A DNA stretch of 64,000 bases from contig NZ_JANHDM010000001.1 in NCBI RefSeq assembly GCF_024494685.1, positions 372,001-436,000 on the forward strand. Reading direction: 5' to 3'. The DNA comes from Halorubrum rubrum. Its GTDB lineage: Archaea > Halobacteriota > Halobacteria > Halobacteriales > Haloferacaceae. The notes under the pieces were generated by a model, which worked only from the letters and a program-made list of their open reading frames with translations, was not told where the DNA came from and ran no database searches. Both the position numbers and the translations under genes were made by a program. Positions 1 through 64,000 of the stretch are shown one piece after another (the stretch's first letter is position 1; each line of letters begins with the position of its first letter).

Positions 1-351
1 TCAGAGCCCTCGAATCAGCCGGGCGATCGCGGCGATAACGAGCAGCACGGCGCGGACGAGCCGCAGGCGTTCGATCCGGCGTTCCGAGCGGTCGGCGGGG
101 TCGGCGTCGCGGTCGACAGGGTCACCGCTGCGGTCGCCGTCGCGGTCGCCGACCGGCTCGTCGGCAGCGCTCCCCGTGCCGGCGGCATCGGCAACGCCCC
201 CCGTGCCGGCGGCGTCGCGGGGGGTGTCGTCGCCGGCGGCGACGGCGTCGCTATCGGCGCGTGCGGACCCGCGGTCGTCGGATCGGGCGGACGGCTCGGG
301 CGGGGTGGGCGGGGTCGGTCGCCTCGGCGGGTGGTCGGGATCGTCGATCAT
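1..351 (-). CDS. Small acidic protein with C-terminal membrane anchor
   Basis: The 116-residue product is unrecognised. Its first ~90 residues are Asp, Gly, Ala and Pro rich with no predicted fold, including a repeated D-A-A-G-T-G pattern. They are followed by a basic stretch (ERRIERLRLVR) and a single hydrophobic helix (AVLLVIAAIARLI) at the very C-terminus. This suggests a tail-anchored protein with a disordered acidic domain; the side of the membrane is unknown. The ATG lies at 349-351 and the TGA sits exactly at the window edge. Codon third positions are GC rich as in the neighbours, which favours a real gene. Confidence 0.55.
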   Translation of the reverse strand: MIDDPDHPPRRPTPPTPPEPSARSDDRGSARADSDAVAAGDDTPRDAAGTGGVADAAGTGSAADEPVGDRDGDRSGDPVDRDADPADRSERRIERLRLVRAVLLVIAAIARLIRGL

Positions 352-478
352 GAGAACACGGTGCGGCCACCGGGGCCGCCGTGCCGACGGCTACACGCGT
401 AATTCGGAAATATCCGAGCCGGACGGAAGGTGAAACTGAAAGTCGTCGAGGCCGCCTGCGACGGCAACGACGATCGAC

Positions 479-1858
479 TCAGACCAGCGGCTCGACCAGT
501 TCGCGGCCCTCGGCGAGCAGCGAGTCGACGCGCGCGTCCGAGTCGGCCTCGGCGTACACCCGCAGCTTCGGCTCGGTCCCCGAGGGGCGGACGAGCAGCC
601 AGGAGCCGTTCTCTAAGAGGAGCTTGAACCCGTCGAGCGTGACGACCTCCGCGACCGCGTGGCCGTCGACCGACTCCGGAATGTGGTCCTCCAGCTCGTC
701 GAGGACCGCCGTCTTGCGGTCGTCCGGACAGTCGATCGACACCTTCCCGGCGGCGATGTGGCCGTGCTCGTCGAGCAGGCGGTCGACGCGGGCGTCGAAC
801 GGCTCCGCGTCGGCGGCGTCGGCCGCGAGCAGCGCCATCAACACGCCGTCCTTCTCGCGGACGTGCCCGCGCACGGAGAAGCCGCCGGACTCCTCGCCGC
901 CGAACAGCGCGTCGTGTTCGCCCATCGCCTCGGCGACCCACTTGAAGCCGACGGGCGTCTCGTACACCTCCTCGCCGTGCGCCTCCGCGAGGCGGTCGAC
1001 GAGGAACGTCGTCGAGACGGTCCGGACCGCGGGTCCGGAGTCGCTCTCCAGGAGGCGGTCGTAGCAGGCTACATAAAAGAGGTTGGCGTCGAGCACGCCG
1101 CGCTCGGGGGTCACCACCGCGACCCGATCGGAGTCGCCGTCGTTGGCGACGCCGAGGTCCACGTCGCTCTCGGGATCGGTCACCAGGTCGGCGAGTTCAT
1201 CGAGGTGTTCCGCGTTCGGTTCGGGGGATTCGCCGCCGAACGTCGGATCCCGGTCACAGCGCAGACGGCGCACCTCCGCGCCGGCGGACTCGAGCAGGGC
1301 GTCGGTCACCCCGCGGCCGCTGCCGTGCATCGCGTCGTACGCGACCGTGAGCCCGTCGAGGTCGGTGTCGACGAGGTCGCGGGCGGCCGCGGCGTGCGGC
1401 GTCACGAAGTCGTGTCGCCGGATTTCCCCGCGCTCGCTCTCCGGGAGGAGGTCCGGCTCCGCGAGCCGCGAGACGACGTCCTCGGTCACCTCGGGGAGCG
1501 CGGGCGCGCCGTCGCTCGGGATGAACTTCACGCCGTTGTACTCCGGCGGGTTGTGCGAGGCGGTGACCATACACGCGCCCGCCAGTCCCTCCGCGACGAT
1601 GCCGTAGGCGACGAGCGGGGTGGGGACGTCGCGTTCGGGAAGGAGCACGTCGAAGCCGTTCCCCGAGAGCACCTCCGCGAGGCTCTCGGCGAACCCCTCC
1701 GAGGTCTCGCGGGCGTCGTACCCTACCGCGACCGGCTCGTCGTGGCCCGCCGCCTCGAGGTGGTCGGCGACCGCCTGCCCCACGATCCGCACGCGCTCGT
1801 CGGTGAAGACGTCGAGCGTCGCCCGCCAGCCGTCCGTGCCGAATGAGATCTGGTCCAT
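479..1858 (-). CDS. Phosphoglucomutase/phosphomannomutase family enzyme
   Basis: An alpha-D-phosphohexomutase that moves phosphate between C1 and C6 of a hexose or hexosamine phosphate, feeding glycosylation and nucleotide-sugar synthesis in the cytoplasm. All four family loops are visible: the phosphoserine loop TASHNP (Ser101 with the chosen start), the metal loop DGDSDR, the sugar-specificity loop GGEESGG, and the phosphate-binding RPSGTEPKLR near the C-terminus. The 459-aa length is normal. I chose the ATG at 1858 because FGTDGWR then sits at the usual N-terminal place; the frame is open 9 codons further upstream but those codons do not resemble the family. Whether it acts on glucose, mannose or glucosamine (GlmM) cannot be read from sequence. 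Confidence 0.93.
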   Translation of the reverse strand: MDQISFGTDGWRATLDVFTDERVRIVGQAVADHLEAAGHDEPVAVGYDARETSEGFAESLAEVLSGNGFDVLLPERDVPTPLVAYGIVAEGLAGACMVTASHNPPEYNGVKFIPSDGAPALPEVTEDVVSRLAEPDLLPESERGEIRRHDFVTPHAAAARDLVDTDLDGLTVAYDAMHGSGRGVTDALLESAGAEVRRLRCDRDPTFGGESPEPNAEHLDELADLVTDPESDVDLGVANDGDSDRVAVVTPERGVLDANLFYVACYDRLLESDSGPAVRTVSTTFLVDRLAEAHGEEVYETPVGFKWVAEAMGEHDALFGGEESGGFSVRGHVREKDGVLMALLAADAADAEPFDARVDRLLDEHGHIAAGKVSIDCPDDRKTAVLDELEDHIPESVDGHAVAEVVTLDGFKLLLENGSWLLVRPSGTEPKLRVYAEADSDARVDSLLAEGRELVEPLV

Positions 1859-1993
1859 GTTCGCTTCCTCGGCGGCCGGGACCATAACGTCCGGTGTCGC
1901 CTACGAACCTTGCGCGGGGGAGTCGGCGGCGACCGGGGGAGTGGATCGTTCAGTACAGTCCAGCTATGGATCGAACCGTACCTGCGGTAGATG

Positions 1994-2007
1994 GTTTTTA
2001 TTTGACA
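1994..2007 (+). promoter_or_regulatory. TATA-type promoter for the gene at 2028
   Basis: The AT-rich stretch GGTTTTTATTTGACAT lies 21-34 bp before the ATG at 2028, the usual position for a haloarchaeal TATA box driving a leaderless or nearly leaderless transcript. Confidence 0.5.
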
Positions 2008-2027
2008 TAGATAACACAGTAGCGATA

Positions 2028-2453
2028 ATGGATCGAAAGGCGGTCGAAGTACGGGGGACGGCAGTGGAGGAGCTGCCGGAGTCACTGTACAATGCCCTCC
2101 GTGAGACCGACAGGAAAGAGGAGGAAACGGTACAGCTGGGTGGGTCACTGTACGGGGGTTCAGATCAGAACGACGGGAACGCCGTAGTGAGACATTCGGG
2201 CAGTGGCTTTGAGGTCATCGTAGCCGAACAGTACTACTTGCGGACGAACTCGGACCTCCAAGCGACGATCGTGATTGATCAGAAAACCACGGATCGGGCG
2301 TCTGTGACGGTGATAGCAGGTGGCGGCGCAACCGGACTGGGGCCTCTGAGCTGGGACTTGGGTTCGGAATCGGCCCAAACCGACACCATCGTTTCTCTGC
2401 TCGAAGACGTGTGCGACCGGTTGGATTTGTCGCTCGACCCAGACGAACGGTGA
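2028..2453 (+). CDS. Uncharacterised protein, possibly DUF6054-like
   Basis: The 141-residue product is not firmly recognised. It starts MDRKAVEVRGTAVEEL and has a central run of alternating beta strands (GFEVIVAEQYYLRT, LQATIVIDQ, RASVTVIAGGG) followed by a GPLSWDLGSE turn and a C-terminal helix. That order of a YYLR strand, a TIVID strand, a Gly-rich turn and a WD motif recalls DUF6054 proteins known mainly from Firmicutes; this is a memory-based resemblance, not a search result. Codon use is clearly less GC rich than in flanking genes, a possible sign of transfer. The ATG at 2028 is chosen because a TATA box precedes it; the frame is open further upstream but there it overlaps the phosphomutase gene on the other strand. 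Confidence 0.7.
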   Translation: MDRKAVEVRGTAVEELPESLYNALRETDRKEEETVQLGGSLYGGSDQNDGNAVVRHSGSGFEVIVAEQYYLRTNSDLQATIVIDQKTTDRASVTVIAGGGATGLGPLSWDLGSESAQTDTIVSLLEDVCDRLDLSLDPDER

Positions 2454-2498
2454 TTCTATTCATCCGTAACTGAAAACGACGCAGCGAAAAAGAGGGAA

Positions 2499-2741
2499 CT
2501 ACTCCGTCCACCTGATCTCGTATTCGAGTTCGTACCGCTGTTCGCCGGTTTCCGAATCCGTGAGCCGTTCGAGTTCGACTTCGAATCGAGGCCGTTCCGG
2601 GACGGTTACGTGCCGTTCCTCCGCGTCGCTCACCAACGTGACGTCGCCCGTGTCGACCTGGTCGGCCGCATCGCGTAACGCTTCGGCGATCTCCGTTCTC
2701 GATACCTGTTCCTCGGTTTTGAACAGTTCTTCTTCGGGCAT
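2499..2741 (-). CDS. Amphi-Trp domain protein
   Basis: An 80-residue protein matching the small amphi-Trp family common in haloarchaea. It has an N-terminal helical part (SRTEIAEALRDAADQV) and a strand-rich half (GDVTLVSDAEERHVTVPE, RFEVELERL) ending in the conserved amphipathic strand YELEYEIRWTE with a single Trp near the C-terminus. The family has no established biochemical role. It converges with the gene at 2028-2453 across a 45-bp gap and is single-standing. Length and pattern fit the family. Confidence 0.8.
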   Translation of the reverse strand: MPEEELFKTEEQVSRTEIAEALRDAADQVDTGDVTLVSDAEERHVTVPERPRFEVELERLTDSETGEQRYELEYEIRWTE

Positions 2742-2871
2742 CGGTTCCCATTACGACCGCAACTGTGATATAGTCGACCTGCGGTTCCGAACGGGCAGGA
2801 ACGGTCGAGACGGCCTCGGTACCCCACACCGAATCGCTCGCGTTTTTGGTTCCCCGGCCCGAATCCGGCGT

Positions 2872-3405
2872 ATGACACGGATCGTCGCGATCTCCGGCAG
2901 CCGTCGGGAGGCGAGCACCACGAAGGCCGCCCTCCGGGTCGCGCTCGCCGCCGCGGCCGACGCCGGCGCGGAGACCGACCTGATCGACCTGGGCGCGGTC
3001 GACCTCCCGCTGTATCACCCTGACGAGGACCACCAAGGCGACAGCGAGCGACTGAAACGCCGAGTCCGCGAGGCCGACGGCGTGATCGCGGGCACCCCCG
3101 TCTACCGCGGTTCCTACTCCTCAACGTTCAAGAACTTCCACGACTTCTGCGGCTCCCACGAGTACGAGGACACCGCGGTGGGACTGCTCGCGACCGCCGG
3201 CGGCGGCTCCTACGGCGGTACCCTCGAACACCTCCGGTCGACGTTCCGGAACGTCCACGCGTGGGTGGTCCCCCACGAGGTCGGGATCCGGGGCGCGTCC
3301 TCCGAGATCGAGGACGACGGCCGGATCCCCGACGACGACCTCCGTAAGCGGACCGAGCGGCTCGGCCGCGTCGTGACCGCACACGCGGAGCGGCTGCGGG
3401 AATGA
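2872..3405 (+). CDS. NADPH-dependent FMN reductase family protein
   Basis: A 177-aa flavodoxin-fold oxidoreductase. The N-terminal MTRIVAISGSRREAS is the FMN-phosphate loop of the family, GTPVYRGSYSSTFKNF is the second flavin loop, and GLLATAGGGSYGG the third. It would reduce FMN, quinones or azo compounds with NAD(P)H in the cytoplasm; the natural substrate is unknown. The ATG at 2872 fits the family start exactly; the frame extends upstream without homology. The stop overlaps the rhodanese ATG by four bases, so the two are probably translated together. Confidence 0.88.
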   Translation: MTRIVAISGSRREASTTKAALRVALAAAADAGAETDLIDLGAVDLPLYHPDEDHQGDSERLKRRVREADGVIAGTPVYRGSYSSTFKNFHDFCGSHEYEDTAVGLLATAGGGSYGGTLEHLRSTFRNVHAWVVPHEVGIRGASSEIEDDGRIPDDDLRKRTERLGRVVTAHAERLRE

Positions 3406-3788
3406 ACGCGATCCGACCGGACGAGTTGGACGAGCGCCTCGCGGACGGGAACGCCGACGGGAACGGGGAGGAGCCCTTCGTCCTCGATATTCGCCCGGCG
3501 GACGCGTACGAGTCGGGGGCGATCGACGGGAGCCACAACCTGCCCGTGTACGGGGACCTCCGCGGCGGCGACGAGTCGGCGCTCCGGGCGCGACTGGAGG
3601 AGATACCGCGGGATCGGGAGGTCGTCACGGTGTGTAAGATGGGGATCGTCGCGAGGCGGGCGACGAGGGTGCTCGAGGAGGAGGGGTACGACGCGAGAAC
3701 GCTCGCCGGTGGGATGAGCGGCTGGAACGGCTACCGGGCCGGATCGCTCGGATATACACTCCGGTCGCTGTGGTGGCGGCTCCGGTAG
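3402..3788 (+). CDS. Rhodanese-like sulfurtransferase domain protein
   Basis: A 128-aa single rhodanese domain: N-terminal FVLDIRPADAYESGAIDGS is the CH2A motif, and VVTVCKMGIVARRATRVL carries the active-site Cys at the start of the catalytic loop. The C-terminal GGMSGWNGY matches the usual GG-x-x-x-W end. It would carry persulfide sulfur between thiols. Overlap of four bases (ATGA) with the FMN reductase gene suggests a redox/sulfur pair, but their joint role is inference. Confidence 0.88.
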   Translation: MNAIRPDELDERLADGNADGNGEEPFVLDIRPADAYESGAIDGSHNLPVYGDLRGGDESALRARLEEIPRDREVVTVCKMGIVARRATRVLEEEGYDARTLAGGMSGWNGYRAGSLGYTLRSLWWRLR

Positions 3789-3795
3789 GCCGGCT

Positions 3796-3838
3796 GTCGT
3801 TCCCGGCGGGCTCCGACGGTCGTTCCCGGCGGGCTCCG
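3796..3838. repeat. Two-copy 23-bp tandem repeat
   Basis: GTCGTTCCCGGCGGGCTCCG occurs at 3796-3815 and again at 3819-3838, giving a period of 23 bp. It follows the rhodanese stop directly. The surrounding gap to 4071 is otherwise non-coding and very GC rich. Confidence 0.8.
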
Positions 3839-4042
3839 GTCGACCCAGGTGAGCGACGGCCGGCAGAGCGTCGCCTCCCGCCTCCCCAGCCTCGGTGGAC
3901 GGGCGGCCGCGGGACCGCTCCGCGGCCGCCCGCCACCTCCCTCGCGCGCGTTCCGCTCGGACTCCCGTCGGTCGTCCTCGCGGGTCGCACGCGCCGAAGC
4001 GGGCGGTCGGAGGAACGCGATGCCGGCGGGGTCGGCAGGGTC

Positions 4043-4069
4043 GGCCGGATCGGCCGGATCGGCCGGATC
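4043..4069. repeat. Three-copy 9-bp tandem repeat
   Basis: GGCCGGATC is repeated three times without a mismatch, preceded by degenerate copies (GGCAGGGTC). It begins two bases beyond the argF stop codon, so it lies in the 3' untranslated part of the arginine operon or just after it. Confidence 0.85.
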
Positions 4070-4071
4070 GG

Positions 4072-4986
4072 TTACGACCCGGTTCCGGCCTCGCCCTCGA
4101 GCAGCTCGACGAGCAGGGCGTTCTGCGCGTGCATCCGGTTCTCCGCCTGCTCCCACGCGAGCGCGCGGTCGGACTCAAGCACGTCGTTCGTGATCTCCTC
4201 GCCGCGGTGGGCGGGCAGACAGTGCATCACCCTCGCGTCCGTGCCGGCGAGCAGGTCGGCGTTCACCTGGAACCCGTCGAAGGCGGCGACCTTCTCCTCG
4301 CGTTCGTCCTCCTGTCCCATCGAGACCCACACGTCGGTGTAGACGACGTCGGCACCCCCGACGACCGACTCGGGGTCCGTGGTCGGATCCACGTCCGCGC
4401 CGAAGGCCGCCGCGCGCTCGAAGACGGCGGGGTCCATCCCGTACTCGGCGGGCGTCGCCACCCGCACGTCGATCCCGGCCATCGCCGCGCCGACGACGAA
4501 CGACTGCCCGACGTTGTTGCCGTCGCCGACCCACGCCACGGTGGCGTCCTCGCCGACCGACTCCCGGATCGTGAGCAGGTCCGCGAGCGTCTGGCAGGGG
4601 TGTGCCTCGTCCGTGAGCCCGTTGATCACGGGGCAGTCGGCGTGTGCGGCGAGCGTCTCGACGTCGCCGTGGTCGAACAGCCGCGCCATCACGGCGTCGA
4701 CGTACCGGCCGAGGACGCGCGCGGTGTCACGCAGCGGCTCGCCGTGGCCGAGGTGGAGGTCGTCGGGCCCGAGGTACATCGCGTGGCCGCCGAGCCGCGT
4801 CATCCCCGTCTCGAAGGAGATCCGCGTCCGCGTCGAGGGCTTCTCGAAGATCATCCCGAGCGTCGCGTCCGGGAGTCGCGGGTCGGTCTGGCCGGCCTTC
4901 ATCGCGGCCGCGCGGTCGAGCAGGGCGTCCAGTTCGGCCGGCGTCACGTCGTCGATGTCGAGGAAGTCGTCGGTAGCGAGTGGCAT
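4072..4986 (-). CDS. argF: Ornithine carbamoyltransferase
   Basis: Transfers a carbamoyl group from carbamoyl phosphate to ornithine, giving citrulline (arginine pathway, cytoplasm). Motifs in order: EKPSTRTRISFE (carbamoyl-phosphate loop), DEAHPCQTLADL, and VMHCLPAHRG with the catalytic Cys of the ornithine loop. The 304-aa length is normal. It is the last gene of the minus-strand arginine run, about 110 bp after argE, which supports the anabolic ArgF role rather than catabolic ArcB; sequence alone does not separate the two. Confidence 0.93.
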   Translation of the reverse strand: MPLATDDFLDIDDVTPAELDALLDRAAAMKAGQTDPRLPDATLGMIFEKPSTRTRISFETGMTRLGGHAMYLGPDDLHLGHGEPLRDTARVLGRYVDAVMARLFDHGDVETLAAHADCPVINGLTDEAHPCQTLADLLTIRESVGEDATVAWVGDGNNVGQSFVVGAAMAGIDVRVATPAEYGMDPAVFERAAAFGADVDPTTDPESVVGGADVVYTDVWVSMGQEDEREEKVAAFDGFQVNADLLAGTDARVMHCLPAHRGEEITNDVLESDRALAWEQAENRMHAQNALLVELLEGEAGTGS

Positions 4987-5100
4987 GGGTGAGTTCGATG
5001 AGTGGTGTGTGGCTGATCTGCGTCGATGGGTCGGATTCGGTGATGGATCGGTACGGGAGGCGTCGTCGAGAAGGGCGCGCCGCGGCGCGTGGCCGCGACG

Positions 5101-6321
5101 CTACAGTCGGTCGCGACAGACGTCGGCGAGGACGGTCGTCGCCCGGTCCAGCTCCGACAGCGGGAGCCGCTCGTCGGGCGCGTGGTCCAGCTCGGAGTTT
5201 CCGGGGCCGTAGGTGACCATCGGGCAGTCCCACGCGGCCGCGAAGAGGTTCATGTCGCTCGTGCCGGTCTTTCTGAGCAGCCGCACGTCGCCGCCGGCCC
5301 CGCGGATCGCGACGCGGAACGCCCGCGCGAGGTCGGTCCGCGGGCTCTCCATCACCGGCGGGATCGGCTCCTTCCAGTGGACCGAGCCGGTCGAAAGCTC
5401 GGCCTCCGCCAGCTCGTGGACCTCGTCGACGGTCCGCGCGGGCGGCACCCGAAGCTGGACGTCCATCGCGGCCTCGACCGCGAGGCCGTCGTCGGTCAGT
5501 CCGCCGTCCATCGAGACGGGTTTCGTCGTCACCTGCTCGAAGACGGGCGTCTCCGGGTCCGTCGGCGTGAACGCCTCCTCGACGCCGTGCCACCAGTCGA
5601 TCGCGTGCTGGATCGCGTTGGGCTCCGGCCGCGAGGAGTGGCCCGATTCGCTCGTGTTCACGTACGTGCCCGCGAGGAAGCCGCGGTAGCCGAGCGTGAT
5701 GCCGTCCCAGCCGGACGGCTCGCCGTTCACCACCGCGTCGGGCGCGTTGCGGTCGTCGACGAGGTGGCGCGCCCCGCGCGACCCGGTCTCCTCGCCGACG
5801 ACGCCCGCGAAGGAGACGCCGGTCTCGACGGCGGCGACCGCCATCGAGACGAGCGGCCCGGTCGCGTCGACCGACCCGCGACCCCACAACACGGGCTCGC
5901 CCGGCTCGCCCACCTCGACGTCGGTTGCGCCGAGTTCGTCCACGTCCTCGGGGGCCGGCCGCACCTCGACGGGGATGTCGCCGGGTACGGTGTCGACGTG
6001 CGAGGTCAGGAGGACCGCGTCGTTCGCCGGCGCGCGGACGTTGCCGACCTCGTCGATCCACGCCTCGCGGCCGTTGGCCTCGAAGAAGTCGACGAGCCGC
6101 TCGGCCGCCGCCGACTCCTCGCCGGACGGCGAGGGGATCGAGACGAGGTCGTACAGCAGCTTGCGAGCCGGCGTGTCGCAGGCCTCGGGGTAGCCGCCGC
6201 CGGCGACCACGTCGGTTCCGGCGTCGTCGATACCCGCGTCGCCGGCGGCGTCGCCGGAACCGGTACCGCCGTCGGCGGGAGCCCCCTCGGCGTTCCCGGC
6301 CGCGTCGGGCGCGGCGGTCAC
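5101..6321 (-). CDS. argE: LysW/ArgW-ornithine hydrolase, M20 peptidase family
   Basis: Zinc-dependent M20 amidohydrolase expected to release ornithine from the carrier protein (LysK/ArgE type). TSHVDTVPG holds a metal His and Asp, GRGSVDATGPL the bridging Asp, GEETGSRGARH the catalytic Glu pair, and TGTSDMN the C-terminal region. The start is a GTG whose last bases overlap the argD stop, with a full GGAGGTGA ribosome-binding site four bases before it. This start adds an unusual ~45-residue Gly/Ala/Asp-rich head before the family homology begins near YPEACDTPARKLL; a GTG inside that head is an alternative start. Confidence 0.9.
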   Translation of the reverse strand: MTAAPDAAGNAEGAPADGGTGSGDAAGDAGIDDAGTDVVAGGGYPEACDTPARKLLYDLVSIPSPSGEESAAAERLVDFFEANGREAWIDEVGNVRAPANDAVLLTSHVDTVPGDIPVEVRPAPEDVDELGATDVEVGEPGEPVLWGRGSVDATGPLVSMAVAAVETGVSFAGVVGEETGSRGARHLVDDRNAPDAVVNGEPSGWDGITLGYRGFLAGTYVNTSESGHSSRPEPNAIQHAIDWWHGVEEAFTPTDPETPVFEQVTTKPVSMDGGLTDDGLAVEAAMDVQLRVPPARTVDEVHELAEAELSTGSVHWKEPIPPVMESPRTDLARAFRVAIRGAGGDVRLLRKTGTSDMNLFAAAWDCPMVTYGPGNSELDHAPDERLPLSELDRATTVLADVCRDRL

Positions 6322-7445
6322 GCGATCACCTCCTCGAGCGCGTCGACCACGCCGTCGACGTGCCCGCGCTCGACCGTCAGCGGCGGCAGCAGCCGCAACA
6401 CGGTGCGACCCGCCGGCAGCGCGAGGATCCCGTGGTCGATGGCGAGGTCGCGGAGCAGCCGGTTCGATCCGCGCTTCACCTCGACGCCGACCATCAGTCC
6501 CTCGCCGCGGACCTCGCGCACGTCGTCGCCGAGACGCGTCTCGATCCCTTCGCGCAGGTACGATCCCACGTCGGCGGCGTGATCGGCGAGCCCCTCGCGC
6601 TCGATGACCTCGAGGGTCGCGCCCGCGGCCGCGGAGACGACCGGCCCGCCGGAGAACGTCGAGCCGTGGTCGCCCGCGTCCGCGGCGACCCAGTCGCGAC
6701 ACAGCGTCGCGCCGATCGGGAGCCCGCTGGCGAGCCCCTTCGCCGTCGTGAGCACGTCCGGAACCACGCCGTGACGCTCCGCGGCCCACATCGAGCCCGT
6801 CCGGCCGAGTCCGGTCTGGATCTCGTCGAGGACCATCGCGGCCCCCGCTTCCGCCGTGGCCCCTCGCACCGCCTCGAGGTACGTCGTGGAGGCCGGGTTG
6901 ATCCCACCCTCGCCCTGGAGCGGTTCGAGGATCACGGCGGCCGTCTCCTCGTCGACGGCCTCGCGCATCGCCGCCTCGTCCCCGTACTCGACGAACTCGA
7001 CGCCGCCGGCGAGCGGCTCGAACCCCTGCTTGTACTTCGCCTTCCAGGTGGTCGCGAGCGCGCCCATCGTCCGGCCGTGAAAGCCCTGCGTGGTCGCGAC
7101 GATCTTCTCGCGATCCGTGGCGTGCCGCGCGAACTTCAGTGCGGCCTCGTTGGCCTCGGTGCCGGAGTTACACAGCCAGGCGTTCCCGACGTCGCCGGGC
7201 GCGACCTCGGCCAGCCGCTCGTACAGCGCCGTCCGCGTCGCGTGCGGGTACGACGCCTGGACGTACAGGAGCTCCTCCAGCTGGCTCGTCGCGGCGTCGA
7301 CGACCTCGGGGTGACAGTGGCCGACCGGGGTACACGCGTAGCTCGCGCCGAAATCGAGGTATTCGGTGCCGTTCGTATCGGTCAGGTGGACCCCGTCGCC
7401 GGCGGCGATCTCGATCGGCTTCTCGGAGAAGACGAAGCCGCTCAC
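6318..7445 (-). CDS. argD: Acetylornithine/LysW-gamma-semialdehyde aminotransferase
   Basis: Class III PLP aminotransferase converting the carrier-bound glutamate semialdehyde to carrier-bound ornithine. NSGTEANEAALKFAR is the phosphate-binding segment, LDEIQTGLGRTG the Asp that pairs with the pyridine nitrogen, and TTAKGLASG carries the PLP lysine. 375 aa is normal. It starts with GTG overlapping the argB stop (GTGA) and its own stop overlaps the argE start, so the chain is tightly coupled. Confidence 0.93.
   Translation of the reverse strand: MSGFVFSEKPIEIAAGDGVHLTDTNGTEYLDFGASYACTPVGHCHPEVVDAATSQLEELLYVQASYPHATRTALYERLAEVAPGDVGNAWLCNSGTEANEAALKFARHATDREKIVATTQGFHGRTMGALATTWKAKYKQGFEPLAGGVEFVEYGDEAAMREAVDEETAAVILEPLQGEGGINPASTTYLEAVRGATAEAGAAMVLDEIQTGLGRTGSMWAAERHGVVPDVLTTAKGLASGLPIGATLCRDWVAADAGDHGSTFSGGPVVSAAAGATLEVIEREGLADHAADVGSYLREGIETRLGDDVREVRGEGLMVGVEVKRGSNRLLRDLAIDHGILALPAGRTVLRLLPPLTVERGHVDGVVDALEEVIA
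6326..6333 (-). promoter_or_regulatory. Strong Shine-Dalgarno for argE
   Basis: On the minus strand GGAGGTGA lies four bases before the argE GTG at 6321. This perfect match to the 16S rRNA 3' end, inside the argD coding region, decides the GTG start of argE. Confidence 0.75.
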
Positions 7446-8362
7446 GCGTCGACCGCCTCCGTCTCCTCGGCGTCGCCGTCCGCCTCGCCGAGCGCCGAGC
7501 GCTCGATCGTCGTCCCCGACCCGCCGAGCGCGGCGAGGATCGGGTCGTCGGCGTTGGCGTCGGCGACCACGACGCGGGCGGAGCCGCCCGAGAGCGCCTC
7601 CGTCGCCGCCATCACCTTCTTGCCCATGAACCCCTCCGCCGCCTCCTCGAGCGCCGCGAGTTCGTCGGGCGTCGCGGCCGACTCGATCAGCGTGGACGAG
7701 TCCTCGGGGTCGGCATAGACGCCCGCCACGTCGGTCAACAGGACCAGGTCCGCACCGAGCGCGCCCGCGACCGCCGCGGCCGCGCGATCCGCGTCGGCGT
7801 TGACCGGCGTCACGCCGCCGTCGTTCTCCTTCCCCTCCATCGGAGGCGAGACGACGGGAGTGTAGCCGTCGTCGAGCAGCCCGGAGAGTAACTCGGCGTT
7901 GACCGACTCGATCGTCCCCGAGTGCTCGCCACGTCTGATCTTCCGCTTTCCGTCCTCGACCACGCGGACCGCCGACTTGCGCGGCCCCGAGAGGAGCCCG
8001 CCGTCGACGCCGGAGAGGCCGACCGCGTCGACGCCGGCCTCGCGGAACAGCGCGGTCAGCTCGGTGTTGAGCTTCCCGGCCATCGCCATCGTGAACGCCT
8101 CCATCGCGTCGGCGTCGGTGAACCGGCCGGTGACGCCGGAGGCGGACTCGACGTACTCGGGCTCCATGCCGAGCCGCTCGATCGTCTCGTCGACGACGGT
8201 CGAGCCGCCGTGGACGACGACGACCCGCCGACCGTCCGCCGCGAGGTCGGCGACGTCGTCGACCGCGCCGGCCGGATCGACCGCCTTCGCGCCGCCGATC
8301 TTGACGACGACGGGCGGCTCGCCGACTGGCGCGCCGCCGGCGTCGGTCCCTTCCTCGCTCAT
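7442..8362 (-). CDS. argB: Acetylglutamate/LysW-glutamate kinase
   Basis: Amino acid kinase family member (306 aa) that phosphorylates the side-chain carboxyl of the carrier-bound glutamate. VVKIGGAKAV is the N-terminal glycine loop that holds ATP phosphates, VVVHGGSTVVDE the second Gly loop, and PVVSPPMEGKENDG with NADADRAAAAVAGAL the substrate and nucleotide half. Overlaps argC by four bases upstream and argD downstream. Assignment to the carrier (LysZ-like) form rests on the adjacent argW and argX. Confidence 0.92.
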   Translation of the reverse strand: MSEEGTDAGGAPVGEPPVVVKIGGAKAVDPAGAVDDVADLAADGRRVVVVHGGSTVVDETIERLGMEPEYVESASGVTGRFTDADAMEAFTMAMAGKLNTELTALFREAGVDAVGLSGVDGGLLSGPRKSAVRVVEDGKRKIRRGEHSGTIESVNAELLSGLLDDGYTPVVSPPMEGKENDGGVTPVNADADRAAAAVAGALGADLVLLTDVAGVYADPEDSSTLIESAATPDELAALEEAAEGFMGKKVMAATEALSGGSARVVVADANADDPILAALGGSGTTIERSALGEADGDAEETEAVDA

Positions 8363-9471
8363 GGCGACCCCACGGGATGGAGCCCCCCGAACTCTAAGCC
8401 GGCGGTCTCGGGCAGTCCCAGCGCGACGTTGGCCGCGTGGACCGCCTGTCCCGCCGACCCCTTGGTCATGTTGTCGATCGCCGAGAAGACGACGACGCGG
8501 CGGTTGCCGGGGTCGAGCTCGAAGCCGACCTCGCCGTGGTTCGTACCCGCGACGGACTTCGGCTCGGGGTAGCGGTAGACGCCGCCCCCGCCGGAGACGA
8601 TCCGCATGAACGGCTCGTCGGCGTACGCGCCGCGGTACCCCGTCCAGAGGTCCGCCTTCGAGACGGGCTCGTCGGGGAAGACGTGACAGGTCGCGGACGC
8701 GCCCCGGACCATGTCGACCGCGTGGACGGTGAAGGAGACGGAGAGACCGAGGTACGCCTCGATCTCCGCCTCGTGGCGGTGACCGGTCGGCGCGTACGGG
8801 CGCACGACGCCCGAGCGCTCCGGGTGCGAGGAGGCCGCGCCGCCGCCCGCGCCGCCCTCCGAGGAGCCGACCTTCACGTCGACGACGACCTCGCCGGTCT
8901 CGGGGCCGAGCACGCCCGCGTCGACGAGCGGCTTGAGCCCGAGGATCGTCGCGGTCGCGTTACAGCCCCCGCCGGCGATCAGGTCCGCGCCGGGGAGGTT
9001 CTCGCGGTTGAGCTCGGGGAGCGCGTACTCCGCGCGCTCTAAGTACTCCGGCGACGCGTGGCCGTCGTACCACTCGTCGTACATGGCGGCCTCCGGAAGC
9101 CGGAAGTCCGCCGAGAGATCGACGACCGTGTCCGCGACGTCGAAGTACTCGTCGACCCGCCCCATCGAGACGCCGTGGGGCGTCGCGGAGAAGAGCACGT
9201 CGACGGACTCGAGGTCGTCGGGATCCGAAAATCGCAGGTCGAGGTCCCGGAGGTTCGGGTGCGAGCGACCGACGGTCATGTTGTCCGCCGACCGCGAGGT
9301 GGCCTGGACGACCTCGAAGGCCGGGTGGCCGGCGAGCAGGCGCAACAGCTCGCCGCCGGTGAATCCCGTGCCGCCGACGACGCTCGTGGTGTAGGTTTCG
9401 ACCGCAGTCTCCGCTTCCGCGTCCGCCCCGACCGCGGCTGCGTCCGCGGCGCCCGTTCCCGCTCCGCTCAT
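8359..9471 (-). CDS. argC: N-acetyl/LysW-gamma-glutamyl-phosphate reductase
   Basis: NADPH-dependent reductase (370 aa) of the acyl phosphate made by ArgB. TTSVVGGTGFTGGELLRLL is the dinucleotide-binding N-terminus, AGGGCNATATI contains the catalytic Cys, and GHRHEAEIEAYLG the catalytic His. The first ~28 residues are an Ala/Gly/Glu-rich head that precedes the Rossmann fold and is longer than in most homologues. Start ATG at 9471 overlaps the argX stop by four bases. Confidence 0.93.
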   Translation of the reverse strand: MSGAGTGAADAAAVGADAEAETAVETYTTSVVGGTGFTGGELLRLLAGHPAFEVVQATSRSADNMTVGRSHPNLRDLDLRFSDPDDLESVDVLFSATPHGVSMGRVDEYFDVADTVVDLSADFRLPEAAMYDEWYDGHASPEYLERAEYALPELNRENLPGADLIAGGGCNATATILGLKPLVDAGVLGPETGEVVVDVKVGSSEGGAGGGAASSHPERSGVVRPYAPTGHRHEAEIEAYLGLSVSFTVHAVDMVRGASATCHVFPDEPVSKADLWTGYRGAYADEPFMRIVSGGGGVYRYPEPKSVAGTNHGEVGFELDPGNRRVVVFSAIDNMTKGSAGQAVHAANVALGLPETAGLEFGGLHPVGSP

Positions 9472-10376
9472 GCGATGACCTCGTCGGCGTCGGTCGAGTC
9501 GTCGCCGTCGGCCGCGAACGCCTCGGCTTTCGTCTCCAGCCAGTCGACGACCCGCGCGGGGACGTCGACGTCGCTGGCCTCGGTGAGCGCCTTGAACTCC
9601 ACCGTGTGGTTCACCTCGTGGACGGTGTACTCGCCGGAGCCCTTGCCGCCGACCTCCATCAGGTCGACGCCGAGCATGCCGCCGCCGACCGCCTCCGAGG
9701 CCCGCTCGACGAGTTCGAGCGCCCGGTCGTCGAGGTCGAACGACTCCGTGGTCCCGCCCTTCGCGGCGTTCGTGAGCCAGTGCTCCGACGAGCGCGTCAT
9801 CGCGGCGACGGGCTCGCCGTCGACCGCCACCACGCGGACGTCGCGGCCGGGCTTGTCGACGAACTCCTGGACGTAGAACACCTTGTGCTCGTAGTGACCG
9901 AGCGTCTCCTTGTGCTCCAAGATCGCCTCGGCGGCGCTGCGGGTGTCGATCTTCGCCATCAGCCGGCCCCACGAGCCGACGACTGGCTTGAGCACGCAGG
10001 GGTAGCCGAACGACTCGATGGCCTCCATCGCGGCCTCCTTGGTGAACGCGACCTCCGTCGCGGGCGTGGGGACGTCCGCCTCCGCGAGCGCCAGCGAGTT
10101 CTTCGCCTTGTCCGCGCAGACGTCACCGGTTTCGGGGCTGTTCACCACGGGCACGCCGTAGCTGTCGAGGAACCTCGTCGCGTACAGCGAGCGGCTGGTG
10201 GAGAGACAGCGGTCGACCACGATGTCGAGGTCGGCGACGTTCGCCGTCGTCGACTCCAGCCCGAACCGCTGGTTGCGCACGTCGATCTTCTCGACGTCGT
10301 GGCCGCGGTCGCGGAGCTCCTCGAGCAGGAGCTTCTCGTCGCGGCGGATCCGCGAGTAGAGGATCCCTACGCGCAT
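9468..10376 (-). CDS. argX: Glutamate (or aminoadipate)-LysW ligase, ATP-grasp
   Basis: ATP-grasp ligase that joins an amino acid amine to the C-terminal Glu of the LysW/ArgW carrier. It starts MRVGILYSRIRRDEKLL like LysX, has the RCLSTSRSLYATRFLD segment, the lysines of the ATP-grasp fold in PCVLKPVVGSWGRL and in the EHKVFYVQEFV strand, and metal ligands in VHEVNHTVEFKALTE. 302 aa is normal. Haloarchaea generally make lysine by the diaminopimelate route, and this gene sits with argB/C/D/E/F, so glutamate is the likely substrate (ArgX); LysX with dual function is the alternative. Confidence 0.88.
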   Translation of the reverse strand: MRVGILYSRIRRDEKLLLEELRDRGHDVEKIDVRNQRFGLESTTANVADLDIVVDRCLSTSRSLYATRFLDSYGVPVVNSPETGDVCADKAKNSLALAEADVPTPATEVAFTKEAAMEAIESFGYPCVLKPVVGSWGRLMAKIDTRSAAEAILEHKETLGHYEHKVFYVQEFVDKPGRDVRVVAVDGEPVAAMTRSSEHWLTNAAKGGTTESFDLDDRALELVERASEAVGGGMLGVDLMEVGGKGSGEYTVHEVNHTVEFKALTEASDVDVPARVVDWLETKAEAFAADGDDSTDADEVIA

Positions 10377-10417
10377 GTCGACCACTCGCGTGTCGCCGTC
10401 GTGACGGTCGTCACCAT

Positions 10418-10606
10418 CTACTCCCCCCAGTCCTCCTCGAGTTCGGGAGCCTCCTCCAGCGTGACGGGGTCGAGCGAGATGACCTCCAGCTCGGTCCCGG
10501 TGACCGGACTGTCGATTATCTCGCCGACCTCGACGTCGGCCGGAAGCTCGATCTCCTCGCCCGTGATCGGATCCTCTGCCAGCACCGGATCGGTATCGGT
10601 CGTCAT
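10418..10606 (-). CDS. lysW: LysW/ArgW amino-group carrier protein lacking zinc cysteines
   Basis: A 62-aa acidic carrier whose C-terminal Glu (…ELEEDWGE) is ligated to glutamate by ArgX and carries the intermediate through ArgB, C, D and E. The family outline is clear: P-x-T-G-E-E-I-E-L-P, EVGEII, TGTELEVISLDPVTLE, EDWGE. Classical LysW has two Cys-x-x-Cys pairs binding zinc; here they read DPIT and SPVT, and the protein has no cysteine at all. The ATG at 10606 is chosen because a TATA box lies 28-36 bp upstream; the ten-codon upstream extension is basic and unlike the family. Confidence 0.9.
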   Translation of the reverse strand: MTTDTDPVLAEDPITGEEIELPADVEVGEIIDSPVTGTELEVISLDPVTLEEAPELEEDWGE

Positions 10607-10632
10607 CGTGGGAGACACTCGCCGACGAGTAC

Positions 10633-10641
10633 ACATAAACC
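10633..10641 (-). promoter_or_regulatory. Promoter of the argW-argF gene run
   Basis: On the minus strand GGTTTATGTG lies about 28-36 bp before the argW ATG. A second AT-rich block (TTATATTTT within 10647-10660) and GTAAAC follow further upstream and could hold a regulator site or an alternative TATA. The promoter probably drives seven genes down to argF. Confidence 0.5.
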
Positions 10642-10747
10642 CATCGAAAATATAATTTTGTTTACAATACGTGGAGTCGCCTCTACCGGTTCGAAAAGCG
10701 AATTCGGCCGTCGTGTGAAATCCGGTGACAGATCTCAGTAATTAGTT

Positions 10748-10763
10748 GTCCCCCCGCGGGGAC
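10748..10763 (-). terminator. Possible GC hairpin after argH
   Basis: GTCCCC and GGGGAC form a 6-bp stem around a CCGC loop, 70-85 bp past the argH stop. No T-run follows on the minus strand, so it is only a candidate 3' end; archaeal termination usually needs oligo-T. Confidence 0.25.
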
Positions 10764-10832
10764 GGCGGCGCTCGCGGCGGTCGCGGCGGTCGCGACGGCT
10801 GCCGGAGCGTCGAGTCCGGCGCAAGAACGATC

Positions 10833-12335
10833 TCACACATACGTCGCCACCTCCGTCTCCAAGCGATCCGCCGCGTCGGCGAGCGCGCCGCGTCGGGCAG
10901 CCAGGTCCTCGTCGTCGTCGTCGAGCGCCACCTCGCTCGTCGCGAGCGCCTCGGCGACCGCGTCGGGAGCGGGCCCGCCGGTCGAGTCGCGGCTCGCGAC
11001 GCTCTCGGTCGGGTCGAGCGCGGTCTCCACGTCCTCGCGGCTCACGTACGTCGAGAGGGGCTCACCCGTGATCTCCCGTGCGGCCTCGTCAACTCTTGCG
11101 GCCGCCGTCGCCGGCGCGTCGGCGTCGTCGATCGACCCGGCCGCGGCCGCGACGATCTCGTGGGCGGTCCGGAAGGGCATCCCGCCCATGGCGAGCAGGT
11201 CGGCGACGCCCGTCGCCGTCGAGAACCCGTCTCCGGCGGTCGCCGCGAGGTCCTCGATCGCCCAGTCGGCGGTGGCGACCGCGCCGGCGGCGACCTCGGT
11301 CGCCTCCCGCACGTCGTCGGCGATCTCGAAGACGCTCGCGTGCGCGCGCTGGAGGTCGCGGTTGTACGCACGAGGGAGCCCCTTCAGAAGCGAGAGCGTC
11401 CCCGTCGCCTCGCCGATCGCGTCGCCGGCGACGCCGCGGGTCAGCTCCAGCGTGTCGGGGTTCTTCTTCTGGGGCATGATCGAGGAGGTCGACGAGTAGT
11501 CGTCGGACAGCTCCAGGAAGCCCTTGTTGGAAAAGAGGATCAAGTCCTCCGCGAGTCCCGACAAGGTGGTCGCGAGCGTCGCGCACGCGGTCGACGCCTC
11601 CGCGAGGAAGTCGCGCGCGGACGCGGCGTCCATCGAGTTGCGGACGAGCCCGTCGAATCCGAGCAGGTCGGCGGTGCGCTCGCGGTCGACGTCGAAGGGC
11701 GTGCCCGCGAAGGCGGCCCCGCCGAGCGGCGAGCGATTCGTCCGGTCGTACGCGCCGAGCAGGCGTTCGGTGTCGCGGGCGATCCCACCCTCGTAGGAGA
11801 GCAGGTAGTGGCCGACCGTCGTCGGCTGGGCGGGCTGGAGGTGGGTGTACCCCGGCATCACGGTCCCCGCGTGCTCGCCCGCGACCTCGAGGAGCGCCTC
11901 CCGCAGCGTCAGCGTCGCCTCGATGACCGCGAGTAGGTCCTCGCGCAGGCGGTAGCGGATACACGTCGCCACCTCGTCGTTGCGCGAGCGCGCCGTGTGC
12001 ATCCGCCCGCCGTCGGGGCCGACCCGGTCGATGACGGCCGTCTCGATCGCCTCGTGAACGTCCTCGCCGTCGGGGAGCGCGCCGTGGCCGGCGGTCTCGA
12101 CGCCGTCGAGCGCCGCGAGGATCTCGCCCGCGACCTCGTCGTCGACGATCCCCTGCTCGGCGAGCATCACGGTGTGCGCGCGGTCGACCGCGAGGTCCGC
12201 CGCGAAGATGGCCTCGTCGGCGGCGAGGCTCGACAGGAACGCGCGAGCGGGGCCGCCGCTGAAGCGGTCGCGGCGGACGGCAGTCTCGCTCTCGCCAGTC
12301 GCGTCCGCCGCCGCACCGGGATCGTCGTCGGTCAT
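10833..12335 (-). CDS. argH: Argininosuccinate lyase
   Basis: Last step of arginine synthesis: splits argininosuccinate into arginine and fumarate. The fumarase/aspartase superfamily signature SSIMPQKKNPD is present, as are HTARSRNDEVAT (substrate site) and YTHLQPAQPTTVGH (catalytic His region). 500 aa, slightly long owing to an acidic N-terminal head and a Ser/Asp-rich C-terminal part. Its ATG follows the argG TAG with no gap, so argGH is one transcription unit. Confidence 0.95.
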   Translation of the reverse strand: MTDDDPGAAADATGESETAVRRDRFSGGPARAFLSSLAADEAIFAADLAVDRAHTVMLAEQGIVDDEVAGEILAALDGVETAGHGALPDGEDVHEAIETAVIDRVGPDGGRMHTARSRNDEVATCIRYRLREDLLAVIEATLTLREALLEVAGEHAGTVMPGYTHLQPAQPTTVGHYLLSYEGGIARDTERLLGAYDRTNRSPLGGAAFAGTPFDVDRERTADLLGFDGLVRNSMDAASARDFLAEASTACATLATTLSGLAEDLILFSNKGFLELSDDYSSTSSIMPQKKNPDTLELTRGVAGDAIGEATGTLSLLKGLPRAYNRDLQRAHASVFEIADDVREATEVAAGAVATADWAIEDLAATAGDGFSTATGVADLLAMGGMPFRTAHEIVAAAAGSIDDADAPATAAARVDEAAREITGEPLSTYVSREDVETALDPTESVASRDSTGGPAPDAVAEALATSEVALDDDDEDLAARRGALADAADRLETEVATYV

Positions 12336-13583
12336 CTAGCTCTCGTCCGTCCCGTCGGTGCCGTCGTCGGATGCGGCACCGCCGTCCGTGGCGAGCTCGG
12401 GCTTCTTGACGTTCGCGCTCACGTCGTTGGCGAGGCGCTCCTGGAGCCCGTGGTACTTCGCGACGCCCGTGGCGTCCTCCTGGGCGATGCCGGCGACGTC
12501 CTCGGTGTTGAACGAGGCCATCTCCTCGGAGTAGACGGCGTATTCGGAGTCACGGGCGACGACGCGGCAGTTGCCGCCGGAGACCTTGACCGTCGCCGTG
12601 CCGGTCACCACGTCCTGGGTCTCGTCGATGAAGGCGTTCAGCGCGTCGACGACGGGCGCGAAGGTGAGACCCTGGTAGGCCTTCTCGGACCACTCGTGTT
12701 CGATCCCCTTCTTGAACGAGCGCTCGTTCTTGGTCAAAACGAGGTCCTCGAGGGCCTGATGCGCCGTCAGCAGGACGGTCGCGGCCGGGTGCTCGTAGTT
12801 CTCGCGTACCTTGAGCCCGAGCATGCGGTCCTCCATGACGTCGGTGCGGCCGATGCCGAACTCGCCCGCGTACTCGTTGAGGTACTGGATCAGGGAGACG
12901 GGGTCCATCTCCTCGCCGTCGACGGCGACGGGGACGCCCTCCTCGAAGGCGACCTCGATGGTCACCTCGCCCTCGGGCTCGGCGGTCCACTCGTAGATGT
13001 CCTCCGGCGGCTCGTAGTTCGGGTTCTCCAGTTTGCCGCCCTCGACCGCGCGCGACCAGATGTTCTCGTCGATGGACCAGACGCCGCCGTCGCCGGCCTC
13101 GACGGGGAGGTCCTTCTCCGCGGCGTACTCGATCTCCCACTCGCGGGTGAGCCCCAGCTCGCGAACCGGCGCGATGACCTCCAGGTCGGAGCCGCGCCAG
13201 ACGGCCTCGAACCGGAGCTGGTCGTTGCCCTTGCCCGTACAGCCGTGCGCGATGGCGTCACAGCCCTGCTCCTCGGCGACGCCCAGAATGGCCTCGGCGA
13301 TGACGGGACGCGCCAGCGCGGTCCCGAGCGGGTACCCCTGGTAGGTGGCGTTCGCCTTCACCGCGTCGAAACAGAGGTCGGCGAACTCCGCTTTCGCGTC
13401 GACGACGTGGAGGTCGAGCCCGAGCGCCTCCGCGGTCTCCGCCGCCTCGTCGAACTCGTCTGTCGGCTGGCCGACGTCGACGTTGACGCCGATGACCTCG
13501 TCGTAGCCGTACTCCTCTTTCAGGATCGGAACGCAGACCGTGGTGTCGAGTCCGCCACTGAACGCGAGTGCAACGCTTGTCAT
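12336..13583 (-). CDS. argG: Argininosuccinate synthase
   Basis: Joins citrulline and aspartate with ATP. The N-type ATP pyrophosphatase loop AFSGGLDTTVC is at residues 7-17, and AHGCTGKGNDQLRFE is the citrulline/aspartate region. 415 aa with an Asp/Gly/Thr-rich C-terminal tail typical of haloarchaeal copies. First gene of the minus-strand run; promoter at 13609-13617. Confidence 0.95.
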   Translation of the reverse strand: MTSVALAFSGGLDTTVCVPILKEEYGYDEVIGVNVDVGQPTDEFDEAAETAEALGLDLHVVDAKAEFADLCFDAVKANATYQGYPLGTALARPVIAEAILGVAEEQGCDAIAHGCTGKGNDQLRFEAVWRGSDLEVIAPVRELGLTREWEIEYAAEKDLPVEAGDGGVWSIDENIWSRAVEGGKLENPNYEPPEDIYEWTAEPEGEVTIEVAFEEGVPVAVDGEEMDPVSLIQYLNEYAGEFGIGRTDVMEDRMLGLKVRENYEHPAATVLLTAHQALEDLVLTKNERSFKKGIEHEWSEKAYQGLTFAPVVDALNAFIDETQDVVTGTATVKVSGGNCRVVARDSEYAVYSEEMASFNTEDVAGIAQEDATGVAKYHGLQERLANDVSANVKKPELATDGGAASDDGTDGTDES

Positions 13584-13608
13584 TACCGGAGAAGAATCAC
13601 CTTAGACC

Positions 13609-13617
13609 CTTAAATTC
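13609..13617 (-). promoter_or_regulatory. argG promoter (TATA element)
   Basis: Minus-strand GAATTTAAGG lies about 27-34 bp before the argG ATG, with further AT-rich sequence (TACTTAAACC) behind it. Spacing predicts a leader of only a few bases. Confidence 0.55.
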
Positions 13618-13624
13618 ATCGGTT

Positions 13625-13906
13625 TAAGTATCGTAAGAAAAGAAGAGAGCCGACGCTGACGAACGATACAGCGACGACTCTCCGGGACGAAACGGCGCGA
13701 ACGCGACGAGAGAGATGTGCGGCCTCAGGGGGCCGGTCGTCGCGCCGCGCCGGAGGCCGGTCGCGGCGGTCGGACTGCTCGTCGCGGTCGCGGGGCTCGT
13801 CGTCGTCGGAAGCGGGCGAGGTCGCGACGAGCCTCCGCGGTCATCACTAGGACGTAATTCCGGTTCGGCATAAAAATGTTGCGTAACCGTGCCGGACGCG
13901 GCGACG
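13625..13906. other. Intergenic stretch, possible tiny ORF and hairpin
   Basis: Between argG and vapC. A 52-codon ORF on the plus strand (13715-13873) starts MCGLRGPVVAPRRR and contains one hydrophobic helix (VGLLVAVAGLVVVGSG); no promoter or ribosome site supports it. A 10-bp inverted repeat, GCTCGTCGCG at 13777-13786 and CGCGACGAGC at 13823-13832, could fold in the RNA reading out of vapC. Nothing else is visible. Confidence 0.3.
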
Positions 13907-14296
13907 TCAGTACAGTTCGCGATGGTTCTCGACCGTGAGCCCGTCGATCCGTTCGAAGCCTCCGTCGGCGGAAACCACGGGAACGTCCAGGGACCGAGCG
14001 ATCCCCGCGATCATCATGTCGGGATGCTGGATTCGTTCACCCCTCTCTTCCAGCTCCCGACGGATACGGGCACCTTCGAGCGCGTGCGTCCGGTCGTAGT
14101 CCAGACGCTCCACCCACGGGAGATCGTCGTCGACGAGGACCGGGTCGCGACCTTCCTTCACCGCCCCGTGGTACAGTTCGTAGTAGCCGATGGGCGTGAG
14201 TAGCAGACTCTCGTCTTCGTTGTCGAGTCGGTACGCCTTCGCCGATTCCCGGCCACGGAGGAAGTCGGCACAGAAACTACTATCGAGGACCTTCAT
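13907..14296 (-). CDS. vapC: VapC-type PIN-domain toxin
   Basis: A 129-aa PIN-domain endoribonuclease. The acidic metal ligands are all in place: Asp5 (MKVLDSSF), Glu40 (GYYELYHG), Asp93 (HPDMMIAG) and Asp111 (VVSADGGF). Toxins of this family cleave RNA, often tRNA or rRNA; the target here is unknown. It overlaps the antitoxin gene by four bases with the antitoxin first, the standard vapBC order. Confidence 0.9.
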   Translation of the reverse strand: MKVLDSSFCADFLRGRESAKAYRLDNEDESLLLTPIGYYELYHGAVKEGRDPVLVDDDLPWVERLDYDRTHALEGARIRRELEERGERIQHPDMMIAGIARSLDVPVVSADGGFERIDGLTVENHRELY

Positions 14297-14505
14297 GGAC
14301 CCGCTTCGAGGTCCTCGTCCATCTCCGATTTGACCTCGCGCACGGATTCGTCGATCGTCGTGTCACTCCACGCGCCGAAGCCGGCGAGCGGGTCGTCGTC
14401 TTCCAGTTCACGCTCGATCACGGCCTCGAAGCTCTCGTCACCCCGTTTCCGTGCTCGGAGTTTCCGCCACGTCTCCTCGGACACGCGGATCGTCTTATCC
14501 GCCAT
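14293..14505 (-). CDS. vapB: VapB-type antitoxin
   Basis: A 70-aa protein beginning MADKTIRVSEETWRKLRARK, a short beta strand plus helices as in ribbon-helix-helix DNA-binding antitoxins, then an acidic C-terminal half (ELEDDDPLAGFGAWSDTTID) that would wrap the toxin. The ATG at 14505 is chosen because the upstream continuation of the frame lacks similarity and crosses the palindromic operator. Likely represses its own promoter together with VapC. Confidence 0.85.
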   Translation of the reverse strand: MADKTIRVSEETWRKLRARKRGDESFEAVIERELEDDDPLAGFGAWSDTTIDESVREVKSEMDEDLEAGP

Positions 14506-14521
14506 TATACATCGATGTATA
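14506..14521. promoter_or_regulatory. 16-bp palindromic operator of vapBC
   Basis: TATACATCGATGTATA is a perfect 16-bp palindrome directly before the vapB ATG. Its position over the predicted transcription start fits autorepression by the VapBC complex. Confidence 0.65.
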
Positions 14522-14603
14522 CACCCAACGGACTTCGGTGTTTCGACGCCGAAAAACGGTGATACGCCGGTGTGGTGTGACTCGGAAGACACGCCGCTTC
14601 CGC

Positions 14604-15941
14604 TCAGATCGCCTCGCGGTACGCCTCGAGCGTCGTCTCGACGTCCTCCTCGGTGTGCGCGTAGGAGGTGAACTGGCACTCGAACTGGTTGGCGGTGAGG
14701 AAGACCCCGCGCTCTTTCATCTCCTGCCAGAACACCCGCTCCCAGCGGTCGGTGGCGGCGTTCGCGACGTCCGCGCCGGTCTTCGGACAGGCGTCGTAGC
14801 GGTCGCAGTCGGGGTCCTGGAGACAGCCGCCGGCACAGCAGTCGTCGGGGTCGTCGGGAGCCTCGCGGGTGAAGACCGTCTTGAACATCGAGTCGGTGCC
14901 GACGACGGTGTACTCGGGCGCGCGCTCGGCGCAGATCTCCGCGATCCCCTCACGGAGCTTCCGGCCGAGCCGATTCACGTGGTCGTACACGTCGTTCTCG
15001 GCGGCGTACTCCAGCGTGGCCTTCCCCGCGGCCATCGTGACCGGGTGCCCCGAGAACGTGCCGGACTGGAAGACGTCGCCGGCGGGCGTGAACCCCTCGA
15101 GTATCTCCGCTTGCCCGCCGATCGCGCCGACCGGGAACCCGCCGCCGATTATCTTCCCGAACGTCGTCACGTCCGGGGTGACGCCGAACTTCGACTGTGC
15201 GCAACCGAGCCCGCCGACGCGGAAGCCCGTGATCACCTCGTCGAAGATCAGGAGCGACCCGTAGTCGTCACAGAGGTCCCGCAGCGTCTCGTGGTAGCCG
15301 TCGATCGGGGCGACGATCCCCATGTTCGCGAGGATCGGCTCGACGAGAACGGCCGCGATGTCGTCGCCGTGTTCGGCGAACACCTCCGTGGCGGCATCCG
15401 GGTCGTTGAATGGGATCGGCAGGGTGTGCTCGGCGAACGACTCGGGGATCCCCGCCGTCGACGGGTGGGGATCATCGGGGCCGCCCTCCACGAGCGTCGA
15501 CTCCTGTGCGCCGTGGTAGCCCCCCTGCATCACCACGACCTTGTCGCGGCCGGTGTGGCCGCGCGCCAGCCGGACCGCAGAGACGGTCGCCTCCGTGCCG
15601 GAGTTGACGAACCGGATCGACTCGACGCTCGGGACGTGTCGTGCCACGAACTCGGCGTGCTCGACTTCGACCTCCGTCGGCGCGCCGTACATCGGTCCGG
15701 CGGCGACGTGCGACTGGATCGCCGCCTCGACCGGTTCGGGGAGGTCGTGACCGTACAGCAGGGGACCGTACCCCATCACCCAGTCGATGTACCGGTTGCC
15801 GTCGGCGTCGATCACGTGGCCGCCGTCGCCGCGTTCGACGAAGAAGGGGTGCGGCATCGTCGCCCGGACCGAGGAGTTGACACCGCCGGGCATGACCGAC
15901 AGCGCGCGGTCGTACAGTCCGCGGGAGCGCTCGTGGTTCAT
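14604..15941 (-). CDS. hemL: Glutamate-1-semialdehyde 2,1-aminomutase
   Basis: PLP enzyme forming 5-aminolevulinate for tetrapyrrole (haem, cobalamin) synthesis. [11 protein letters not shown] is the N-terminal signature, [15 protein letters not shown] the phosphate cup, [11 protein letters not shown] the PLP-pyridine Asp, and [12 protein letters not shown] holds Lys263. An extra segment at about 361-395 carries five cysteines (C368, C369, C373, C379, C385), absent from bacterial enzymes but, as I recall, shared by haloarchaeal ones; it may bind metal. 445 aa. Single gene, facing the same way as its neighbours. Confidence 0.95.
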
Positions 15942-16044
15942 GCCCGACGCTTCGACCGCCCCGTGGAAAGGTGTTACCGAGTCGGCCGCGGTCGCCCCCG
16001 TTCCTCCGGCGCCGGCTCCCCGTCATCCCCGCCGGACCGACGGC

Positions 16045-16482
16045 CTACATCCCGTCGTCGCTCCGCACCATGATCCCGCCGCTGACGAGCATGAGCAGCG
16101 CGAGCGCGACCATCCCGAGGTCCCACGGCATCGCCGCGGTCACCGTCGCGTCGCCCATCGCGCCGCCCATTCCCCCGCCACCCATGCCGCTCCCGTCCAT
16201 CGTGCCGTCACCACCCATCCCGCCCGCCATGCCGGTCGCCAGCGCCGCCTGGGTGGCGGGCATGCCGACGGCGTACGCGACCATCAGCCCGCCGCTCGTC
16301 GCGTCGTCGAGGGGGAGGGTCGGCGCGAGGAGAAGGGCGCCGTGGACGACGACCACCGCTCCGAGCGCGAGCATGAGCCACGCGGTCGCCGTCATGCGCG
16401 TCGCGCCGGCGGCGCTCGCGAGCGAGTACCCGCCGGAGGCGAACGCGATCGCCGCGCCGTACAGCCGGGTGTCCGAGACCAT
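16045..16482 (-). CDS. Membrane protein with Gly/Met-rich loop
   Basis: A 145-aa protein with about four hydrophobic segments (near 5-25, 30-53, 64-85 and 117-137). Between the last two is a loop of Gly, Met and Asp only (around residues 86-110, for example GGMGGDGTMDGSGMGGGGMG). Methionine-rich loops can bind copper or silver in other proteins, but nothing here proves that. I do not recognise the family; similar small proteins occur in haloarchaea. It lies after amt on the same strand with a 94-bp gap. Confidence 0.7.
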   Translation of the reverse strand: MVSDTRLYGAAIAFASGGYSLASAAGATRMTATAWLMLALGAVVVVHGALLLAPTLPLDDATSGGLMVAYAVGMPATQAALATGMAGGMGGDGTMDGSGMGGGGMGGAMGDATVTAAMPWDLGMVALALLMLVSGGIMVRSDDGM

Positions 16483-16576
16483 GCGGTACGTGACGACGGC
16501 GGGAACAAAAGGGTTGGTCGGTCGTGTGTCGATCCCGCGAGGCGGGTCGGTTCGCGAGGAGAATCGCCCCCGCCGA

Positions 16577-18301
16577 CTACACCGCCTCGGGACCGCTCGC
16601 GCCGGTCCGGACCTGAAGCGCGTCCTCGACCGGCAGGATGAACACCTTGCCGTCGCCCGGTTCGCCCGTCTTCGCGGCGCCGGCGATGGCGTCCGCGACC
16701 TCGTCCGCCGGGATGTCGGCGACGACCACGTCGACTTTCACCTTCTGGTGGAGGTCGACGGTGAACTCCTCGCCGCGCCACTGACCCGTCTTCGCGGGCT
16801 GGCTGCCGCGGCCGGAGACGTTCGTCACGGTGAGCGACGGTGCGTTGATCTCCGCGAGCGCCTGCTTGATGGCCCCGAGCTTGTCGGGGCGGACGACGGC
16901 GGTGACCATCTTGATCCCGGAGCCTGCCACCTCGCCGCCGTCGGCGCGCGGGGAGTCGGTGGATTCTGTCGTGTCGACGACGGCGGGTCCGCCGTCGGTC
17001 GCGACGCGGTCGCCGCCGAACTCGGGGTAGGTCTCGACGCCGTGCTCGGAGATGTCGAGCCCCTCCTGCTCGTGTTCCGCGGTGACGCGCGCCTCGCCCA
17101 GGATCTTGAGGACGAACCAGACGATGGCGGTCGCGGTGAGCGTCCAGCCGCCGATGATGACGACCCCGGTCAGCTGCGCGATGAAGTGCGCGCCGATGCC
17201 GGCGCTGAGTTCGCCGGGCGCGGCGACGAACGGGAAAAGCAGCGTTCCCAGCACGCCGGCGCTGCCGTGAACGGGGAACACCGCGCAGACGTCGTCGACC
17301 TTGAGCGTGTCCGAGACGAACTCGAAGACGAGGGGGAGCTGTGCGCCGGCCAGGAGGCCGACGACCAGCGCGCCCCACCACGCCGTGGTGTCGGGGATGG
17401 CGGTGATGCCGACGAGCCCCGCGAGCAGCCCGTTGGCGACGTAGAGCGTATCGACCTTTCCGGTGCGGAGCCACACGACGAGCGCGGCGCCGATCCCGCC
17501 GGCCGCCATCGCGACCGTCGTCCCCATCGCGACCAGGTTGAGCGTCAGCGTGTTGAACACGCCGCCGCTGACGACGGAGGCCGTGCCGACGTTGAAGCCG
17601 TACCAGCCGAACGCGAGGATGAGCGTTCCGAGGACCGCGAACGTCAACGAGTGGCCGGGGATGACGTTCGTGGAGCCGTCCTCGGCGTAGCGGTCCATCC
17701 GCGGTCCGAGGACCGCAGCGGCCGTGAGGCCCGCGATACCGCCCATACCGTGGACGATCATGCCGCCGGCGAAGTCGTGGAACGCGGTCCCGGTGAGCAG
17801 TTCGACGAGGCCGGTATCGGCGGCCGACCAGGTGAACGCGATGACCATCGGGTAGATGACCGCGGCCAGGAGGAAGGTGTAGATGACGTACGCGCGCAGC
17901 TTCGCGCGGCCGGCGACGGCGCCCGACACGATGGTCGCGGCGGTCATCGCGAAGACCGCGCCGTAGAGCCAGTTGACGTACGGCCCGATCGTGCCCTCTT
18001 CCACGGCGAGTTCGCCGCCGGAGAACAGCGTCCCTGCGGCGGACGCAACGCCGGGTGACCCGTTCACCAAGCTCGTGAACGCCGTGCCGATCAGGAAGAA
18101 CACCGTCACCCCGACGCTCCACGTCAGGAGGTTCTTCGTCAGCTGGTTGGCGACGTTCTTCGACCGCACCTGCCCGGCTTCGAGCATCGCGAAGCCGGCG
18201 TGCATGAAGAAGATGAGGAACGTCACGACGAGGATCCACGTCCCGTTCATGGCCGAGGCGAACGTGCTCGGGTCGATCGAGGCGAGAACGTCGGTCGTCA
18301 C
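16577..18301 (-). CDS. amt: Ammonium transporter fused to a C-terminal PII domain
   Basis: 574 residues. Residues 1 to ~400 are an Amt/MEP/Rh channel with eleven-helix pattern; the pore twin histidines are His184 (MIVHGMGG) and His345 (FPVHGSAGV). A cytoplasmic linker (~401-462) leads to a full PII (GlnB/GlnK) domain at 463-574: [26 protein letters not shown] with the 2-oxoglutarate Gln501, and [19 protein letters not shown]. At the Tyr51 uridylylation site PII normally has Tyr; here it is Phe513, so that modification is excluded. The fusion would tether the gate regulator to the pore. Start is GTG at 18301. No separate glnK is adjacent. Confidence 0.93.
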
Positions 18302-18393
18302 GCCTCGGTCACCCTTACTGAACGCATGTCAGGTTCAAACCGCGTTTCGATCATGTTCATGTGTTGAATCACGTTTCGACACCCAGGAACGAC

Positions 18394-18404
18394 CATATAT
18401 AAAC
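18394..18404 (-). promoter_or_regulatory. amt promoter with flanking repeats
   Basis: Minus-strand GTTTATATATG is a strong TATA box about 93-103 bp before the GTG, implying a leader of roughly 65 bases. Between them CGTTTCGA occurs twice (18343-18350, 18372-18379) and TTCA-N5-TGAA lies at 18356-18368, possible regulator sites for nitrogen control. Confidence 0.5.
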
Positions 18405-18791
18405 GTTAGAGTTGAGTTTCACAAAAAATGTTCTTGATAATACACCGAGTGTAAGATATAAAGACAGTACTATGTAATATAAGGACGTTTAACTCGGGAT
18501 TCACCAGCAATAATTGCGGTGAAATCGGACGGATGTTGTGTCAACTTTCCGTTTGGTTCGTCGAGATCGGTCGGGATACGCCTCATCGGGCGGGTGCGCG
18601 CCCGATCGTGGCGAGTTTTGCCGAGCAGGGATCGACGGACCGACCGATTCACGCGGCGTATCCGTCGATATCGGATGATTCGGCACGTGAGATAGAAAAT
18701 TGACGTTTGTCAACCTGGGATCGCGTCGGGGGATCTCACGTTCGGTGTCTCCCGATCGTCCGATTCGTCGACTCCGAGGGCGAACCCGTCC
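18405..18791. other. AT-rich intergenic region between amt and radA
   Basis: The stretch 18405-18500 is markedly AT rich (for example ATGTAATATAAGG) and the rest returns to normal GC. Only short overlapping frames exist, without family resemblance or start signals. I see no gene; it holds the upstream part of the amt promoter and the radA 3' end. Confidence 0.5.
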
Positions 18792-19823
18792 TTACTCCGG
18801 TTTCAGTCCCTCGCCCTGGACGCGCATCACGGCCTCGCCGTCGGCGAGGTTCGGCGCGTCGACGAGCCGGACGATCCGCTTGTTGCCCTTGGACTTGCGG
18901 AGGTAGATCCGGAACGTCGAAGCGTGACCGAGGATGTTGCCGCCGATCGCCTGCGTGGGGTCGCCGAAGTAGGAGTCGGGGTTCGACGCGACCTGGTTGG
19001 TGACGAGGATGGCGGTGTTGAACAGGTCGCCGATCCGCATCAGGTCGTGGAGGTGTTTGTTGAGCTTCTGTTGACGCTCGGCGAGCTCTCCCCGGCCGAC
19101 GTACTCGGCGCGGAAGTGGGCGGTGAGCGAGTCCACACAGACGATCCGGATGGGCCACTCGCTCTCCTCGCGTTCGCCCGCGAGCTCCTTGGCCTTCTCG
19201 GCCAGCAGGATCTGGTGGTTGGAGTTGAACGCCTTCGCGACGTGGATCTGATCGAGGAAGGCGTCGATCAGCTCCTCCATGGCCTCCTCGTCGTCAGGGG
19301 AGCCCTCGATCTCGCGCCGCTCCATCTCGTCGGCGAGGACGTCGTCGTCGAGCCCGCGAACCATGTCGTCGATCCGCTCCGGCCGGAACGTGTCCTCGGA
19401 GTCGACGAAGATGCAACCGCCCTCGAGGCCGCCGTTCTCCTTCGAGAGCTGGACGTTGACGGCCATCTGGTGGGTGACCTGCGACTTCCCGGAGCCGAAC
19501 TCGCCGTACACCTCGGTGATCGACTGGGTCTCGATGCCGCCGCCGAGCAGGTCGTCGACCTCGTCGATCTGCCAGGAGAGCTTGCCGATCTCCTGGCGGC
19601 GTTCGAGGACGGTCGCGCCCGTCTCGAACCCGCCGACGTCGGCCGCGTCGCGGGCGGCGTTGATGATGTCCGAGGCGGACGACTCGCCGATGTCGGCGGT
19701 GTTGGACATCTCGCCGGGGCTCGCGACCGCGATGGACTGGTAGCTCTCGAATCCGTTCTCGACGAGTTTGTCCGCGGTCGCCGGGCCGACTCCTGGGAGG
19801 TCCTCGAGTTCGTCTTCAGGCAT
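18792..19823 (-). CDS. radA: DNA repair and recombination protein RadA
   Basis: Archaeal RecA/Rad51 recombinase that forms filaments on single-stranded DNA and pairs it with duplex. N-terminal helix-hairpin-helix domain ([19 protein letters not shown]), Walker [10 protein letters not shown], Walker [17 protein letters not shown]-binding loops in the [11 protein letters not shown] to [10 protein letters not shown] region. 343 aa with an acidic insert ([12 protein letters not shown]) usual in halophiles. The ATG at 19823 is chosen because a TATA box follows upstream at leaderless spacing. Confidence 0.96.
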
Positions 19824-19845
19824 GTACACCCGGCTTGTGCGGCTT

Positions 19846-19881
19846 CGGATATAAACCCTGGTTAACACCCGAGTGAAAGTG
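19846..19881 (-). promoter_or_regulatory. radA promoter with upstream element
   Basis: Minus strand: TATA-like GGTTTATATCCG ends about 24 bp before the ATG. Upstream lies CACTTTCACTCGGGTGTTAAC (19861-19881, listed in part). I recall a TTTCACTC-type motif reported before UV-inducible haloarchaeal genes, including radA; that link is from memory and unverified. Confidence 0.5.
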
Positions 19882-19974
19882 AACGCAGGAGGAACGAACG
19901 GGTCCCGAACGACAGAGTCGTGGACGGCGACCGCGCGGTCCGCGGATCCCAAACGCACGCCGGTACACCGCGAT

Positions 19975-20475
19975 TCAGAAGCCGACGCGGCGGACGTACC
20001 CCAACTCGCGGATCTCGACGAGCAGCTCGCCGGGGAGCTCGGCGTCCGTGATCACGTACAGCTTTGGGTCGTCGGTGAACTCCGGATCGTCGCTCAACAC
20101 CTGGCGGATGGGGACGTCGTGGTCGGCGAGGATCCCGGTGACCTCGGCGACGATCCCCGCCTCGTCGGCCGCGGCGACCTCGATCGTGAGAACGGTGAGG
20201 TCGAGGACGGGGGCCAGATCCATCAGGCTCGGGATCGACGAGATGTTGGTGAAGATGCGCTTCAGCTCGGGGTCCGCGAGGATCGCGTCGGTCGTGGAGT
20301 CGACCACGCGCCGGTCGACGTCGAGCTCGCGGGCGATCCCCGTGTACGGGATCTCGATCCCGCCGGAGACGACTCGCCCCTCCTCGTTGACGGAGAACCC
20401 GCGCTCCAAGAACAGCCGGATGACGGCCTGCTGGCTCGGGGACCCCTCGAACTTCTCGAGGATCTCGTCGAACAT
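19975..20475 (-). CDS. ACT-domain regulator of amino acid metabolism
   Basis: A 166-aa two-domain protein: N-terminal helix-turn-helix-like part ([38 protein letters not shown]) and C-terminal ACT ligand-binding domain ([36 protein letters not shown]). It matches the archaeal family often annotated as predicted regulator of amino acid metabolism with an ACT domain. The ligand is unknown. Stands alone 56 bp from the next gene on the same strand. Confidence 0.85.
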
Positions 20476-20531
20476 TCGTTGCTACGGATCCGCACCGTGA
20501 GGGGTTAAAAAGCGGGGTACCGTCGCGACGG

Positions 20532-21002
20532 TCAGTTGGCCATCGACGAGTAGACGCCGCCGAGAACCGTTCCGTAGACGACGTGACCGACGAGGCTCTC
20601 GACGCCGACGTTCGGGAGCGGCGGCGCGCCGGGGAACCCGACGGCGCCGAGCCAGATCGGCATCACGATCACCGCGAGCGCGACCCAGACGAGGAGGCCG
20701 TAGCCCGCACCGACGCCGAGACTCGTCCCGATCGAGTCGCCGATATCCGGCTTCAGGCCCGCGATCACGGCGAATCCGAGACCGATGACGGCACCGTGGG
20801 ACATGTGGATCACCCAGCCGAGGGCGCCGGCGGGGCCCTCGATGCCGTACATGGCGGGGATCCCCATCTGTAGGACGCCGGGAGTCATCACCGACATCAT
20901 CGCGCCGAACACGAGTCCGCCGGCCAGCCCGCCGGCCACCCCCGCTTGCCAGTGTCCGGTGTCGGTCGATACGTCGGTCGCCGTTGCGGTTTCGGTTGCC
21001 AT
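20532..21002 (-). CDS. Four-helix membrane protein (DUF6789-like)
   Basis: 156 residues. After a Thr/Ala-rich head (MATETATATDVST) come about four hydrophobic segments: GVAGGLAGGLVFGAMMSV, GWVIHMSHGAVIGLGFAVIAG, GYGLLVWVALAVIVMPIWLG and VGHVVYGTVLGGVYSSM. Conserved His in the second and last segments could bind a ligand. The glycine-packed pattern resembles haloarchaeal DUF6789 proteins; function unknown. The ATG at 21002 is preceded by AT-rich promoter sequence. Confidence 0.7.
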   Translation of the reverse strand: MATETATATDVSTDTGHWQAGVAGGLAGGLVFGAMMSVMTPGVLQMGIPAMYGIEGPAGALGWVIHMSHGAVIGLGFAVIAGLKPDIGDSIGTSLGVGAGYGLLVWVALAVIVMPIWLGAVGFPGAPPLPNVGVESLVGHVVYGTVLGGVYSSMAN

Positions 21003-21172
21003 ATCCAGCCCGTCGCGCGATAGCCGGTAATAAACGCCGGTAGTGTGCGCTCGTTCCGCACGGGACCTCAACGGATATATACGGTGAGTCCCAACTATAT
21101 TGGATCTCGTCGATCGACCACTTCCGCCGGGGTACCCCACCCCTTTTGCCCGATGCCGACGAAACTGCGACC

Positions 21173-23362
21173 GTGTCAGAGTCGCCGCACCTCCGGTTCT
21201 TCCCGTACGAGGAGCCGTACCCGAACCAGCGCGAGGCGATGGACCGAGTCGTCAACGCGCTCTCTCGGGGCCAGGACGTGCTGTTCGAGGGCGCGCCGGG
21301 GACGGGAAAGACCCTCTCCGCGCTCGTGCCCGCGCTCGAGCACGCGCGGGAGAACGACCGAACGGTCGTCATCACGACGAACGTCCACCAGCAGATGCGC
21401 CAGTTCGTCGAGGACGCGCGGGCGATCACCAGAACCGAACCGATCCGCGCGGTCGTCTTCAAGGGGAAGTCCTCGATGTGTCACATCGGCGTCGACTACC
21501 AGGAGTGTCAGACCCTCCGGGACGCCACCCGCTCGATGGTGGAGACGGAGTCGGAGAAGCGCGAGCTCGAGCAGCGCCAGCGCGAGCTGCTCGCCGAGAG
21601 CCGGGAGGGCGATGCCGGAGCCGCGGAGGCCCGCGAGGCGATCATGGACGAGCTCGATGACCTCGAGGGGGAGCTCGACGAGTTCGAGACGACCAACGTC
21701 TGCGAACGCTACCACAACAACCTGACGCAGGACACGGACGGCTTCTTCGAGTGGCTCTTCGAGGACGTGCGGACCCCGGAGGACGTCTACGAGTACGCGG
21801 AGGAGCGCGACCTGTGCGGATACGAGCTGTTGAAGGAGGGGATGGAGGGCGTCGACCTGGTCGTTTGCAACTACCACCACCTGCTCGACCCGAACATCCG
21901 CGAGCAGTTCTTCCGGTGGATCGACCGCGACCCCTCCGAGATAATCACCGTGTTCGACGAGGCGCACAACGTCGAGGACGCCGCCCGCGAGCACGCCTCG
22001 CGGTCGCTGACGGAGAACACCCTCGAGGCCGCCCTCGAGGAGCTCGCCGACAGCGACGACTCCCGCGCCGAGCCCGCCGAGAACGTGCTCTCGACGTTCC
22101 GCGACGCCCTCGTCGACGCGTACGACGGGGCGCTCGGGTTCGGCGCGCGCGAGTCCGTCGGCGAGGGCTGGGAGGACGTGTCGATCGCCAACGACGACCG
22201 CCGCGACGACCTCACGCTCGCCTTCCTCGAGCGGTACGAGGGTCGGGGGATCGATCCCGAGCTCGAGCTGGCCGTCCAGCTCGGGAAGGCGCTCGACGAG
22301 GAGTACGAGCGCGCCTATCGCGAGGGCGAGACGACGAGCCGGGCGGAGTGTCGCACCCTCCAGGCCGCCCGGTTCGTCGCGACGTGGATGGAGGAGGGGA
22401 CCGCGCTCGGCCAGTATCCCGTCGTCTCCGTGCGCCGCGACGGGGGAAGCGACGAGGTGTACGGCCGCGCCGAGCTCTACACCTGTATCCCGCGGTCGGT
22501 CACCTCGGCGCTGTTCGACGAGGTGGCCGCCTCGGTGCTGATGAGCGCGACCCTTCGCCCCTTCGACGTGACCGAGGACGTGCTCGGCGTGGAGGACGTC
22601 GCCACCCTCGCGTACGGGATGGGGTACCCCGACGAGAACCGGCGGACGTTCGCGGTCGACACGCCGCCGCTTTTCGCCTCCGAGCGGAACGACCCGGAGA
22701 CCCAGGAGGCGGTGGCCGGGCTCCTCCGCGACGCGATCCGGTTCACGCCGGGCAACACGCTCGTCTTCTTCCCGTCGTACGGCGAGGCCGAACGCTACCA
22801 CGAGCGGCTCGGCGGCGACGGCGGTCTCGCGGGCGCGGACCTCGGCTCGCTGTACCTCGACGGCTCGGGCGAGGACGAGGAGGCGCTCCGGCGGCGGTTC
22901 GTCGCGAGCGACGGCGCCGCGCTCTTCACCTCACTGTGGGGGACGCTCGCGGAAGGGGTGAGCTTCGACGGCGACGACGCCCGCACGGTCGTCGTGGTGG
23001 GCGTCCCGTACCCGCACCTCTCCGACCGGATGGAGGCGGTCCAGGACGCCTACGACCGGGCGTTCGCCGACCGCGACCGCGCCCGCGACCCCGGCTGGGC
23101 GTACGCCGTCGAGATCCCGACGGTCCGGAAGACGCGGCAGGCGATCGGCCGGGTGATCCGCGGCCCGGACGACTTCGGCGTCCGGATCCTCGCCGACCGG
23201 CGGTACACGACCGCCGACATGGGAAAGTACTCCGTGCGCGGCGCGTTCCCGCCGGAGGAGCGCGAGGAATTGCTCGACGTCGACCCGGAGAAACTGAAGT
23301 TCGCGATGTTGAACTTCTACGGCGACCACGACGCCTACGACGGATCGCCGCTGCAGCCGTGA
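21173..23362 (+). CDS. XPD/Rad3-type ATP-dependent DNA helicase
   Basis: Superfamily 2 iron-sulfur helicase unwinding DNA 5' to 3', likely in repair. Walker A GAPGTGKT at 40-47, four cysteines for the 4Fe-4S cluster (C102, C111, C176, C214), DEAH box at 261-264, motif VVVVGVPYP, and motif VI QAIGRVIRGPDDFG. The region between C111 and C176 holds a charged coiled insert (RELEQRQRELLAESRE). 729 aa. I prefer the GTG at 21173 because homologues begin right at the SESPHLRFFPYEEPYPNQRE segment; a TTG nine codons upstream is possible. Confidence 0.92.
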   Translation: MSESPHLRFFPYEEPYPNQREAMDRVVNALSRGQDVLFEGAPGTGKTLSALVPALEHARENDRTVVITTNVHQQMRQFVEDARAITRTEPIRAVVFKGKSSMCHIGVDYQECQTLRDATRSMVETESEKRELEQRQRELLAESREGDAGAAEAREAIMDELDDLEGELDEFETTNVCERYHNNLTQDTDGFFEWLFEDVRTPEDVYEYAEERDLCGYELLKEGMEGVDLVVCNYHHLLDPNIREQFFRWIDRDPSEIITVFDEAHNVEDAAREHASRSLTENTLEAALEELADSDDSRAEPAENVLSTFRDALVDAYDGALGFGARESVGEGWEDVSIANDDRRDDLTLAFLERYEGRGIDPELELAVQLGKALDEEYERAYREGETTSRAECRTLQAARFVATWMEEGTALGQYPVVSVRRDGGSDEVYGRAELYTCIPRSVTSALFDEVAASVLMSATLRPFDVTEDVLGVEDVATLAYGMGYPDENRRTFAVDTPPLFASERNDPETQEAVAGLLRDAIRFTPGNTLVFFPSYGEAERYHERLGGDGGLAGADLGSLYLDGSGEDEEALRRRFVASDGAALFTSLWGTLAEGVSFDGDDARTVVVVGVPYPHLSDRMEAVQDAYDRAFADRDRARDPGWAYAVEIPTVRKTRQAIGRVIRGPDDFGVRILADRRYTTADMGKYSVRGAFPPEEREELLDVDPEKLKFAMLNFYGDHDAYDGSPLQP

Positions 23363-23400
23363 ACGGCCGTCTCAGTGGACCTCGAAAGCGCGACGCCGAG

Positions 23401-23760
23401 TCACGCCGGGCGCGTCGAGAGCAGCAGTGCGATCCCGCCGAGAACGACCCCGACGAGGATCGTGACGGCGGCGTGGATGACGGTCATGACGGCGACGACC
23501 CGCGGCGGCTGCTCGTAGCTCCACTTGAACATGACGGCGTCGAGGGCGAACGCGACCGTCACGGTCACGGCCGCCGGGACGGCGAACCCCCCGCCGACGA
23601 CGCTGACGGCGGCGGGGAGCGGGCCGACGTACAGCGCGCGCCGCGGGTCGACGTCGCCGAGGACGTTCCGGGCGGCCACGTGGGCGGTGACCGAGAGGAA
23701 CAGCGCGAAGATGACGGTCGTCACGAGCACCGAGACCGGCGTCACCGTCTGAGCGGGCAT
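23401..23760 (-). CDS. Small multi-helix membrane protein
   Basis: 119 residues with four hydrophobic segments (VSVLVTTVIFALFLSVTA, LYVGPLPAAVSVVGGGFAV, VTVTVAFALDAVMF, VVAVMTVIHAAVTILVGVVLGG) and few charges. I recall a haloarchaeal family of this shape (DUF7473), but cannot confirm. It converges with the helicase across a 38-bp gap and precedes tbp's end by 56 bp. Confidence 0.7.
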   Translation of the reverse strand: MPAQTVTPVSVLVTTVIFALFLSVTAHVAARNVLGDVDPRRALYVGPLPAAVSVVGGGFAVPAAVTVTVAFALDAVMFKWSYEQPPRVVAVMTVIHAAVTILVGVVLGGIALLLSTRPA

Positions 23761-23816
23761 ACCCGCCGTAGGCGGCGGAGGCTAAAAGAGCCGACGGGAT
23801 CCGGGCGCGCGTCGCG

Positions 23817-24377
23817 TCATTCGAGGAGGCCGAGTCCCGACAGCTCCTCCACGATCACGTCGACTGCGGCGGCCGCGTCCGCCGGATCCGTGCCGCCGGT
23901 GACGACGAGCTTCCCGCTGCCGAAGAGCAGGGCGACGACGTCGGGTTCCTCGATCCGGTAGACGAGTCCGGGGAACTGCTCCGGCTCGTACTCGATGTGC
24001 TCCAACCCGAGCCCGATGGCGATCGCGTTGAGGTTGAGGCTCTCGCCGAGGTCGGCGGACGTGACGATGTTCTGGACCGTGATCTCGGGGTCGTCCTCGA
24101 TCGGTATCTGGAGGGCGCGGAGTTTCTCGAAGACGATGTCGAGGCTCTCGTGGACCGCCTCGGTCGAGTTCGCGCCGGTACAGACGATCTTTCCGGAGCG
24201 GAAGATGAGCGCCGCCGACTTCGGGTTCGCGGTCCGGTAGACGAGTCCGGGGAACTGCTCGGGGTCGTAGTCGGCGCCCTCGAGGTCCATCGCGACGCTC
24301 TGAAGGTCGAGTTCCTGCCCGATCCCGGTAGAGGCGACGACGTTCTCTATCGTGATCGTGTCCTTCGGGTCGGCCAT
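23817..24377 (-). CDS. tbp: TATA-box-binding protein
   Basis: General archaeal transcription factor that binds and bends the TATA box and recruits TFB. The two imperfect repeats are plain: ITIENVVASTGIGQELDL…DYDPEQFPGLVYR and ITVQNIVTSADLGESLNL…EYEPEQFPGLVYR, each ending in a GK-(I/L)-V-(C/V)-TG strand. 186 aa with an acidic surface. Haloarchaea often encode several TBPs; this has the canonical form. Confidence 0.96.
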   Translation of the reverse strand: MADPKDTITIENVVASTGIGQELDLQSVAMDLEGADYDPEQFPGLVYRTANPKSAALIFRSGKIVCTGANSTEAVHESLDIVFEKLRALQIPIEDDPEITVQNIVTSADLGESLNLNAIAIGLGLEHIEYEPEQFPGLVYRIEEPDVVALLFGSGKLVVTGGTDPADAAAAVDVIVEELSGLGLLE

Positions 24378-24400
24378 TCGCTCGAACGTATGACGGTCAA

Positions 24401-24410
24401 GCTTTTAAAG
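24401..24410 (-). promoter_or_regulatory. tbp promoter
   Basis: Minus-strand CTTTAAAAGC lies 24-33 bp before the tbp ATG, a standard TATA position giving a leaderless mRNA. Confidence 0.6.
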
Positions 24411-24849
24411 GGGTCGGTAGGTGGGAGCGACGACGGCGGTGACGAAGCCGAAAACGATCCGAAATACAACGAAAAAATAATATATGCTACTTTGATAATT
24501 CTGGCGGCAGATCGTTCGTCGACCAGACGCGCGACGACCCGGACGAAGACGATCCGATCTCCGGTATTCGACGACTATCACCGGCATTTTGCCCGATTTT
24601 ACCGTGACTCGGGGATGATCGTTGAACCGAGTGTGGATTCACGAGTATCGATCGGATCCTCATCAGTCGGAAATCGAACGCGGCTCTCGCCGGCGAAACG
24701 GATGGTTATACGCATTTCATCCCACAGAACGCGATCGAGGATGACGACGAGGGTTCGACGCCGAGATAGTATAAGAAATCGAATTAGTATTCTAAAAGAA
24801 AATATTTAGTATGTTTTTCAGTGGGAGGAGCCGGTCGGGTCGAGCACAC
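24411..24849. other. AT-rich intergenic region upstream of rdfA
   Basis: About 440 bp without a convincing gene. AT-rich blocks occur at 24465-24490 and 24770-24815 (for example GAAAATATTTAGTATG), the latter likely containing a TATA box for rdfA about 85-100 bp before its ATG. No family-like frame on either strand. Confidence 0.5.
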
Positions 24850-24877
24850 TGCTTTACACCAGTACTTTTGTAAAGCA
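24850..24877. promoter_or_regulatory. 28-bp dyad upstream of rdfA
   Basis: Arms TGCTTTACA (24850-24858) and TGTAAAGCA (24869-24877) are perfect inverted repeats, centred on the palindrome AGTACT (24861-24866). Of 28 bases 24 obey the symmetry. It ends 18 bp before the rdfA ATG, fitting a repressor operator; an RNA hairpin in the leader is an alternative. Confidence 0.65.
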
Positions 24878-24895
24878 AGGGGTCGGATCGGACGT

Positions 24896-25507
24896 ATGGA
24901 CGGTTCCGGATCCGGTTCGACGAGCAAGGTCGAGCGGACGATGAACGAGTACGGCCTCGAAGGCCTCGGCGAGGAGCTGGAGGCCGCCTGGACGGGCGAG
25001 GACGGCGACCGAACCAGTCTGCGATCGCTCGCCGAGGAGTTCAATCGGACGGTTCTCGGGGCGGCGATGCGAGAGGTCGACGGGTCGGTGACGCGCTCCG
25101 ACATCGAGAGCGCTCATCGGACGCTCACGGACGAGGAAGCCCCGCCGGCGGAAACCCTTCGAACGCGGCGGGAGCTCGAACGACTCGGGGTCGACGTGGA
25201 CGCGGTCCGCGAGGACTTCGTAAGCCACCAGACGATCCACACGTACCTCACGGCCGAGCGGGAGGCTCGACCGCCCGAGGAGGGTGCGAACCGACTCGAC
25301 GAGCGACGGGAGACGATCGAGCGCCTCGCGGGGCGGACGGAGGCGGTCGCCGAGTCGGCCGTGGGGGCGCTCGTGGACGCGGGCGACCTCGCCGAGCGTC
25401 CGTACGAGGTGTTCGTCGACGTTCGAGTGACGTGTGGAGCCTGCGGGACGGACTACCGGGCGGGGGAGCTGCTTCGGCGAGGCGGATGCGGTTGTGCGGC
25501 CGAGTGA
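24896..25507 (+). CDS. rdfA: Rod-determining factor RdfA
   Basis: 203 residues matching the haloarchaeal RdfA family, which in Haloferax is needed for rod-shaped cells. Diagnostic stretches: SKVERTMNEYGLEGLGEELE, TSLRSLAEEFNRTVL, TLTDEEAPPAETLRTRRELE, VDAVREDFVSHQTIHTYL, and VFVDVRVTCGACGTDY. The C-terminal CGAC and CGC cysteines (…RGGCGCAAE) look like a zinc-binding knuckle. Just downstream lies an SMC-like gene, an arrangement seen in other haloarchaea. The ATG at 24896 is after the dyad; an internal ATG 15 codons later is possible. Confidence 0.88.
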   Translation: MDGSGSGSTSKVERTMNEYGLEGLGEELEAAWTGEDGDRTSLRSLAEEFNRTVLGAAMREVDGSVTRSDIESAHRTLTDEEAPPAETLRTRRELERLGVDVDAVREDFVSHQTIHTYLTAEREARPPEEGANRLDERRETIERLAGRTEAVAESAVGALVDAGDLAERPYEVFVDVRVTCGACGTDYRAGELLRRGGCGCAAE

Positions 25508-25519
25508 CGACGAGACACA

Positions 25520-25527
25520 AGTATTTA
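25520..25527 (+). promoter_or_regulatory. Promoter of the SMC-like gene
   Basis: AGTATTTA lies 27-34 bp before the ATG at 25554 and after the rdfA stop, so this gene can be transcribed independently as a leaderless mRNA. Confidence 0.5.
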
Positions 25528-25553
25528 CTGACGGGGGGGTGTGCGCCTACACG

Positions 25554-27491
25554 ATGGCACGGAGCGAAGTGGCGTTGGAGTCAGTTCAGGTACGCGCACG
25601 GAACGTCGGCGGGATCGACCGGACCGCGGTCGACCTCTCCTCCGGCGTGACACTGTTACGCGGGCGAAACGCCACGCATCGGTCCTCGTTCCTACAGGCG
25701 ATCATGGCGGGACTCGGAAGCACTCGCCCCTCGCTGAAGGGGGACGCCGACGAAGGGGAGGTAACGATCGACGTCGACGGAGAGACGTACACCAGGACGC
25801 TGACGCGACGCGACGGGAGGGTCGTCTTCGAGGGAGACCCGTACCTCGACGATCCGACCGCTGCGGACCTGTTCGCGTTCCTGCTCGGCGACAACGAGGC
25901 GCGGTTGGCCGTCGCTCGAGGGGAGGACCTTCGGGAGGTCATCATGCGCCCGATCGACGTGGACGCGATCGAGGCGGCGATCGAGGAGCGGACGCGCGAG
26001 CGGAACGAGATCGACGATCGGCTCACCGAACTCGAAGGGATCGAAGCGGAACTCCCGCGCCTCGAGTCGAGACGAACGACTCTCCGGGAGCGACTGGACG
26101 AGAAGCGGACGGAACTCGAGGAGGTGGAGGAGGCCATAGAGCGGGCGGACGCCGACCTCGAGGAGAGCCGCGAGCGGCGCGAGGAGGTCGACGACGCGTT
26201 CGAGGCGGTGCGGCGAGCACGGTCGGAGCTGGAAGACCTCCAGTTCGAACGCTCCACCGAGGAGGCGACCGTCGAGGAGCTCGAATCGGAACGTGTGGAA
26301 CTCGAAGAGGAACTTGATGGGATCGACGTACCGGAGACGGACCCGGACCGGATCGATGACCGGATCGACGACCTCCGCGAGCGGAAACGGGACCTCGACG
26401 ACACGCTCGGGGAGCTCCGGAGCGTGATCAACTTCAACGAGGAGATGCTGGCCGACGGAGAGGTCGAGATCGACCTCGCCGGCGACGGATCCGAGAGCGA
26501 CGTGACCGACGCGCTGGTCGCCGACGCGGACCGAACCGTCTGCTGGTCGTGCGGATCGCGGGTCGATCGGACCGCGATCGAGGAGACGATCGAGCGGCTC
26601 CGGAGTCTCCACGAGACGAAGCTCTCCGACCGGAACGAGCTTCAGAGCCGGATCGGCGAGCTCTCGGAGCGGCGGTCGGCGGTCGTGGAGCGGACCCGGC
26701 GGATCGAGCGGGCGGAAGGGCGGCTGGCCGACGTGACGACCGAACTCGCGGAGTGTCGCGACCGGATCGACGAGTTGGAGACGGCGATGGACGAGAAGCG
26801 AGACGAGATCGAACGACTGGAGACGGTCGCGCGGGACGCCGGGGGCCCCGACTACGACGAGGTCATCGCGCTCCACCGCGACGCCACCGAACTCGAACTC
26901 GAGATCGAGGGGATAACGGCCGACCTCGAGGAGGTCGATACGGAGATCGACGAGACGGAGTCGGCGATAGCGGAGCGGGACCGCCTCGAGGACGAGCGGG
27001 AGACCCTCACGGAGGAGCTGGTCGATCTCCGAACGCGCGTCGACCGCATCGAGGCCGACGCGGTGGAGTCGTTCAACGAACACATGTCCGCCGTCCTCGA
27101 CATCCTCGAGTACGACAACATCGAGCGGATCTGGATCGAACGGCGGGAACGGGACGACACGAGCGGACGTGGGACGGCCCGGACGGAGTCGGAACTCCAC
27201 GTCGTCCGATCCAACGACGAGGGGGCGAGCTATCAGGACTCCGTCGCACACCTCTCGGAGAGCGAGCGTGCGGTAACCGGGTTGGTGTTCGCGCTGGCGG
27301 GGTACCTCGCTCACGAGGTGTACGAGGACATGCCGTTCGTGCTGCTCGACTCGCTCGAGGTCATCGACGCCGACCGGATCGCGCGCGTCGTCGAGTACTT
27401 CGAGGAGTACGCCGAGTACCTCGTCGTCGCGCTCCTTCCGGAGGACGCCTCGGCGCTCGACGACGGCTACGACGTCGTCTCCGAGATCTGA
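25554..27491 (+). CDS. Archaea-specific SMC-related protein
   Basis: 645-aa ATPase of the SMC/Rad50 superfamily: N-terminal ATP-binding strand set, long coiled coils (~140-300 and ~340-560), a central CWSC at 330-333 resembling a Rad50 zinc hook, and a C-terminal half with the signature YQDSVAHLSESERAVTGLVF and Walker B MPFVLLDSLEVID. The Walker A loop is GRNATHRSS (37-45): the usual Lys is Arg, a variation I recall as typical of this archaeal subfamily. Likely acts on chromosome structure or cell shape with RdfA; the partnership is inferred from adjacency. Confidence 0.88.
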   Translation: MARSEVALESVQVRARNVGGIDRTAVDLSSGVTLLRGRNATHRSSFLQAIMAGLGSTRPSLKGDADEGEVTIDVDGETYTRTLTRRDGRVVFEGDPYLDDPTAADLFAFLLGDNEARLAVARGEDLREVIMRPIDVDAIEAAIEERTRERNEIDDRLTELEGIEAELPRLESRRTTLRERLDEKRTELEEVEEAIERADADLEESRERREEVDDAFEAVRRARSELEDLQFERSTEEATVEELESERVELEEELDGIDVPETDPDRIDDRIDDLRERKRDLDDTLGELRSVINFNEEMLADGEVEIDLAGDGSESDVTDALVADADRTVCWSCGSRVDRTAIEETIERLRSLHETKLSDRNELQSRIGELSERRSAVVERTRRIERAEGRLADVTTELAECRDRIDELETAMDEKRDEIERLETVARDAGGPDYDEVIALHRDATELELEIEGITADLEEVDTEIDETESAIAERDRLEDERETLTEELVDLRTRVDRIEADAVESFNEHMSAVLDILEYDNIERIWIERRERDDTSGRGTARTESELHVVRSNDEGASYQDSVAHLSESERAVTGLVFALAGYLAHEVYEDMPFVLLDSLEVIDADRIARVVEYFEEYAEYLVVALLPEDASALDDGYDVVSEI

Positions 27492-27565
27492 CCGACCGAT
27501 CCCGTGGTTCGACACGAGAGCGTCGCCGGTCGACGCGGACGCGTCACGATACGCCCGATCGGGAG

Positions 27566-27597
27566 CGAATATTCGTTGCGTGCGTGGGTTTTTATTT
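27566..27597 (+). promoter_or_regulatory. Promoter and 10-bp palindrome before the CitE-like gene
   Basis: GTTTTTATTT (27588-27597) lies 22-31 bp before the ATG at 27619. CGAATATTCG (27566-27575) is a perfect palindrome just upstream of it and may be a regulator site. Confidence 0.5.
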
Positions 27598-27618
27598 CGG
27601 GATGTGGATCCGCTATCC

Positions 27619-28521
27619 ATGAACCTCAGACGCACGCTCCTCATCACGCCCGCCTCGGACGAGGACCTCATCCGGAAGGGACGCACGACCGACGCTGACG
27701 CGTTGTTCCTCGATTTAGAGGACGCCATCCTCTCGGAACGGAAGGTCCAGACCCGGAACGGCCTCGTCGAGTTCCTCGGCTCGGATCCCGAGATGGACAA
27801 ATCGATCGCCGTGCGGATCAACGCCGTCACCACGAAGTGGTGGTACGAGGACCTGATCGAGACGATCACCGCAGCCGGCGAACACGTCGACAGCCTCATC
27901 GTCCCCAAGGTGTCTCGGGTCGAACAGCTCCACGCCGTCGACCTGCTGTTGCGACAGGTGGAACGAAACGCCGGAGTCGAACCCGGCGACATCGGGCTGA
28001 TCCCGCAGCTCGAGAGCGCGACGGCGATCAACAACGCGACGCGGATCGCGCGATCGGTGGACCGACTCACCGCCCTCCTCTTCGGGCCGGGCGACTACGC
28101 GGCGAGCATCGGGGTCGGGCAGACGGGCGACGGCGGGGAGGTGGGCGGACACTGGGAGTACGCGCGTTCCCGAGTGGTGAACGCGGCGAGGGAGGTAGGG
28201 ATACAGGTGATAGACGGGATGTACCCCGACACCGGCGACACGCAGGGGTTCCGCGCGGCGTGTCAGGCGAGCCGCGCCCTCGGGTTCGACGGCAAGACCG
28301 TCGTCCACCCGAACCAGATCCACATCGCGAACGAGATCTTCACGCCGAGCCCGCAGGACGTTCGGCGCGCGCGCCGGATCTACGAGGCGTACACCGCGTC
28401 CGACCACGACGAGCCGGGGACCGTCGAGGTCGACGGACAGGTGATCGACGAGGAGACGTTCGAGATGGCCGAAGAGATCGTCGAGAAGGCGACGGAGGCG
28501 GACGAACTGACCGACCTCTGA
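27619..28521 (+). CDS. CitE/HpcH-type lyase or aldolase
   Basis: 300-aa TIM-barrel enzyme of the citrate lyase beta-subunit / malyl-CoA lyase family. It begins MNLRRTLLITPASDEDLIRK, has the metal region FLDLEDAI, substrate Arg in AVRINAV, the second metal segment GLIPQLESATAINNA, and LLFGPGDYAASIG. Such enzymes split or form 3-hydroxyacyl-CoA compounds (malyl-, citramalyl-CoA) or 2-oxo acids. It faces the IclR gene convergently (4 bp apart), so IclR may control this region. Exact substrate not decidable. Confidence 0.85.
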   Translation: MNLRRTLLITPASDEDLIRKGRTTDADALFLDLEDAILSERKVQTRNGLVEFLGSDPEMDKSIAVRINAVTTKWWYEDLIETITAAGEHVDSLIVPKVSRVEQLHAVDLLLRQVERNAGVEPGDIGLIPQLESATAINNATRIARSVDRLTALLFGPGDYAASIGVGQTGDGGEVGGHWEYARSRVVNAAREVGIQVIDGMYPDTGDTQGFRAACQASRALGFDGKTVVHPNQIHIANEIFTPSPQDVRRARRIYEAYTASDHDEPGTVEVDGQVIDEETFEMAEEIVEKATEADELTDL

Positions 28522-28525
28522 CGGC

Positions 28526-29329
28526 TCAGTGCGAGTGGACGTGCCAGGAGTGTTTCGGCGAGAACGTCGCGTGGGAGTCGTACCAGGAGGTGAGCGAGAG
28601 TTCGACGCGCTCGACCGCCTCGAGCAGGCGGTCGCCCGCCGAGAGCGGGCTGGCGGCGTCGCCGGGGACGGTCACGGTCAGGGCCCCCATGACGGCGCCG
28701 TCCCGACGGGAGAGCGCGCCCGCGAACGTCCGGTCGGAGCTCGTCGAACTCGTCTCGACCGCGTATCCGCGGCGGTGGATGCGAGCGAACCGGTCACGGA
28801 CCTCGTCGTCGACCTGGGGGGAGTCGGCGGCCTCGGCGGCGTCGTCGGGAGCCCCGTCGACGACGTCTCCGCCGTCGCTCCGGCCGTGCTCGGCGAGCAT
28901 GACGGGTCCCGCGATCGACTCCGTGAGCGGCGTTCGTTCCCCGAGGTGCCGTTCGGGGATGCCGGGGTAGTACCCTTCCTGGGCGATCATCGTCGCGTCG
29001 TCGCCCTCCTTGAGATAGAGGCGGACCACGCCGTCGGTCTCGGCCGCCAGCGACTTCATCTCGATCCGGGCCGCCTGATACAGCGGCGACTGGTCCCGGA
29101 GCCTCCCGCCGAGCCGGAGGAGCTTCGTCGAGACGTGGTACTGTTTGTCGTGGTGGGTCACGTACCCGCAGTCGACGAGCGTCGTCAGGTGGCTGTGGAC
29201 CGTGCTCTTGCTCATTTCGAGCGCGGTGGCGACCTCGGTGACGCCGGCACCGTCCTCTCGCTGAAGGAACTCCAGGATGGTGAGCGACTTCTCGGTGGTT
29301 CCCACCCGATTCCGCGATGGTTCAGTCAT
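28526..29329 (-). CDS. IclR family transcription regulator
   Basis: 267 residues: winged helix at the N-terminus (TTEKSLTILEFLQREDGAGV, TEVATALEMSKSTVHSHLTT) and an IclR effector-binding domain after ~80 (PLYQAARIEMKSLAAETDGV, SIAGPVMLAEHG). A Gly/Asp-rich insert (RSDGGDVVDGAPDDAAEA) interrupts the effector domain, and the tail is His-rich (SPKHSWHVHSH). IclR proteins usually control nearby catabolic genes; candidates here are the lyase, reductase, RraA-like aldolase and ABC genes. The ATG at 29329 sits within an inverted repeat. Confidence 0.9.
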   Translation of the reverse strand: MTEPSRNRVGTTEKSLTILEFLQREDGAGVTEVATALEMSKSTVHSHLTTLVDCGYVTHHDKQYHVSTKLLRLGGRLRDQSPLYQAARIEMKSLAAETDGVVRLYLKEGDDATMIAQEGYYPGIPERHLGERTPLTESIAGPVMLAEHGRSDGGDVVDGAPDDAAEAADSPQVDDEVRDRFARIHRRGYAVETSSTSSDRTFAGALSRRDGAVMGALTVTVPGDAASPLSAGDRLLEAVERVELSLTSWYDSHATFSPKHSWHVHSH

Positions 29330-29351
29330 ACATAACGATCGATCTATGTAT
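29328..29351. promoter_or_regulatory. Inverted repeat over the iclR start
   Basis: ATACATA (29328-29334) and TATGTAT (29345-29351) form 7-bp arms around a 10-bp spacer, overlapping the iclR start codon. The position fits negative autoregulation. Confidence 0.5.
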
Positions 29352-29772
29352 ACTAATCTGTTCGGATATGATAAATTAGTGAAGTGTGTGTTGCCGCGAT
29401 CGGATCCGATCGAGGACGAGGACGGTGCGAACGCGGAGCCTGAACCGCGATACCGCATGGTCGTTCGGTATAGTCGAACGAGATCGTGAGATGGTTTCAC
29501 AACCCACGTCCGTATACGCGACGGAAAGGTCGTGAAACGGGGATACTCCGCCGAACGGACCGTTTCCACGGATCGATCGCCGGCGTAGAATCGAACGTGT
29601 TCAGCCATGCGGAACGGAATCGAGGTGGACGTGGTGAGAGAAGTTCGGTACCACGGATCAATGGCAGGCGACGGCGGGAGCGACGGACGGAACTCGAGGT
29701 GGCGGACGCTGTTGGAGCGAAACGGGAGGCGAGAAGGTTCGGAGCCGCCTTCGGTCGACCGCCGGCCGTCCG
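29352..29772. other. Intergenic region between iclR and the reductase gene
   Basis: About 420 bp. The first 50 bp are AT rich (GATATGATAAATTAG) and probably hold the iclR promoter. The rest has moderate GC and only frames without codon bias or family resemblance; I see no gene. Confidence 0.5.
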
Positions 29773-30591
29773 TCAGCCCGACCAGGTCGGCGCGTACGGC
29801 GGATCGTACTGTCGGTCGCGGCGGTCGATCCCGTCGATCCGCTCCAGCTCCGCCGCCGAGAGGTCGAGGTCTCGAGCCCGGACGTTGTCGACGATGTGAT
29901 CGCGGCTCGTCGCCTTCGGGATGGGGACGACGCCCCGGTCCATGGCCCACGCGAGGCTGACGCGCGCCGGGCTGACGCCGTGGGCGTCGGCGATCTCCGC
30001 GAGCTCGGGCACGTCGAGGACGCGTCCGTTTCCGAGGGGCGCGTACGCGACGAGGTCGATGTCGTGTGAGTCACAGTACGTCCGGAGCCGCCGCTGGGGG
30101 AGAAGCGGATGTAGCTCCACCTGGAGCGCGTCGATCGGAACGGCGGACGCCTCGCGCGCCTCGTCGATCTGGTCTGGGGTCATGTTACAGACGCCGAGCC
30201 GGTCGAAGAGCCCCTCGTCGTGGAGGTCGGCGACCGCGTCGAACGTCGTCTCCGGATCGTATCCGTCGGCGGGCCAGTGGACGGCGTAGAGGAGGTCGAC
30301 GCGGTCGACCCCGAGCCGGTCGAGGCACGCGCGCGCGTTCTCCGTGACGCTCTCCGCCGAGTAGTCGTCGGTGAACTTCGGGTGCAACACCTTGGTGGCG
30401 AGGAAGACGTCCTCGCGGTCGACGTCGGCCGCAGCGATCCCCTCGCCGACGGCGACCTCGTTCCCGTACGCCTCCGCGGTGTCGACGTGTCGATACCCCT
30501 CCTCCAGCGCGGTCCGGACGCTCCGGACGCAGTCGTCGTGGTCCGTGACCCGGTACGTGCCGAGCCCCGGCGCGGGAATGTCCGCGGTCAT
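29773..30591 (-). CDS. Aldo-keto reductase
   Basis: 272-aa NAD(P)H-dependent (beta/alpha)8 reductase. The catalytic tetrad is complete: Asp37 and Tyr42 (HVDTAEAYGNE), Lys67 (FLATKVLHP), His105 (YAVHWPADG). The C-terminal IPKATSRDHIVDN binds the cofactor phosphate. It may act on an aldehyde or 2-oxo acid of the neighbouring catabolic genes; the substrate is unknown. The RraA-like gene lies 76 bp upstream on the same strand. Confidence 0.92.
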   Translation of the reverse strand: MTADIPAPGLGTYRVTDHDDCVRSVRTALEEGYRHVDTAEAYGNEVAVGEGIAAADVDREDVFLATKVLHPKFTDDYSAESVTENARACLDRLGVDRVDLLYAVHWPADGYDPETTFDAVADLHDEGLFDRLGVCNMTPDQIDEAREASAVPIDALQVELHPLLPQRRLRTYCDSHDIDLVAYAPLGNGRVLDVPELAEIADAHGVSPARVSLAWAMDRGVVPIPKATSRDHIVDNVRARDLDLSAAELERIDGIDRRDRQYDPPYAPTWSG

Positions 30592-30666
30592 GCGAGCGAT
30601 TCACACATTCGGAACGGAGGTACTAAGTGTTATCCTCGTCGCGGCCCTCGCGCACGGATCCGACCC

Positions 30667-31350
30667 TCACACGTCGTCGGGCGAGTCGACGACGCGGACG
30701 TCCGCGTCGTCGATCAGGTCGTGAATGCCGAGCAGGTCGGCCAGGGTCTCCCCCTCGTCGATCCGCTCGCGCAGGGTCGCCTCGTGGTCGGCGATCGCCG
30801 CCGCGGCCTCCGCGGTGGCGTCGGCCGCCTCGCGCGGGACCACGGTGACGCCGTCCCGGTCGCCGACGACGACGTCTCCCGGCCGGACGGCAACGCCGCC
30901 GACGGAGACCGGGACGTTCACCGATCCGGGAGTCTCCTTCACCGCGCCCGCCTGCGAGACGGCCGCCGAGAACGTCGGGAACTCGCTCTCCGAGAGGTGG
31001 TCCACGTCCCGGACGTTGCCGTCGGTGACGAGCCCACCGAGCCCCTGCCGTTCCGCGTTGCGCGTGAGGAGCTCGCCCCAGACGGCCGCCCGACGCGACT
31101 CCGTGGCGACGGCGAGGACGTCGCCGGGCTCCGCCAGGTCGGACGCGAGGTGGACCATCGCGTTGTCGCCGGGGGGGACGCGGACCGTACAGGCGGGACC
31201 ACAGACCGTGGCGTCCTCGTTTACCGGCCCGACCTCCGGGTCCATCGCCGTCCGTTCCCCCAGCGCCTCGTGAACGCTCGCGGCGTCCGACTCGGAGAGC
31301 GCGTCGATCGTTTCCCGGTCCGGCCGTTCGAAGTCCCTCACGACGACCAT
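30667..31350 (-). CDS. RraA-like / 4-hydroxy-2-oxoglutarate-type aldolase
   Basis: 227-aa member of the RraA/HMG-CHA aldolase superfamily. It keeps the residues needed for metal-dependent aldolase chemistry: VTDGNVRDVDHL with the Arg-Asp pair and VVVGDRDGVTVVP. Class II HMG/CHA aldolases cleave 4-hydroxy-4-methyl-2-oxoglutarate (products pyruvate) or decarboxylate oxaloacetate. RNase E inhibition (true RraA) is unlikely in an archaeon. The location near a CitE-like lyase and an FAH-family gene favours organic-acid breakdown. Confidence 0.85.
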   Translation of the reverse strand: MVVVRDFERPDRETIDALSESDAASVHEALGERTAMDPEVGPVNEDATVCGPACTVRVPPGDNAMVHLASDLAEPGDVLAVATESRRAAVWGELLTRNAERQGLGGLVTDGNVRDVDHLSESEFPTFSAAVSQAGAVKETPGSVNVPVSVGGVAVRPGDVVVGDRDGVTVVPREAADATAEAAAAIADHEATLRERIDEGETLADLLGIHDLIDDADVRVVDSPDDV

Positions 31351-31425
31351 ACCCCCGCGTTTCGTCGACGGGTGAAGAACGTATCGGCGGTTTCACTCGC
31401 GAGAAGGGTCTCCGCCGTGAGAAGG

Positions 31426-31478
31426 GTGCTCGGAGAGGGAGCGTTCGGAGGAGAGTGCTCGGAGAGGGAGCGTTCGGA
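31426..31478. repeat. Direct repeat, 24 bp, two copies
   Basis: GTGCTCGGAGAGGGAGCGTT plus CGGA occurs at 31426-31449 and 31455-31478 (period 29 bp) between the UspA-like gene and the RraA-like gene, with no coding potential. Confidence 0.8.
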
Positions 31479-31518
31479 AGGGGTCGGTCGGCGGAGCACA
31501 GACCGCCGGACCGACCGC

Positions 31519-31965
31519 TCAGTCCGTCATCACGGTGACGACGGGACAGTCGACGTCGAGTAGCACGTCCTGGGTGATGCTCCCGAACAGCGCCTTCCCG
31601 ACGGGCGACCGGCGTCGACCGCCGAGCACGAGGTACCGCGGATCGATCTCGTTCGCGAGCGAGACGATCTCCTCGGACGGCTCCCCGACGGCCCCGCGCG
31701 CGTCGACGCGGGAGTTCTCGAACTCCGGAACCGCGTCGCGGACCGCGCGGCGGGCGAAGCGGGCGGCGCTCTCCTTCTCCTGGGTGATGGAGAGGTCGTG
31801 AAACCGCTTCGAACTCTCGATGGTTTCCTTGTGGTCTTCGAACTCGGACCGCGGAACGACGTGGAACGCCGTGACGGTATCGTCGTATCGCTCCGCGAGT
31901 TCGTAGCCGAGCGGGACGACACGATTCATGGCCTCGGTCTCGCCGACAGCTATCAGAACGGTCAC
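31519..31965 (-). CDS. Universal stress protein (UspA family)
   Basis: 148-aa Rossmann-like nucleotide-binding protein. The ATP-binding signature G-x2-G-x9-G-(S/T) is present as VLGGRRRSPVGKALFGSI, followed by the DVDCPVVTV strand. I use the GTG at 31965 because it restores the first beta strand (VTVLIAVGETEAMN) seen in all family members; the ATG 12 codons later would remove it. Role is general stress or regulation; the signal is unknown. Confidence 0.85.
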   Translation of the reverse strand: MTVLIAVGETEAMNRVVPLGYELAERYDDTVTAFHVVPRSEFEDHKETIESSKRFHDLSITQEKESAARFARRAVRDAVPEFENSRVDARGAVGEPSEEIVSLANEIDPRYLVLGGRRRSPVGKALFGSITQDVLLDVDCPVVTVMTD

Positions 31966-32128
31966 AGGCGTCGTGATCGACGCCCCCTGTAATATAGATT
32001 GGCCCCGACATGCCGGTAGAGCGCCTCGGACGCGGCGCGTGAAACCGGGTATTCGCGAACGAACGGGACGGTCGAGCCGTCCGCCGCGGGAAGCGTTTAT
32101 GTACGTACGGCGAACGGGTGGAGACACC

Positions 32129-32794
32129 ATGTCAGCCGACAACCCGCTTCTCGCGTCCGGCGTCCTCACCGCCGAGGGAGGATCGGTGACGCTCTCCGAG
32201 GAGTTCGAGGAGGCGGTCGAGGAGTACCTGTCGCGGTTCGATGGACACACGGAGGCGGAGTTCGCCGACGCGATCGAGGAGCGCGTCGGTGACGAGGTCG
32301 CGGTCGAGCCGTTCGCGGCACTCGGCGAGAAGGACCCGCGGACGGTCGCCGAGCTGTGTGCCCTCGCCGATCGACTGGGAGCCGACGACGCGAAGGCGAA
32401 CGGGAACCCGGTTCAGCTGCTTCCGTCCCTGCGGCTGTTCCGCGACGACGACGTCCGAACCGACGGGGTTCCCCGGTCGTTCGTTCCCGTCCCGGCGACA
32501 CAGCTCCCGGAGCTGTTGCGGATCTACTCGCCGGCGCTCGTGTACGCCTGGCTGGACGACTCCGAGAGCTGTGATCTCGCGAAACGCGACCTCGAAGCGG
32601 TGTTCGAGGAACCACAGGAGGTGATGCCGTTCGCGGTGTACGGTCCGGACTACAGGGAGTTCCTCGAGCGGGAGTACTCCCTCACCGCGGGGCCGGCCGT
32701 GCTGTTCACCCGCGACGGCGAGGTCGAGGCGCGACTCTACGGAGCCCACGGACCCGGAACCATCGAGACGGAGCTCGAACGACACCGACGGTGA
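32129..32794 (+). CDS. Thioredoxin-fold haloarchaeal protein
   Basis: 221 residues. The C-terminal half has a thioredoxin-like course: PALVYAWLDDSESCDLAKRD, then VMPFAVYGPDYREFLEREY and the cis-Pro segment LTAGPAVLFTRDGEVEARLYG. The usual CxxC is reduced to a lone Cys (DSESCDLAK), so a dithiol oxidoreductase role is doubtful. The N-terminal half is acidic and helical (SEEFEEAVEEYLSRFD). Family unnamed to me. ATG at 32129 follows a TATA-like GCGTTTATGTACG at 32091-32103. Confidence 0.7.
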   Translation: MSADNPLLASGVLTAEGGSVTLSEEFEEAVEEYLSRFDGHTEAEFADAIEERVGDEVAVEPFAALGEKDPRTVAELCALADRLGADDAKANGNPVQLLPSLRLFRDDDVRTDGVPRSFVPVPATQLPELLRIYSPALVYAWLDDSESCDLAKRDLEAVFEEPQEVMPFAVYGPDYREFLEREYSLTAGPAVLFTRDGEVEARLYGAHGPGTIETELERHRR

Positions 32795-32865
32795 GACCGT
32801 CCCGACGAGCGCGTCGCCGTCGGATCGCCGCGCCGTCCCGGAACGACACCCCCATCTACCCGAAC

Positions 32866-32873
32866 TTTTATTA
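32866..32873 (+). promoter_or_regulatory. Promoter of the dpp-type operon
   Basis: ACTTTTATTAAGTACT contains a TATA element centred near 32870. Usual spacing puts the transcript start near 32897-32900, a few bases before the leader ORF at 32905 and about 55 bases before the first transporter gene. Confidence 0.55.
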
Positions 32874-32904
32874 AGTACTGGGAGAAGCCGACATACACCC
32901 TACA

Positions 32905-32958
32905 ATGGCCAGTAACGGAGAGTGTGCCCACCATCGAGAGGTCCGCACAGACCAATGA
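32905..32958 (+). CDS. 17-codon leader ORF before the ABC operon
   Basis: ATG at 32905 opens a frame reading MASNGECAHHREVRTDQ and ending in a TGA that overlaps the permease ATG (ATGA at 32955-32958). It starts just after the predicted transcription start, so it would be read as a leaderless ORF and hand ribosomes to the permease gene by coupling. It could also sense an amino acid state; there is no run of one codon. It may be chance, but the exact overlap matches the other junctions of this operon. Confidence 0.45.
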   Translation: MASNGECAHHREVRTDQ

Positions 32959-33857
32959 GTATCGCTGACAAGGTTCACGCGTATCGCAACAGCGATCTCG
33001 CGATCATCGCGAGGCGTGCGCTCGAGAACCTCCTCGAAGAGCGGATCACGAGGGTCGCCTTCGTGATCCTGGCGATCATCCTGCTCATGGGTCTGATCGG
33101 TCCGGCGATCGCACCGTACTCGTACAACACCCAGCAGACGACCGACGACGGCGACCTGATGCGGTACGCCGAACCGTCGCTCGAGCACCCCCTCGGCACG
33201 AACGACCGCGGCGAGGACGTCCTGTCGCGGCTGCTGTACGGGGCGCGGGCGACGCTCATCACCGGACTGCTCGCCGGCGGCCTGATGATGACGATCGGGT
33301 TGACGGTCGGGATGACGGCCGGATACGTCGGGGGGAGGACGGAGAGCTTCCTCATGCGGTTCGTCGATTTCATGTACGGGATCCCCTTCATCCCGTTCGC
33401 GATCGTCCTCATCACGTTCTTCGGGGCGGGATTCTACACGACGGTCGCCATACTGGGGCTCGTCCTCTGGCGGTTCATAGCCAGGGTGATACGATCCCAA
33501 GTGCTCCAGATAAACCAACGGCCGTACATCATGGCCGCGCGGGCGACCGGGGCGAGCACCCCGTGGATCATGCGAAAACACATTCTCCCGAACATCGCGA
33601 ACATGGCCGCGCTGTTCTTCGCGATGGGCGTCGGGCTGGCGATCCTCGAGCAGGCCGGCCTCTCGTTCATCGGAGTCACGGACCCGTTCACGCCGACGTG
33701 GGGGATCATGATCCGGAACGCGAACCAAGCGGGTCGTATCGCCGAGGCCTGGTGGTGGACGTTCCCGCCGGGCATCATGATCGCGTTGACCGTGCTGTCG
33801 CTGTACCTGCTCGGTCGCGGGTACGAGGGAAGCAGTGACGACGAGGTGGTGGTGTAA
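32955..33857 (+). CDS. Dipeptide/oligopeptide-type ABC permease (DppC-like)
   Basis: 300-aa inner-membrane subunit. An N-terminal helix (RVAFVILAIILLMGLIGPAI) and OppC-N region with HPLGTNDRGEDVLSRLLYGAR precede the binding-protein-dependent permease domain; the coupling EAA loop is YIMAARATGASTPWIMRKHI. C-terminal EQAGLSFIGVTDPFTPTWG is typical of DppC. First permease of an operon with order C-D-F-(orf)-B-binding protein, which differs from the common A-B-C-D-F. Confidence 0.92.
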   Translation: MSIADKVHAYRNSDLAIIARRALENLLEERITRVAFVILAIILLMGLIGPAIAPYSYNTQQTTDDGDLMRYAEPSLEHPLGTNDRGEDVLSRLLYGARATLITGLLAGGLMMTIGLTVGMTAGYVGGRTESFLMRFVDFMYGIPFIPFAIVLITFFGAGFYTTVAILGLVLWRFIARVIRSQVLQINQRPYIMAARATGASTPWIMRKHILPNIANMAALFFAMGVGLAILEQAGLSFIGVTDPFTPTWGIMIRNANQAGRIAEAWWWTFPPGIMIALTVLSLYLLGRGYEGSSDDEVVV

Positions 33858-34901
33858 ATGACTGACCCAATACTCGAGTTCGAGGACGTCGACATTCGCT
33901 ATCGGACGGAGAAAGGAAACGACGTACACGCGGTCAACGACGCGTCGTTCTCGATAAACCGGCACGACTACTTCGGGCTGGTCGGCGAGAGCGGCTGCGG
34001 GAAGAGCACGATCGCGGACGCCATCGTCGGCGGCCTCGACGCCAACGGCGAGGTCACCTCCGGGACGATCCGGTACAAGGGCGAGGAGATCCAGGACTAC
34101 TCCGAGAAGGAGTTCAACCGGAACGTTCGCTGGAAGGAGATCTCGGTCATCCCGCAGTCCTCGATGAACAGCCTGGACCCGGTGATGAAGCTGAGCAACC
34201 AGGCGGTCGAGATGGCGAAGTACCACACCGACCTGACGAAGACGGAGGCGGTCGACCGGCTGCGCGAGCTGTTCGAGGTCGTCGGACTCTCCGAGTCGCG
34301 GATCCACGACTACCCGCACCAGTTCTCCGGCGGCATGCAACAGCGGGCGATCATCGCGTTCGCGCTGTACCTCCGGCCCAGCCTCATCATCGCCGACGAG
34401 CCGACGACGGCGCTGGACGTGATCATGCAAGACCAGATCATCGACTACATCAACGGGCTCAAAGACGACTGGGACATCAGCATGCTGATGATCACCCACG
34501 ACATCTCGGTCGTCTTCGAGAACTGCGACTCGATGGCCGTGATGCACGGCGGACAGGTCGCCGAGACCGGGAGCGTGGTCGACGTGTTCGACAGGCCCCG
34601 TCACCCGTACGCGATCCTGTTACAGAACGCGTTCCCGGACGTCCGGTTCCCGGACCGCGAGCTGGCGGTCATCGACGGCCACCCGCCGCAGCTTCGCGGC
34701 GAGGTCGACTTCTGTACGTTCGCCGACCGGTGCCCGTGGGCCAAACCCGAGTGCCGCGAGGGCGCGCCGGACCCGCAGGCCGTCGCCGGCGACGACGACC
34801 ACCAGGCCTGGTGTATCCGCGCGGACGAGATGGAGGAGCTGGCGGCCGACCACCTCGATCGGAACGCGACCGAGGAGAGCATCCTGGAGGGAGAACGATG
34901 A
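33858..34901 (+). CDS. Oligopeptide-type ABC ATPase (DppD-like)
   Basis: 347-aa ATPase. Walker [11 protein letters not shown]-loop [14 protein letters not shown], signature [16 protein letters not shown], Walker [14 protein letters not shown], and H-loop MITHDISVV. The C-terminal oligopeptide extension has Cys residues in [18 protein letters not shown] that in relatives bind an iron-sulfur cluster. ATG follows the permease TAA directly; the stop overlaps the next ATG by four bases. Confidence 0.93.
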
Positions 34902-35962
34902 GTGCGGACGAACCCGTCCTCGAGCTCGAATCGATGGACAAACACTTCAAGACGACCTCGAGCTTCGTCGAGACGGTCAAAGAGACCGTCTTCGGGGAGG
35001 GGCCGAAGCTCGTTCGCGCCGTCGACGACCTGGACATGACGCTCGAGCAGAACCAGGTCCAGGGCGTCATCGGCGAGAGCGGCTGCGGGAAGACGACGCT
35101 CTTGCGGACCGTGATGGGACTGTACGACCCGACGGGTGGGGACATTCGGTTCCAGGGACAGTCGACGAGCGAGTTCGGCAAGGCCGACTGGAAGGAGTTC
35201 CGCCGGAAGGTTCAGATCGTGTTCCAGGACCCGTTCAACTCCCTGGACCCGAAGTTCAGCGTCCGGCGGACGATCGCCGAGCCGCTGGAGATACACGACA
35301 TCGACTACGACCGGTCCGACATCGAGGAGATGCTGGAGAAGGTCGGGTTGACGCCCGCGAGCCAGTACATCCAGCAGTTCCCGAACCAGCTGTCGGGCGG
35401 GGAGAAACAGCGCGTCGCCATCGCCCGCGCGCTGGTCACCGACCCCGAGGTGATCCTCGCCGACGAGCCGTCGTCGATGCTCGACGTCTCGACGCAGGCG
35501 GAGATCCTCAACCTGTTGAACGGGTTGACCAGCGAGTTCGGCGTCTCGATGATCTACATCTCACACGACCTGTCGACGGTCTCGTACATCTGTGACGAGA
35601 TCAACGTCATGTACCTGGGGCGGATCGTCGAGAAGGCCGAGACCAGAGAGCTGCTCTCGGACCCGAAGCATCCGTACACGAAGGCGCTGATCCAGTCGAT
35701 CCCGATCCCGGATCCGCACCACGACCGCGAACGGGCGACGATCGGCGGCGAGCCTGGCGACCCGATCGACATGCCGGAGGGGTGTCGGTTCAAGACGCGC
35801 TGTCCGGAGCGGATGGACGTCTGTGACCACACGCCGCGCGACGTCGACCCCGACGGCGAGGGGGAGCGTTCGGTCGCCTGTCACCTCTACTACGACCACG
35901 AAGCGACGACCGGCGACGCGGAGGAGCCGGTCGAAGAACACACCCCGGAGACACCGACATGA
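34898..35962 (+). CDS. Oligopeptide-type ABC ATPase (DppF-like)
   Basis: 354-aa partner ATPase. Walker A GESGCGKTT, Q-loop IVFQDPFNSLDPKF, signature QLSGGEKQRVAIARAL, Walker B VILADEPSSMLDV, H-loop YISHDLSTV. C-terminal Cys cluster CRFKTRCPERMDVCD. GGAGGG lies six bases before the ATG at 34898, supporting this start. Tail is Glu/Thr rich. Its TGA overlaps the start of a small linker ORF. Confidence 0.93.
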   Translation: MSADEPVLELESMDKHFKTTSSFVETVKETVFGEGPKLVRAVDDLDMTLEQNQVQGVIGESGCGKTTLLRTVMGLYDPTGGDIRFQGQSTSEFGKADWKEFRRKVQIVFQDPFNSLDPKFSVRRTIAEPLEIHDIDYDRSDIEEMLEKVGLTPASQYIQQFPNQLSGGEKQRVAIARALVTDPEVILADEPSSMLDVSTQAEILNLLNGLTSEFGVSMIYISHDLSTVSYICDEINVMYLGRIVEKAETRELLSDPKHPYTKALIQSIPIPDPHHDRERATIGGEPGDPIDMPEGCRFKTRCPERMDVCDHTPRDVDPDGEGERSVACHLYYDHEATTGDAEEPVEEHTPETPT

Positions 35963-36078
35963 CTCGAAACGAGCCCAACGCGGACGCACGACCCGACGCG
36001 CAGCCACCGACGAGCAGCTCCGCGGCCGTCGATCACGTCGACGGTGGCGGTTCCGGACCCGGAGGTGACCGGTCGTGA
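35959..36078 (+). CDS. 39-codon linker ORF between dppF- and dppB-like genes
   Basis: Begins at an ATGA overlap with the DppF-like gene (MTRNEPNADARPDAQPPTSS…) and ends in a GTGA overlap with the DppB-like gene. The product is Pro/Ser/Gly/Asp-rich, without cysteine or predicted helix, and contains the ribosome-binding site of the next gene. It may keep ribosomes moving across the gap (translational coupling) rather than encode a working peptide. Unrecognised. Confidence 0.5.
   Translation: MTRNEPNADARPDAQPPTSSSAAVDHVDGGGSGPGGDRS
36061..36068 (+). promoter_or_regulatory. Perfect Shine-Dalgarno for the DppB-like gene
   Basis: GGAGGTGA lies six bases before the GTG at 36075, inside the linker ORF. 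This fixes the GTG as the start. Confidence 0.75.
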
Positions 36079-37073
36079 GCCGCCTGAGCTACTTCGTCCG
36101 CCGAACGGCGATAACGGTAGGGCTCATCTTCCTCGTGGCCTCGGCGCTGTTCTTCTTCTTCCGAGCGATGCCGGGAGACTACTCGTCGCTTCTGATCCAA
36201 CAGGGGATGAATCCCGAACAGATCGCACAGCTCCGGGCCGACTGGGGGCTGGACGAGCCGATATACGTCCAGTACTACGAGTACATCACCAACCTCCTGA
36301 CGGGGAACGCGGGCCAGTCCTTCCGCTTCAGCCAGCCGGTCTGGGAGCTCGTGGCCCCGCGCATCCTGAATTCGTTCGTGCTCGTCGCGCCGGCCATCAC
36401 CGCGACGTACATCGTCGGCGGACTGTTCGGCGCGTACATCGGCCGTCGCCGCGGGAGCCCGCTCGAGAAGTCGGGGATCATCTCGGTCTCCGTCTTCCAC
36501 TCGATCCCGGACTTCTTCCTCGGCATCATGCTGATCGCGCTGTTCTCCTCGACGCTGGGCATCTTCCCCACTTCGGGGATGCTCTCGCCGGCGACGATGC
36601 TCCAGGTCCAGGACCAGGCGTACTGGCAGCGGTTCCTGCTGCCGGAGTTCTGGCGGCACTACACGCTGCCGTTCATGACGGTGCTCCTGTATTTCATGCA
36701 GTACCCGACGCTGATAATGCGGAACAGCGTCGTCGAGGTGAGCGACCAGGAGTACCTCCACTACCACCGGCTGAAGGGGCTCCCGGAGTCGAAGCTGCTC
36801 CGGAAGATCATCCGGCACGCCTCGCTTCCGGTCATCACGCTGTACCCGATCTCGCTGGCGGCGTCGATCAGCGGGCTCGTCCTGATCGAGGTCGTCTTCA
36901 ACTGGCCGGGGATCGGCCAGCTGCTGGTCTCGTCGGTCCTGGCGCGGGACTTCCCCGTGATCCAGTTCGTGTTCCTCATCGCGGCCACCTGGGTCATCAT
37001 CGGGAACTTCCTCGTCGACCTCCTGTACGGCGTGCTCGACCCGCGCGTGTCCGTCGCCGGCGACGAGGACTGA
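36075..37073 (+). CDS. Dipeptide/oligopeptide-type ABC permease (DppB-like)
   Basis: 332-aa membrane subunit beginning SRLSYFVRRTAITVGLIFLV, the usual DppB first helix. ADWGLDEPIYVQYYEYI is the OppB-type periplasmic lead, HYHRLKGLPESKLLRKIIRH the EAA coupling loop, and LIEVVFNWPGIGQLL the conserved C-terminal region. GTG start with strong ribosome site. Works with the DppC-like subunit as a heterodimer pore. Confidence 0.92.
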   Translation: MSRLSYFVRRTAITVGLIFLVASALFFFFRAMPGDYSSLLIQQGMNPEQIAQLRADWGLDEPIYVQYYEYITNLLTGNAGQSFRFSQPVWELVAPRILNSFVLVAPAITATYIVGGLFGAYIGRRRGSPLEKSGIISVSVFHSIPDFFLGIMLIALFSSTLGIFPTSGMLSPATMLQVQDQAYWQRFLLPEFWRHYTLPFMTVLLYFMQYPTLIMRNSVVEVSDQEYLHYHRLKGLPESKLLRKIIRHASLPVITLYPISLAASISGLVLIEVVFNWPGIGQLLVSSVLARDFPVIQFVFLIAATWVIIGNFLVDLLYGVLDPRVSVAGDED

Positions 37074-37187
37074 GGCGTCGCCGTCCTTTCGGGTTCTTCC
37101 GGGTCCTTCTCGACTCCTCGTTCCGCGGACGATCGTCTCACGGACCACGTAGACGGTCGGTTCCGACCCGCTTCGCCGCTCGAAACG

Positions 37188-37227
37188 TGACGTACGTCAG
37201 AATTTCTAAGTATCACAAATTTTTTAA
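37188..37227 (+). promoter_or_regulatory. Promoter and 12-bp palindrome of the binding-protein gene
   Basis: TGACGTACGTCA (37188-37199) is a perfect palindrome. AATTTTTTAA (37218-37227) follows and lies 24-33 bp before the ATG at 37251. The binding protein can thus be transcribed apart from the upstream operon, with a regulator binding just before the TATA box. Confidence 0.55.
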
Positions 37228-37250
37228 CAGTACCTCCGAAGGCATAGGGT

Positions 37251-39104
37251 ATGCCATCAAGTGGCAACCGCGTGGAGCGGAAGAGTATCGACCGTCGACA
37301 AGCGCTGAAAGTCATCTCCGTGGCGTCCGCCGCCGCACTCGCCGGCTGTGGCGGAAACGGTTCGGGGGGCGACGGCGGAGGCGGCGACGACGGGGGCGGC
37401 GACGACGGAGGCGACGACGGAAGCGGCGACGACGGAAGCGGCGACGGGGGCGGCGGTACCCCGGAGGGACTCGGCGAGCGGGTTCCCACGCTGACCTTCC
37501 AGTACTGGTCGGACCAGGGCCCGCCGACGATCCTGTTCGAGGAGACGATCTCGAGCATCCAGTCGGTCGCGTCGGACGTCGGCATCGAGATCGAGACGCA
37601 GCCGATGACGACCGCGGAGGGGATCACGGCGGTCGGCGACGACGTGCGCGACTTCCATCTAGCCGTGAACAGCCACGGACCGGACCCCGGACGGCTCGAC
37701 CCCAACGGACTGATGCAGGCGTACAGCATCGACAACGCCGGGTCGAACGGCCAGTACAACCCGTCGAACTACGCGAACACGGAGTTCTCGGAGCTCGCCG
37801 ACGAGCAGGCATCGATCGGGGTTCCCGACGAGCGCCGAGAGGTCGTCGGGGAGGCGATGAGCCTCTTCTCGGAGGACCTCCCGTTCATCCCGACCATCGA
37901 GCGGCCGACGACGGCGGCGATCAACACGGACATGGTCGAGCCGGTGGAGGCGGGCGGCGCGGGCCTCTCCGCGGTCAACTGGGCCGCGCTGGTCGAGTCG
38001 GGCGCACAGACGACGAGCGGCACCGACACGATCCTGGCGAACCTGCCGGGGGAGTTCCTCACGAGCAGCTTCTACCCGACCGTCGGGGACACCGACTCGC
38101 TGGGGCTGTACACGCAGCTGACGCACTCGCCGCTGATGCTGTACGACTCCAACTACGAGCGGGTGCCCGTGCTCGCGGAGGACTGGGAGGTCTCCGACGA
38201 CGGGACGGCAGTGACGTTCAACCTCCGCGACGCCACCTTCCACAACGGGGAGCCGGTGACCGCGACCGACGTCAAATGGACCTACGAGTTCCTGAGCGAG
38301 CAGTTCCACGACGGCCCCTACCAGTGGACGGACCTTCCCGAGGAGCTGACCGTCGAGGCCGTCGACGAGACGACGGCCCGGTTCGAGACGCCGGAGCCGG
38401 CGCCGACGCTGGTGACCGCACAGCTCCCGACGTTCGGCGTGCTGCCGCGTGACGCGTACGTCGACGCCGGCATCGAGGAGAACCCGACCGACTTCGAGGA
38501 CCCCATGATCGGCGCGGGTCCCTACGAGATCGCGACGTACAACAACCAGGAGAACATCGAGCTGGTGCCCCACGACGGGAACCCGGCGTTCGACGTCGAG
38601 TCGTCGATCATCATGTCGATCTACGACAGCGTCTCCGCGGTCCGCCGAGCCTTCGAGAACGGCGAGCTCGCCATCGCGGTGACGCTGACGCCCGACGCCG
38701 GCCGGCAGATCAGCGAGACGATGGGCGACACCGCGCAGATCGTCAACGGGGCGGCGTTCCTGCCGTTCGGCATGATGCCGCAGATGTCGTACGCGCCCGG
38801 CATGCACATGGAGTTCCGCCAGGCGCTCTCGCACATGGTCGACCGGGCGGGACTGAACGAGACGTACGCCTTCGGCGAGTCCGACGAGGTGACGTACTGT
38901 ACGTTCAACTCCCAACAGCACCCGTGGTACGACGAGGAGTACCTCAGCGAGGCCGGCCCGGAGACCCGCGACGTCGAGGCCGCCCGGCAGGTCCTCGAGG
39001 ACGCCGGCTGGGGCTGGGACGACGACGGCAACCTCTACTACCCCGAGGACGCGGACCTCGAGGCGTGGCCCGAGGGCGAGGAGCCGAACCCGGACGACTT
39101 CTGA
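37251..39104 (+). CDS. Substrate-binding lipoprotein, SBP_bac_5 family, circularly permuted
   Basis: 617 residues. Twin-arginine signal (SIDRRQALKVISVASAA) with lipobox LAGC (Cys33), then a Gly/Asp/Ser linker to ~75. Residues 78-240 match the C-terminal part of an ordinary peptide-binding protein: SIQSVASDVGIEIE, HLAVNSHGPDPGRLDP, YNPSNYANTEFSELAD, EDLPFIPTIERPTTAAIN. Residues 258-617 match the N-terminal part: VPVLAEDWEVSDDGTAVTFN, FHNGEPVTATDVKWTYEFL, FRQALSHMVDRAGLNE, EAARQVLEDAGWGWDDDG, and stop where the C-lobe would begin. The order is therefore reversed. All elements appear present, so the protein is probably functional. Substrate unknown. Confidence 0.9.
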   Translation: MPSSGNRVERKSIDRRQALKVISVASAAALAGCGGNGSGGDGGGGDDGGGDDGGDDGSGDDGSGDGGGGTPEGLGERVPTLTFQYWSDQGPPTILFEETISSIQSVASDVGIEIETQPMTTAEGITAVGDDVRDFHLAVNSHGPDPGRLDPNGLMQAYSIDNAGSNGQYNPSNYANTEFSELADEQASIGVPDERREVVGEAMSLFSEDLPFIPTIERPTTAAINTDMVEPVEAGGAGLSAVNWAALVESGAQTTSGTDTILANLPGEFLTSSFYPTVGDTDSLGLYTQLTHSPLMLYDSNYERVPVLAEDWEVSDDGTAVTFNLRDATFHNGEPVTATDVKWTYEFLSEQFHDGPYQWTDLPEELTVEAVDETTARFETPEPAPTLVTAQLPTFGVLPRDAYVDAGIEENPTDFEDPMIGAGPYEIATYNNQENIELVPHDGNPAFDVESSIIMSIYDSVSAVRRAFENGELAIAVTLTPDAGRQISETMGDTAQIVNGAAFLPFGMMPQMSYAPGMHMEFRQALSHMVDRAGLNETYAFGESDEVTYCTFNSQQHPWYDEEYLSEAGPETRDVEAARQVLEDAGWGWDDDGNLYYPEDADLEAWPEGEEPNPDDF

Positions 39105-39207
39105 GCGACGCCGTCGCCGACCCGCGGATTTTTACCGTCCCAAGGACCCGTCGAGCCGGCCGTATCGGCCCGCGTTCCGACGGAATTCGCGGCGGCGACC
39201 CCGAACC

Positions 39208-39214
39208 TTTTTTT
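39208..39214 (+). promoter_or_regulatory. T7 run: terminator or TATA element
   Basis: AACCTTTTTTTGTG lies about 100 bp past the binding-protein stop and 27-33 bp before the next ATG. It could end the upstream transcript, start the next, or both. Confidence 0.4.
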
Positions 39215-39240
39215 GTGAGAGCGTCGCACAGTAACTCGCC

Positions 39241-40020
39241 ATGCGAAAGGTTAGATTTCGAGATCCGGCTGGATCCGTCCGTACCGGCGAGTGGACCGAC
39301 GACGACGAGCTTCGATTCGGCGAGGAGAAGTTCGACCCGTCGGAGGTCGACGTGCTTCCGCCGACCGAACCGAGCAAGATCGTCTGTGTCGGTCTCAACT
39401 ACTCGGATCACGCCGAGGAGACGGACTCGGAGATCCCCGACCGACCGCTTCTGTTCTTGAAGGGGCCCAACACGCTGGCCGCCCACGGGGACACGATCTC
39501 GCTGCCCGAGGGGAAAGAGCGGGTCGACCACGAGGCCGAGTTCGGCGTCGTCATCGGCGAGCAGTGTCGGAACGTTCCCGAAGACAGAGCCGAGGAGGTC
39601 ATCGCCGGCTACACCTGCGTGAACGACCTCTCGAACCGCGACGACCAGCGGAAAGAACAGAACTGGATCCGCGGGAAGGCCTTCGACAACGCCGCGCCGA
39701 TCGGGCCGGTCGTCGCGGACCCGGAACACGTCCCCGACGACGCGGAGATCACGCTGACGGTCAACGGCGAGGAGAAACAGCACTCCTCGATCGACAACCT
39801 GATCTTCTCCGTCCCGGAACTCATAAGCGAGATCACGAAGCTCGTCACCCTCGAGCGCGGCGACGTCATCGCGACGGGGACCCCCTCGGGCGTCAGTCCG
39901 CTCAGCGACGGCGACACGGTGGCGGTCACCGTCGAGGGCGTCGGCACGCTCGAACACGACATCGTCGGGGCGGGCGAGTTCTCCGGCGACGTGGACCACC
40001 GGTTCATGCCGAACCAGTGA
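39241..40020 (+). CDS. Fumarylacetoacetate hydrolase family protein
   Basis: 259 residues. N-terminal cap (residues 1-50) then the FAH domain: KIVCVGLNYSDHAEE, LFLKGPNTLAAHGDTI, metal ligands in VDHEAEFGVVIGE and VNDLSNRD, and GDVIATGTPSGV. Family members hydrolyse C-C bonds in acylpyruvates, isomerise or decarboxylate oxo-acids in aromatic or sugar-acid breakdown. Same direction as the transporter genes, which suggests it acts on the imported compound or its product; that is inference. Confidence 0.88.
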   Translation: MRKVRFRDPAGSVRTGEWTDDDELRFGEEKFDPSEVDVLPPTEPSKIVCVGLNYSDHAEETDSEIPDRPLLFLKGPNTLAAHGDTISLPEGKERVDHEAEFGVVIGEQCRNVPEDRAEEVIAGYTCVNDLSNRDDQRKEQNWIRGKAFDNAAPIGPVVADPEHVPDDAEITLTVNGEEKQHSSIDNLIFSVPELISEITKLVTLERGDVIATGTPSGVSPLSDGDTVAVTVEGVGTLEHDIVGAGEFSGDVDHRFMPNQ

Positions 40021-40535
40021 CGCGCACACCTCGACCGCCGAGACGCCGCTGAGCGGACGAGACGAGCGAAGCGAGGAACGACCGAGACGAACGGTCACAC
40101 GGAGGCACACGTCTCTCCGGCGCTCGAGCGCACGCGTGCTGAACCACCGCCGGAAACGGGTCCGAGGCCACCCGAAACTGGACGGAACACGTCGCTCGAG
40201 CGGCCGGCGTCCCGCCGTGAGACGATAAAGACAACTATTGAGGATGTCATTGTTATTCATATAATATTGCGTATAGTTAAATAGAATGGAAGGCTGTGAG
40301 ACGCGAAGAGTCATTCTTTCCGGTTTTAATCGCGCAATATATCGATGGAGACGATCGGAGAGCCGTGAGAACGTTGAAGACGTATATTCGAGTTATATCT
40401 CGTAAAAGAGCCTCTGAGATCGTTATTGTCTCGAAGAGGAGCATCAAGAGAACTATAAGATATCTTGTATTTCGAGAATATGATCAGATTCCTGTAATTT
40501 TCTTCGGCGGGCGGTCGACCGGATCCGCCACCCTC
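40021..40535. other. Intergenic region with AT-rich island
   Basis: The first ~200 bp are GC rich with no gene. From about 40225 to 40500 the base composition falls sharply (for example TTATTCATATAATATTGCG). One plus and one minus frame happen to stay open through it, but neither resembles a protein family. Could be a remnant of inserted foreign DNA or a regulatory/origin-like tract. Confidence 0.5.
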
Positions 40536-41636
40536 ATGCGACGCCGCCGCGGAGCATCCGGCGTGTACTGGATCGAGCTCGCGGGGGAGACGGACGCGTT
40601 CGCGGCCTGCGAGGCGGCGACGGCCGCGACCGGCGTGGAACTCCTCGCGCCGGGGATCGCGGCCGCCGGGAGCGTCGGCGAGGGCGTCGGGCGGCTGGCG
40701 TACACCCGCGCCGCCCACGAGGCGGTCGCTCGGACGGACGCGACGGTCGCCTCGGCGGTCGCCGCCCTGGAGGCCGCGCCGCTCGATCGAACGGGAAGCG
40801 TCGCGGTCCGCGCCCGCAACGTCCGGAACACGACCGACGTCTCCACGACCGACGCCGAGCGCGCGCTCGGGAGCGTCCTCGTCGACCGCGGCTTTTCCGT
40901 CGACCTCGACGATCCCGACCACGTCCTGCGCGCGCTGTTCGCGGCGGGCGAGCGCGCCGACCACGACGCGGTCGCCGGGGCGGACGGCGAGAGCGCCTCC
41001 GTCTGCGCGCTGGGGTGGGTGGCTCTGGAGGCCGCCCGCGACTTCGCGCCGGACCCGACCGACCGGCCCTTCTTCCAGCCGGGGAGCATGGCCCCCGCGG
41101 ACGCCCGCGCGTACGTCAACCTCGCCGGCGCGGCCCCCGGCCGGACCCTGCTCGACCCGATGTGTGGAACCGGCGGGCTCCCGCTGGAGGCGGGGCTCGT
41201 CGGGGCCGACGCGGTCGCCTGCGACGCCCAGGCGAAGATGGTCCGCGGGACGCGAGAGAACCTCCGAGCGTACGTGAGAGAGGGCGGAGACGACGTGAGC
41301 GATCCGGGCGACGCGCCGAGCTGGCACGTCGCCCGCGGCGACGCCACGGACCTCCCGATCGTCGACGACGCGGTCGACGGCGTCGCCTTCGACGCGCCCT
41401 ACGGCAGGCAGTCCAAGATCGCCCGCCACGAGCTCGCCGACCTCGTCGCCGGCGCGCTCGGGGAGGCCGCGCGCGTCGCACCGCGCGCCGTGATGGTCGC
41501 CGACCGCGACTGGCGTCGACCCGCCCGCGAGGCCGGATGGGACGTCGCCGCCGCCTTCGAGCGCCGCGTTCACCGGTCGCTGACCCGACACGTGCTGGTC
41601 TTAGAGCGCGACCGGAAGCCGTCCCGGACGACGTGA
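40536..41636 (+). CDS. tRNA (guanine-10-N2)-dimethyltransferase, Trm-G10 type
   Basis: 366-aa SAM-dependent enzyme that methylates G10 of tRNA. N-terminal THUMP-like RNA-binding part (~10-160), then a Rossmann methyltransferase domain: LLDPMCGTGGLPLEAGL (SAM loop) and FDAPYGRQSK, the catalytic D-P-P-Y-like motif with Ala in place of the first Pro. I use the ATG at 40536; a GTG nine codons later (VYWIELAGE) is an equally good start. The frame continues upstream into the AT-rich island, where no homology exists. Confidence 0.85.
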   Translation: MRRRRGASGVYWIELAGETDAFAACEAATAATGVELLAPGIAAAGSVGEGVGRLAYTRAAHEAVARTDATVASAVAALEAAPLDRTGSVAVRARNVRNTTDVSTTDAERALGSVLVDRGFSVDLDDPDHVLRALFAAGERADHDAVAGADGESASVCALGWVALEAARDFAPDPTDRPFFQPGSMAPADARAYVNLAGAAPGRTLLDPMCGTGGLPLEAGLVGADAVACDAQAKMVRGTRENLRAYVREGGDDVSDPGDAPSWHVARGDATDLPIVDDAVDGVAFDAPYGRQSKIARHELADLVAGALGEAARVAPRAVMVADRDWRRPAREAGWDVAAAFERRVHRSLTRHVLVLERDRKPSRTT

Positions 41637-41778
41637 GGGCGGCGGCGAACCGGAAACCGAGCGACGTGAGAGTGAAGCCGAACGTCCGGGTACCGCGGGA
41701 TTCGACCGCCGGCGAACGGGTTTTCAGTTTCGCCGCGGCCGGGCAACCGTTAAGTGACCGGCGGGGAGTGGTACCTCC

Positions 41779-42906
41779 ATGCCAGGGGACGCCGACGACG
41801 ACATGCTCTCGTGGGACGAGTCGGTGTTCCGCGAGGAGTCGGTCTTCGAGATCGACCACGTCCCCGAGACGTTCCGCCACCGCGAGAGCCAGCTCGAGAG
41901 CCTGAAGTACGCGCTCCGTCCGGCCGTTCGCGGCTCCCGCCCGCTCAACACGATCGTCCGTGGACCGCCGGGAACGGGCAAGACCACCGCGGTCCAGAAG
42001 CTCTTCTCGGAGCTGCGCGCGCGAACGGAGGTGCGGACCGTCCGCGTGAACTGTCAAGTCGACTCGACGCGCTACGCCGTCTTCTCCCGGCTCTTCGAGG
42101 GGATCTTCGAGTACGAACCCCCCTCCTCGGGGATCTCCTTCAAGAAGCTGTTCGGCCAGATCACCGACCGACTCGTCGAGGAGGACGAGGTGCTCGTGGT
42201 CGCCCTCGACGACGTGAACTACCTCTTCTACGAGAACGAGGCCTCCGACACGCTCTACTCGCTTCTGCGCGCCCACGAGGCGCACTCCGGCGCGAAGATC
42301 GGCGTGATCGTCGTCTCCTCGGACCTCTCGCTCGACGTCATCGACGACCTCGACGGCCGGGTCCAGTCGGTGTTCCGGCCCGAGGAGGTGTACTTCCCCG
42401 TGTACGACGCGACGGAGATCTACGACATCCTCGGCGAGCGCGCGAAGCGCGGCTTCCACGAAGGCGTCGTCGGCGACGCGGAACTGGACCGGATCGCCGA
42501 GCTGACCGCCGAGAGCGGCGACCTCCGCGTCGGGATCGACCTGCTGCGTCGGGCCGGACTCAACGCCGAGATGCGCGCCTCGAAGACGATCTCGGTCGAG
42601 GACGTCGAGGCCGCCTACGACAAGTCGAAACACGTCCACCTCTCGCGGTCGCTCCGGGGGCTCTCGGAGTCCGAACGCGCGCTCGTCCGCGTGCTCGCGG
42701 CCAACGACGGCGAACAGGCCGGCGCGGTGTACGAGGCGTTCCACGAGGAGACGGACCTCGGCTACACCCGCTACTCGGAGATCATCAACAAGCTCGACCA
42801 GCTCGGCGTGATCGACGCCGAGTACGCCGACGTCGAGGGGCGCGGACGCTCGCGCGAGCTCACCCTCGCGTACGACGCCGACGCGGTGTTGGACCGGCTG
42901 GAGTGA
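41779..42906 (+). CDS. Orc1/Cdc6-type AAA+ replication protein
   Basis: 375-aa AAA+ ATPase with C-terminal winged helix. Walker A RGPPGTGKTT at 61-70, Walker B VVALDDVNYL in which the usual acidic pair D-E reads D-D, sensor VVSSDLSLDVIDDLDGR, and C-terminal DNA-binding part (LVRVLAANDGEQAGAVYEAF, GYTRYSEIINKLDQLGVID). Haloarchaea have many such genes; I see no origin recognition box repeats next to this one, so it may be an accessory copy. Confidence 0.9.
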   Translation: MPGDADDDMLSWDESVFREESVFEIDHVPETFRHRESQLESLKYALRPAVRGSRPLNTIVRGPPGTGKTTAVQKLFSELRARTEVRTVRVNCQVDSTRYAVFSRLFEGIFEYEPPSSGISFKKLFGQITDRLVEEDEVLVVALDDVNYLFYENEASDTLYSLLRAHEAHSGAKIGVIVVSSDLSLDVIDDLDGRVQSVFRPEEVYFPVYDATEIYDILGERAKRGFHEGVVGDAELDRIAELTAESGDLRVGIDLLRRAGLNAEMRASKTISVEDVEAAYDKSKHVHLSRSLRGLSESERALVRVLAANDGEQAGAVYEAFHEETDLGYTRYSEIINKLDQLGVIDAEYADVEGRGRSRELTLAYDADAVLDRLE

Positions 42907-42971
42907 GCGGGTCGACGAGTTCGATCGACCGGGCCGACGCCTTTTCCACCTCCCCGCACGCACGCGAGGAC

Positions 42972-43673
42972 ATGAAGACGAGCGGCGGCAGCGACGCGAT
43001 GAAGCGACGGGCCGGCGAGTCGGCCGCGGAGGCGGTCGACGACGGCGACGTGGTGGGGCTCGGAACCGGGTCGACGGCGGCACACGCGATCCGCGCGATC
43101 GGCGCGCGCGTCGACGCGGGGCTCGACGTCCGGGGCGTGGCGACCTCCTTCGCGAGCCGGGAGCTCGCCGTCGCGGAGGGGATTCCCCTCCTCGATCTCG
43201 ACGAGGTCACGGGACCGGGCGCGGCGGGGATCGACGTCGCCGTCGACGGTGCCGACCAGGTCGCCGGGGGCGACCTGATCAAGGGCGGCGGCGGCGCACA
43301 CGCACGCGAGAAGCTCGTCGACTCGGTCGCGGAGCGGTTCGTCGTCGTCGCCGACCCCTCGAAGGAGGCCGCCGTCCTCGACCGGCCGGTTCCGATGGAG
43401 GTCCTCCCGAGCGCCCGCGGCGTCGTCGCCGACGCGGTGCGGGCGGCCGGCGGCGAGGCGACGCTCCGGCGCGCCGAGCGGAAGGACGGCCCCGTCGTCA
43501 CCGACAACGGGAACCTGCTTCTCGACTGCGAGTTCGGCGAGATCCCGGAGCCGGGTGCGCTCGCGACGACGCTCGCGGGGACGCCGGGCGTGCTCGAACA
43601 CGGGCTGTTCGTCGGGCTCGCCGACGAGGTCCACGTCGGGACCGCCGAGGGGGTTCGGATACGGGAGGCGTGA
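42972..43673 (+). CDS. rpiA: Ribose-5-phosphate isomerase A
   Basis: 233 residues. Interconverts ribose 5-phosphate and ribulose 5-phosphate. GLGTGSTAAHAI is the phosphate loop, AVDGADQVAGG the Asp-containing active site and DLIKGGGGAHAREKLVD the catalytic Lys and Glu region. The ATG at 42972 follows a GAGG at short distance. Lies 65 bp after the orc gene on the same strand. Confidence 0.94.
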   Translation: MKTSGGSDAMKRRAGESAAEAVDDGDVVGLGTGSTAAHAIRAIGARVDAGLDVRGVATSFASRELAVAEGIPLLDLDEVTGPGAAGIDVAVDGADQVAGGDLIKGGGGAHAREKLVDSVAERFVVVADPSKEAAVLDRPVPMEVLPSARGVVADAVRAAGGEATLRRAERKDGPVVTDNGNLLLDCEFGEIPEPGALATTLAGTPGVLEHGLFVGLADEVHVGTAEGVRIREA

Positions 43674-43749
43674 GCGTGCGAGAGCCGCCGTCGGACGATG
43701 GCCGCCGCTGTCCGGGGACGGTCGAAATAAAACGGCAGGATTGGACGCC

Positions 43750-43917
43750 TTACAGGTCGCGAGGCTGGACCGTCTTCCGGTCGTTGGCCTCGGCGCGGCG
43801 TGCGGCGTCTTCGAGCAGCTCGTCCACTTCTTCGTCCAGCGCGTCGTAGAAGTCCGAAGCGACGTTCTTGTCGTCCAGGGCTTCCTTGACTGCCGCTTTG
43901 ACAATGAGGTCTGCCAT
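43750..43917 (-). CDS. DUF1931 histone-fold protein
   Basis: A 55-aa protein (MADLIVKAAVKEALDDKNVA…AEANDRKTVQPRDL) of the small archaeal DUF1931 family, which has a histone fold and may bind DNA or act as a structural factor. Helix-strand-helix pattern with RTVQ-like end: NDRKTVQPRDL. Codon use is less GC-extreme than in neighbours, as in some highly expressed genes. Its own TATA box lies upstream. It converges with rpiA. Confidence 0.85.
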   Translation of the reverse strand: MADLIVKAAVKEALDDKNVASDFYDALDEEVDELLEDAARRAEANDRKTVQPRDL

Positions 43918-43939
43918 GCGGTCGTGGATATCCGTCGAT

Positions 43940-43949
43940 AGTTAATAAG
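43940..43949 (-). promoter_or_regulatory. Promoter of the DUF1931 gene
   Basis: Minus-strand CTTATTAACT lies 23-32 bp before the ATG at 43917. Confidence 0.6.
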
Positions 43950-44014
43950 AGTTCCTGAATTCGCCCGCGAGGGCCGCCGTGCGGGCGGTTCACGGCGGGG
44001 TGCCGGGCGGAGGA

Positions 44015-44025
44015 CTTATATATTT
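44015..44025 (+). promoter_or_regulatory. TATA element upstream of larB
   Basis: CTTATATATTT is a strong TATA box about 98-108 bp before the chosen larB ATG, giving a leader near 75 bases, or a longer protein starting from an in-frame GTG in between. Confidence 0.5.
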
Positions 44026-44122
44026 TGTGGAGCAGCGAGCCGTGGCGGGAACCGGAACGGCGGGTCGAGGCGATCCGTCGCGGATCGACGGCTACGAATC
44101 CGTTCGTCCCGACGGGCCGACC

Positions 44123-44974
44123 ATGCGCGAGGAGAACCAGCGCGAAACGGACGGATCGACGGTTCGCGGGACGCTCGAGGCGCTCGCGAGCGGGGAGATC
44201 GGTGTCACGGAGGCGGAATCACGGATCGCGGGATACGCGACGACGACCGCGGGGCGGTTCGACACCGCCCGCGAGGACCGCCGCGGGATCCCCGAGGCGG
44301 TCCTCGCGGAGGGGAAGCGCCCCGCCGAGGCCGCGGCGCTCGCGACGACCGCCCTCGAGACGACCGGTCGGGCGCTCGTGACCCGCGCGAGCCCCGACCA
44401 CGCGGCGGCCGTCCGGGAGGCCGTCGGGGACGCCGCGCCGGACGCCGACGTCGACCACGACGAGGTGACCCGCACCGTCGTCGTCCACGCCGCGGGGTTC
44501 GAGCCGCCGGAGCTCTCCGCGACCGTCGCGGTCGTGACCGCCGGGACCGCCGACGCGCCCGTGGCGGGCGAGGCGGAGGTCGTCGCCCGCGAGATCGGCG
44601 CGAGCGTCGACCGGGTCGAGGACGTCGGCGTCGCGAACCTCGATCGGCTGCTCGACCAGATCGAGCGGATCCGGGAGGCCGACATCGTCGTCGTCGCGGC
44701 CGGCCGCGAGGGGGCACTGCCCACGGTCGTCGCCGGACTCGTCGCCGCGCCCGTGATCGCGGTGCCCGTCTCGACGGGGTACGGCGAGGGCGGCGAGGGC
44801 GCGGCCGCGCTCGCCGGGGCGCTCCAGTCGTGTACCGCCCTCACGACGGTGAACGTCGACGCCGGGTTCGTCGCCGGCGCGCAGGCGGGGCTCATCGCCC
44901 GCACGATCGACGGGGCGGGCGTCGGCGACGAGGGTGGCGTCGACGACGAGGCGGGCGGAACGGGCGGAGGGTGA
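44123..44974 (+). CDS. larB: Nickel pincer cofactor biosynthesis protein LarB
   Basis: 283 residues of the LarB/AIR carboxylase-like family: [21 protein letters not shown] at the N-terminus, [20 protein letters not shown], then a PurE-like C-terminal domain ([57 protein letters not shown]). LarB carboxylates and hydrolyses nicotinic acid adenine dinucleotide in making the nickel pincer cofactor of lactate racemase-like enzymes. larC and larE are not in this window. Start choice ATG 44123; see promoter. Confidence 0.88.
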
Positions 44975-44978
44975 GCCC

Positions 44979-45227
44979 GTGTCCGACCACTACGTATACG
45001 TGATCGAGTGTGCCGACGGAAGCCTCTACACCGGCTACACCACCGACGTGGAGCGGCGAGTCGCCGAACACGACGCCGGCGAGGGGGCCAAATACACCCG
45101 CGGGCGGACGCCCGTGACGCTGCGACACGTCGAGTCGTTCGACTCGCGGTCGGCGGCGCTGTCGCGCGAACACGCGATCAAGTCGCTGTCGCGCGCCGGG
45201 AAGGAGGACCTGATCGGCGGGGAGTGA
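44979..45227 (+). CDS. GIY-YIG nuclease-fold protein
   Basis: 82-aa single-domain protein of the UPF0213/YhbQ type: [20 protein letters not shown] holds the GIY-YIG core, followed by the catalytic-type Arg (RRVAEHD) and a C-terminal [15 protein letters not shown]. Possible structure-specific DNA nuclease. GTG start with GGAGGGTGA just before it, beginning four bases after the larB stop. Confidence 0.85.
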
Positions 45228-45230
45228 GCG

Positions 45231-46121
45231 TTACTCCACCAACCGTTCGATCTCGGTGACGAGGATCCCGCTCGCGCCGACCGCCTTCAGCTCCGAGATG
45301 GTCGCGAACACGTCGCGCTCCTCGACGACGGCGTGGACCGCGACCATGCCGTTTCCCTCCGCGTCGGCCTCGACGTCCATCACGGTCGGGCCGCCGAGAC
45401 CGGGGATCACGTCTTTCACCTCCTCGAGGCGGTCCGTCGGCGCGTTCATCATCAGGTAGCGCCGGCCGTCGGCGGCGAGGACGGACCCGAAGGCGGTGAC
45501 GACCTGCTCGACCTTCGGGTCGTCGACGACGTCCGGCCGGGCGAACAGCCGGACCGAGGAGTCGAGCACGTCGTCGATCACGGCGAGGCGGTTCACCTTC
45601 AGGGTCGTGCCCGTGGAGGTGATGTCGACGATGGCGTCGGCCATCTCGACGTGGGGGGTGAGCTCCGTCGCGCCGGTGACGGTGACCACGTCGGCGTCGA
45701 CCCCCACGCGCTCGAGGTAGCTCCGGGTGACGGTCGGGAACTCGGTGGCGATCGTTTTCCCGGTCAGGTCCTCGACCGTCTCGACGTCGCCGCCCTCGGG
45801 CGCGGCGAGGACGAGCCGGCAGGAGCCGTACCCCAGGTCCAACACGTCGACGAGGTCGTCGTCGGACGCGTCCGCGGGATCCGAGACGACGCCGCCGGAC
45901 TCGGCGGCCTGGTCGAGGCCGGTGACCCCGAGGTCGGCCGCGCCGTCGCGCACGTACTCGGGGATGTCGGCCGCCCGGACGTAGAGGACCGTCACGTCGG
46001 GGTCGACCGTCTCGGCGTACAGCTGTCTGTCGGCGGTCTCCTCGACGTGGAGGCCGGCGCGTTCCAGAAGCGAGAGCGTCGGCTCGTGTAGGCGGCCCTT
46101 GTTGGGGACGGCGATGCGCAT
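45231..46121 (-). CDS. hisG: ATP phosphoribosyltransferase
   Basis: First enzyme of histidine synthesis (ATP + PRPP). 296 aa, the long form with a C-terminal ACT-like regulatory domain (from ~215: ALKAVGASG-type end), hence no HisZ needed and feedback inhibition by histidine likely. [11 protein letters not shown] at the start, [12 protein letters not shown], and [16 protein letters not shown], the PRPP-binding segment. ATG at 46121 chosen over an unstructured 25-codon extension. Confidence 0.94.
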
Positions 46122-46218
46122 ACGCGACGACTCGCGGGGCGCGCGGGAAACGTTTTCGTCCGGCGACGGCCCCGAACGCGGGGCGGTCGCGGTCACGCGA
46201 GCGACCCGGCCCGCACGC

Positions 46219-46584
46219 TCACAGCAGCCGGTGGGCGACGGGGAGACAGCAGACGAAGACGACGGGCCACGCGAGCATCTGTGCGATCGGGTCCGCCGGC
46301 GACGCGACGACGGTGCCGATCAGCCCGCCGAACCCGGCGAGCGCGACGACCGCGGCGCGGTGCTCCCACCTGGACGGCTCCGCCTCCCGGTCGGTCCCGC
46401 GACGCCACCACAGCAGGTAGTACACCAGGAGGATCCCGGAAAGCGGCGCGAGGAGGCCCCAGAGAAGCGGGCGAGCGCTCCCGCGGGCGCGGGCGTCGAG
46501 GACGACCCACGCGCCGGTCGCGACCCAGACGACCGGGAACAGCAGCGCGCCGAACGCGACGACGAGCCCGAACGCGGGGGACAT
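46219..46584 (-). CDS. Small membrane protein with cytoplasmic-like loop
   Basis: 121 residues, four hydrophobic segments: [58 protein letters not shown] and [15 protein letters not shown], with a charged loop [27 protein letters not shown] resembles a motif common in haloarchaeal small membrane proteins. Function unknown. Divergent from uvrB across the repeat region. Confidence 0.7.
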
Positions 46585-46678
46585 GGTTCCCCTTCCGTTC
46601 CGAGGAGGGTAGGTCTTCGGTTCGGGACGGGGACGAAGCCGATCGAGCGCCGACCCACTACGTCGCGTCCGTCTCACC

Positions 46679-46804
46679 GCCTCCCTCACGCCGCCTCCCT
46701 CTCGCCGCCTCCCTCTCGCCGCCTCCCTCTCGCCGCCTCCCTCTCGCCGCCTCCCTCTCGCCGCCTCCCTCTCGCCGCCTCCCTCTCGCCGCTTCCGTCC
46801 TGCC
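46679..46804. repeat. 14-bp tandem repeat (VNTR) before uvrB
   Basis: GCCTCCCTCTCGCC is repeated seven times perfectly (46693-46790), with one near-copy on each side, nine units in all. It lies between the divergent membrane-protein gene and uvrB, starting about 60 bp before the GTG. 14 is not a multiple of three, so copy changes would not preserve a frame. Confidence 0.9.
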
Positions 46805-46862
46805 GTCCCACTCCCCGTCCCGCCGCGCCGCTCAAGTGGTTCCGCCGCCAACGACGCGTATC

Positions 46863-48917
46863 GTGAGCGACGCCGACTCCCCTCTCTCGGAGGACCGACC
46901 GACCGCCGACAGACCGCTCCGGGTGGACGCCCCGTTCGAGCCCGCGGGCGACCAGCCCGAGGCGATCGAAGAGCTCGTCGAGGGGTTCGAGGCGGGCGCG
47001 GAGAAACAGACGCTGCTCGGCGTGACGGGCTCCGGGAAGACCAACACGGTCTCGTGGGTCGCCGAGGAGCTGGATCGGCCCACCCTCGTGTTGGCACACA
47101 ACAAGACGCTCGCGGCCCAGCTGTACGAGGAGTTCCGCGAGCTGTTCCCGGACAACGCCGTCGAGTACTTCGTCTCCTACTACGACTACTACCAGCCGGA
47201 GGCGTACGTCGAGCAGACGGACACGTTCATCGACAAGGAGATGTCGATAAACGAGGAGATCGACCGGCTGCGACACTCCGCGACGCGCTCGCTTCTGACG
47301 CGGGACGACGTCATCGTCGTCGCCTCCGTCTCGGCAATCTACGGGCTCGGCGACCCCGAGAACTACCGGGAGATGGCTCTCCGGCTGGAGGTCGGCGAGG
47401 AGGTGGGTCGCGAGGGACTGCTCGCCGACCTCGTCGACCTGAACTACGAGCGCAACGACGTGGACTTCACGCAGGGCACCTTCCGGGTGCGCGGCGACAC
47501 CGTCGAGATCTACCCGATGTACGGCCGGTACGCGGTCCGCGTCGAGCTGTGGGGCGAGGAGATCGACCGGATGGTGAAGGTCGACCCGATGAAGGGCGAG
47601 GTCGTGAGCGAGGAGCCCGCGGTAATGCTCCACCCTGCGGAGCACTACTCGATCCCCGACGACAAGCTGGAGCAGGCCATCGCGGAGATCGAGTCGCTGA
47701 TGGAGAAGCGCGTGGCCCACTTCGAGCGGGAGGGCGACCTCGTCGCGGCCCAGCGCATCGAGGAACGCACTACCTTCGACGTCGAGATGCTCCGCGAGGC
47801 GGGCTACTGTTCGGGCATCGAGAACTACTCGGTCCACATGGACGACCGCGACCCCGGCGACGCCCCCTACACGCTGCTCGATTACTTCCCCGACGACTTC
47901 CTCACCGTGGTCGACGAGTCCCACCAGACGATCCCCCAGATCAAGGGCCAGTACGAGGGAGACAAATCCCGTAAGGACTCGCTCGTCGAGAACGGGTTCC
48001 GGCTCCCGACCGCCTACGACAACCGCCCGCTGACGTTCGAGGAGTTCGAGGAGAAGGCCGACCGGACGCTGTACGTCTCCGCGACGCCGGGCGAGTACGA
48101 GCGCGAGACGTCCGCGAACGTCGTCGAACAGATCGTCCGACCCACGCACCTCGTCGACCCGAAGGTCGAGGTAACGGAGGCGACCGGGCAGGTCGAGGAC
48201 CTCCTCGAACGGGTCGACGAACGTATCGAGCGCGACGAGCGCGTCCTCGTCACCACCCTCACCAAGCGGATGGCCGAGGACCTCACGGAGTACTTCGAGG
48301 AGGCGGGGATCGACGTGGCGTACATGCACGACGAGACGGACACCCTGGAGCGCCACGAGATCATCCGCGACCTCCGTTTAGGCAACATCGACGTGCTCGT
48401 CGGGATCAACCTGCTTCGGGAGGGCCTCGACATCCCCGAAGTGAGCCTCGTCGCCATCCTCGACGCCGACCAGGAGGGCTTCCTCCGCTCGACGACGACG
48501 CTCGTCCAGACGATGGGGCGAGCCGCTCGCAACGTCAACGGCGAGGTGGTCCTCTACGCGGACCGGGTCACCGACTCGATGGAGGCCGCCATCGGGGAGA
48601 CCCAGCGCCGCCGCGAGATCCAACTGGAGTACAACGCCGAGCACGGCCACGAGGCGACCACCATCGACAAGCCGGTCGGCGAGACGAACCTGCCGGGCTC
48701 GAAGACGGACACGAGCGGCGTGAGCGTCGGCGACGTGGAGAGCGAGGAGGAGGCGAAAGCGCAGATCGAGGCGCTCGAAGACCGGATGGACGAGGCCGCG
48801 AGCAACCTGGAGTTCGAGCTGGCCGCCGACATCCGCGACCGGATCGCGGAGCTACGCCGGGCGTTCGAGCTCGACGGCGACGAGGAGGGCGTCCCCGCGC
48901 CGATGGTCGAGGAGTGA
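46863..48917 (+). CDS. uvrB: Excinuclease ABC subunit B
   Basis: 684-aa helicase-like damage verifier of bacterial-type nucleotide excision repair. Walker A GVTGSGKT, the beta-hairpin segment [21 protein letters not shown]-like VVDESH, motif [11 protein letters not shown] and a C-terminal UVR motif that binds UvrC ([20 protein letters not shown]). GTG start at 46863; the same frame is open through the repeat but not conserved. Haloarchaea are known to carry UvrABC alongside archaeal repair genes. Confidence 0.95.
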
Positions 48918-49150
48918 CCGAGGCTCGGTTTCGCGGCGCGGGGCGTCGCGGAGGAGGATACCCGATTCGAATTGTAAATATGTGAACATCGGGCTCGTCG
49001 CGAACGTCGCGAAGACGAGGACGTACTACCGCTACGAGCGGACCTGGGGCCGGATCTCGCGGGGAGTCCCCGCCTCGACGTGACCGCCGATTATCAGCCG
49101 AGCGAGCCGCGGCGACGGGGTTTTTACCGACGACCGATCGACCGGGAAGC

Positions 49151-49678
49151 ATGTACCGTCGCGCGGTCGTTGCCGGCGCGTTCGCCGTCGCGACCGCGGG
49201 GTGTACGGACCGGGTCCACGACCTCGCGGCGTCGGCTCCGGGAGACGTCGGGGTCAGGAGTCGATACGTGGACGACGACCCCCTGGTTCCCGGAGAGAGC
49301 GTGCGCGCCCAGCCCCCGGAACTGCTGACGCACGCCCTCTCGTTTCGGTCGGCCGCGGCCGCACGAGGAGCGGTCCGCCCGGACGCGGAACGGACGCGCT
49401 CGTTCGTCGACGCGACCCCGTTCGTCGACGACGGGGGCGACGCCGTGCTCGTGATCGCCCAGCGGCTGGCCCCGCCGGGGCTCGACGTCCGCCTCGGGTC
49501 CGTGAGCCGGATCGGCGATCGCGCGCTGCGGGTCGCGGCCGACGAGATCGGGCACCGCCCCGGCGACGAGGACGACCTCGCGGTCCACACGCTCCTCGTC
49601 CGGCTGACGGACGAGCGCGGGCCGCCGGAGCGCGTCGTCGTGTCGATCGAGGGCGACCGCGCCGGCGTCACGGTCTGA
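49151..49678 (+). CDS. Small lipoprotein of unknown function
   Basis: 175 residues. MYRRAVVAGAFAVATAGC is a short signal with a lipobox AGC (Cys18), so the mature protein should be attached to the outer face of the membrane. The rest has beta-rich stretches (DAVLVIAQRLAPPGLDV, LLVRLTDERG, ERVVVSIEGD) and a conserved-looking YVDDDPLVPGE. No family recognised. A TATA-like GGGTTTTTACC precedes the ATG. Confidence 0.7.
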   Translation: MYRRAVVAGAFAVATAGCTDRVHDLAASAPGDVGVRSRYVDDDPLVPGESVRAQPPELLTHALSFRSAAAARGAVRPDAERTRSFVDATPFVDDGGDAVLVIAQRLAPPGLDVRLGSVSRIGDRALRVAADEIGHRPGDEDDLAVHTLLVRLTDERGPPERVVVSIEGDRAGVTV

Positions 49679-49760
49679 GCGCGGGACCCCGGTCGAGCGG
49701 CGAAGTCGTCGACGCGGGCGCGTTCGGCGGATATATACGGCCCGCCGGCGTCGCACGAAC

Positions 49761-50327
49761 GTGACCTCCGGCACCTCCGTCTCCCGCCGCACGCTCGGGG
49801 CGGTCCAGCTCGGGATCGCGGCGCTACTTCTCGCCCAACCGCTCGCGCTTCGGTCCGTCACCGCCGGCGCGGCGATCCCGACCCTCGAGGAGCCGGCATC
49901 GCTGATCGGGCTGGCCCCGCCCGCGCTCGTGGCCGCCGGGGCGGTGACGCTCCTCTCCGGGATCGCGGCCGTCCGCGGTCGAACGCTGAGCGCACGCGCG
50001 AGCCTCGCGTCGCCTCTCGTCTGCGTCGCCGTCGGCGTCGCCCTCGGCGTCGACGTCGGACCCGAGGCCGTGTCGGTGCCGACGCTGCGCGTCTCGGGCG
50101 TGACGCCATTCGTCGTCGCCGGCGCGGTCATCGGCGGGTCGCTCGCGCCCGTCGTCCTCGGGGCGACCCGCGAGGACACGGTCGCGCTGCTCGCCGGGGC
50201 CGCCCTCCTGCTGGTCGCGCTCGCGCTCGCGCCCGCTCCCGCCCTCGCGCTGGTCGCGGGACTGCTCGGCGGGGGAGTCGCGATCGGGCTCCTGTGGACG
50301 CTCGACGCGGAGAGCTGGCGGCCGTGA
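49761..50327 (+). CDS. Multi-helix membrane protein
   Basis: 188 residues and about six hydrophobic segments, rich in Ala, Leu, Val and Gly (for example LGIAALLLAQPLAL, LVCVAVGVALGVDVG, AALLLVALALAPAPALALVA). Starts with GTG. No polar motif suggests a substrate; possibly part of an uncharacterised haloarchaeal family. ATATATACGG just upstream may be its promoter. Confidence 0.7.
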   Translation: MTSGTSVSRRTLGAVQLGIAALLLAQPLALRSVTAGAAIPTLEEPASLIGLAPPALVAAGAVTLLSGIAAVRGRTLSARASLASPLVCVAVGVALGVDVGPEAVSVPTLRVSGVTPFVVAGAVIGGSLAPVVLGATREDTVALLAGAALLLVALALAPAPALALVAGLLGGGVAIGLLWTLDAESWRP

Positions 50328-50395
50328 GCCGCATCGATCGGTCGGGCTTGGTCGTGAGGCGTCCGGCTCGGGACACGAACGACGACAGCACGGAC

Positions 50396-50418
50396 TCAGT
50401 TGTGCGGTGAACAACTGA
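50396..50418. promoter_or_regulatory. Inverted repeat upstream of nrdA
   Basis: TCAGTTGT (50396-50403) and ACAACTGA (50411-50418) form perfect 8-bp arms around a 7-bp spacer. A TATA-like AATGTTTATGCC follows at 50446-50457. The spacing fits a regulator site for the nrdAB unit; it does not match the NrdR box as I know it. Confidence 0.5.
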
Positions 50419-50613
50419 ACTTGTACTACTGAAATCCTGTTGGTAATGTTTATGCCGATGGAGCCGGAGACGTTTGACACGGTTCACACGGAGCGGTTCG
50501 CCCGGAGCGGTCCGCCCGGTTTCAACGGGTAGCCGCGCGTTCGCGTCGAATGGGGAACGTACCGAGAGTGGCGACGCCGTCCGACGCACCGACCCGTGGA
50601 ACCCCGAGCACCC

Positions 50614-53199
50614 ATGAGCACGACGACACACGACACTGCGGTTCGCGACCTACTCGACCGAGCCAGGGAGGGGAACGAGGACGTACTGGACGCCGACGAA
50701 CGCGACCGGCTGGTCGCCGAGATCGAGCGCGCGCTCTACGACGGAGCCGACGCCGACGAGGTGGCCGAGGCGACCGTCGACGCGCTCACGGCGCGGATCG
50801 AGCGCGACCCCGCCTACGACGCGATGGCGGCCCGCGTCGCACGCGAGGACTACTTCCGCCGGGTGACCGGCGAGCGCCCGCCCGACGACGAGGGCGACCT
50901 CGCGGCGGCGTACCGCGACTCCTTCCGCGAGGCGATCGACCGCGGCCTCGGGGCGGACCTCCTCGACGAGCGGATGGACGAGTACGACCTCGACCGGCTG
51001 GCCGACGCCATCGAGCCGGCGCGCGACGAGCTGTTCGAGTACACCGCGCTCGACACCCTCGAACAGCGGTACTACCTCCGGGAGGCGGACGTGGCGCCGT
51101 TCGAGCTCCCGCAGGTCTTCTGGATGCGGGTGGCGATGGGGGTCGCGCTCCGGGAGGACGAGTCGGAGCGAGCGGCGCGCGCCGAGGAGTTCTACGAGGT
51201 CCTCTCCACGCTGCGGTTCGTCCACTCCACGCCGACGCTGTTCCACGCCGGGACGACCCATCCGCAGCTCTCCTCGTGTTACCTCACCACCGTCCCCGAC
51301 GACCTCGAGGGGATCTTCGAGGCGTACAAGGAGCACGCCAAGCTCTCGAAGTGGTCCGGCGGGCTCGGCAACGACTGGACCCCGCTCCGCGCGGACGGCG
51401 CGTTGGTCTCCTCGACCGGCGTCGAGTCGACCGGGACGGTCCCCTTCCTCAAGATCTCCAACGACGTGACCGGCGCGATCAACCGCTCCGGGAAGCGCCG
51501 GGGGGCAGCCGCCGCCTACCTCGAGGCGTGGCACCTTGATTTCCCCGCCTTCATCGACCTCCGGCGGAACACCGGCGACGAGCGCCGGCGCACCCACGAC
51601 ATGAACACCGCGGCGTGGGTGCCCGACCTGTTCGTGAAGCGCGTCGAGGCCGACGAGGAGTGGACCCTCTTCTCGCCCGACGAGGTGCCCGATCTCCACG
51701 GGACCTACGGCGAGGAGTTCGAGGAGCGGTACGAGGCGTACGAGGAGGCCGCGGAAAAGGGCGAGCTCCGCCAGTACGAGACCGTCGACGCGAGCGAGCT
51801 CTGGCGGGAGACCCTGACGCGCCTCTTCGAGACCGGCCACCCGTGGATCACGTTCAAGGACCCGTGTAACGTCCGGTCGCCGCAGGACCACGCCGGCGTC
51901 GTCAACTCCTCGAACCTCTGTACGGAGATCACCCTCAACACGAGCGAGGAGGAGACCGCCGTCTGTAACCTCGGCTCGGTCAACCTCGCGCGGCACATGA
52001 CCTTCCGCGGCGACGCCGAGGCCCACCCCGCCCCCGACGACGTCGCGGTCGCGGCGCGGGGCGACGGGGCGAACGCCGGCGACGCCGACGTGGACGGCGC
52101 GATCACCGTCGGAGCCGACGGCGAGGCGGCCGAACTCGACGCCGAGCTGTTCGCCGACACCGCCGAGACCGCGATGCGGATGCTCGACAACGTCGTCGAT
52201 CTCAACTTCTACCCGACGGAGAAGGCCGAACGCTCCAACATGCGCCACCGGCCCATCGGCCTCGGGATGATGGGTTTCCACGAGGCGCTCCAGCTCGCGC
52301 GGGTGCCGATGAACTCCGACCGCGCGCTCGAGTTCGCCGGACGGGCGGGCGAACTCCTGGGCTATCACGCGATCGACAACTCCGCGAAGCTGGCGGGCGA
52401 GCGCGGCGCGTACGACAGCTTCGAGGGGTCGAAGTGGGACCGCGACCTGCTTCCGCAGGACACCCTCGACCTGCTCGCCGAGGAGCGCGGCCGGGAGATC
52501 CCCGTCGCCCGCGAGGAGACGCTCGACTGGGACGCGGTCCGCGAGCGGATCGCCGAACACGGCATGCGCAACTCCAACACCACCGCGGTCGCGCCCACGG
52601 CGACCATCTCCACCATCGCCGGCACCTCCCCCTCGATCGAGCCGCTGTACTCGAACCTCTACGTCAAATCCAACATGTCCGGCGACTTCACCGTGGTCAA
52701 CGAGCGGCTCGTCGCCGACCTCAAGGCCGAGGGGCAGTGGGGGTCGGAGGCGCTCGACCGCCTGAAGTACCACGACGGCGCGGTCGGCGACCTCGATTTG
52801 CCCGGCGAGCTCTCCGACCTCTACCGCGGGGCCTTCGAGATCGACCCGCGCCGCCAGCTCCGGCTCACCGCGCGCCGCGGCGCGTGGATCGACCAGAGCC
52901 AGTCGCACAACGTCTTCTTCCCGTCGACGGACGGCTCGCTGCTCGACGACGTGTACCGGACCGCCTGGGAGCTGGGGCTGAAGACGACCTACTACCTGCG
53001 CACGCTCGGCGCGTCGAGCATCGAGCAGTCGACGCTGGACATGGCCGAGTACGACGACACGCAGTCGCGCGGGGGCGGGCTCGACGGCGGAGACGAAGCG
53101 GACGGCGAGCCCGGTGGCGACGCGGAAGCCGACGCTGACGCGGACCGCGTCGACGGGCTGCCGACCGTCGAGGACCCGACCTGCGACGCCTGTCAGTGA
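50614..53199 (+). CDS. nrdA: Ribonucleotide reductase, class I large subunit
   Basis: 861-aa catalytic subunit. Reduces ribonucleotides to deoxyribonucleotides. Redox Cys in LSSCYLTTV, radical site N-x-C-x-E in SNLCTEITLN, partner Cys in ETAVCNLGSVNLARH, and C-terminal shuttle CDACQ. The N-terminus is short: instead of a full ATP-cone it has only helical, acidic sequence (RLVAEIERALYDGADADEVA) before the RNR N domain (ERDPAYDAMAARV), so dATP control may be weak or absent. A Gly/Asp-rich tail precedes the CxxC. ATG at 50614 preferred to an upstream GTG. Confidence 0.94.
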   Translation: MSTTTHDTAVRDLLDRAREGNEDVLDADERDRLVAEIERALYDGADADEVAEATVDALTARIERDPAYDAMAARVAREDYFRRVTGERPPDDEGDLAAAYRDSFREAIDRGLGADLLDERMDEYDLDRLADAIEPARDELFEYTALDTLEQRYYLREADVAPFELPQVFWMRVAMGVALREDESERAARAEEFYEVLSTLRFVHSTPTLFHAGTTHPQLSSCYLTTVPDDLEGIFEAYKEHAKLSKWSGGLGNDWTPLRADGALVSSTGVESTGTVPFLKISNDVTGAINRSGKRRGAAAAYLEAWHLDFPAFIDLRRNTGDERRRTHDMNTAAWVPDLFVKRVEADEEWTLFSPDEVPDLHGTYGEEFEERYEAYEEAAEKGELRQYETVDASELWRETLTRLFETGHPWITFKDPCNVRSPQDHAGVVNSSNLCTEITLNTSEEETAVCNLGSVNLARHMTFRGDAEAHPAPDDVAVAARGDGANAGDADVDGAITVGADGEAAELDAELFADTAETAMRMLDNVVDLNFYPTEKAERSNMRHRPIGLGMMGFHEALQLARVPMNSDRALEFAGRAGELLGYHAIDNSAKLAGERGAYDSFEGSKWDRDLLPQDTLDLLAEERGREIPVAREETLDWDAVRERIAEHGMRNSNTTAVAPTATISTIAGTSPSIEPLYSNLYVKSNMSGDFTVVNERLVADLKAEGQWGSEALDRLKYHDGAVGDLDLPGELSDLYRGAFEIDPRRQLRLTARRGAWIDQSQSHNVFFPSTDGSLLDDVYRTAWELGLKTTYYLRTLGASSIEQSTLDMAEYDDTQSRGGGLDGGDEADGEPGGDAEADADADRVDGLPTVEDPTCDACQ

Positions 53200-53237
53200 G
53201 TCGGACGAACGACAGTCGACACCACACGATCTACACC

Positions 53238-54230
53238 ATGCCGCTCATCAACACCGACAGCCAGCACGACCCGAACAAGATCCTGCCGATCGACTACGAC
53301 TGGGCCCGCGAGTACTACCGCGACGGCGTCAACAACAACTGGGTGCCCGAGGAGATCCCGATGGCCGACGACGTCCACCAGTGGGAGGGCGACGAGCTGA
53401 CCGACGCCGAGCGCCGGCTCGTCGAGTGGAACCTCGGGTTCTTCTCGACGGCCGAATCGCTGACCGCGAACAACCTCGTGCTCGCCGTCTACGACTACGT
53501 CACCGCGCCGGAGTGCCGCCAGTACCTCCTCCGGCAGGCGTACGAGGAGGCGGTCCACACGGACACGTTCATCTACTGCTGTGACTCGCTCGGCTTCGAT
53601 CCCGAGTACCTCTACGGGATGTACGACCGCATCCCCGCCATCGAGGCGAAAGACGAGTTCGTCGTCGATCTGACCCGCGCCATCGACCGCCCCGACTTCA
53701 CGATCGAGATCGACGAGGACGTCCGCGAGTTCGTCCGCGACCTCATCGGCTTCTACGTGATCATGGAGGGGATCTTCTTCTACGCCGGCTTCGCGATGAT
53801 GCTCGCGTTGAAGCGGCGCGGGAAGATGGTCGGCGTCGGCGAGCAGTTCGAGTACATCATGCGCGACGAGTCGCTCCACCTCAACTTCGGGGTGGAGCTG
53901 ATCAACACGATCCGCGAGGAGAACCCCGGCGTCTGGACCGACGAGTTCGAGGCGGAGATCGACGGGCTGATCCGCGAGGCGGTCGAGCTCGAGTCGGCGT
54001 ACGCCGCGGAGGCGTGCCCGCCGGACCTGCTGGGGATGTCCGCGGAGGGGTTCATCGAGTACGTCGAGTACATCGCGGACCGCCGGCTCACGCAGCTGGG
54101 GATGGAGGAGGCGTACGGGACCGAGAACCCGTTCCCGTGGATGTCCGAGGCGGTCGACCTCAACCGCGAGGCCAACTTCTTCGAGCGACAGGTGACCGAG
54201 TACCAGTCCGGCGGCTCGCTCGACTGGTAG
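53238..54230 (+). CDS. nrdB: Ribonucleotide reductase small subunit, class Ic-like
   Basis: 330-aa ferritin-like subunit that makes the radical. Ligands: Glu73 (FFSTAESLTANN), Glu104 and His107 (YEEAVHTDTF), Glu in YVIMEGIFF, and RDESLH. The tyrosine that carries the radical in class Ia (four residues after the first His) is Phe111, and the ligand that is Asp in E. coli is Glu73; both are hallmarks of class Ic enzymes with a Mn/Fe cofactor. ATG at 53238 preferred; an upstream GTG overlapping the nrdA stop is possible. Confidence 0.93.
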   Translation: MPLINTDSQHDPNKILPIDYDWAREYYRDGVNNNWVPEEIPMADDVHQWEGDELTDAERRLVEWNLGFFSTAESLTANNLVLAVYDYVTAPECRQYLLRQAYEEAVHTDTFIYCCDSLGFDPEYLYGMYDRIPAIEAKDEFVVDLTRAIDRPDFTIEIDEDVREFVRDLIGFYVIMEGIFFYAGFAMMLALKRRGKMVGVGEQFEYIMRDESLHLNFGVELINTIREENPGVWTDEFEAEIDGLIREAVELESAYAAEACPPDLLGMSAEGFIEYVEYIADRRLTQLGMEEAYGTENPFPWMSEAVDLNREANFFERQVTEYQSGGSLDW

Positions 54231-54285
54231 GCCCCCGCGAGCGACGCCGGCCGCTCGCCGCCCCGGAGTCTCGCCGACCCGGACT

Positions 54286-55578
54286 TCACCGGCCCGGACT
54301 CTCCGACTCCGACTCCAGCTCGATGTCGCGGTCGGCCTCGCGGTCGGGGCCGTCCGCGTCGTCGAGGTCCGGAGCGGTTCCGACGTCGACGTCCCCGCCC
54401 ACGTCGATATCCCCGCCCACGTCCACGTCGCCGGCGACGCCCGCCGCGTCGCGCTCGCGGCTCTCGTCGGTCCGGAGGTCGTCGTCGGCGACCGTGTCGA
54501 GCTGTTCGAGCGCGCTCTCGATGTCGTCGAGCCCGAGCAGCCGTTCGGTCTCCTCGTCGAACGCCTTGCTCTCGAGCCCCTCCATCTCCTGTGCGTCCGA
54601 CCCCGAGAGCGTCTTCCCGTAGCGGCCGACGAGGCTCGTGAGCTCCTGCGGGAGCACGAACGTCGTCGAGTCGCCCTTCCCGATCGCCGCCAGGGTGTCC
54701 ATGCCGCGCTCGATGATGGCGCGCTCGCCCATCGACTCGGCGGAGCGGGCGCGAAGCACCGTCGAGATGGCGTCCCCCTGCGCCTCGAGGATCTGGCTCT
54801 GTTTTTCCCCCTGCGCGCGGATGATGTTCGACTGCTTGTCGCCCTCCGCCTGCTCGACCGCCGAGCGGCGTTCCCCCTGCGCTTCGAGGATCATCGCGCG
54901 ACGGCGGCGCTCCGCGCCGGTCTGTTGCTCCATGGCGCGTTTGACCTCCGCGGAGGGGCTCACCTCGCGGACCTCGACGCCCTCGACGCGGATCCCCCAC
55001 TCGTCGGTCGGCTCGTCGAGCTCCTCGTTGATCCGGTCGTTGATCTGCTCGCGTCGGGAGAGCGTGTCGTCGAGCTCCATGTCGCCGAGGACGGCCCGGA
55101 GCGTGGTCTGGGCGAGGTTCGAGGTCGCCTTCTTGTAGTCGTCGACCTCGAGGAACGCCTTCTTCGCGTCCATCACCTTGATGTAGACGACCGCGTCCGC
55201 GGTCACCGGCGAGTTGTCACGCGTGATCGCCTCCTGGCGGGGCACGTCCAGCGTCTGCGTCCGCATGTCGAACGCGTACGTCCGCGAGACGAACGGTGGG
55301 ATGAGGTGGACGCCGGGTTCGAGAAGCGTCCGGTACTCGCCGAACACGGTCAGCGCCTCCTTCTCGTAGGCGTCGACGATCTCGACCGCGCTGGCGAGCG
55401 TCACGATCGCGAGCAGGATCGCCAGCACGCCGACCCCGAGGGTGAGGCTCTGGCTCAGCGCCGCGAACCCGACGACCAGCGCGAACGCCAGCGCCGTGTA
55501 CTGCCAGACGGAGTCGGGGATCCCGCCGGCCACGTCGGAGAGGTCTGGAGGGCCGTCCTGCGGGCCTTGTGTTCCCAT
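54286..55578 (-). CDS. SPFH/stomatin-like membrane protein
   Basis: 430 residues. Two hydrophobic segments (~29-45, 50-63), then an SPFH domain (EKEALTVFGEYRTLLEPGVH, RQEAITRDNSPVTADAVVYI) and a coiled region with repeated EAQGE/RAQGE units typical of stomatin. The C-terminal ~70 residues are acidic and hold three GGD-(V/I)-DVG-type repeats. Forms membrane microdomain assemblies in relatives. No NfeD-like partner gene is adjacent. Confidence 0.9.
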   Translation of the reverse strand: MGTQGPQDGPPDLSDVAGGIPDSVWQYTALAFALVVGFAALSQSLTLGVGVLAILLAIVTLASAVEIVDAYEKEALTVFGEYRTLLEPGVHLIPPFVSRTYAFDMRTQTLDVPRQEAITRDNSPVTADAVVYIKVMDAKKAFLEVDDYKKATSNLAQTTLRAVLGDMELDDTLSRREQINDRINEELDEPTDEWGIRVEGVEVREVSPSAEVKRAMEQQTGAERRRRAMILEAQGERRSAVEQAEGDKQSNIIRAQGEKQSQILEAQGDAISTVLRARSAESMGERAIIERGMDTLAAIGKGDSTTFVLPQELTSLVGRYGKTLSGSDAQEMEGLESKAFDEETERLLGLDDIESALEQLDTVADDDLRTDESRERDAAGVAGDVDVGGDIDVGGDVDVGTAPDLDDADGPDREADRDIELESESESPGR

Positions 55579-55752
55579 ACCCGAGGTTACGGTTCGACGA
55601 CGTTAACAGTTCGCACGAAACCGGGATCGGAGACGCGCGGAGCGGGCGACTCGCGAGGATCCGCGGGGTGATCTCGGATCGACGGTGTGATCGCCGATCT
55701 CCGTCCCCGCCGTGGGGAAGCGTCTTGGTCTGGGGAGGAGTGGGTACGCCGG

Positions 55753-56073
55753 ATGTATCTGGTGACGTTCCGCCTCGCTCCGGGCGAGTACGACGCGGAG
55801 TTCCACGAGTTGAACGACGCGATACAGGCGGCCGCCGAGGACACGGAGGGGTATCTGGGCAAACGGACGTGGCACGCACCGGACGACGAGGAGGTGCTCG
55901 TCGTCTACTACTGGGAGACGTTGGACGCGCTCGAGTCGTTCGGGGCGGATTCGGACCACGAACGCGCGAAACGGCGGTGGACGGAGTGGTACGACGCGTA
56001 CGAGGTCACCGTCACGGAGGTCGTCGAGGCGTACGGGAGCGGATTCGGCGAGGACGCGAACCCGTTCGTGTAA
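55753..56073 (+). CDS. Antibiotic biosynthesis monooxygenase-like (ABM) fold protein
   Basis: 106-aa protein with the dimeric ferredoxin-like ABM pattern: MYLVTFRLAPGEYDAEFHEL, AAEDTEGYLGKRTWHAPDDE, VLVVYYWETLDALESFGADS. Members oxidise quinones, degrade haem or are regulators; no haem or substrate residue can be named here. ATG at 55753, single gene divergent from the SPFH gene. Confidence 0.8.
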   Translation: MYLVTFRLAPGEYDAEFHELNDAIQAAAEDTEGYLGKRTWHAPDDEEVLVVYYWETLDALESFGADSDHERAKRRWTEWYDAYEVTVTEVVEAYGSGFGEDANPFV

Positions 56074-56230
56074 GGCTCGAACGAGAGGATTCCGTTGAAT
56101 CCTGTTCTTCGAATGCGTTCCCTACCGAGATCCTCGTCAGGATTTGAGTGCTAGTTGTACGGGTGTTTCGTGAATTATCGAGGTGATAAAAAGAATGTCG
56201 TTGCTGGCGCGGTGAACACCAGCAAAGCCC

Positions 56231-56368
56231 CAGTCGCGAGAACTCGCGCGGCTTGCTGTGCTCCTCGCTCGCTTCGCTCGCTGCGGTGTCGCCGGCGGCT
56301 CCGCCGCCGGCTGCCCGTGGCGCGTAGCGCCACGCTGCTTACTGCGCCGGGCTTCGTCCTCGCGACTG
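56231..56368. repeat. Hairpin-rich element with 10-bp inverted ends
   Basis: CAGTCGCGAG (56231-56240) and CTCGCGACTG (56359-56368) are perfect inverted repeats bounding 138 bp. Inside lie three hairpins: CGCGAG/CTCGCG (56235-56248), GCCGGCGG/CCGCCGGC (56291-56311), and GTGGCGC/GCGCCAC (56317-56333), plus a GCTCGCTTCGCTCGC tract. No protein is encoded. It looks like a small dispersed element (MITE-like) or structured RNA. The rest of the 56074-56596 gap shows nothing clear. Confidence 0.7.
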
Positions 56369-56596
56369 CCCCTTTGAGTCCCCCCGCAACTGCCCCGAAC
56401 CTCACACCTCCCCAGCCTCGCGGTTCGCGCTCTCCGAGCGCTCACCGCGTCCCTCGCGTTCCGGTCGCGGGCCGTCGGCCCGCTCCCGGGCGCGCCACCG
56501 CTCCGGCGATCGTTCGTTGTTTGGGCCCCTCCGAGCTACCGGTAGCATCCGTGAACGTCTGTCGGCTTTAACCGGATCGCGCACGGAGGGAGGTAC

Positions 56597-57898
56597 ATGC
56601 CCAGCGACGAGGATCCCGACCGCGAGTTCCGCACGCGAAGCGTCCACGCCGGGTCGACGCCGGACCCGACCACGGGGGCGCGCGCGACTCCGATCTACCA
56701 GACGACCGCCTACGAGTTCGACGACGCCGACCACGCCGCGCGGCTGTTCGCGTTAGAGGAGGCGGGCAACGTCTACTCGCGGATCATGAACCCGACGAAC
56801 GCGGCGCTCGAAGAGCGGATCGCCTCCCTCGAGAACGGCGTGGGCGCGATCGCCACCTCCTCGGGAATGGCGGCGCTCGACCTCGCGACGTTCATGCTGG
56901 CCGCCGCCGGCGACAACGTCGTCACCTCCTCGGCGCTGTACGGCGGTACCTACACCTACCTCACCCACTCCGTCGAGCGCCGGGGCGTCTCGACGCGGTT
57001 CGTCGACCCGCTCGACTACGAGGGGTACGCCGAGGCGATCGACGACGACACCGCCTACGTCCACCTCGAGACGATCGGTAACCCCTCGCTGGTCACCCCT
57101 GACATCGAGCGGATCGCGGAGATCGCCCACGAGCACGGCGTCCCGCTGTTCGTCGACAACACGTTCGCGACGCCGTACCTCTGCCGGCCGCTCGACCACG
57201 GCGCGGACCTCGTCTGGGAGTCGACGACGAAGTGGCTCACCGGCAACGGGACCACGATCGGCGGCGTCCTCGTCGACGGCGGCTCGTTCCCGTGGGGCGA
57301 GTACCCCGAGACGTTCCCGGAGATAGCGCAGGACAACCCCGCCTACCACGGGATCAACTACGTCGACGCGTTCGGCGAGGCGGCGTTCACGTTCGCGGCC
57401 GTCACCCGCGGCCTGCGCGACCTGGGCAACCAGCAGGCCCCCTTCGACGCGTGGAACACGCTCCAGCAGACCGAGTCGCTCCCGCTGCGGATGGACCGCC
57501 ACTGCGAGAACGCCGCGGTCGTCGCGGAGTACCTCGAGGAGCACGGGGACGTGGCGTGGGTGAACTACCCCGGCCTGGAGAGTCACGAGACCCACGAGGA
57601 GGCGAGCGAGTACCTCGAGGGCGGCTACGGCGGCATGATCACGTTCGGGCTGGAGGCCGGCTTCGAGGCCGCGAAGGCGACCGTCGAGAACACGGAGCTC
57701 GCCTCGCTGCTCGCGAACGTCGGCGACGCGAAGACGCTCGTGATCCACCCCGCCTCGACGACCCACCAACAGCTGACCGAGGAGGAGCAGGCGGCCGCCG
57801 GCGTCACCGGCGACATGGTGCGGCTCTCGGTGGGGATCGAGGACCCCGCGGACATCGTCGCCGACCTGGAGGCGGCGATCGAGACGGCGACGGAGTAA
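56597..57898 (+). CDS. O-acetylhomoserine sulfhydrylase / cystathionine gamma-synthase family enzyme
   Basis: 433-aa Cys/Met-metabolism PLP enzyme. TRSVHAGSTPDPTTGARATP at the start, YSRIMNPTNAALEERIASLE, SSGMAALDLATFML, and the PLP lysine in WESTTKWLTGNGTTIGG. Length and the FPEIAQDNPAYHG segment fit O-acetylhomoserine sulfhydrylase (MetY) rather than the shorter MetB, so direct sulfhydrylation to homocysteine is likely. No metX gene is in this window. Confidence 0.9.
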   Translation: MPSDEDPDREFRTRSVHAGSTPDPTTGARATPIYQTTAYEFDDADHAARLFALEEAGNVYSRIMNPTNAALEERIASLENGVGAIATSSGMAALDLATFMLAAAGDNVVTSSALYGGTYTYLTHSVERRGVSTRFVDPLDYEGYAEAIDDDTAYVHLETIGNPSLVTPDIERIAEIAHEHGVPLFVDNTFATPYLCRPLDHGADLVWESTTKWLTGNGTTIGGVLVDGGSFPWGEYPETFPEIAQDNPAYHGINYVDAFGEAAFTFAAVTRGLRDLGNQQAPFDAWNTLQQTESLPLRMDRHCENAAVVAEYLEEHGDVAWVNYPGLESHETHEEASEYLEGGYGGMITFGLEAGFEAAKATVENTELASLLANVGDAKTLVIHPASTTHQQLTEEEQAAAGVTGDMVRLSVGIEDPADIVADLEAAIETATE

Positions 57899-57950
57899 CG
57901 CCGGTTCGGGAGGACGACGGAGCGAGAGAGGTACGCCGTCCCTCGGGCAG

Positions 57951-59171
57951 TCACGCCGGCGTCAGCCGCGCGACCGGCGCGTCCCCGGCGTCGACCGCGA
58001 CGTAGAGGTGGCCCGTGTCCGGATGCTCGGCGACGGTACGGACCCGCCACTCCCGGTCGGTCAACAGCCGCTCGATCCCGGTCGCCTCCCGTCCCTCGAC
58101 GGTCAGCCGGGCGAGCGCCCGCGAGGCGAGCCCGCCCACGAACAGGTCGCCCTCCCAGTCGGGGAACGCGGTTCCGGAACAGAACGTCATCCCGCCCGGC
58201 GGGAAGCCGCCGCTCCCGCAGGGCCACGAGTACGCCGGCGCGATCACGTCCTCGCGGTCGTCGTGGGAGACGCCGATGGGCTCGCCGGTGTCGTAGGTAC
58301 ACCCCTCGTCGGCGACCGGCCAGCCGTAGTTGCCGCCCCGCCGGAGCACGTTGATCTCGTCGCCGGCCCGCTCGCCGTACTCGCTCTCCCAGATCTCGCC
58401 CGTCTCGGGGTGGACGGTCAACCCTTGCGCGTTGCGGTGGCCGTAGCTGAATATCGCGTCCCGCGCGTCCGGATCGTCGACGAACGGGTTGTCCGCGGGG
58501 ACCGAGCCGTCGGCCTCGAGCCGGAGGGTCTTGCCGAGTTCGACGCCCAGATCCTGGGCGACGTGGTCCGGGCCGAAGTCCTTGAACTGGCGGTCGCCGA
58601 CGGTGACGTACAGCCGCTCGTCCGCGTCGAAGGCGATCCGCGATCCGTAGTGACCCGTCGAGTCGACGAAGGGTTCGGCGGCGTGGAGGACCTCGAACCC
58701 CTCCAGTCGGGCGCCGTCCGGGTCGAACCGCCCGCGGCCGACGTGGGTCGCCGTGTCGCCGGCGGCGTTCGACGCCGAGTAGGTGAGGTACGCCCAGCCC
58801 GGATCCGGGAACGCCGGACCGAGCGCGACGTCGAGGAGCCCGCCCTGTCCGCGTGCGTCGACCGCGGGCGTCCCGTCGACGGGACGAACGTCGCCCGACT
58901 CGGGGTCGACGACGTTCAGCGTTCCCGCTCGTTCGGTGACGAAGAGGTCGCCGTCGGGAAGGAAGGCGATCGACCACGGGTGCTCGAATCCGGAGGCGAC
59001 GGTCTCGACCGCGTACGCCGCGTCCGGATCGGGTCCATCGTCGCCGTCGGCGGGCCCCCCGTTTCCCGCGTCGTCGCCGTTACCACCGGAACCACCGCCG
59101 TTTCCAACACAGCCAGCGAGCGTTCCGGTCCCGGCGAGCCCGGCGAGCGAGAGGAATCGACGTCGGTCCAT
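57951..59171 (-). CDS. PQQ-type sugar dehydrogenase lipoprotein
   Basis: 406 residues. Twin-arginine signal MDRRRFLSLAGLAGTGTLAGC with a lipobox LAGC, a disordered Gly/Asp/Asn linker, then a six-bladed propeller of the soluble glucose dehydrogenase (GSDH/YliI) type: HPWSIAFLPDGDLFVTERAG, GGLLDVALGPAFPDPGWAYL, GHYGSRIAFDADERLYVTVGD, YGHRNAQGLTVHPETGEIWE. Oxidation of aldose sugars outside the cell with PQQ is the family activity; whether this host makes PQQ cannot be told. Confidence 0.88.
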   Translation of the reverse strand: MDRRRFLSLAGLAGTGTLAGCVGNGGGSGGNGDDAGNGGPADGDDGPDPDAAYAVETVASGFEHPWSIAFLPDGDLFVTERAGTLNVVDPESGDVRPVDGTPAVDARGQGGLLDVALGPAFPDPGWAYLTYSASNAAGDTATHVGRGRFDPDGARLEGFEVLHAAEPFVDSTGHYGSRIAFDADERLYVTVGDRQFKDFGPDHVAQDLGVELGKTLRLEADGSVPADNPFVDDPDARDAIFSYGHRNAQGLTVHPETGEIWESEYGERAGDEINVLRRGGNYGWPVADEGCTYDTGEPIGVSHDDREDVIAPAYSWPCGSGGFPPGGMTFCSGTAFPDWEGDLFVGGLASRALARLTVEGREATGIERLLTDREWRVRTVAEHPDTGHLYVAVDAGDAPVARLTPA

Positions 59172-59256
59172 CGTGTCGGCGGTGGGGCCCGCCGGACATC
59201 AAGGGCGCGGTGGGCGAGGAGCGTCTCGGGGCGGGAGAAACCCACGAACGGCGGCC

Positions 59257-60072
59257 TCAGAGGTCGTCGCGCTCGAACTTCAACAGCCCAGCCAGCGGGG
59301 GCGCGAGCGTCCAGAAGACCAGCATCGCGACCGCGGAGATCTGTCGGTCCACCGACTCGCCGGCGAACAGCTGGTCGCCCAGGAACGCGTTGGCGAGGAG
59401 TTCGATCCCGCTCGTCGGATTCGCGGCGTCGAGGAACGTGCGGATCTGCGCCATGGAGACGGGGAGCGCCTCGATCGGTCCGGAGAACGCCCCGACCACG
59501 CGACCGGTGAACAGTCCCCACAGCAGCACGAAGAGGGCGTAGACGCCGATGCCGGCGATGAGCGCGCGCTGGCGGGTCGCTACCGCGGCCGAGCAGCCGA
59601 CCGCGATGGCGACGAACACCACCCCGAGCGTCGCGGCGAAGACGGTGTATCCGAGGAACGCCCCCGCGTTGAACGTCACCGGGACGACGATCAACACGAG
59701 CGCGGGCAGCAGGAAGCCGGCGAACGTCGCCAGCGCCAGCGCCGCACCCCGACCGATCACCTTGCCGAAGACGACGTCGGCCCGCGAGTGGGGTAAAGAG
59801 AGGAGCAGCTTCAGCGAACCGGACTCGCGCTCGCCGCTCACGGCGTTGTAGCCGACGACGACGCCCACGAGCGGGACCAGCCCGGTAACGAGCACCGGGC
59901 CGACGAACGAGCTCAAGAGCAGCTCCGTCGCGAACTGCTCGGCCTGTCCCTGCGGGCGGACGACGTACGCGAAGACGGCGACGAGAAGCGAGAACAGCGC
60001 GACGAGAAGCACCATCCCGCGCGACCTGACCGTGTCCTGGAAGTCCTTGTTCGCGACCGCGAGCAGGCTCAT
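59257..60072 (-). CDS. ABC-2 type exporter permease
   Basis: 271-aa membrane protein with six helices, starting MSLLAVANKDFQDTVRSRGM as in NosY-like permeases, with SGERESGSLKLLLSLPHSRADVVFGK, the ABC-2 coupling region. Pairs with the ATPase upstream through a 4-bp overlap. Substrate unknown. Confidence 0.85.
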   Translation of the reverse strand: MSLLAVANKDFQDTVRSRGMVLLVALFSLLVAVFAYVVRPQGQAEQFATELLLSSFVGPVLVTGLVPLVGVVVGYNAVSGERESGSLKLLLSLPHSRADVVFGKVIGRGAALALATFAGFLLPALVLIVVPVTFNAGAFLGYTVFAATLGVVFVAIAVGCSAAVATRQRALIAGIGVYALFVLLWGLFTGRVVGAFSGPIEALPVSMAQIRTFLDAANPTSGIELLANAFLGDQLFAGESVDRQISAVAMLVFWTLAPPLAGLLKFERDDL

Positions 60073-61022
60073 GCGTCCACCTCCTCCGTGGCCGCGTCTC
60101 CGTGCCTCCTCGGCGTCCCCTCGCCCTCCGTGTACGCCAGGAAGAGGTCCTCCAGCGACGCCTCCTCCGTGTGGAAGTCGTCGACGACGGCACCCGCGTC
60201 CTCGGCCGCGGCGATGACCCGCGTCTTCACGCCGGGGTCGCAGCTCACGAGGAGGGTGTCCCCGTCGGCGTCGACCCGCGAGACGCCCTCGACCGCGCGG
60301 ACCGCGTCGACGACCGCGTCGGTCGCGTCGTCGACGGTCACTTCCAGCGTCTCGCCGTCGCCGACCGCCTCGCGGAGCCCCTCGATGGAGTCCTCGGCGA
60401 CGAGCTCGCCCTCCCGGAGGATGCCGACGCGATCACAGACGGCTTCGACCTGCGCGAGCACGTGCGAGGAGAAGAAGACGGTCGCGCCGCGGTCGGCCTC
60501 CGCGGCGACGATCTCACGCATGTCCTTCACGCCCGCGGGGTCGAGCCCGGAGGAGGGCTCGTCGAGGATCAGCAGGTCGGGGTCGCCGACGAGCGCCATC
60601 GCGAGCGCGAGCCGCTGGCGCATCCCCTTCGAGTAGCCGCCCGCCTTGCGGTCGGCGTCCTCGAGGAGGCCGACCCGCTCGAGGACGGGTTCGGGCTCGA
60701 CGTCGACCTCCTTCGACTCGATCGCGAACTCGACGTGTCTCCGGCCGGAGAGCCGATCGTACACGGAGAATCCGTCGGGGAGAACGCCGGTCCGTCGGCG
60801 GATCTCGACGCTGTCCGCGGTGGCGTCGTGGCCGAGCACGGTCACGGTTCCTTCGCTCGGCCGGACGAGGTCGAGCACCATGTCGATGGTCGTCGACTTT
60901 CCCGCCCCGTTGGGGCCGAGGAAGCCGTACACCTCGCCTTCCTCGACGGTGAGGTCGAGATCCCGCACGGCCGTGACGCCCGGAAACTCCTTCGTCACGC
61001 CGCGCAGATCGATGGCGGTCAT
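60069..61022 (-). CDS. ABC exporter ATP-binding protein
   Basis: 317 residues. Walker A GPNGAGKST, signature YSKGMRQRLALAMAL, Walker B LLILDEPSSGLDP, H-loop VFFSSHVLA. The C-terminal ~90 residues (LRVTVDDATD-like end, DTLLVSCDPGVK) are an extra ferredoxin-like domain seen in CcmA/NosF-type exporters. Translationally coupled to the permease. Confidence 0.9.
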   Translation of the reverse strand: MTAIDLRGVTKEFPGVTAVRDLDLTVEEGEVYGFLGPNGAGKSTTIDMVLDLVRPSEGTVTVLGHDATADSVEIRRRTGVLPDGFSVYDRLSGRRHVEFAIESKEVDVEPEPVLERVGLLEDADRKAGGYSKGMRQRLALAMALVGDPDLLILDEPSSGLDPAGVKDMREIVAAEADRGATVFFSSHVLAQVEAVCDRVGILREGELVAEDSIEGLREAVGDGETLEVTVDDATDAVVDAVRAVEGVSRVDADGDTLLVSCDPGVKTRVIAAAEDAGAVVDDFHTEEASLEDLFLAYTEGEGTPRRHGDAATEEVDA

Positions 61023-61097
61023 ATCCTCCCGTTCCGGTGGGATCGGATAAAGGGTTGTGGCTCGCCACGGCGTCGAGACCGAACGACTCGCGTCGCT

Positions 61098-63347
<2,250 letters not shown>

Positions 63348-63372
63348 CACATCGGACATAGATTTCGAAGAC

Positions 63373-64000
63373 ATGACAAACGACACGCCGACGGGACCGC
63401 TGGCGGAACTGTACGAGGGGCGCATCGGGACCCCGACGACCGACGACGAGGTGCGTGGATACTGGATATTCTCGCTGGGCGTGCTCGTCGGCGTCCTCGG
63501 CGTCGTCGTCTTCGCGGTCACCGCGCCGCGGACGACGAGTCGGGCCGTGGGGTACGCGCTCGTCGCACTCTCGCCCCCGCTCGTCATGCTCGGGGCCATC
63601 GTGCGGTTCCCGCTCCGACGGTCGGCGACGACGCTCGGAACGCTCGGCGGGCTGTTGACGCTCGCGGCCGTCGCCTACTTCTTCGTCGTCTTCCCCGACG
63701 GCTGGTCGCGGGCGACCGGGAACGCGACCGCCAACGCGCTGTACGCGGCGGGCATCGTCGTGATCGGGCTGGCGGGGACGATCGTCCCTCTGGTGACCGA
63801 CCCGGTTCGGGAGGATTACGAGCGGATGCGAGCCGAGACGGCCGCCACCGCGGCCGCCAGCGAGGAGACGGAATCGGAGCTCGCGACGACGGAGGGCGAA
63901 CTCGAGGCGACCCGCGAGGAACTCGAGGCGACCCGCGACGAGCTCGACGCCGCCGAGGCGCGGATCGAGGAGATCGAGACGGGAGCGGCGGCGGAAGCGG
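63373..64000 (+). CDS. Membrane protein with C-terminal coiled coil (partial)
   Basis: Open from ATG to the window end (209 codons seen, gene continues). After MTNDTPTGPLAELYEGRIG come four hydrophobic segments (YWIFSLGVLVGVLGVVVFAV, GYALVALSPPLVMLGAIV, LGGLLTLAAVAYFFVVF, ALYAAGIVVIGLAGTIVPLV), then a charged coiled coil with heptad-like repeats ELEATREELEATRDELDAAE. The layout recalls haloarchaeal DUF7139 proteins, from memory. Function unknown. Confidence 0.75.
   Translation, partial: MTNDTPTGPLAELYEGRIGTPTTDDEVRGYWIFSLGVLVGVLGVVVFAVTAPRTTSRAVGYALVALSPPLVMLGAIVRFPLRRSATTLGTLGGLLTLAAVAYFFVVFPDGWSRATGNATANALYAAGIVVIGLAGTIVPLVTDPVREDYERMRAETAATAAASEETESELATTEGELEATREELEATRDELDAAEARIEEIETGAAAEA

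Follow-up and report, generated by a model that had tools for sequence, protein, structure and literature searches.

A predicted natural circular permutant of the SBP_bac_5 solute-binding protein family in haloarchaea, and signs of repeated permutation within the family

Introduction

Circular permutants of binding proteins are mostly engineered, for use as biosensors. A natural permutant among the binding lipoproteins of ABC importers is TpMglB-2 (Tp0684) of Treponema pallidum, a cluster B protein for which a crystal structure and biophysical measurements showed that glucose binding and closure are retained (PMC4990184). It was proposed to represent a "Type Ic / Cluster Bc" present in a range of species, and tethering was raised as a hypothesis for its permutation (PMC4990184). 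For cluster C, the SBP_bac_5 proteins (Pfam PF00496) that include Escherichia coli DppA, we found no natural permutant in text searches of open-licence papers. As described for YejA, both termini of an ordinary cluster C protein lie near each other on the domain I sheet, so that joining them is feasible (PMC10924461). DppA itself clamps its dipeptide with Arg355 and Asp408 of the mature protein (R383 and D436 of the precursor) (PMC12136057).

Here, we describe a 617-aa lipoprotein encoded in a 64,000-nucleotide stretch of the Halorubrum rubrum genome (the window). Its sequence makes it very probable that this is a functional ABC-importer binding protein of SBP_bac_5/cluster C that arose from a circularly permuted gene. 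The protein resembles DppA in all its sequence elements, in PF00496 membership, and in being encoded with Dpp/Opp-type permeases and ATPases. It differs in the order of its parts, which is swapped, and in its anchor, which is predicted to sit on lobe 2 rather than lobe 1. TpMglB-2 was cut in its N-lobe and has the sugar-binding, MglB-like fold of cluster B, whereas the haloarchaeal protein belongs to cluster C, with the cut in lobe 2, and matches SBP_bac_5 only rather than cluster B (type I). The permuted C-terminal part of TpMglB-2 aligns poorly with MglB (13%), whereas homology could be demonstrated for both parts of the protein described here.

Layout of the lipoprotein

The open reading frame is intact, with an ATG at 37251 and a stop codon that ends at 39104. 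The features of the gene and its product are as follows:

37251 to 39104, forward strand: predicted circularly permuted SBP_bac_5 solute-binding lipoprotein (ORF; PF00496; C-part before N-part)
37251 to 37349, forward strand: Tat-type lipoprotein signal, residues 1-33 (direct reading)
37350 to 37481, forward strand: Gly/Asp-rich flexible linker, residues 34-77 (direct reading)
37482 to 37988, forward strand: residues 78-246, corresponding to the C-terminal part of an ordinary SBP_bac_5 protein, DppA mature ~346-505 (profile against the PDB; DppA alignment)
37989 to 38027, forward strand: residues 247-259, the new joint between the old C-terminus and the old N-terminus (DppA alignment; dN/dS)
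38028 to 39050, forward strand: residues 260-600, corresponding to the N-terminal part, DppA mature 1-~345 (PF00496; PDB matches; DppA alignment)

The signal contains a twin arginine (R15-R16) and the lipobox LAGC with Cys33, as read directly from the sequence, and R15, R16, A31, and G32 are invariant among nine orthologues. The Gly/Asp-rich linker that follows differs in length among orthologues. Both an export signal and a Dpp/Opp-type operon setting, as found for cluster C binding proteins, are present.

The two parts occur in swapped order

The original prediction held that the halves of a SBP_bac_5 protein are swapped in this sequence, and proposed searching each half separately. The second half is readily recognized: residues 305-595 match PF00496 (368 positions) at profile positions 3-286 (E 1e-48; 166.7 bits, against a Pfam cut-off of 32.4), and a phmmer search of the PDB paired residues 302-599 with residues 56-348 of 5isu. 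A single-sequence Pfam search with residues ~70-255 alone found nothing at E < 1, and in phmmer searches the first part paired weakly with a later stretch of the same structure (residues 103-214 with 5isu 360-464); the best stretch in 7ofw paired residues 111-217 with 393-496.

The assignment of the first part to the C-terminus of SBP_bac_5 rests on profiles. One built from residues 74-256 of the protein and seven relatives, and searched against the PDB, matched 67 sequences at E <= 1. The 60 matches listed were all SBP_bac_5-type binding proteins, matched in their C-terminal region (~345-518), and included the C-terminal fragment 3o6p; the best was to residues 366-518 of DppE (8ay0; E 2.4e-13). 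When the order of the two profiles was compared across proteins, the N-part came first in DppA and other ordinary proteins, and the C-part came first in the permuted candidates. The linear order of the solved members, from N-lobe part to C-lobe part, is therefore absent here, the C-part spanning residues 78-246 and the N-part residues 260-600. A paralogue in the same genome (L056/L057) likewise carries Pfam positions 287-363 upstream of positions 1-264 in a single ORF. Putting the protein computationally back in ordinary order returned the same two separate matches with barely changed scores; this is uninformative, as the divergence of the C-part defeats single-sequence searches, which leaves the profile as the informative test.

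An end-to-end alignment with DppA paired residues 260-~593 with mature residues 1-345, and residues 80-246 with mature residues 346-505. Every DppA element is covered, in agreement with the original claim that none is missing, and the boundaries given there (78-240 and 258-617) were accurate to a few residues. The cut separates the helix ending in EDAGW (KEAGL in DppA) from the strand that follows; the chain would begin and end in the lobe-2 loop behind the ARQVLEDAGW helix (DppA mature ~343). The old termini are connected by a joint of 13 residues. DppA Arg355 and Asp408 align with Gly90 and Gly147, in a region where the alignment is distant and Asp150 lies nearby.

Homology points to the two-lobed fold of cluster C. 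AlphaFold models of the whole protein (9 sequences) and of residues 77-617 (13 rows) had pLDDT values of 34 and 39, respectively.

A single gene appears to have been permuted

A swapped order could also result from the fusion of two truncated genes, with the first part derived from one binding protein and the second from another. To separate this from the permutation of one gene, we compared trees of the two parts. The N-only and C-only trees both grouped the main permuted family with the ordinary-order archaeal proteins L085 and L087-L089 (SH-aLRT 91 and 86), and in the combined tree this grouping was supported at 99/95. L085-L089, which read N then C where the permuted family reads C then N, are the nearest ordinary relatives in all three trees. 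As the trees of both parts place the same ordinary-order proteins beside the family, one gene is likely to have been permuted, rather than two fused. The main clade was imperfectly resolved in the C-only tree (2 changes), and any route through duplication includes a gene-fusion step; a two-gene chimera is nonetheless improbable and largely refuted by the shared relatives. In the separate case of the archaeal genus g99 (see below), moreover, each half is 81-89% identical to one and the same orthologue. Together, the swapped profile order, the full coverage of DppA, and the shared nearest relatives of both parts support the reading of the 617-aa protein as a natural circular permutant, and the swap put forward in the original prediction was borne out by all three.

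A second alternative is an ordinary-order binding protein that lost its C-lobe and carries an unrelated N-terminal domain. Pfam alone would allow this, as it covers only 3-286 of 368 positions and nothing in the first part. The matches of the first-part profile to SBP_bac_5 C-termini in the PDB (E down to 2e-13) and the complete coverage of DppA refute it, however, and we consider it very unlikely. An artefact of assembly or annotation, by swapped contig pieces or a frameshift, can be dismissed almost entirely: although the genome is a draft assembly (25 contigs), numerous independent genomes and plasmids, complete plasmids among them, show the same order, the single-contig archaeal genome G244 carries the separate g99 case, and the ORF is intact with low dN/dS. 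All three alternatives were considered and rejected.

Compared with three Halorubrum orthologues, each of the two parts had a dN/dS of 0.11-0.15, and the joint (residues 247-259) one of 0-0.18. The permuted protein is thus maintained by selection, and has long been conserved under purifying selection.

Operon context and likely substrate

The gene is the last of a putative importer operon:

32955 to 33857, forward strand: DppC-type permease (OppC_N, BPD_transp_1; Pfam; synteny in 8 loci)
33858 to 34901, forward strand: DppD-type ATPase (ABC_tran, oligo_HPY; Pfam; synteny)
34898 to 35962, forward strand: DppF-type ATPase (ABC_tran, oligo_HPY; Pfam; synteny)
36075 to 37073, forward strand: DppB-type permease (BPD_transp_1; Pfam; synteny)
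39241 to 40020, forward strand: fumarylacetoacetate-hydrolase (FAH)-family enzyme, directly downstream of the binding protein gene (PF01557, E 5e-67)

The order DppC-D-F-B followed by the binding protein gene is kept in all eight loci compared. The FAH-family gene adjoins the binding protein gene in three Halorubrum loci (L011-L013) and occupies other flanking positions in the remaining five; its product is a probable catabolic partner of the importer. Further genes at 27619-32028, together with that at 39241-40020, encode an HpcH/HpaI aldolase, an IclR regulator, an aldo/keto reductase, an RraA-like protein, and the FAH-family enzyme. These neighbors suggest that a sugar-acid-like compound, or another organic acid, is taken up and degraded, rather than dipeptides. 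Some of these catabolic enzymes are also encoded near the same importer in other haloarchaea.

Spread among haloarchaea and bacteria

In a scan of species genomes, eight full-length relatives (62-93% identity) were found in Halorubrum, Halorussus, Halegenticoccus, and Halalkalicoccus. Across 145 Halobacteria genomes, 139 had a match at E <= 1e-20, and by hand count among the matches listed, at least 87 had one that spanned model positions <= 95 to >= 540 in one frame. As no other order can give such a span, these are permuted full-length homologues, and the conservation in other haloarchaea that had been proposed as a check is thereby confirmed. In the window's own genome, five of the six SBP_bac_5 proteins are permuted. 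A divergent permuted binding protein of this genome (L052; G000:C18:61083-61946) has an extra insertion of ~65 residues between two segments of the N-part.

Collinear permuted homologues were also found on plasmids of Maritalea, Nitratireductor, Roseomonas, Ketogulonicigenium, Neorhizobium, and Microvirga, some of which are complete, and where annotated, their genes adjoin those for a transporter permease and ATPase. Judged by sequence, the permuted order is thus common to most haloarchaea sampled and to some bacteria, including alphaproteobacteria. The permuted proteins on a Nitratireductor plasmid (L059) and a Halalkalicoccus jeotgali plasmid (L097) are 38% identical over 98% of their length, a likeness that suggests gene transfer between domains. 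Among viral contigs, three scans yielded no relative and a fourth a single one.

A large class of binding proteins thus appears to hold an ancient and widespread permuted branch, where the natural case found otherwise belongs to a different structural class. NCBIfam models match the permuted proteins in pieces only, below their cut-offs. As Pfam and NCBIfam read this branch only in part, naming and functional inference by models of linear order are affected.

Proposed function and origin

We propose that the re-threaded chain folds into the usual two-lobed clamp and performs an ordinary binding-protein cycle, in which a small organic solute would be bound extracellularly and handed over to the DppB/C/D/F importer encoded beside it. 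The protein would be tethered by its Tat-exported lipid anchor through lobe 2 rather than lobe 1. The original prediction held that this moved anchor changes how the lobes sit relative to the membrane; the ~44 flexible residues that separate Cys33 from the fold weaken this suggestion, and a large effect on docking is not implied. The permuted proteins of alphaproteobacteria and spirochaetes, read directly, have signal peptides without a lipobox; with such non-lipidated permutants, membrane tethering cannot be the general reason for permutation.

The permuted gene may have arisen through a tandem duplication, after which copy 1 became fused to copy 2 and the outer parts were lost. No intermediate of this duplication-fusion route was found. 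The route fits the case in genus g99, where the new N-terminus still carries the signal peptide and linker, and the joint contains a linker that looks like a remnant.

Repeated permutation in the family

Genus g99, an archaeal genus of the same phylum, contains both forms, the permuted one in L102 (G236), L103 (G244), and L104 (G283), and the ordinary one in L106-L109. Permuted and ordinary orthologues share 81-89% identity in each half. The cut lies between '...AGYSE' and 'DNKLKLELWW', in the same loop as in the haloarchaeal family. At their new N-terminus, the permuted proteins have retained a signal peptide, lipobox, and linker that match those of the ordinary forms. Their joint reads '...RYYLVYSEEQKDTITIGVTDK', where the ordinary forms end in '...RYYLVYETT' and start with 'KEEVKALTIGVTDK'. 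The permuted gene lies divergently beside a transporter operon, a context unlike that of the ordinary forms, and no second close match was found in the genomes that carry it. From these sequences, the g99 case is best read as a recent natural permutation within one genus. With such a pair, nearly alike but with the order swapped, the effects of permutation on stability, ligand binding, anchoring, and docking can be tested directly by experiment. The pair is the best material for work on the mechanism and its consequences.

Placing all permutants with the same cut in one clade was rejected (AU p = 1e-47), and so was a grouping of L083 with the main family (p 1e-5). Joining L052/L084 (p 0.07) or the spirochaete group (p 0.18) to the main family was not rejected. 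The spirochaete proteins L019-L021 have another cut, however, before the RQAIAYAID helix near DppA 276; their first element is the 'DPRVRQAIAYAID' helix, and their last residues read '...RYTRLFFVNKFPKP'. As the cut site differs, a separate spirochaete rearrangement is required in any case. Spirochaete fragments were left out of the alignment, since their C-part was misaligned when included.

By these trees, at least two independent events with the same cut form a firm minimum, and three or four are probable, plus one with the other cut; the counts come from moderately sampled trees and are independent of the root, and trees alone do not distinguish gain from loss. The candidate events in the lobe-2 loop are probably those of the haloarchaeal/alphaproteobacterial family, of haloarchaeal L052/L084, of archaeal L083, and of L102-L104 within their genus. 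We therefore consider it likely that cluster C has been permuted repeatedly, in this loop and, in spirochaetes, in a loop near the hinge, and that an ancient permuted form prevails among the SBP_bac_5 proteins of the window's genome, and perhaps also among those of other haloarchaea.

The archaeal protein L083 (G303:C2:103732-105471) has an N-terminal signal and a C-terminal end that resembles a membrane anchor ('TPGFGVIAVIAG...RRRR'), which places its anchor at the opposite end from that of the haloarchaeal lipoproteins.

Follow-up and report, generated by a model that had tools for sequence, protein, structure and literature searches.

The stretch at 56231–56368 of the window (64,000 nt of a Halorubrum rubrum contig, positions 372,001 to 436,000 of NZ_JANHDM010000001.1) is, in our assessment, probably the core of an old copy of a hairpin repeat, composite and non-autonomous, that is dispersed in Halorubrum, works like a REP/BIME family and has partly spread as MITE cargo. 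The family of composite hairpin repeats is itself real and well supported: its high copy number, the turnover of its sites between species, the covariation of its stems, the presence or absence of a module at recurring sites, and one IS5-type MITE copy were each observed directly. In the mechanism that we propose, the core (a long stem, a module in its loop, and a C-rich stretch with two hairpins) would spread among intergenic sites, its copies being kept foldable and kept alike, perhaps by gene conversion or re-insertion. Shell-bearing copies would be moved in trans by an IS5-family transposase, and core and module by some other hairpin-reading enzyme or a replication-linked process; most copies may be tolerated residents at gene ends, with no directional role for their neighbours. 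We found no description of this Halorubrum hairpin-repeat family in the literature searched, and no such repeat appears in the passages drawn on from PMC10544981, PMC10927574 and PMC6011602.

A sequence-only reading had described a 138-bp element with perfect 10-bp inverted termini, enclosing three separate hairpins within a 523-bp gap. The inverted pair is indeed perfect, CAGTCGCGAG at 56231–56240 being the exact reverse complement of 56359–56368, and closes a nested hairpin; all three enclosed hairpins were located (GCTCGCTTCGCTCGC, 56267–56281; CCGGCGGCTCCGCCGCCGG, 56292–56310; CGTGGCGCGTAGCGCCACG, 56316–56334), and the intergenic gap does measure 523 bp, between the upstream gene end at 56073 and the downstream gene start at 56597. 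The extent and the role given to the ends have to be revised: the 138 bp form only the middle part of a longer element, at about 56087–56523 (Table 1), and the 10-bp repeats are not transposon ends; they are the inner stem of a core whose long stem spans CAAAGCCCCAG to CTGCCCCTTTGAG, while the terminal inverted repeats (TIRs) of the shell lie outside 56231–56368. Two open frames, of 102 and 138 codons, run across this interval, which we treat as probably non-coding because arm and loop lengths vary among copies. By itself a 10-bp inverted repeat is only slightly unexpected (one with a span of 100–180 bp arose in 27 of 500 first-order Markov sequences modelled on the gap), and folding of 56200–56400 gave z = –2.82; chance origin was rejected because of the family of copies and the covariation of their stems. 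The left TIR of the window copy is decayed, yet its distance from the core is that of other copies, and it starts 13 bp past a stop codon; the right TIR has been lost, resemblance to complete copies stopping near 56523 (partly by eye), and this copy has no target site duplication (TSD).

Table 1. Parts of the element copy in the window. Strand follows the order left flank, core, C region; the right limit of the whole copy was set by eye, against L003, where resemblance to complete copies stops.
Feature	Position	Strand	Remark
Whole recognisable element copy	56087..56523	+	Left limit from TIR alignment; right limit by eye against L003
Decayed left TIR of IS5-type MITE shell	56087..56103	+	7 mismatches to GGCTCTGTTGAAATCCT, at the usual offset
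Left-flank conserved box GTGCTAGTTGTACGGGTGTTTCG	56148..56170	+	
Core: CAAAGCCCCAG, long stem, loop, CTGCCCCTTTGAGTCC	56223..56381	+	
Inner stem, left arm	56231..56240	+	Left terminus of the sequence-only reading
Inner stem, right arm	56359..56368	+	Right terminus of the sequence-only reading
Small hairpin of loop, GCTCGCTTCGCTCGC	56267..56281	+	
51-bp two-hairpin module in core loop	56288..56338	+	Hairpins 56292–56310 and 56316–56334
C motif ACCTCACACCTCCCCAGCCTC	56399..56419	+	
C region, first hairpin	56420..56449	+	
C region, second hairpin	56458..56491	+	
C region end box GCGCGCCACCGC	56490..56501	+	

The expectation of a family dispersed in intergenic DNA of Halorubrum was borne out when copies were counted by nucleotide search. 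The 151-bp query 56225–56375 matched at least 69 BLAST pieces in its own genome, where the best 40 of 221 candidates were scored, and the fetched parts of that genome held 52 copies with both the left (CAAAGCCCCAG) and the right (CTGCCCCTTTGAGTCC) conserved core flank. Among the matches listed, the usual order 3' of the core was C-rich CACCTCACGCCTCCCCARCCTC, a hairpin, TCCCTCGC, a second hairpin, and GCGCGCCACC. With up to two mismatches allowed, the own genome had 99 occurrences of the C motif, split 41 to 58 between the strands, and none of the reversed-pattern control; this, together with the covarying stems described below, is not the picture of a single unconserved copy. The motif is common in the first 280,000 positions of contig C11, which carries the window, and rare within the window, where a second, weaker instance with two mismatches lies near 3872 (C11:375872). 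Of 391 genomes sampled from the class, 65 carry the motif, namely all 46 of Halorubrum, with 12–178 copies each, and, patchily, 19 of the 345 other haloarchaea. Among the matches listed, named records with the exact motif were nearly all Halorubrum, the rest being two Halobellus loci, two of the MAG SW_8_68_21 and one of uncultured A07HR67; in Halorussus, Halobellus, SW_8_68_21 and A07HR67 we saw, by eye, core or C region without the IS5-type shell. A phage origin was rejected, there being no match among 50,697 phage records.

The fold is, judging from covariation, conserved. Core arms paired at 86.2% of positions (98 distinct pairs; the highest of 2000 shuffles gave 71.9%), and longer core arms at 89.1% (141 distinct pairs), against 28.7–52.2% when one arm was slid by 1–3. 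The first C hairpin paired at 77.6% (50 distinct arm pairs; shuffled maximum 67.6%), or at 92% over all distinct sequences, against 20–58% slid; the second covaries less clearly (55.5%, shuffled maximum 50.0%). Shuffling leaves relatedness in place, so these pairing percentages are not probabilities. The loci were picked by exact motif, which fixes the motif and leaves the arms free; among 225 C regions 21 were dropped, since the spacer motif was missing, and 42 of the remaining 204 had no second-hairpin limit, while the core-arm test used 171 of the 204. A known Rfam RNA was rejected, none scoring above its gathering threshold.

Such covariation could also stem from RNA function. Of 26 element copies in gaps, 11 lay between convergent genes, against 65 of 405 gaps, an excess, and 2 between divergent genes, against 95 of 405, a deficit; among the 47 of the 52 own copies that could be resolved, 17 were between convergent and three between divergent genes, and at co-directional sites the element ran along the genes in 15 cases and against them in 12. 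Gene calls came from a home-made composition heuristic, so that these orientation counts are rough, and neighbouring genes were named by eye. Selection for the fold of a structured RNA (small RNA, terminator or 3' UTR), with duplication as the means of dispersal, would account for the strong stem covariation, the conserved motifs that look unpaired and the excess between convergent genes; we nevertheless hold this reading unlikely, since the co-directional strands are balanced, the loop content is a shifting hairpin mosaic, Rfam gave no match above the gathering score, presence is patchy beyond the genus, and no constant promoter was seen. The same 15 to 12 split makes a directional terminator or 3' UTR role less likely. 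Contigs C20 and C21 of the draft assembly end in copies of the repeat, which may therefore break assemblies.

Outside the core, 26 of the 52 copies, about half, have the left-flank box GTGCTTGTAGTACGGGTGTTTCG at the standard offset, and conservation fades outwards. An outer inverted repeat was found through a site that is filled in a second species (G001) and empty in the own genome. Searching the genus (50 of 52 genomes) with the left end, followed by a script that paired the ends, yielded 27 listed TIR pairs, overlapping pairings included, 11 of them with a perfect 8-bp TSD. The intact own-genome copy, at C18:236819 (locus L003), measures 605 bp, has 17-bp TIRs with two and one mismatches and the perfect 8-bp TSD ACAAATTG on both sides, and carries core and C region inside. 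It is the only one of the 52 own copies with both TIRs and a TSD, and in most copies the TIRs match hardly better, if at all, than shuffled sequence does. The same two ends, about 65 bp on the left and about 55 bp on the right, also bound elements with unrelated cargo, and two of the 11 TSD-bearing elements, L184 and L180 in relatives, hold a transposase frame. The frame of L184 encodes an IS5-family transposase (NCBIfam E 1e-64; Pfam DDE_Tnp_1), with matches at E ≤ 1e-60 in 39 of 52 genomes and none at that threshold in the own genome; the subgroup of the shell is presumably ISH1.

The TIRs of L003, a TSD of constant length and autonomous elements with the same ends (L184 and L180) are marks of an IS5-family MITE, and one could suppose that the whole element is a plain MITE, moved solely by an IS5-family transposase and meaningless in its interior. 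The TIRs and TSD of L003 and the autonomous partner in relatives speak for this; it is improbable all the same, for the interior is better conserved than the ends, the stems covary, the shell does not explain all copies (shell-less cores occur in other genera and among part of the own copies), and G022, the genome with the most copies (178), has no candidate IS5 transposase. Across genomes, too, the IS5 transposase does not follow the copy number of the element. So IS5-type transposition accounts for some copies and something else for the rest, because G022 lacks a candidate transposase and other genera lack the shell. The options of MITE, REP-like element and structured RNA, offered side by side by the sequence-only reading, are therefore not exclusive: some copies are MITE cargo, the core is REP/BIME-like, and its fold covaries. 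Looking for target duplications and empty sites, as had also been proposed, gave a mixed result: L003 has its 8-bp TSD, but the shell-less core gave no clean empty site with exact ends, the two species differing across the whole gap.

Several neighbours of this system were recorded in passing. The elements L188:1510–2260, L199:1501–2045, L186:1501–1962, L183:1115–1564 and L205:1106–1567 share the IS5-type ends and have 8-bp TSDs, but their cargo is unrelated and lacks a transposase; in some cases it contains open frames resembling small membrane proteins, as if the ends carried passenger genes. L209:913–2455 (own C2 near 132076) holds an IS5-type transposase frame that is open and shares 38% identity with the L184 frame; of the 17-bp TIRs flanking it, one is exact and the other has four mismatches. 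In the own copies at C11:71215, C11:140278 and C18:54778, a CAAAGCCCCAGTCGCTCGG unit of about 50–60 bp stands in tandem to the left of the core, replacing the MITE shell, and the copies at C11:202777 and C20:452 have, at the end of the left flank, a hairpin resembling by eye an IS605-type right end, followed by a GGAGGATGTCA-like stretch.

Sites turn over between species. Stretches of contig C11 (436 kb, including the window) and of G001 (400 kb) are largely syntenic, with about 91% identity and some inversions; of 19 own element positions 11 have the motif at the G001 site and eight do not, and of 20 G001 positions 14 have it in the own genome, five do not and one was unmapped, where absence means falling below the motif threshold and at least one such site seems to retain a short remnant. 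In the C region, non-orthologous copies were nearer than the orthologue in all four pairs tested (4, 16, 16 and 7 of 27), the four being the only pairs that passed the flank threshold, and this would fit gene conversion or re-insertion. At 30 orthologous loci 5' of the gene at 56597, the element was clear in three (the own locus, L112 and L113); L111 keeps a remnant that lacks the inner stem, and no element was seen at the other 26, one of which gave a single weak match. The G001 locus, L112, seems by eye to retain the right TIR. A small upstream gene (window 55687–56073) is common to the own, L111 and L112 loci, and most of the 30 loci are without both this gene and the element, the flanking neighbours often adjoining.

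A recombination hot spot trading genes among sites was also considered. In G007, a junction links the right neighbour of the window copy, through the element, to a different left gene, which flanks another copy in the own genome, and at some sites the other species has a gene in place of the element. Gene order, however, was altered at three of 26 element gaps, against 33 of 146 others (P = 0.30, in the opposite direction); a hot spot of recombination or gene turnover was rejected on this test and is in our estimate very improbable, and the G007 junction is an anecdote, because element gaps show no extra change of gene order.

The dispersed composite repeat has a smaller unit nested within it. 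The 51-bp module, with its two hairpins, was found in 86 instances with distinct flanks over all loci in the set, 52 of them exactly 51 bp long; the first hairpin came in 31 different forms and the second in 32. It recurs at the same place in the core loop (36 instances), inverted at the 3' end of the C region (18), on the 5' side of the first C hairpin (11), and inverted in the right core arm (7); 14 instances are elsewhere, a few of which resemble coding noise by eye. Comparison of these four sites with module-less copies points to insertion directly before GC with no target duplication, as read by eye from the flanks, and the module ends form no inverted repeat. Core and nested module could be hairpin parasites of a new kind, in which a unit of about 50 bp inserts without target duplication, by a GC, into the hairpins of a larger repeat, in either orientation, through an archaeal enzyme that reads folded DNA and would need neither Y1 nor IS5; we offer this tentatively, as rather unlikely. 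The module is a concrete test system for the movement of folded DNA of about 50 bp.

The nearest account, in the parts drawn on, is that of the MITEs, PATEs and SMRs of Haloquadratum walsbyi (PMC3119063). Its SMR-A and PATEs are likewise haloarchaeal, devoid of transposase and of high copy number, but PATEs are tied to IS605-type ends, of which none were seen in the Halorubrum element (PMC3119063, in part). PATEs are defined by near-terminal palindromes related to IS605-type ends; in the Halorubrum element palindromes were seen, by eye, in the left and right flanks. SMR-A inserts within palindromes of other elements without target duplication, and the module seems to do likewise; SMR-A, however, is about 110 bp with terminal inverted repeats and targets IS605-type palindromes, whereas the module is shorter (51 bp in 52 of 86 instances), has two hairpins and resides in a different host element (PMC3119063, in the same parts).

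Bacterial REP, BIME and REPIN sequences, as far as the consulted parts of PMC2817692, PMC3116915 and PMC8266576 describe them, resemble the Halorubrum family in having about 100 copies per genome, in intergenic position and in mosaic arrays of hairpins; the Halorubrum repeat differs in being archaeal and in a core of about 280 bp as opposed to 20–40 bp. The foot of a REP hairpin carries a GTAG or CGTC tag, according to the portion used of PMC3733652. High copy number, intergenic sites, palindromes, hairpins and mosaic structure are what a true REP/BIME moved by a RAYT-type Y1 transposase would show, but Y1 (PF01797) is missing in 11 of 52 genomes, several of them with 70–128 element copies, the number of Y1 transposases is not correlated with that of element copies (rho –0.07, 46 genomes), and the own genome has Y1 fragments only. 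Y1/RAYT was rejected as the mover on these grounds, and we give this explanation hardly any credence. The composite repeat would add to the archaea a high-copy REP-like repeat, one that does not track the Y1 transposase by which bacterial REPs are explained. IS5-family MITEs with passenger sequence are alike in the 17-bp TIR, the 8-bp TSD and ends common with an IS5-family element (PMC10969869, in part); what sets the Halorubrum repeat apart from those described there is a structured cargo that is better conserved than its TIRs and also occurs without the shell.
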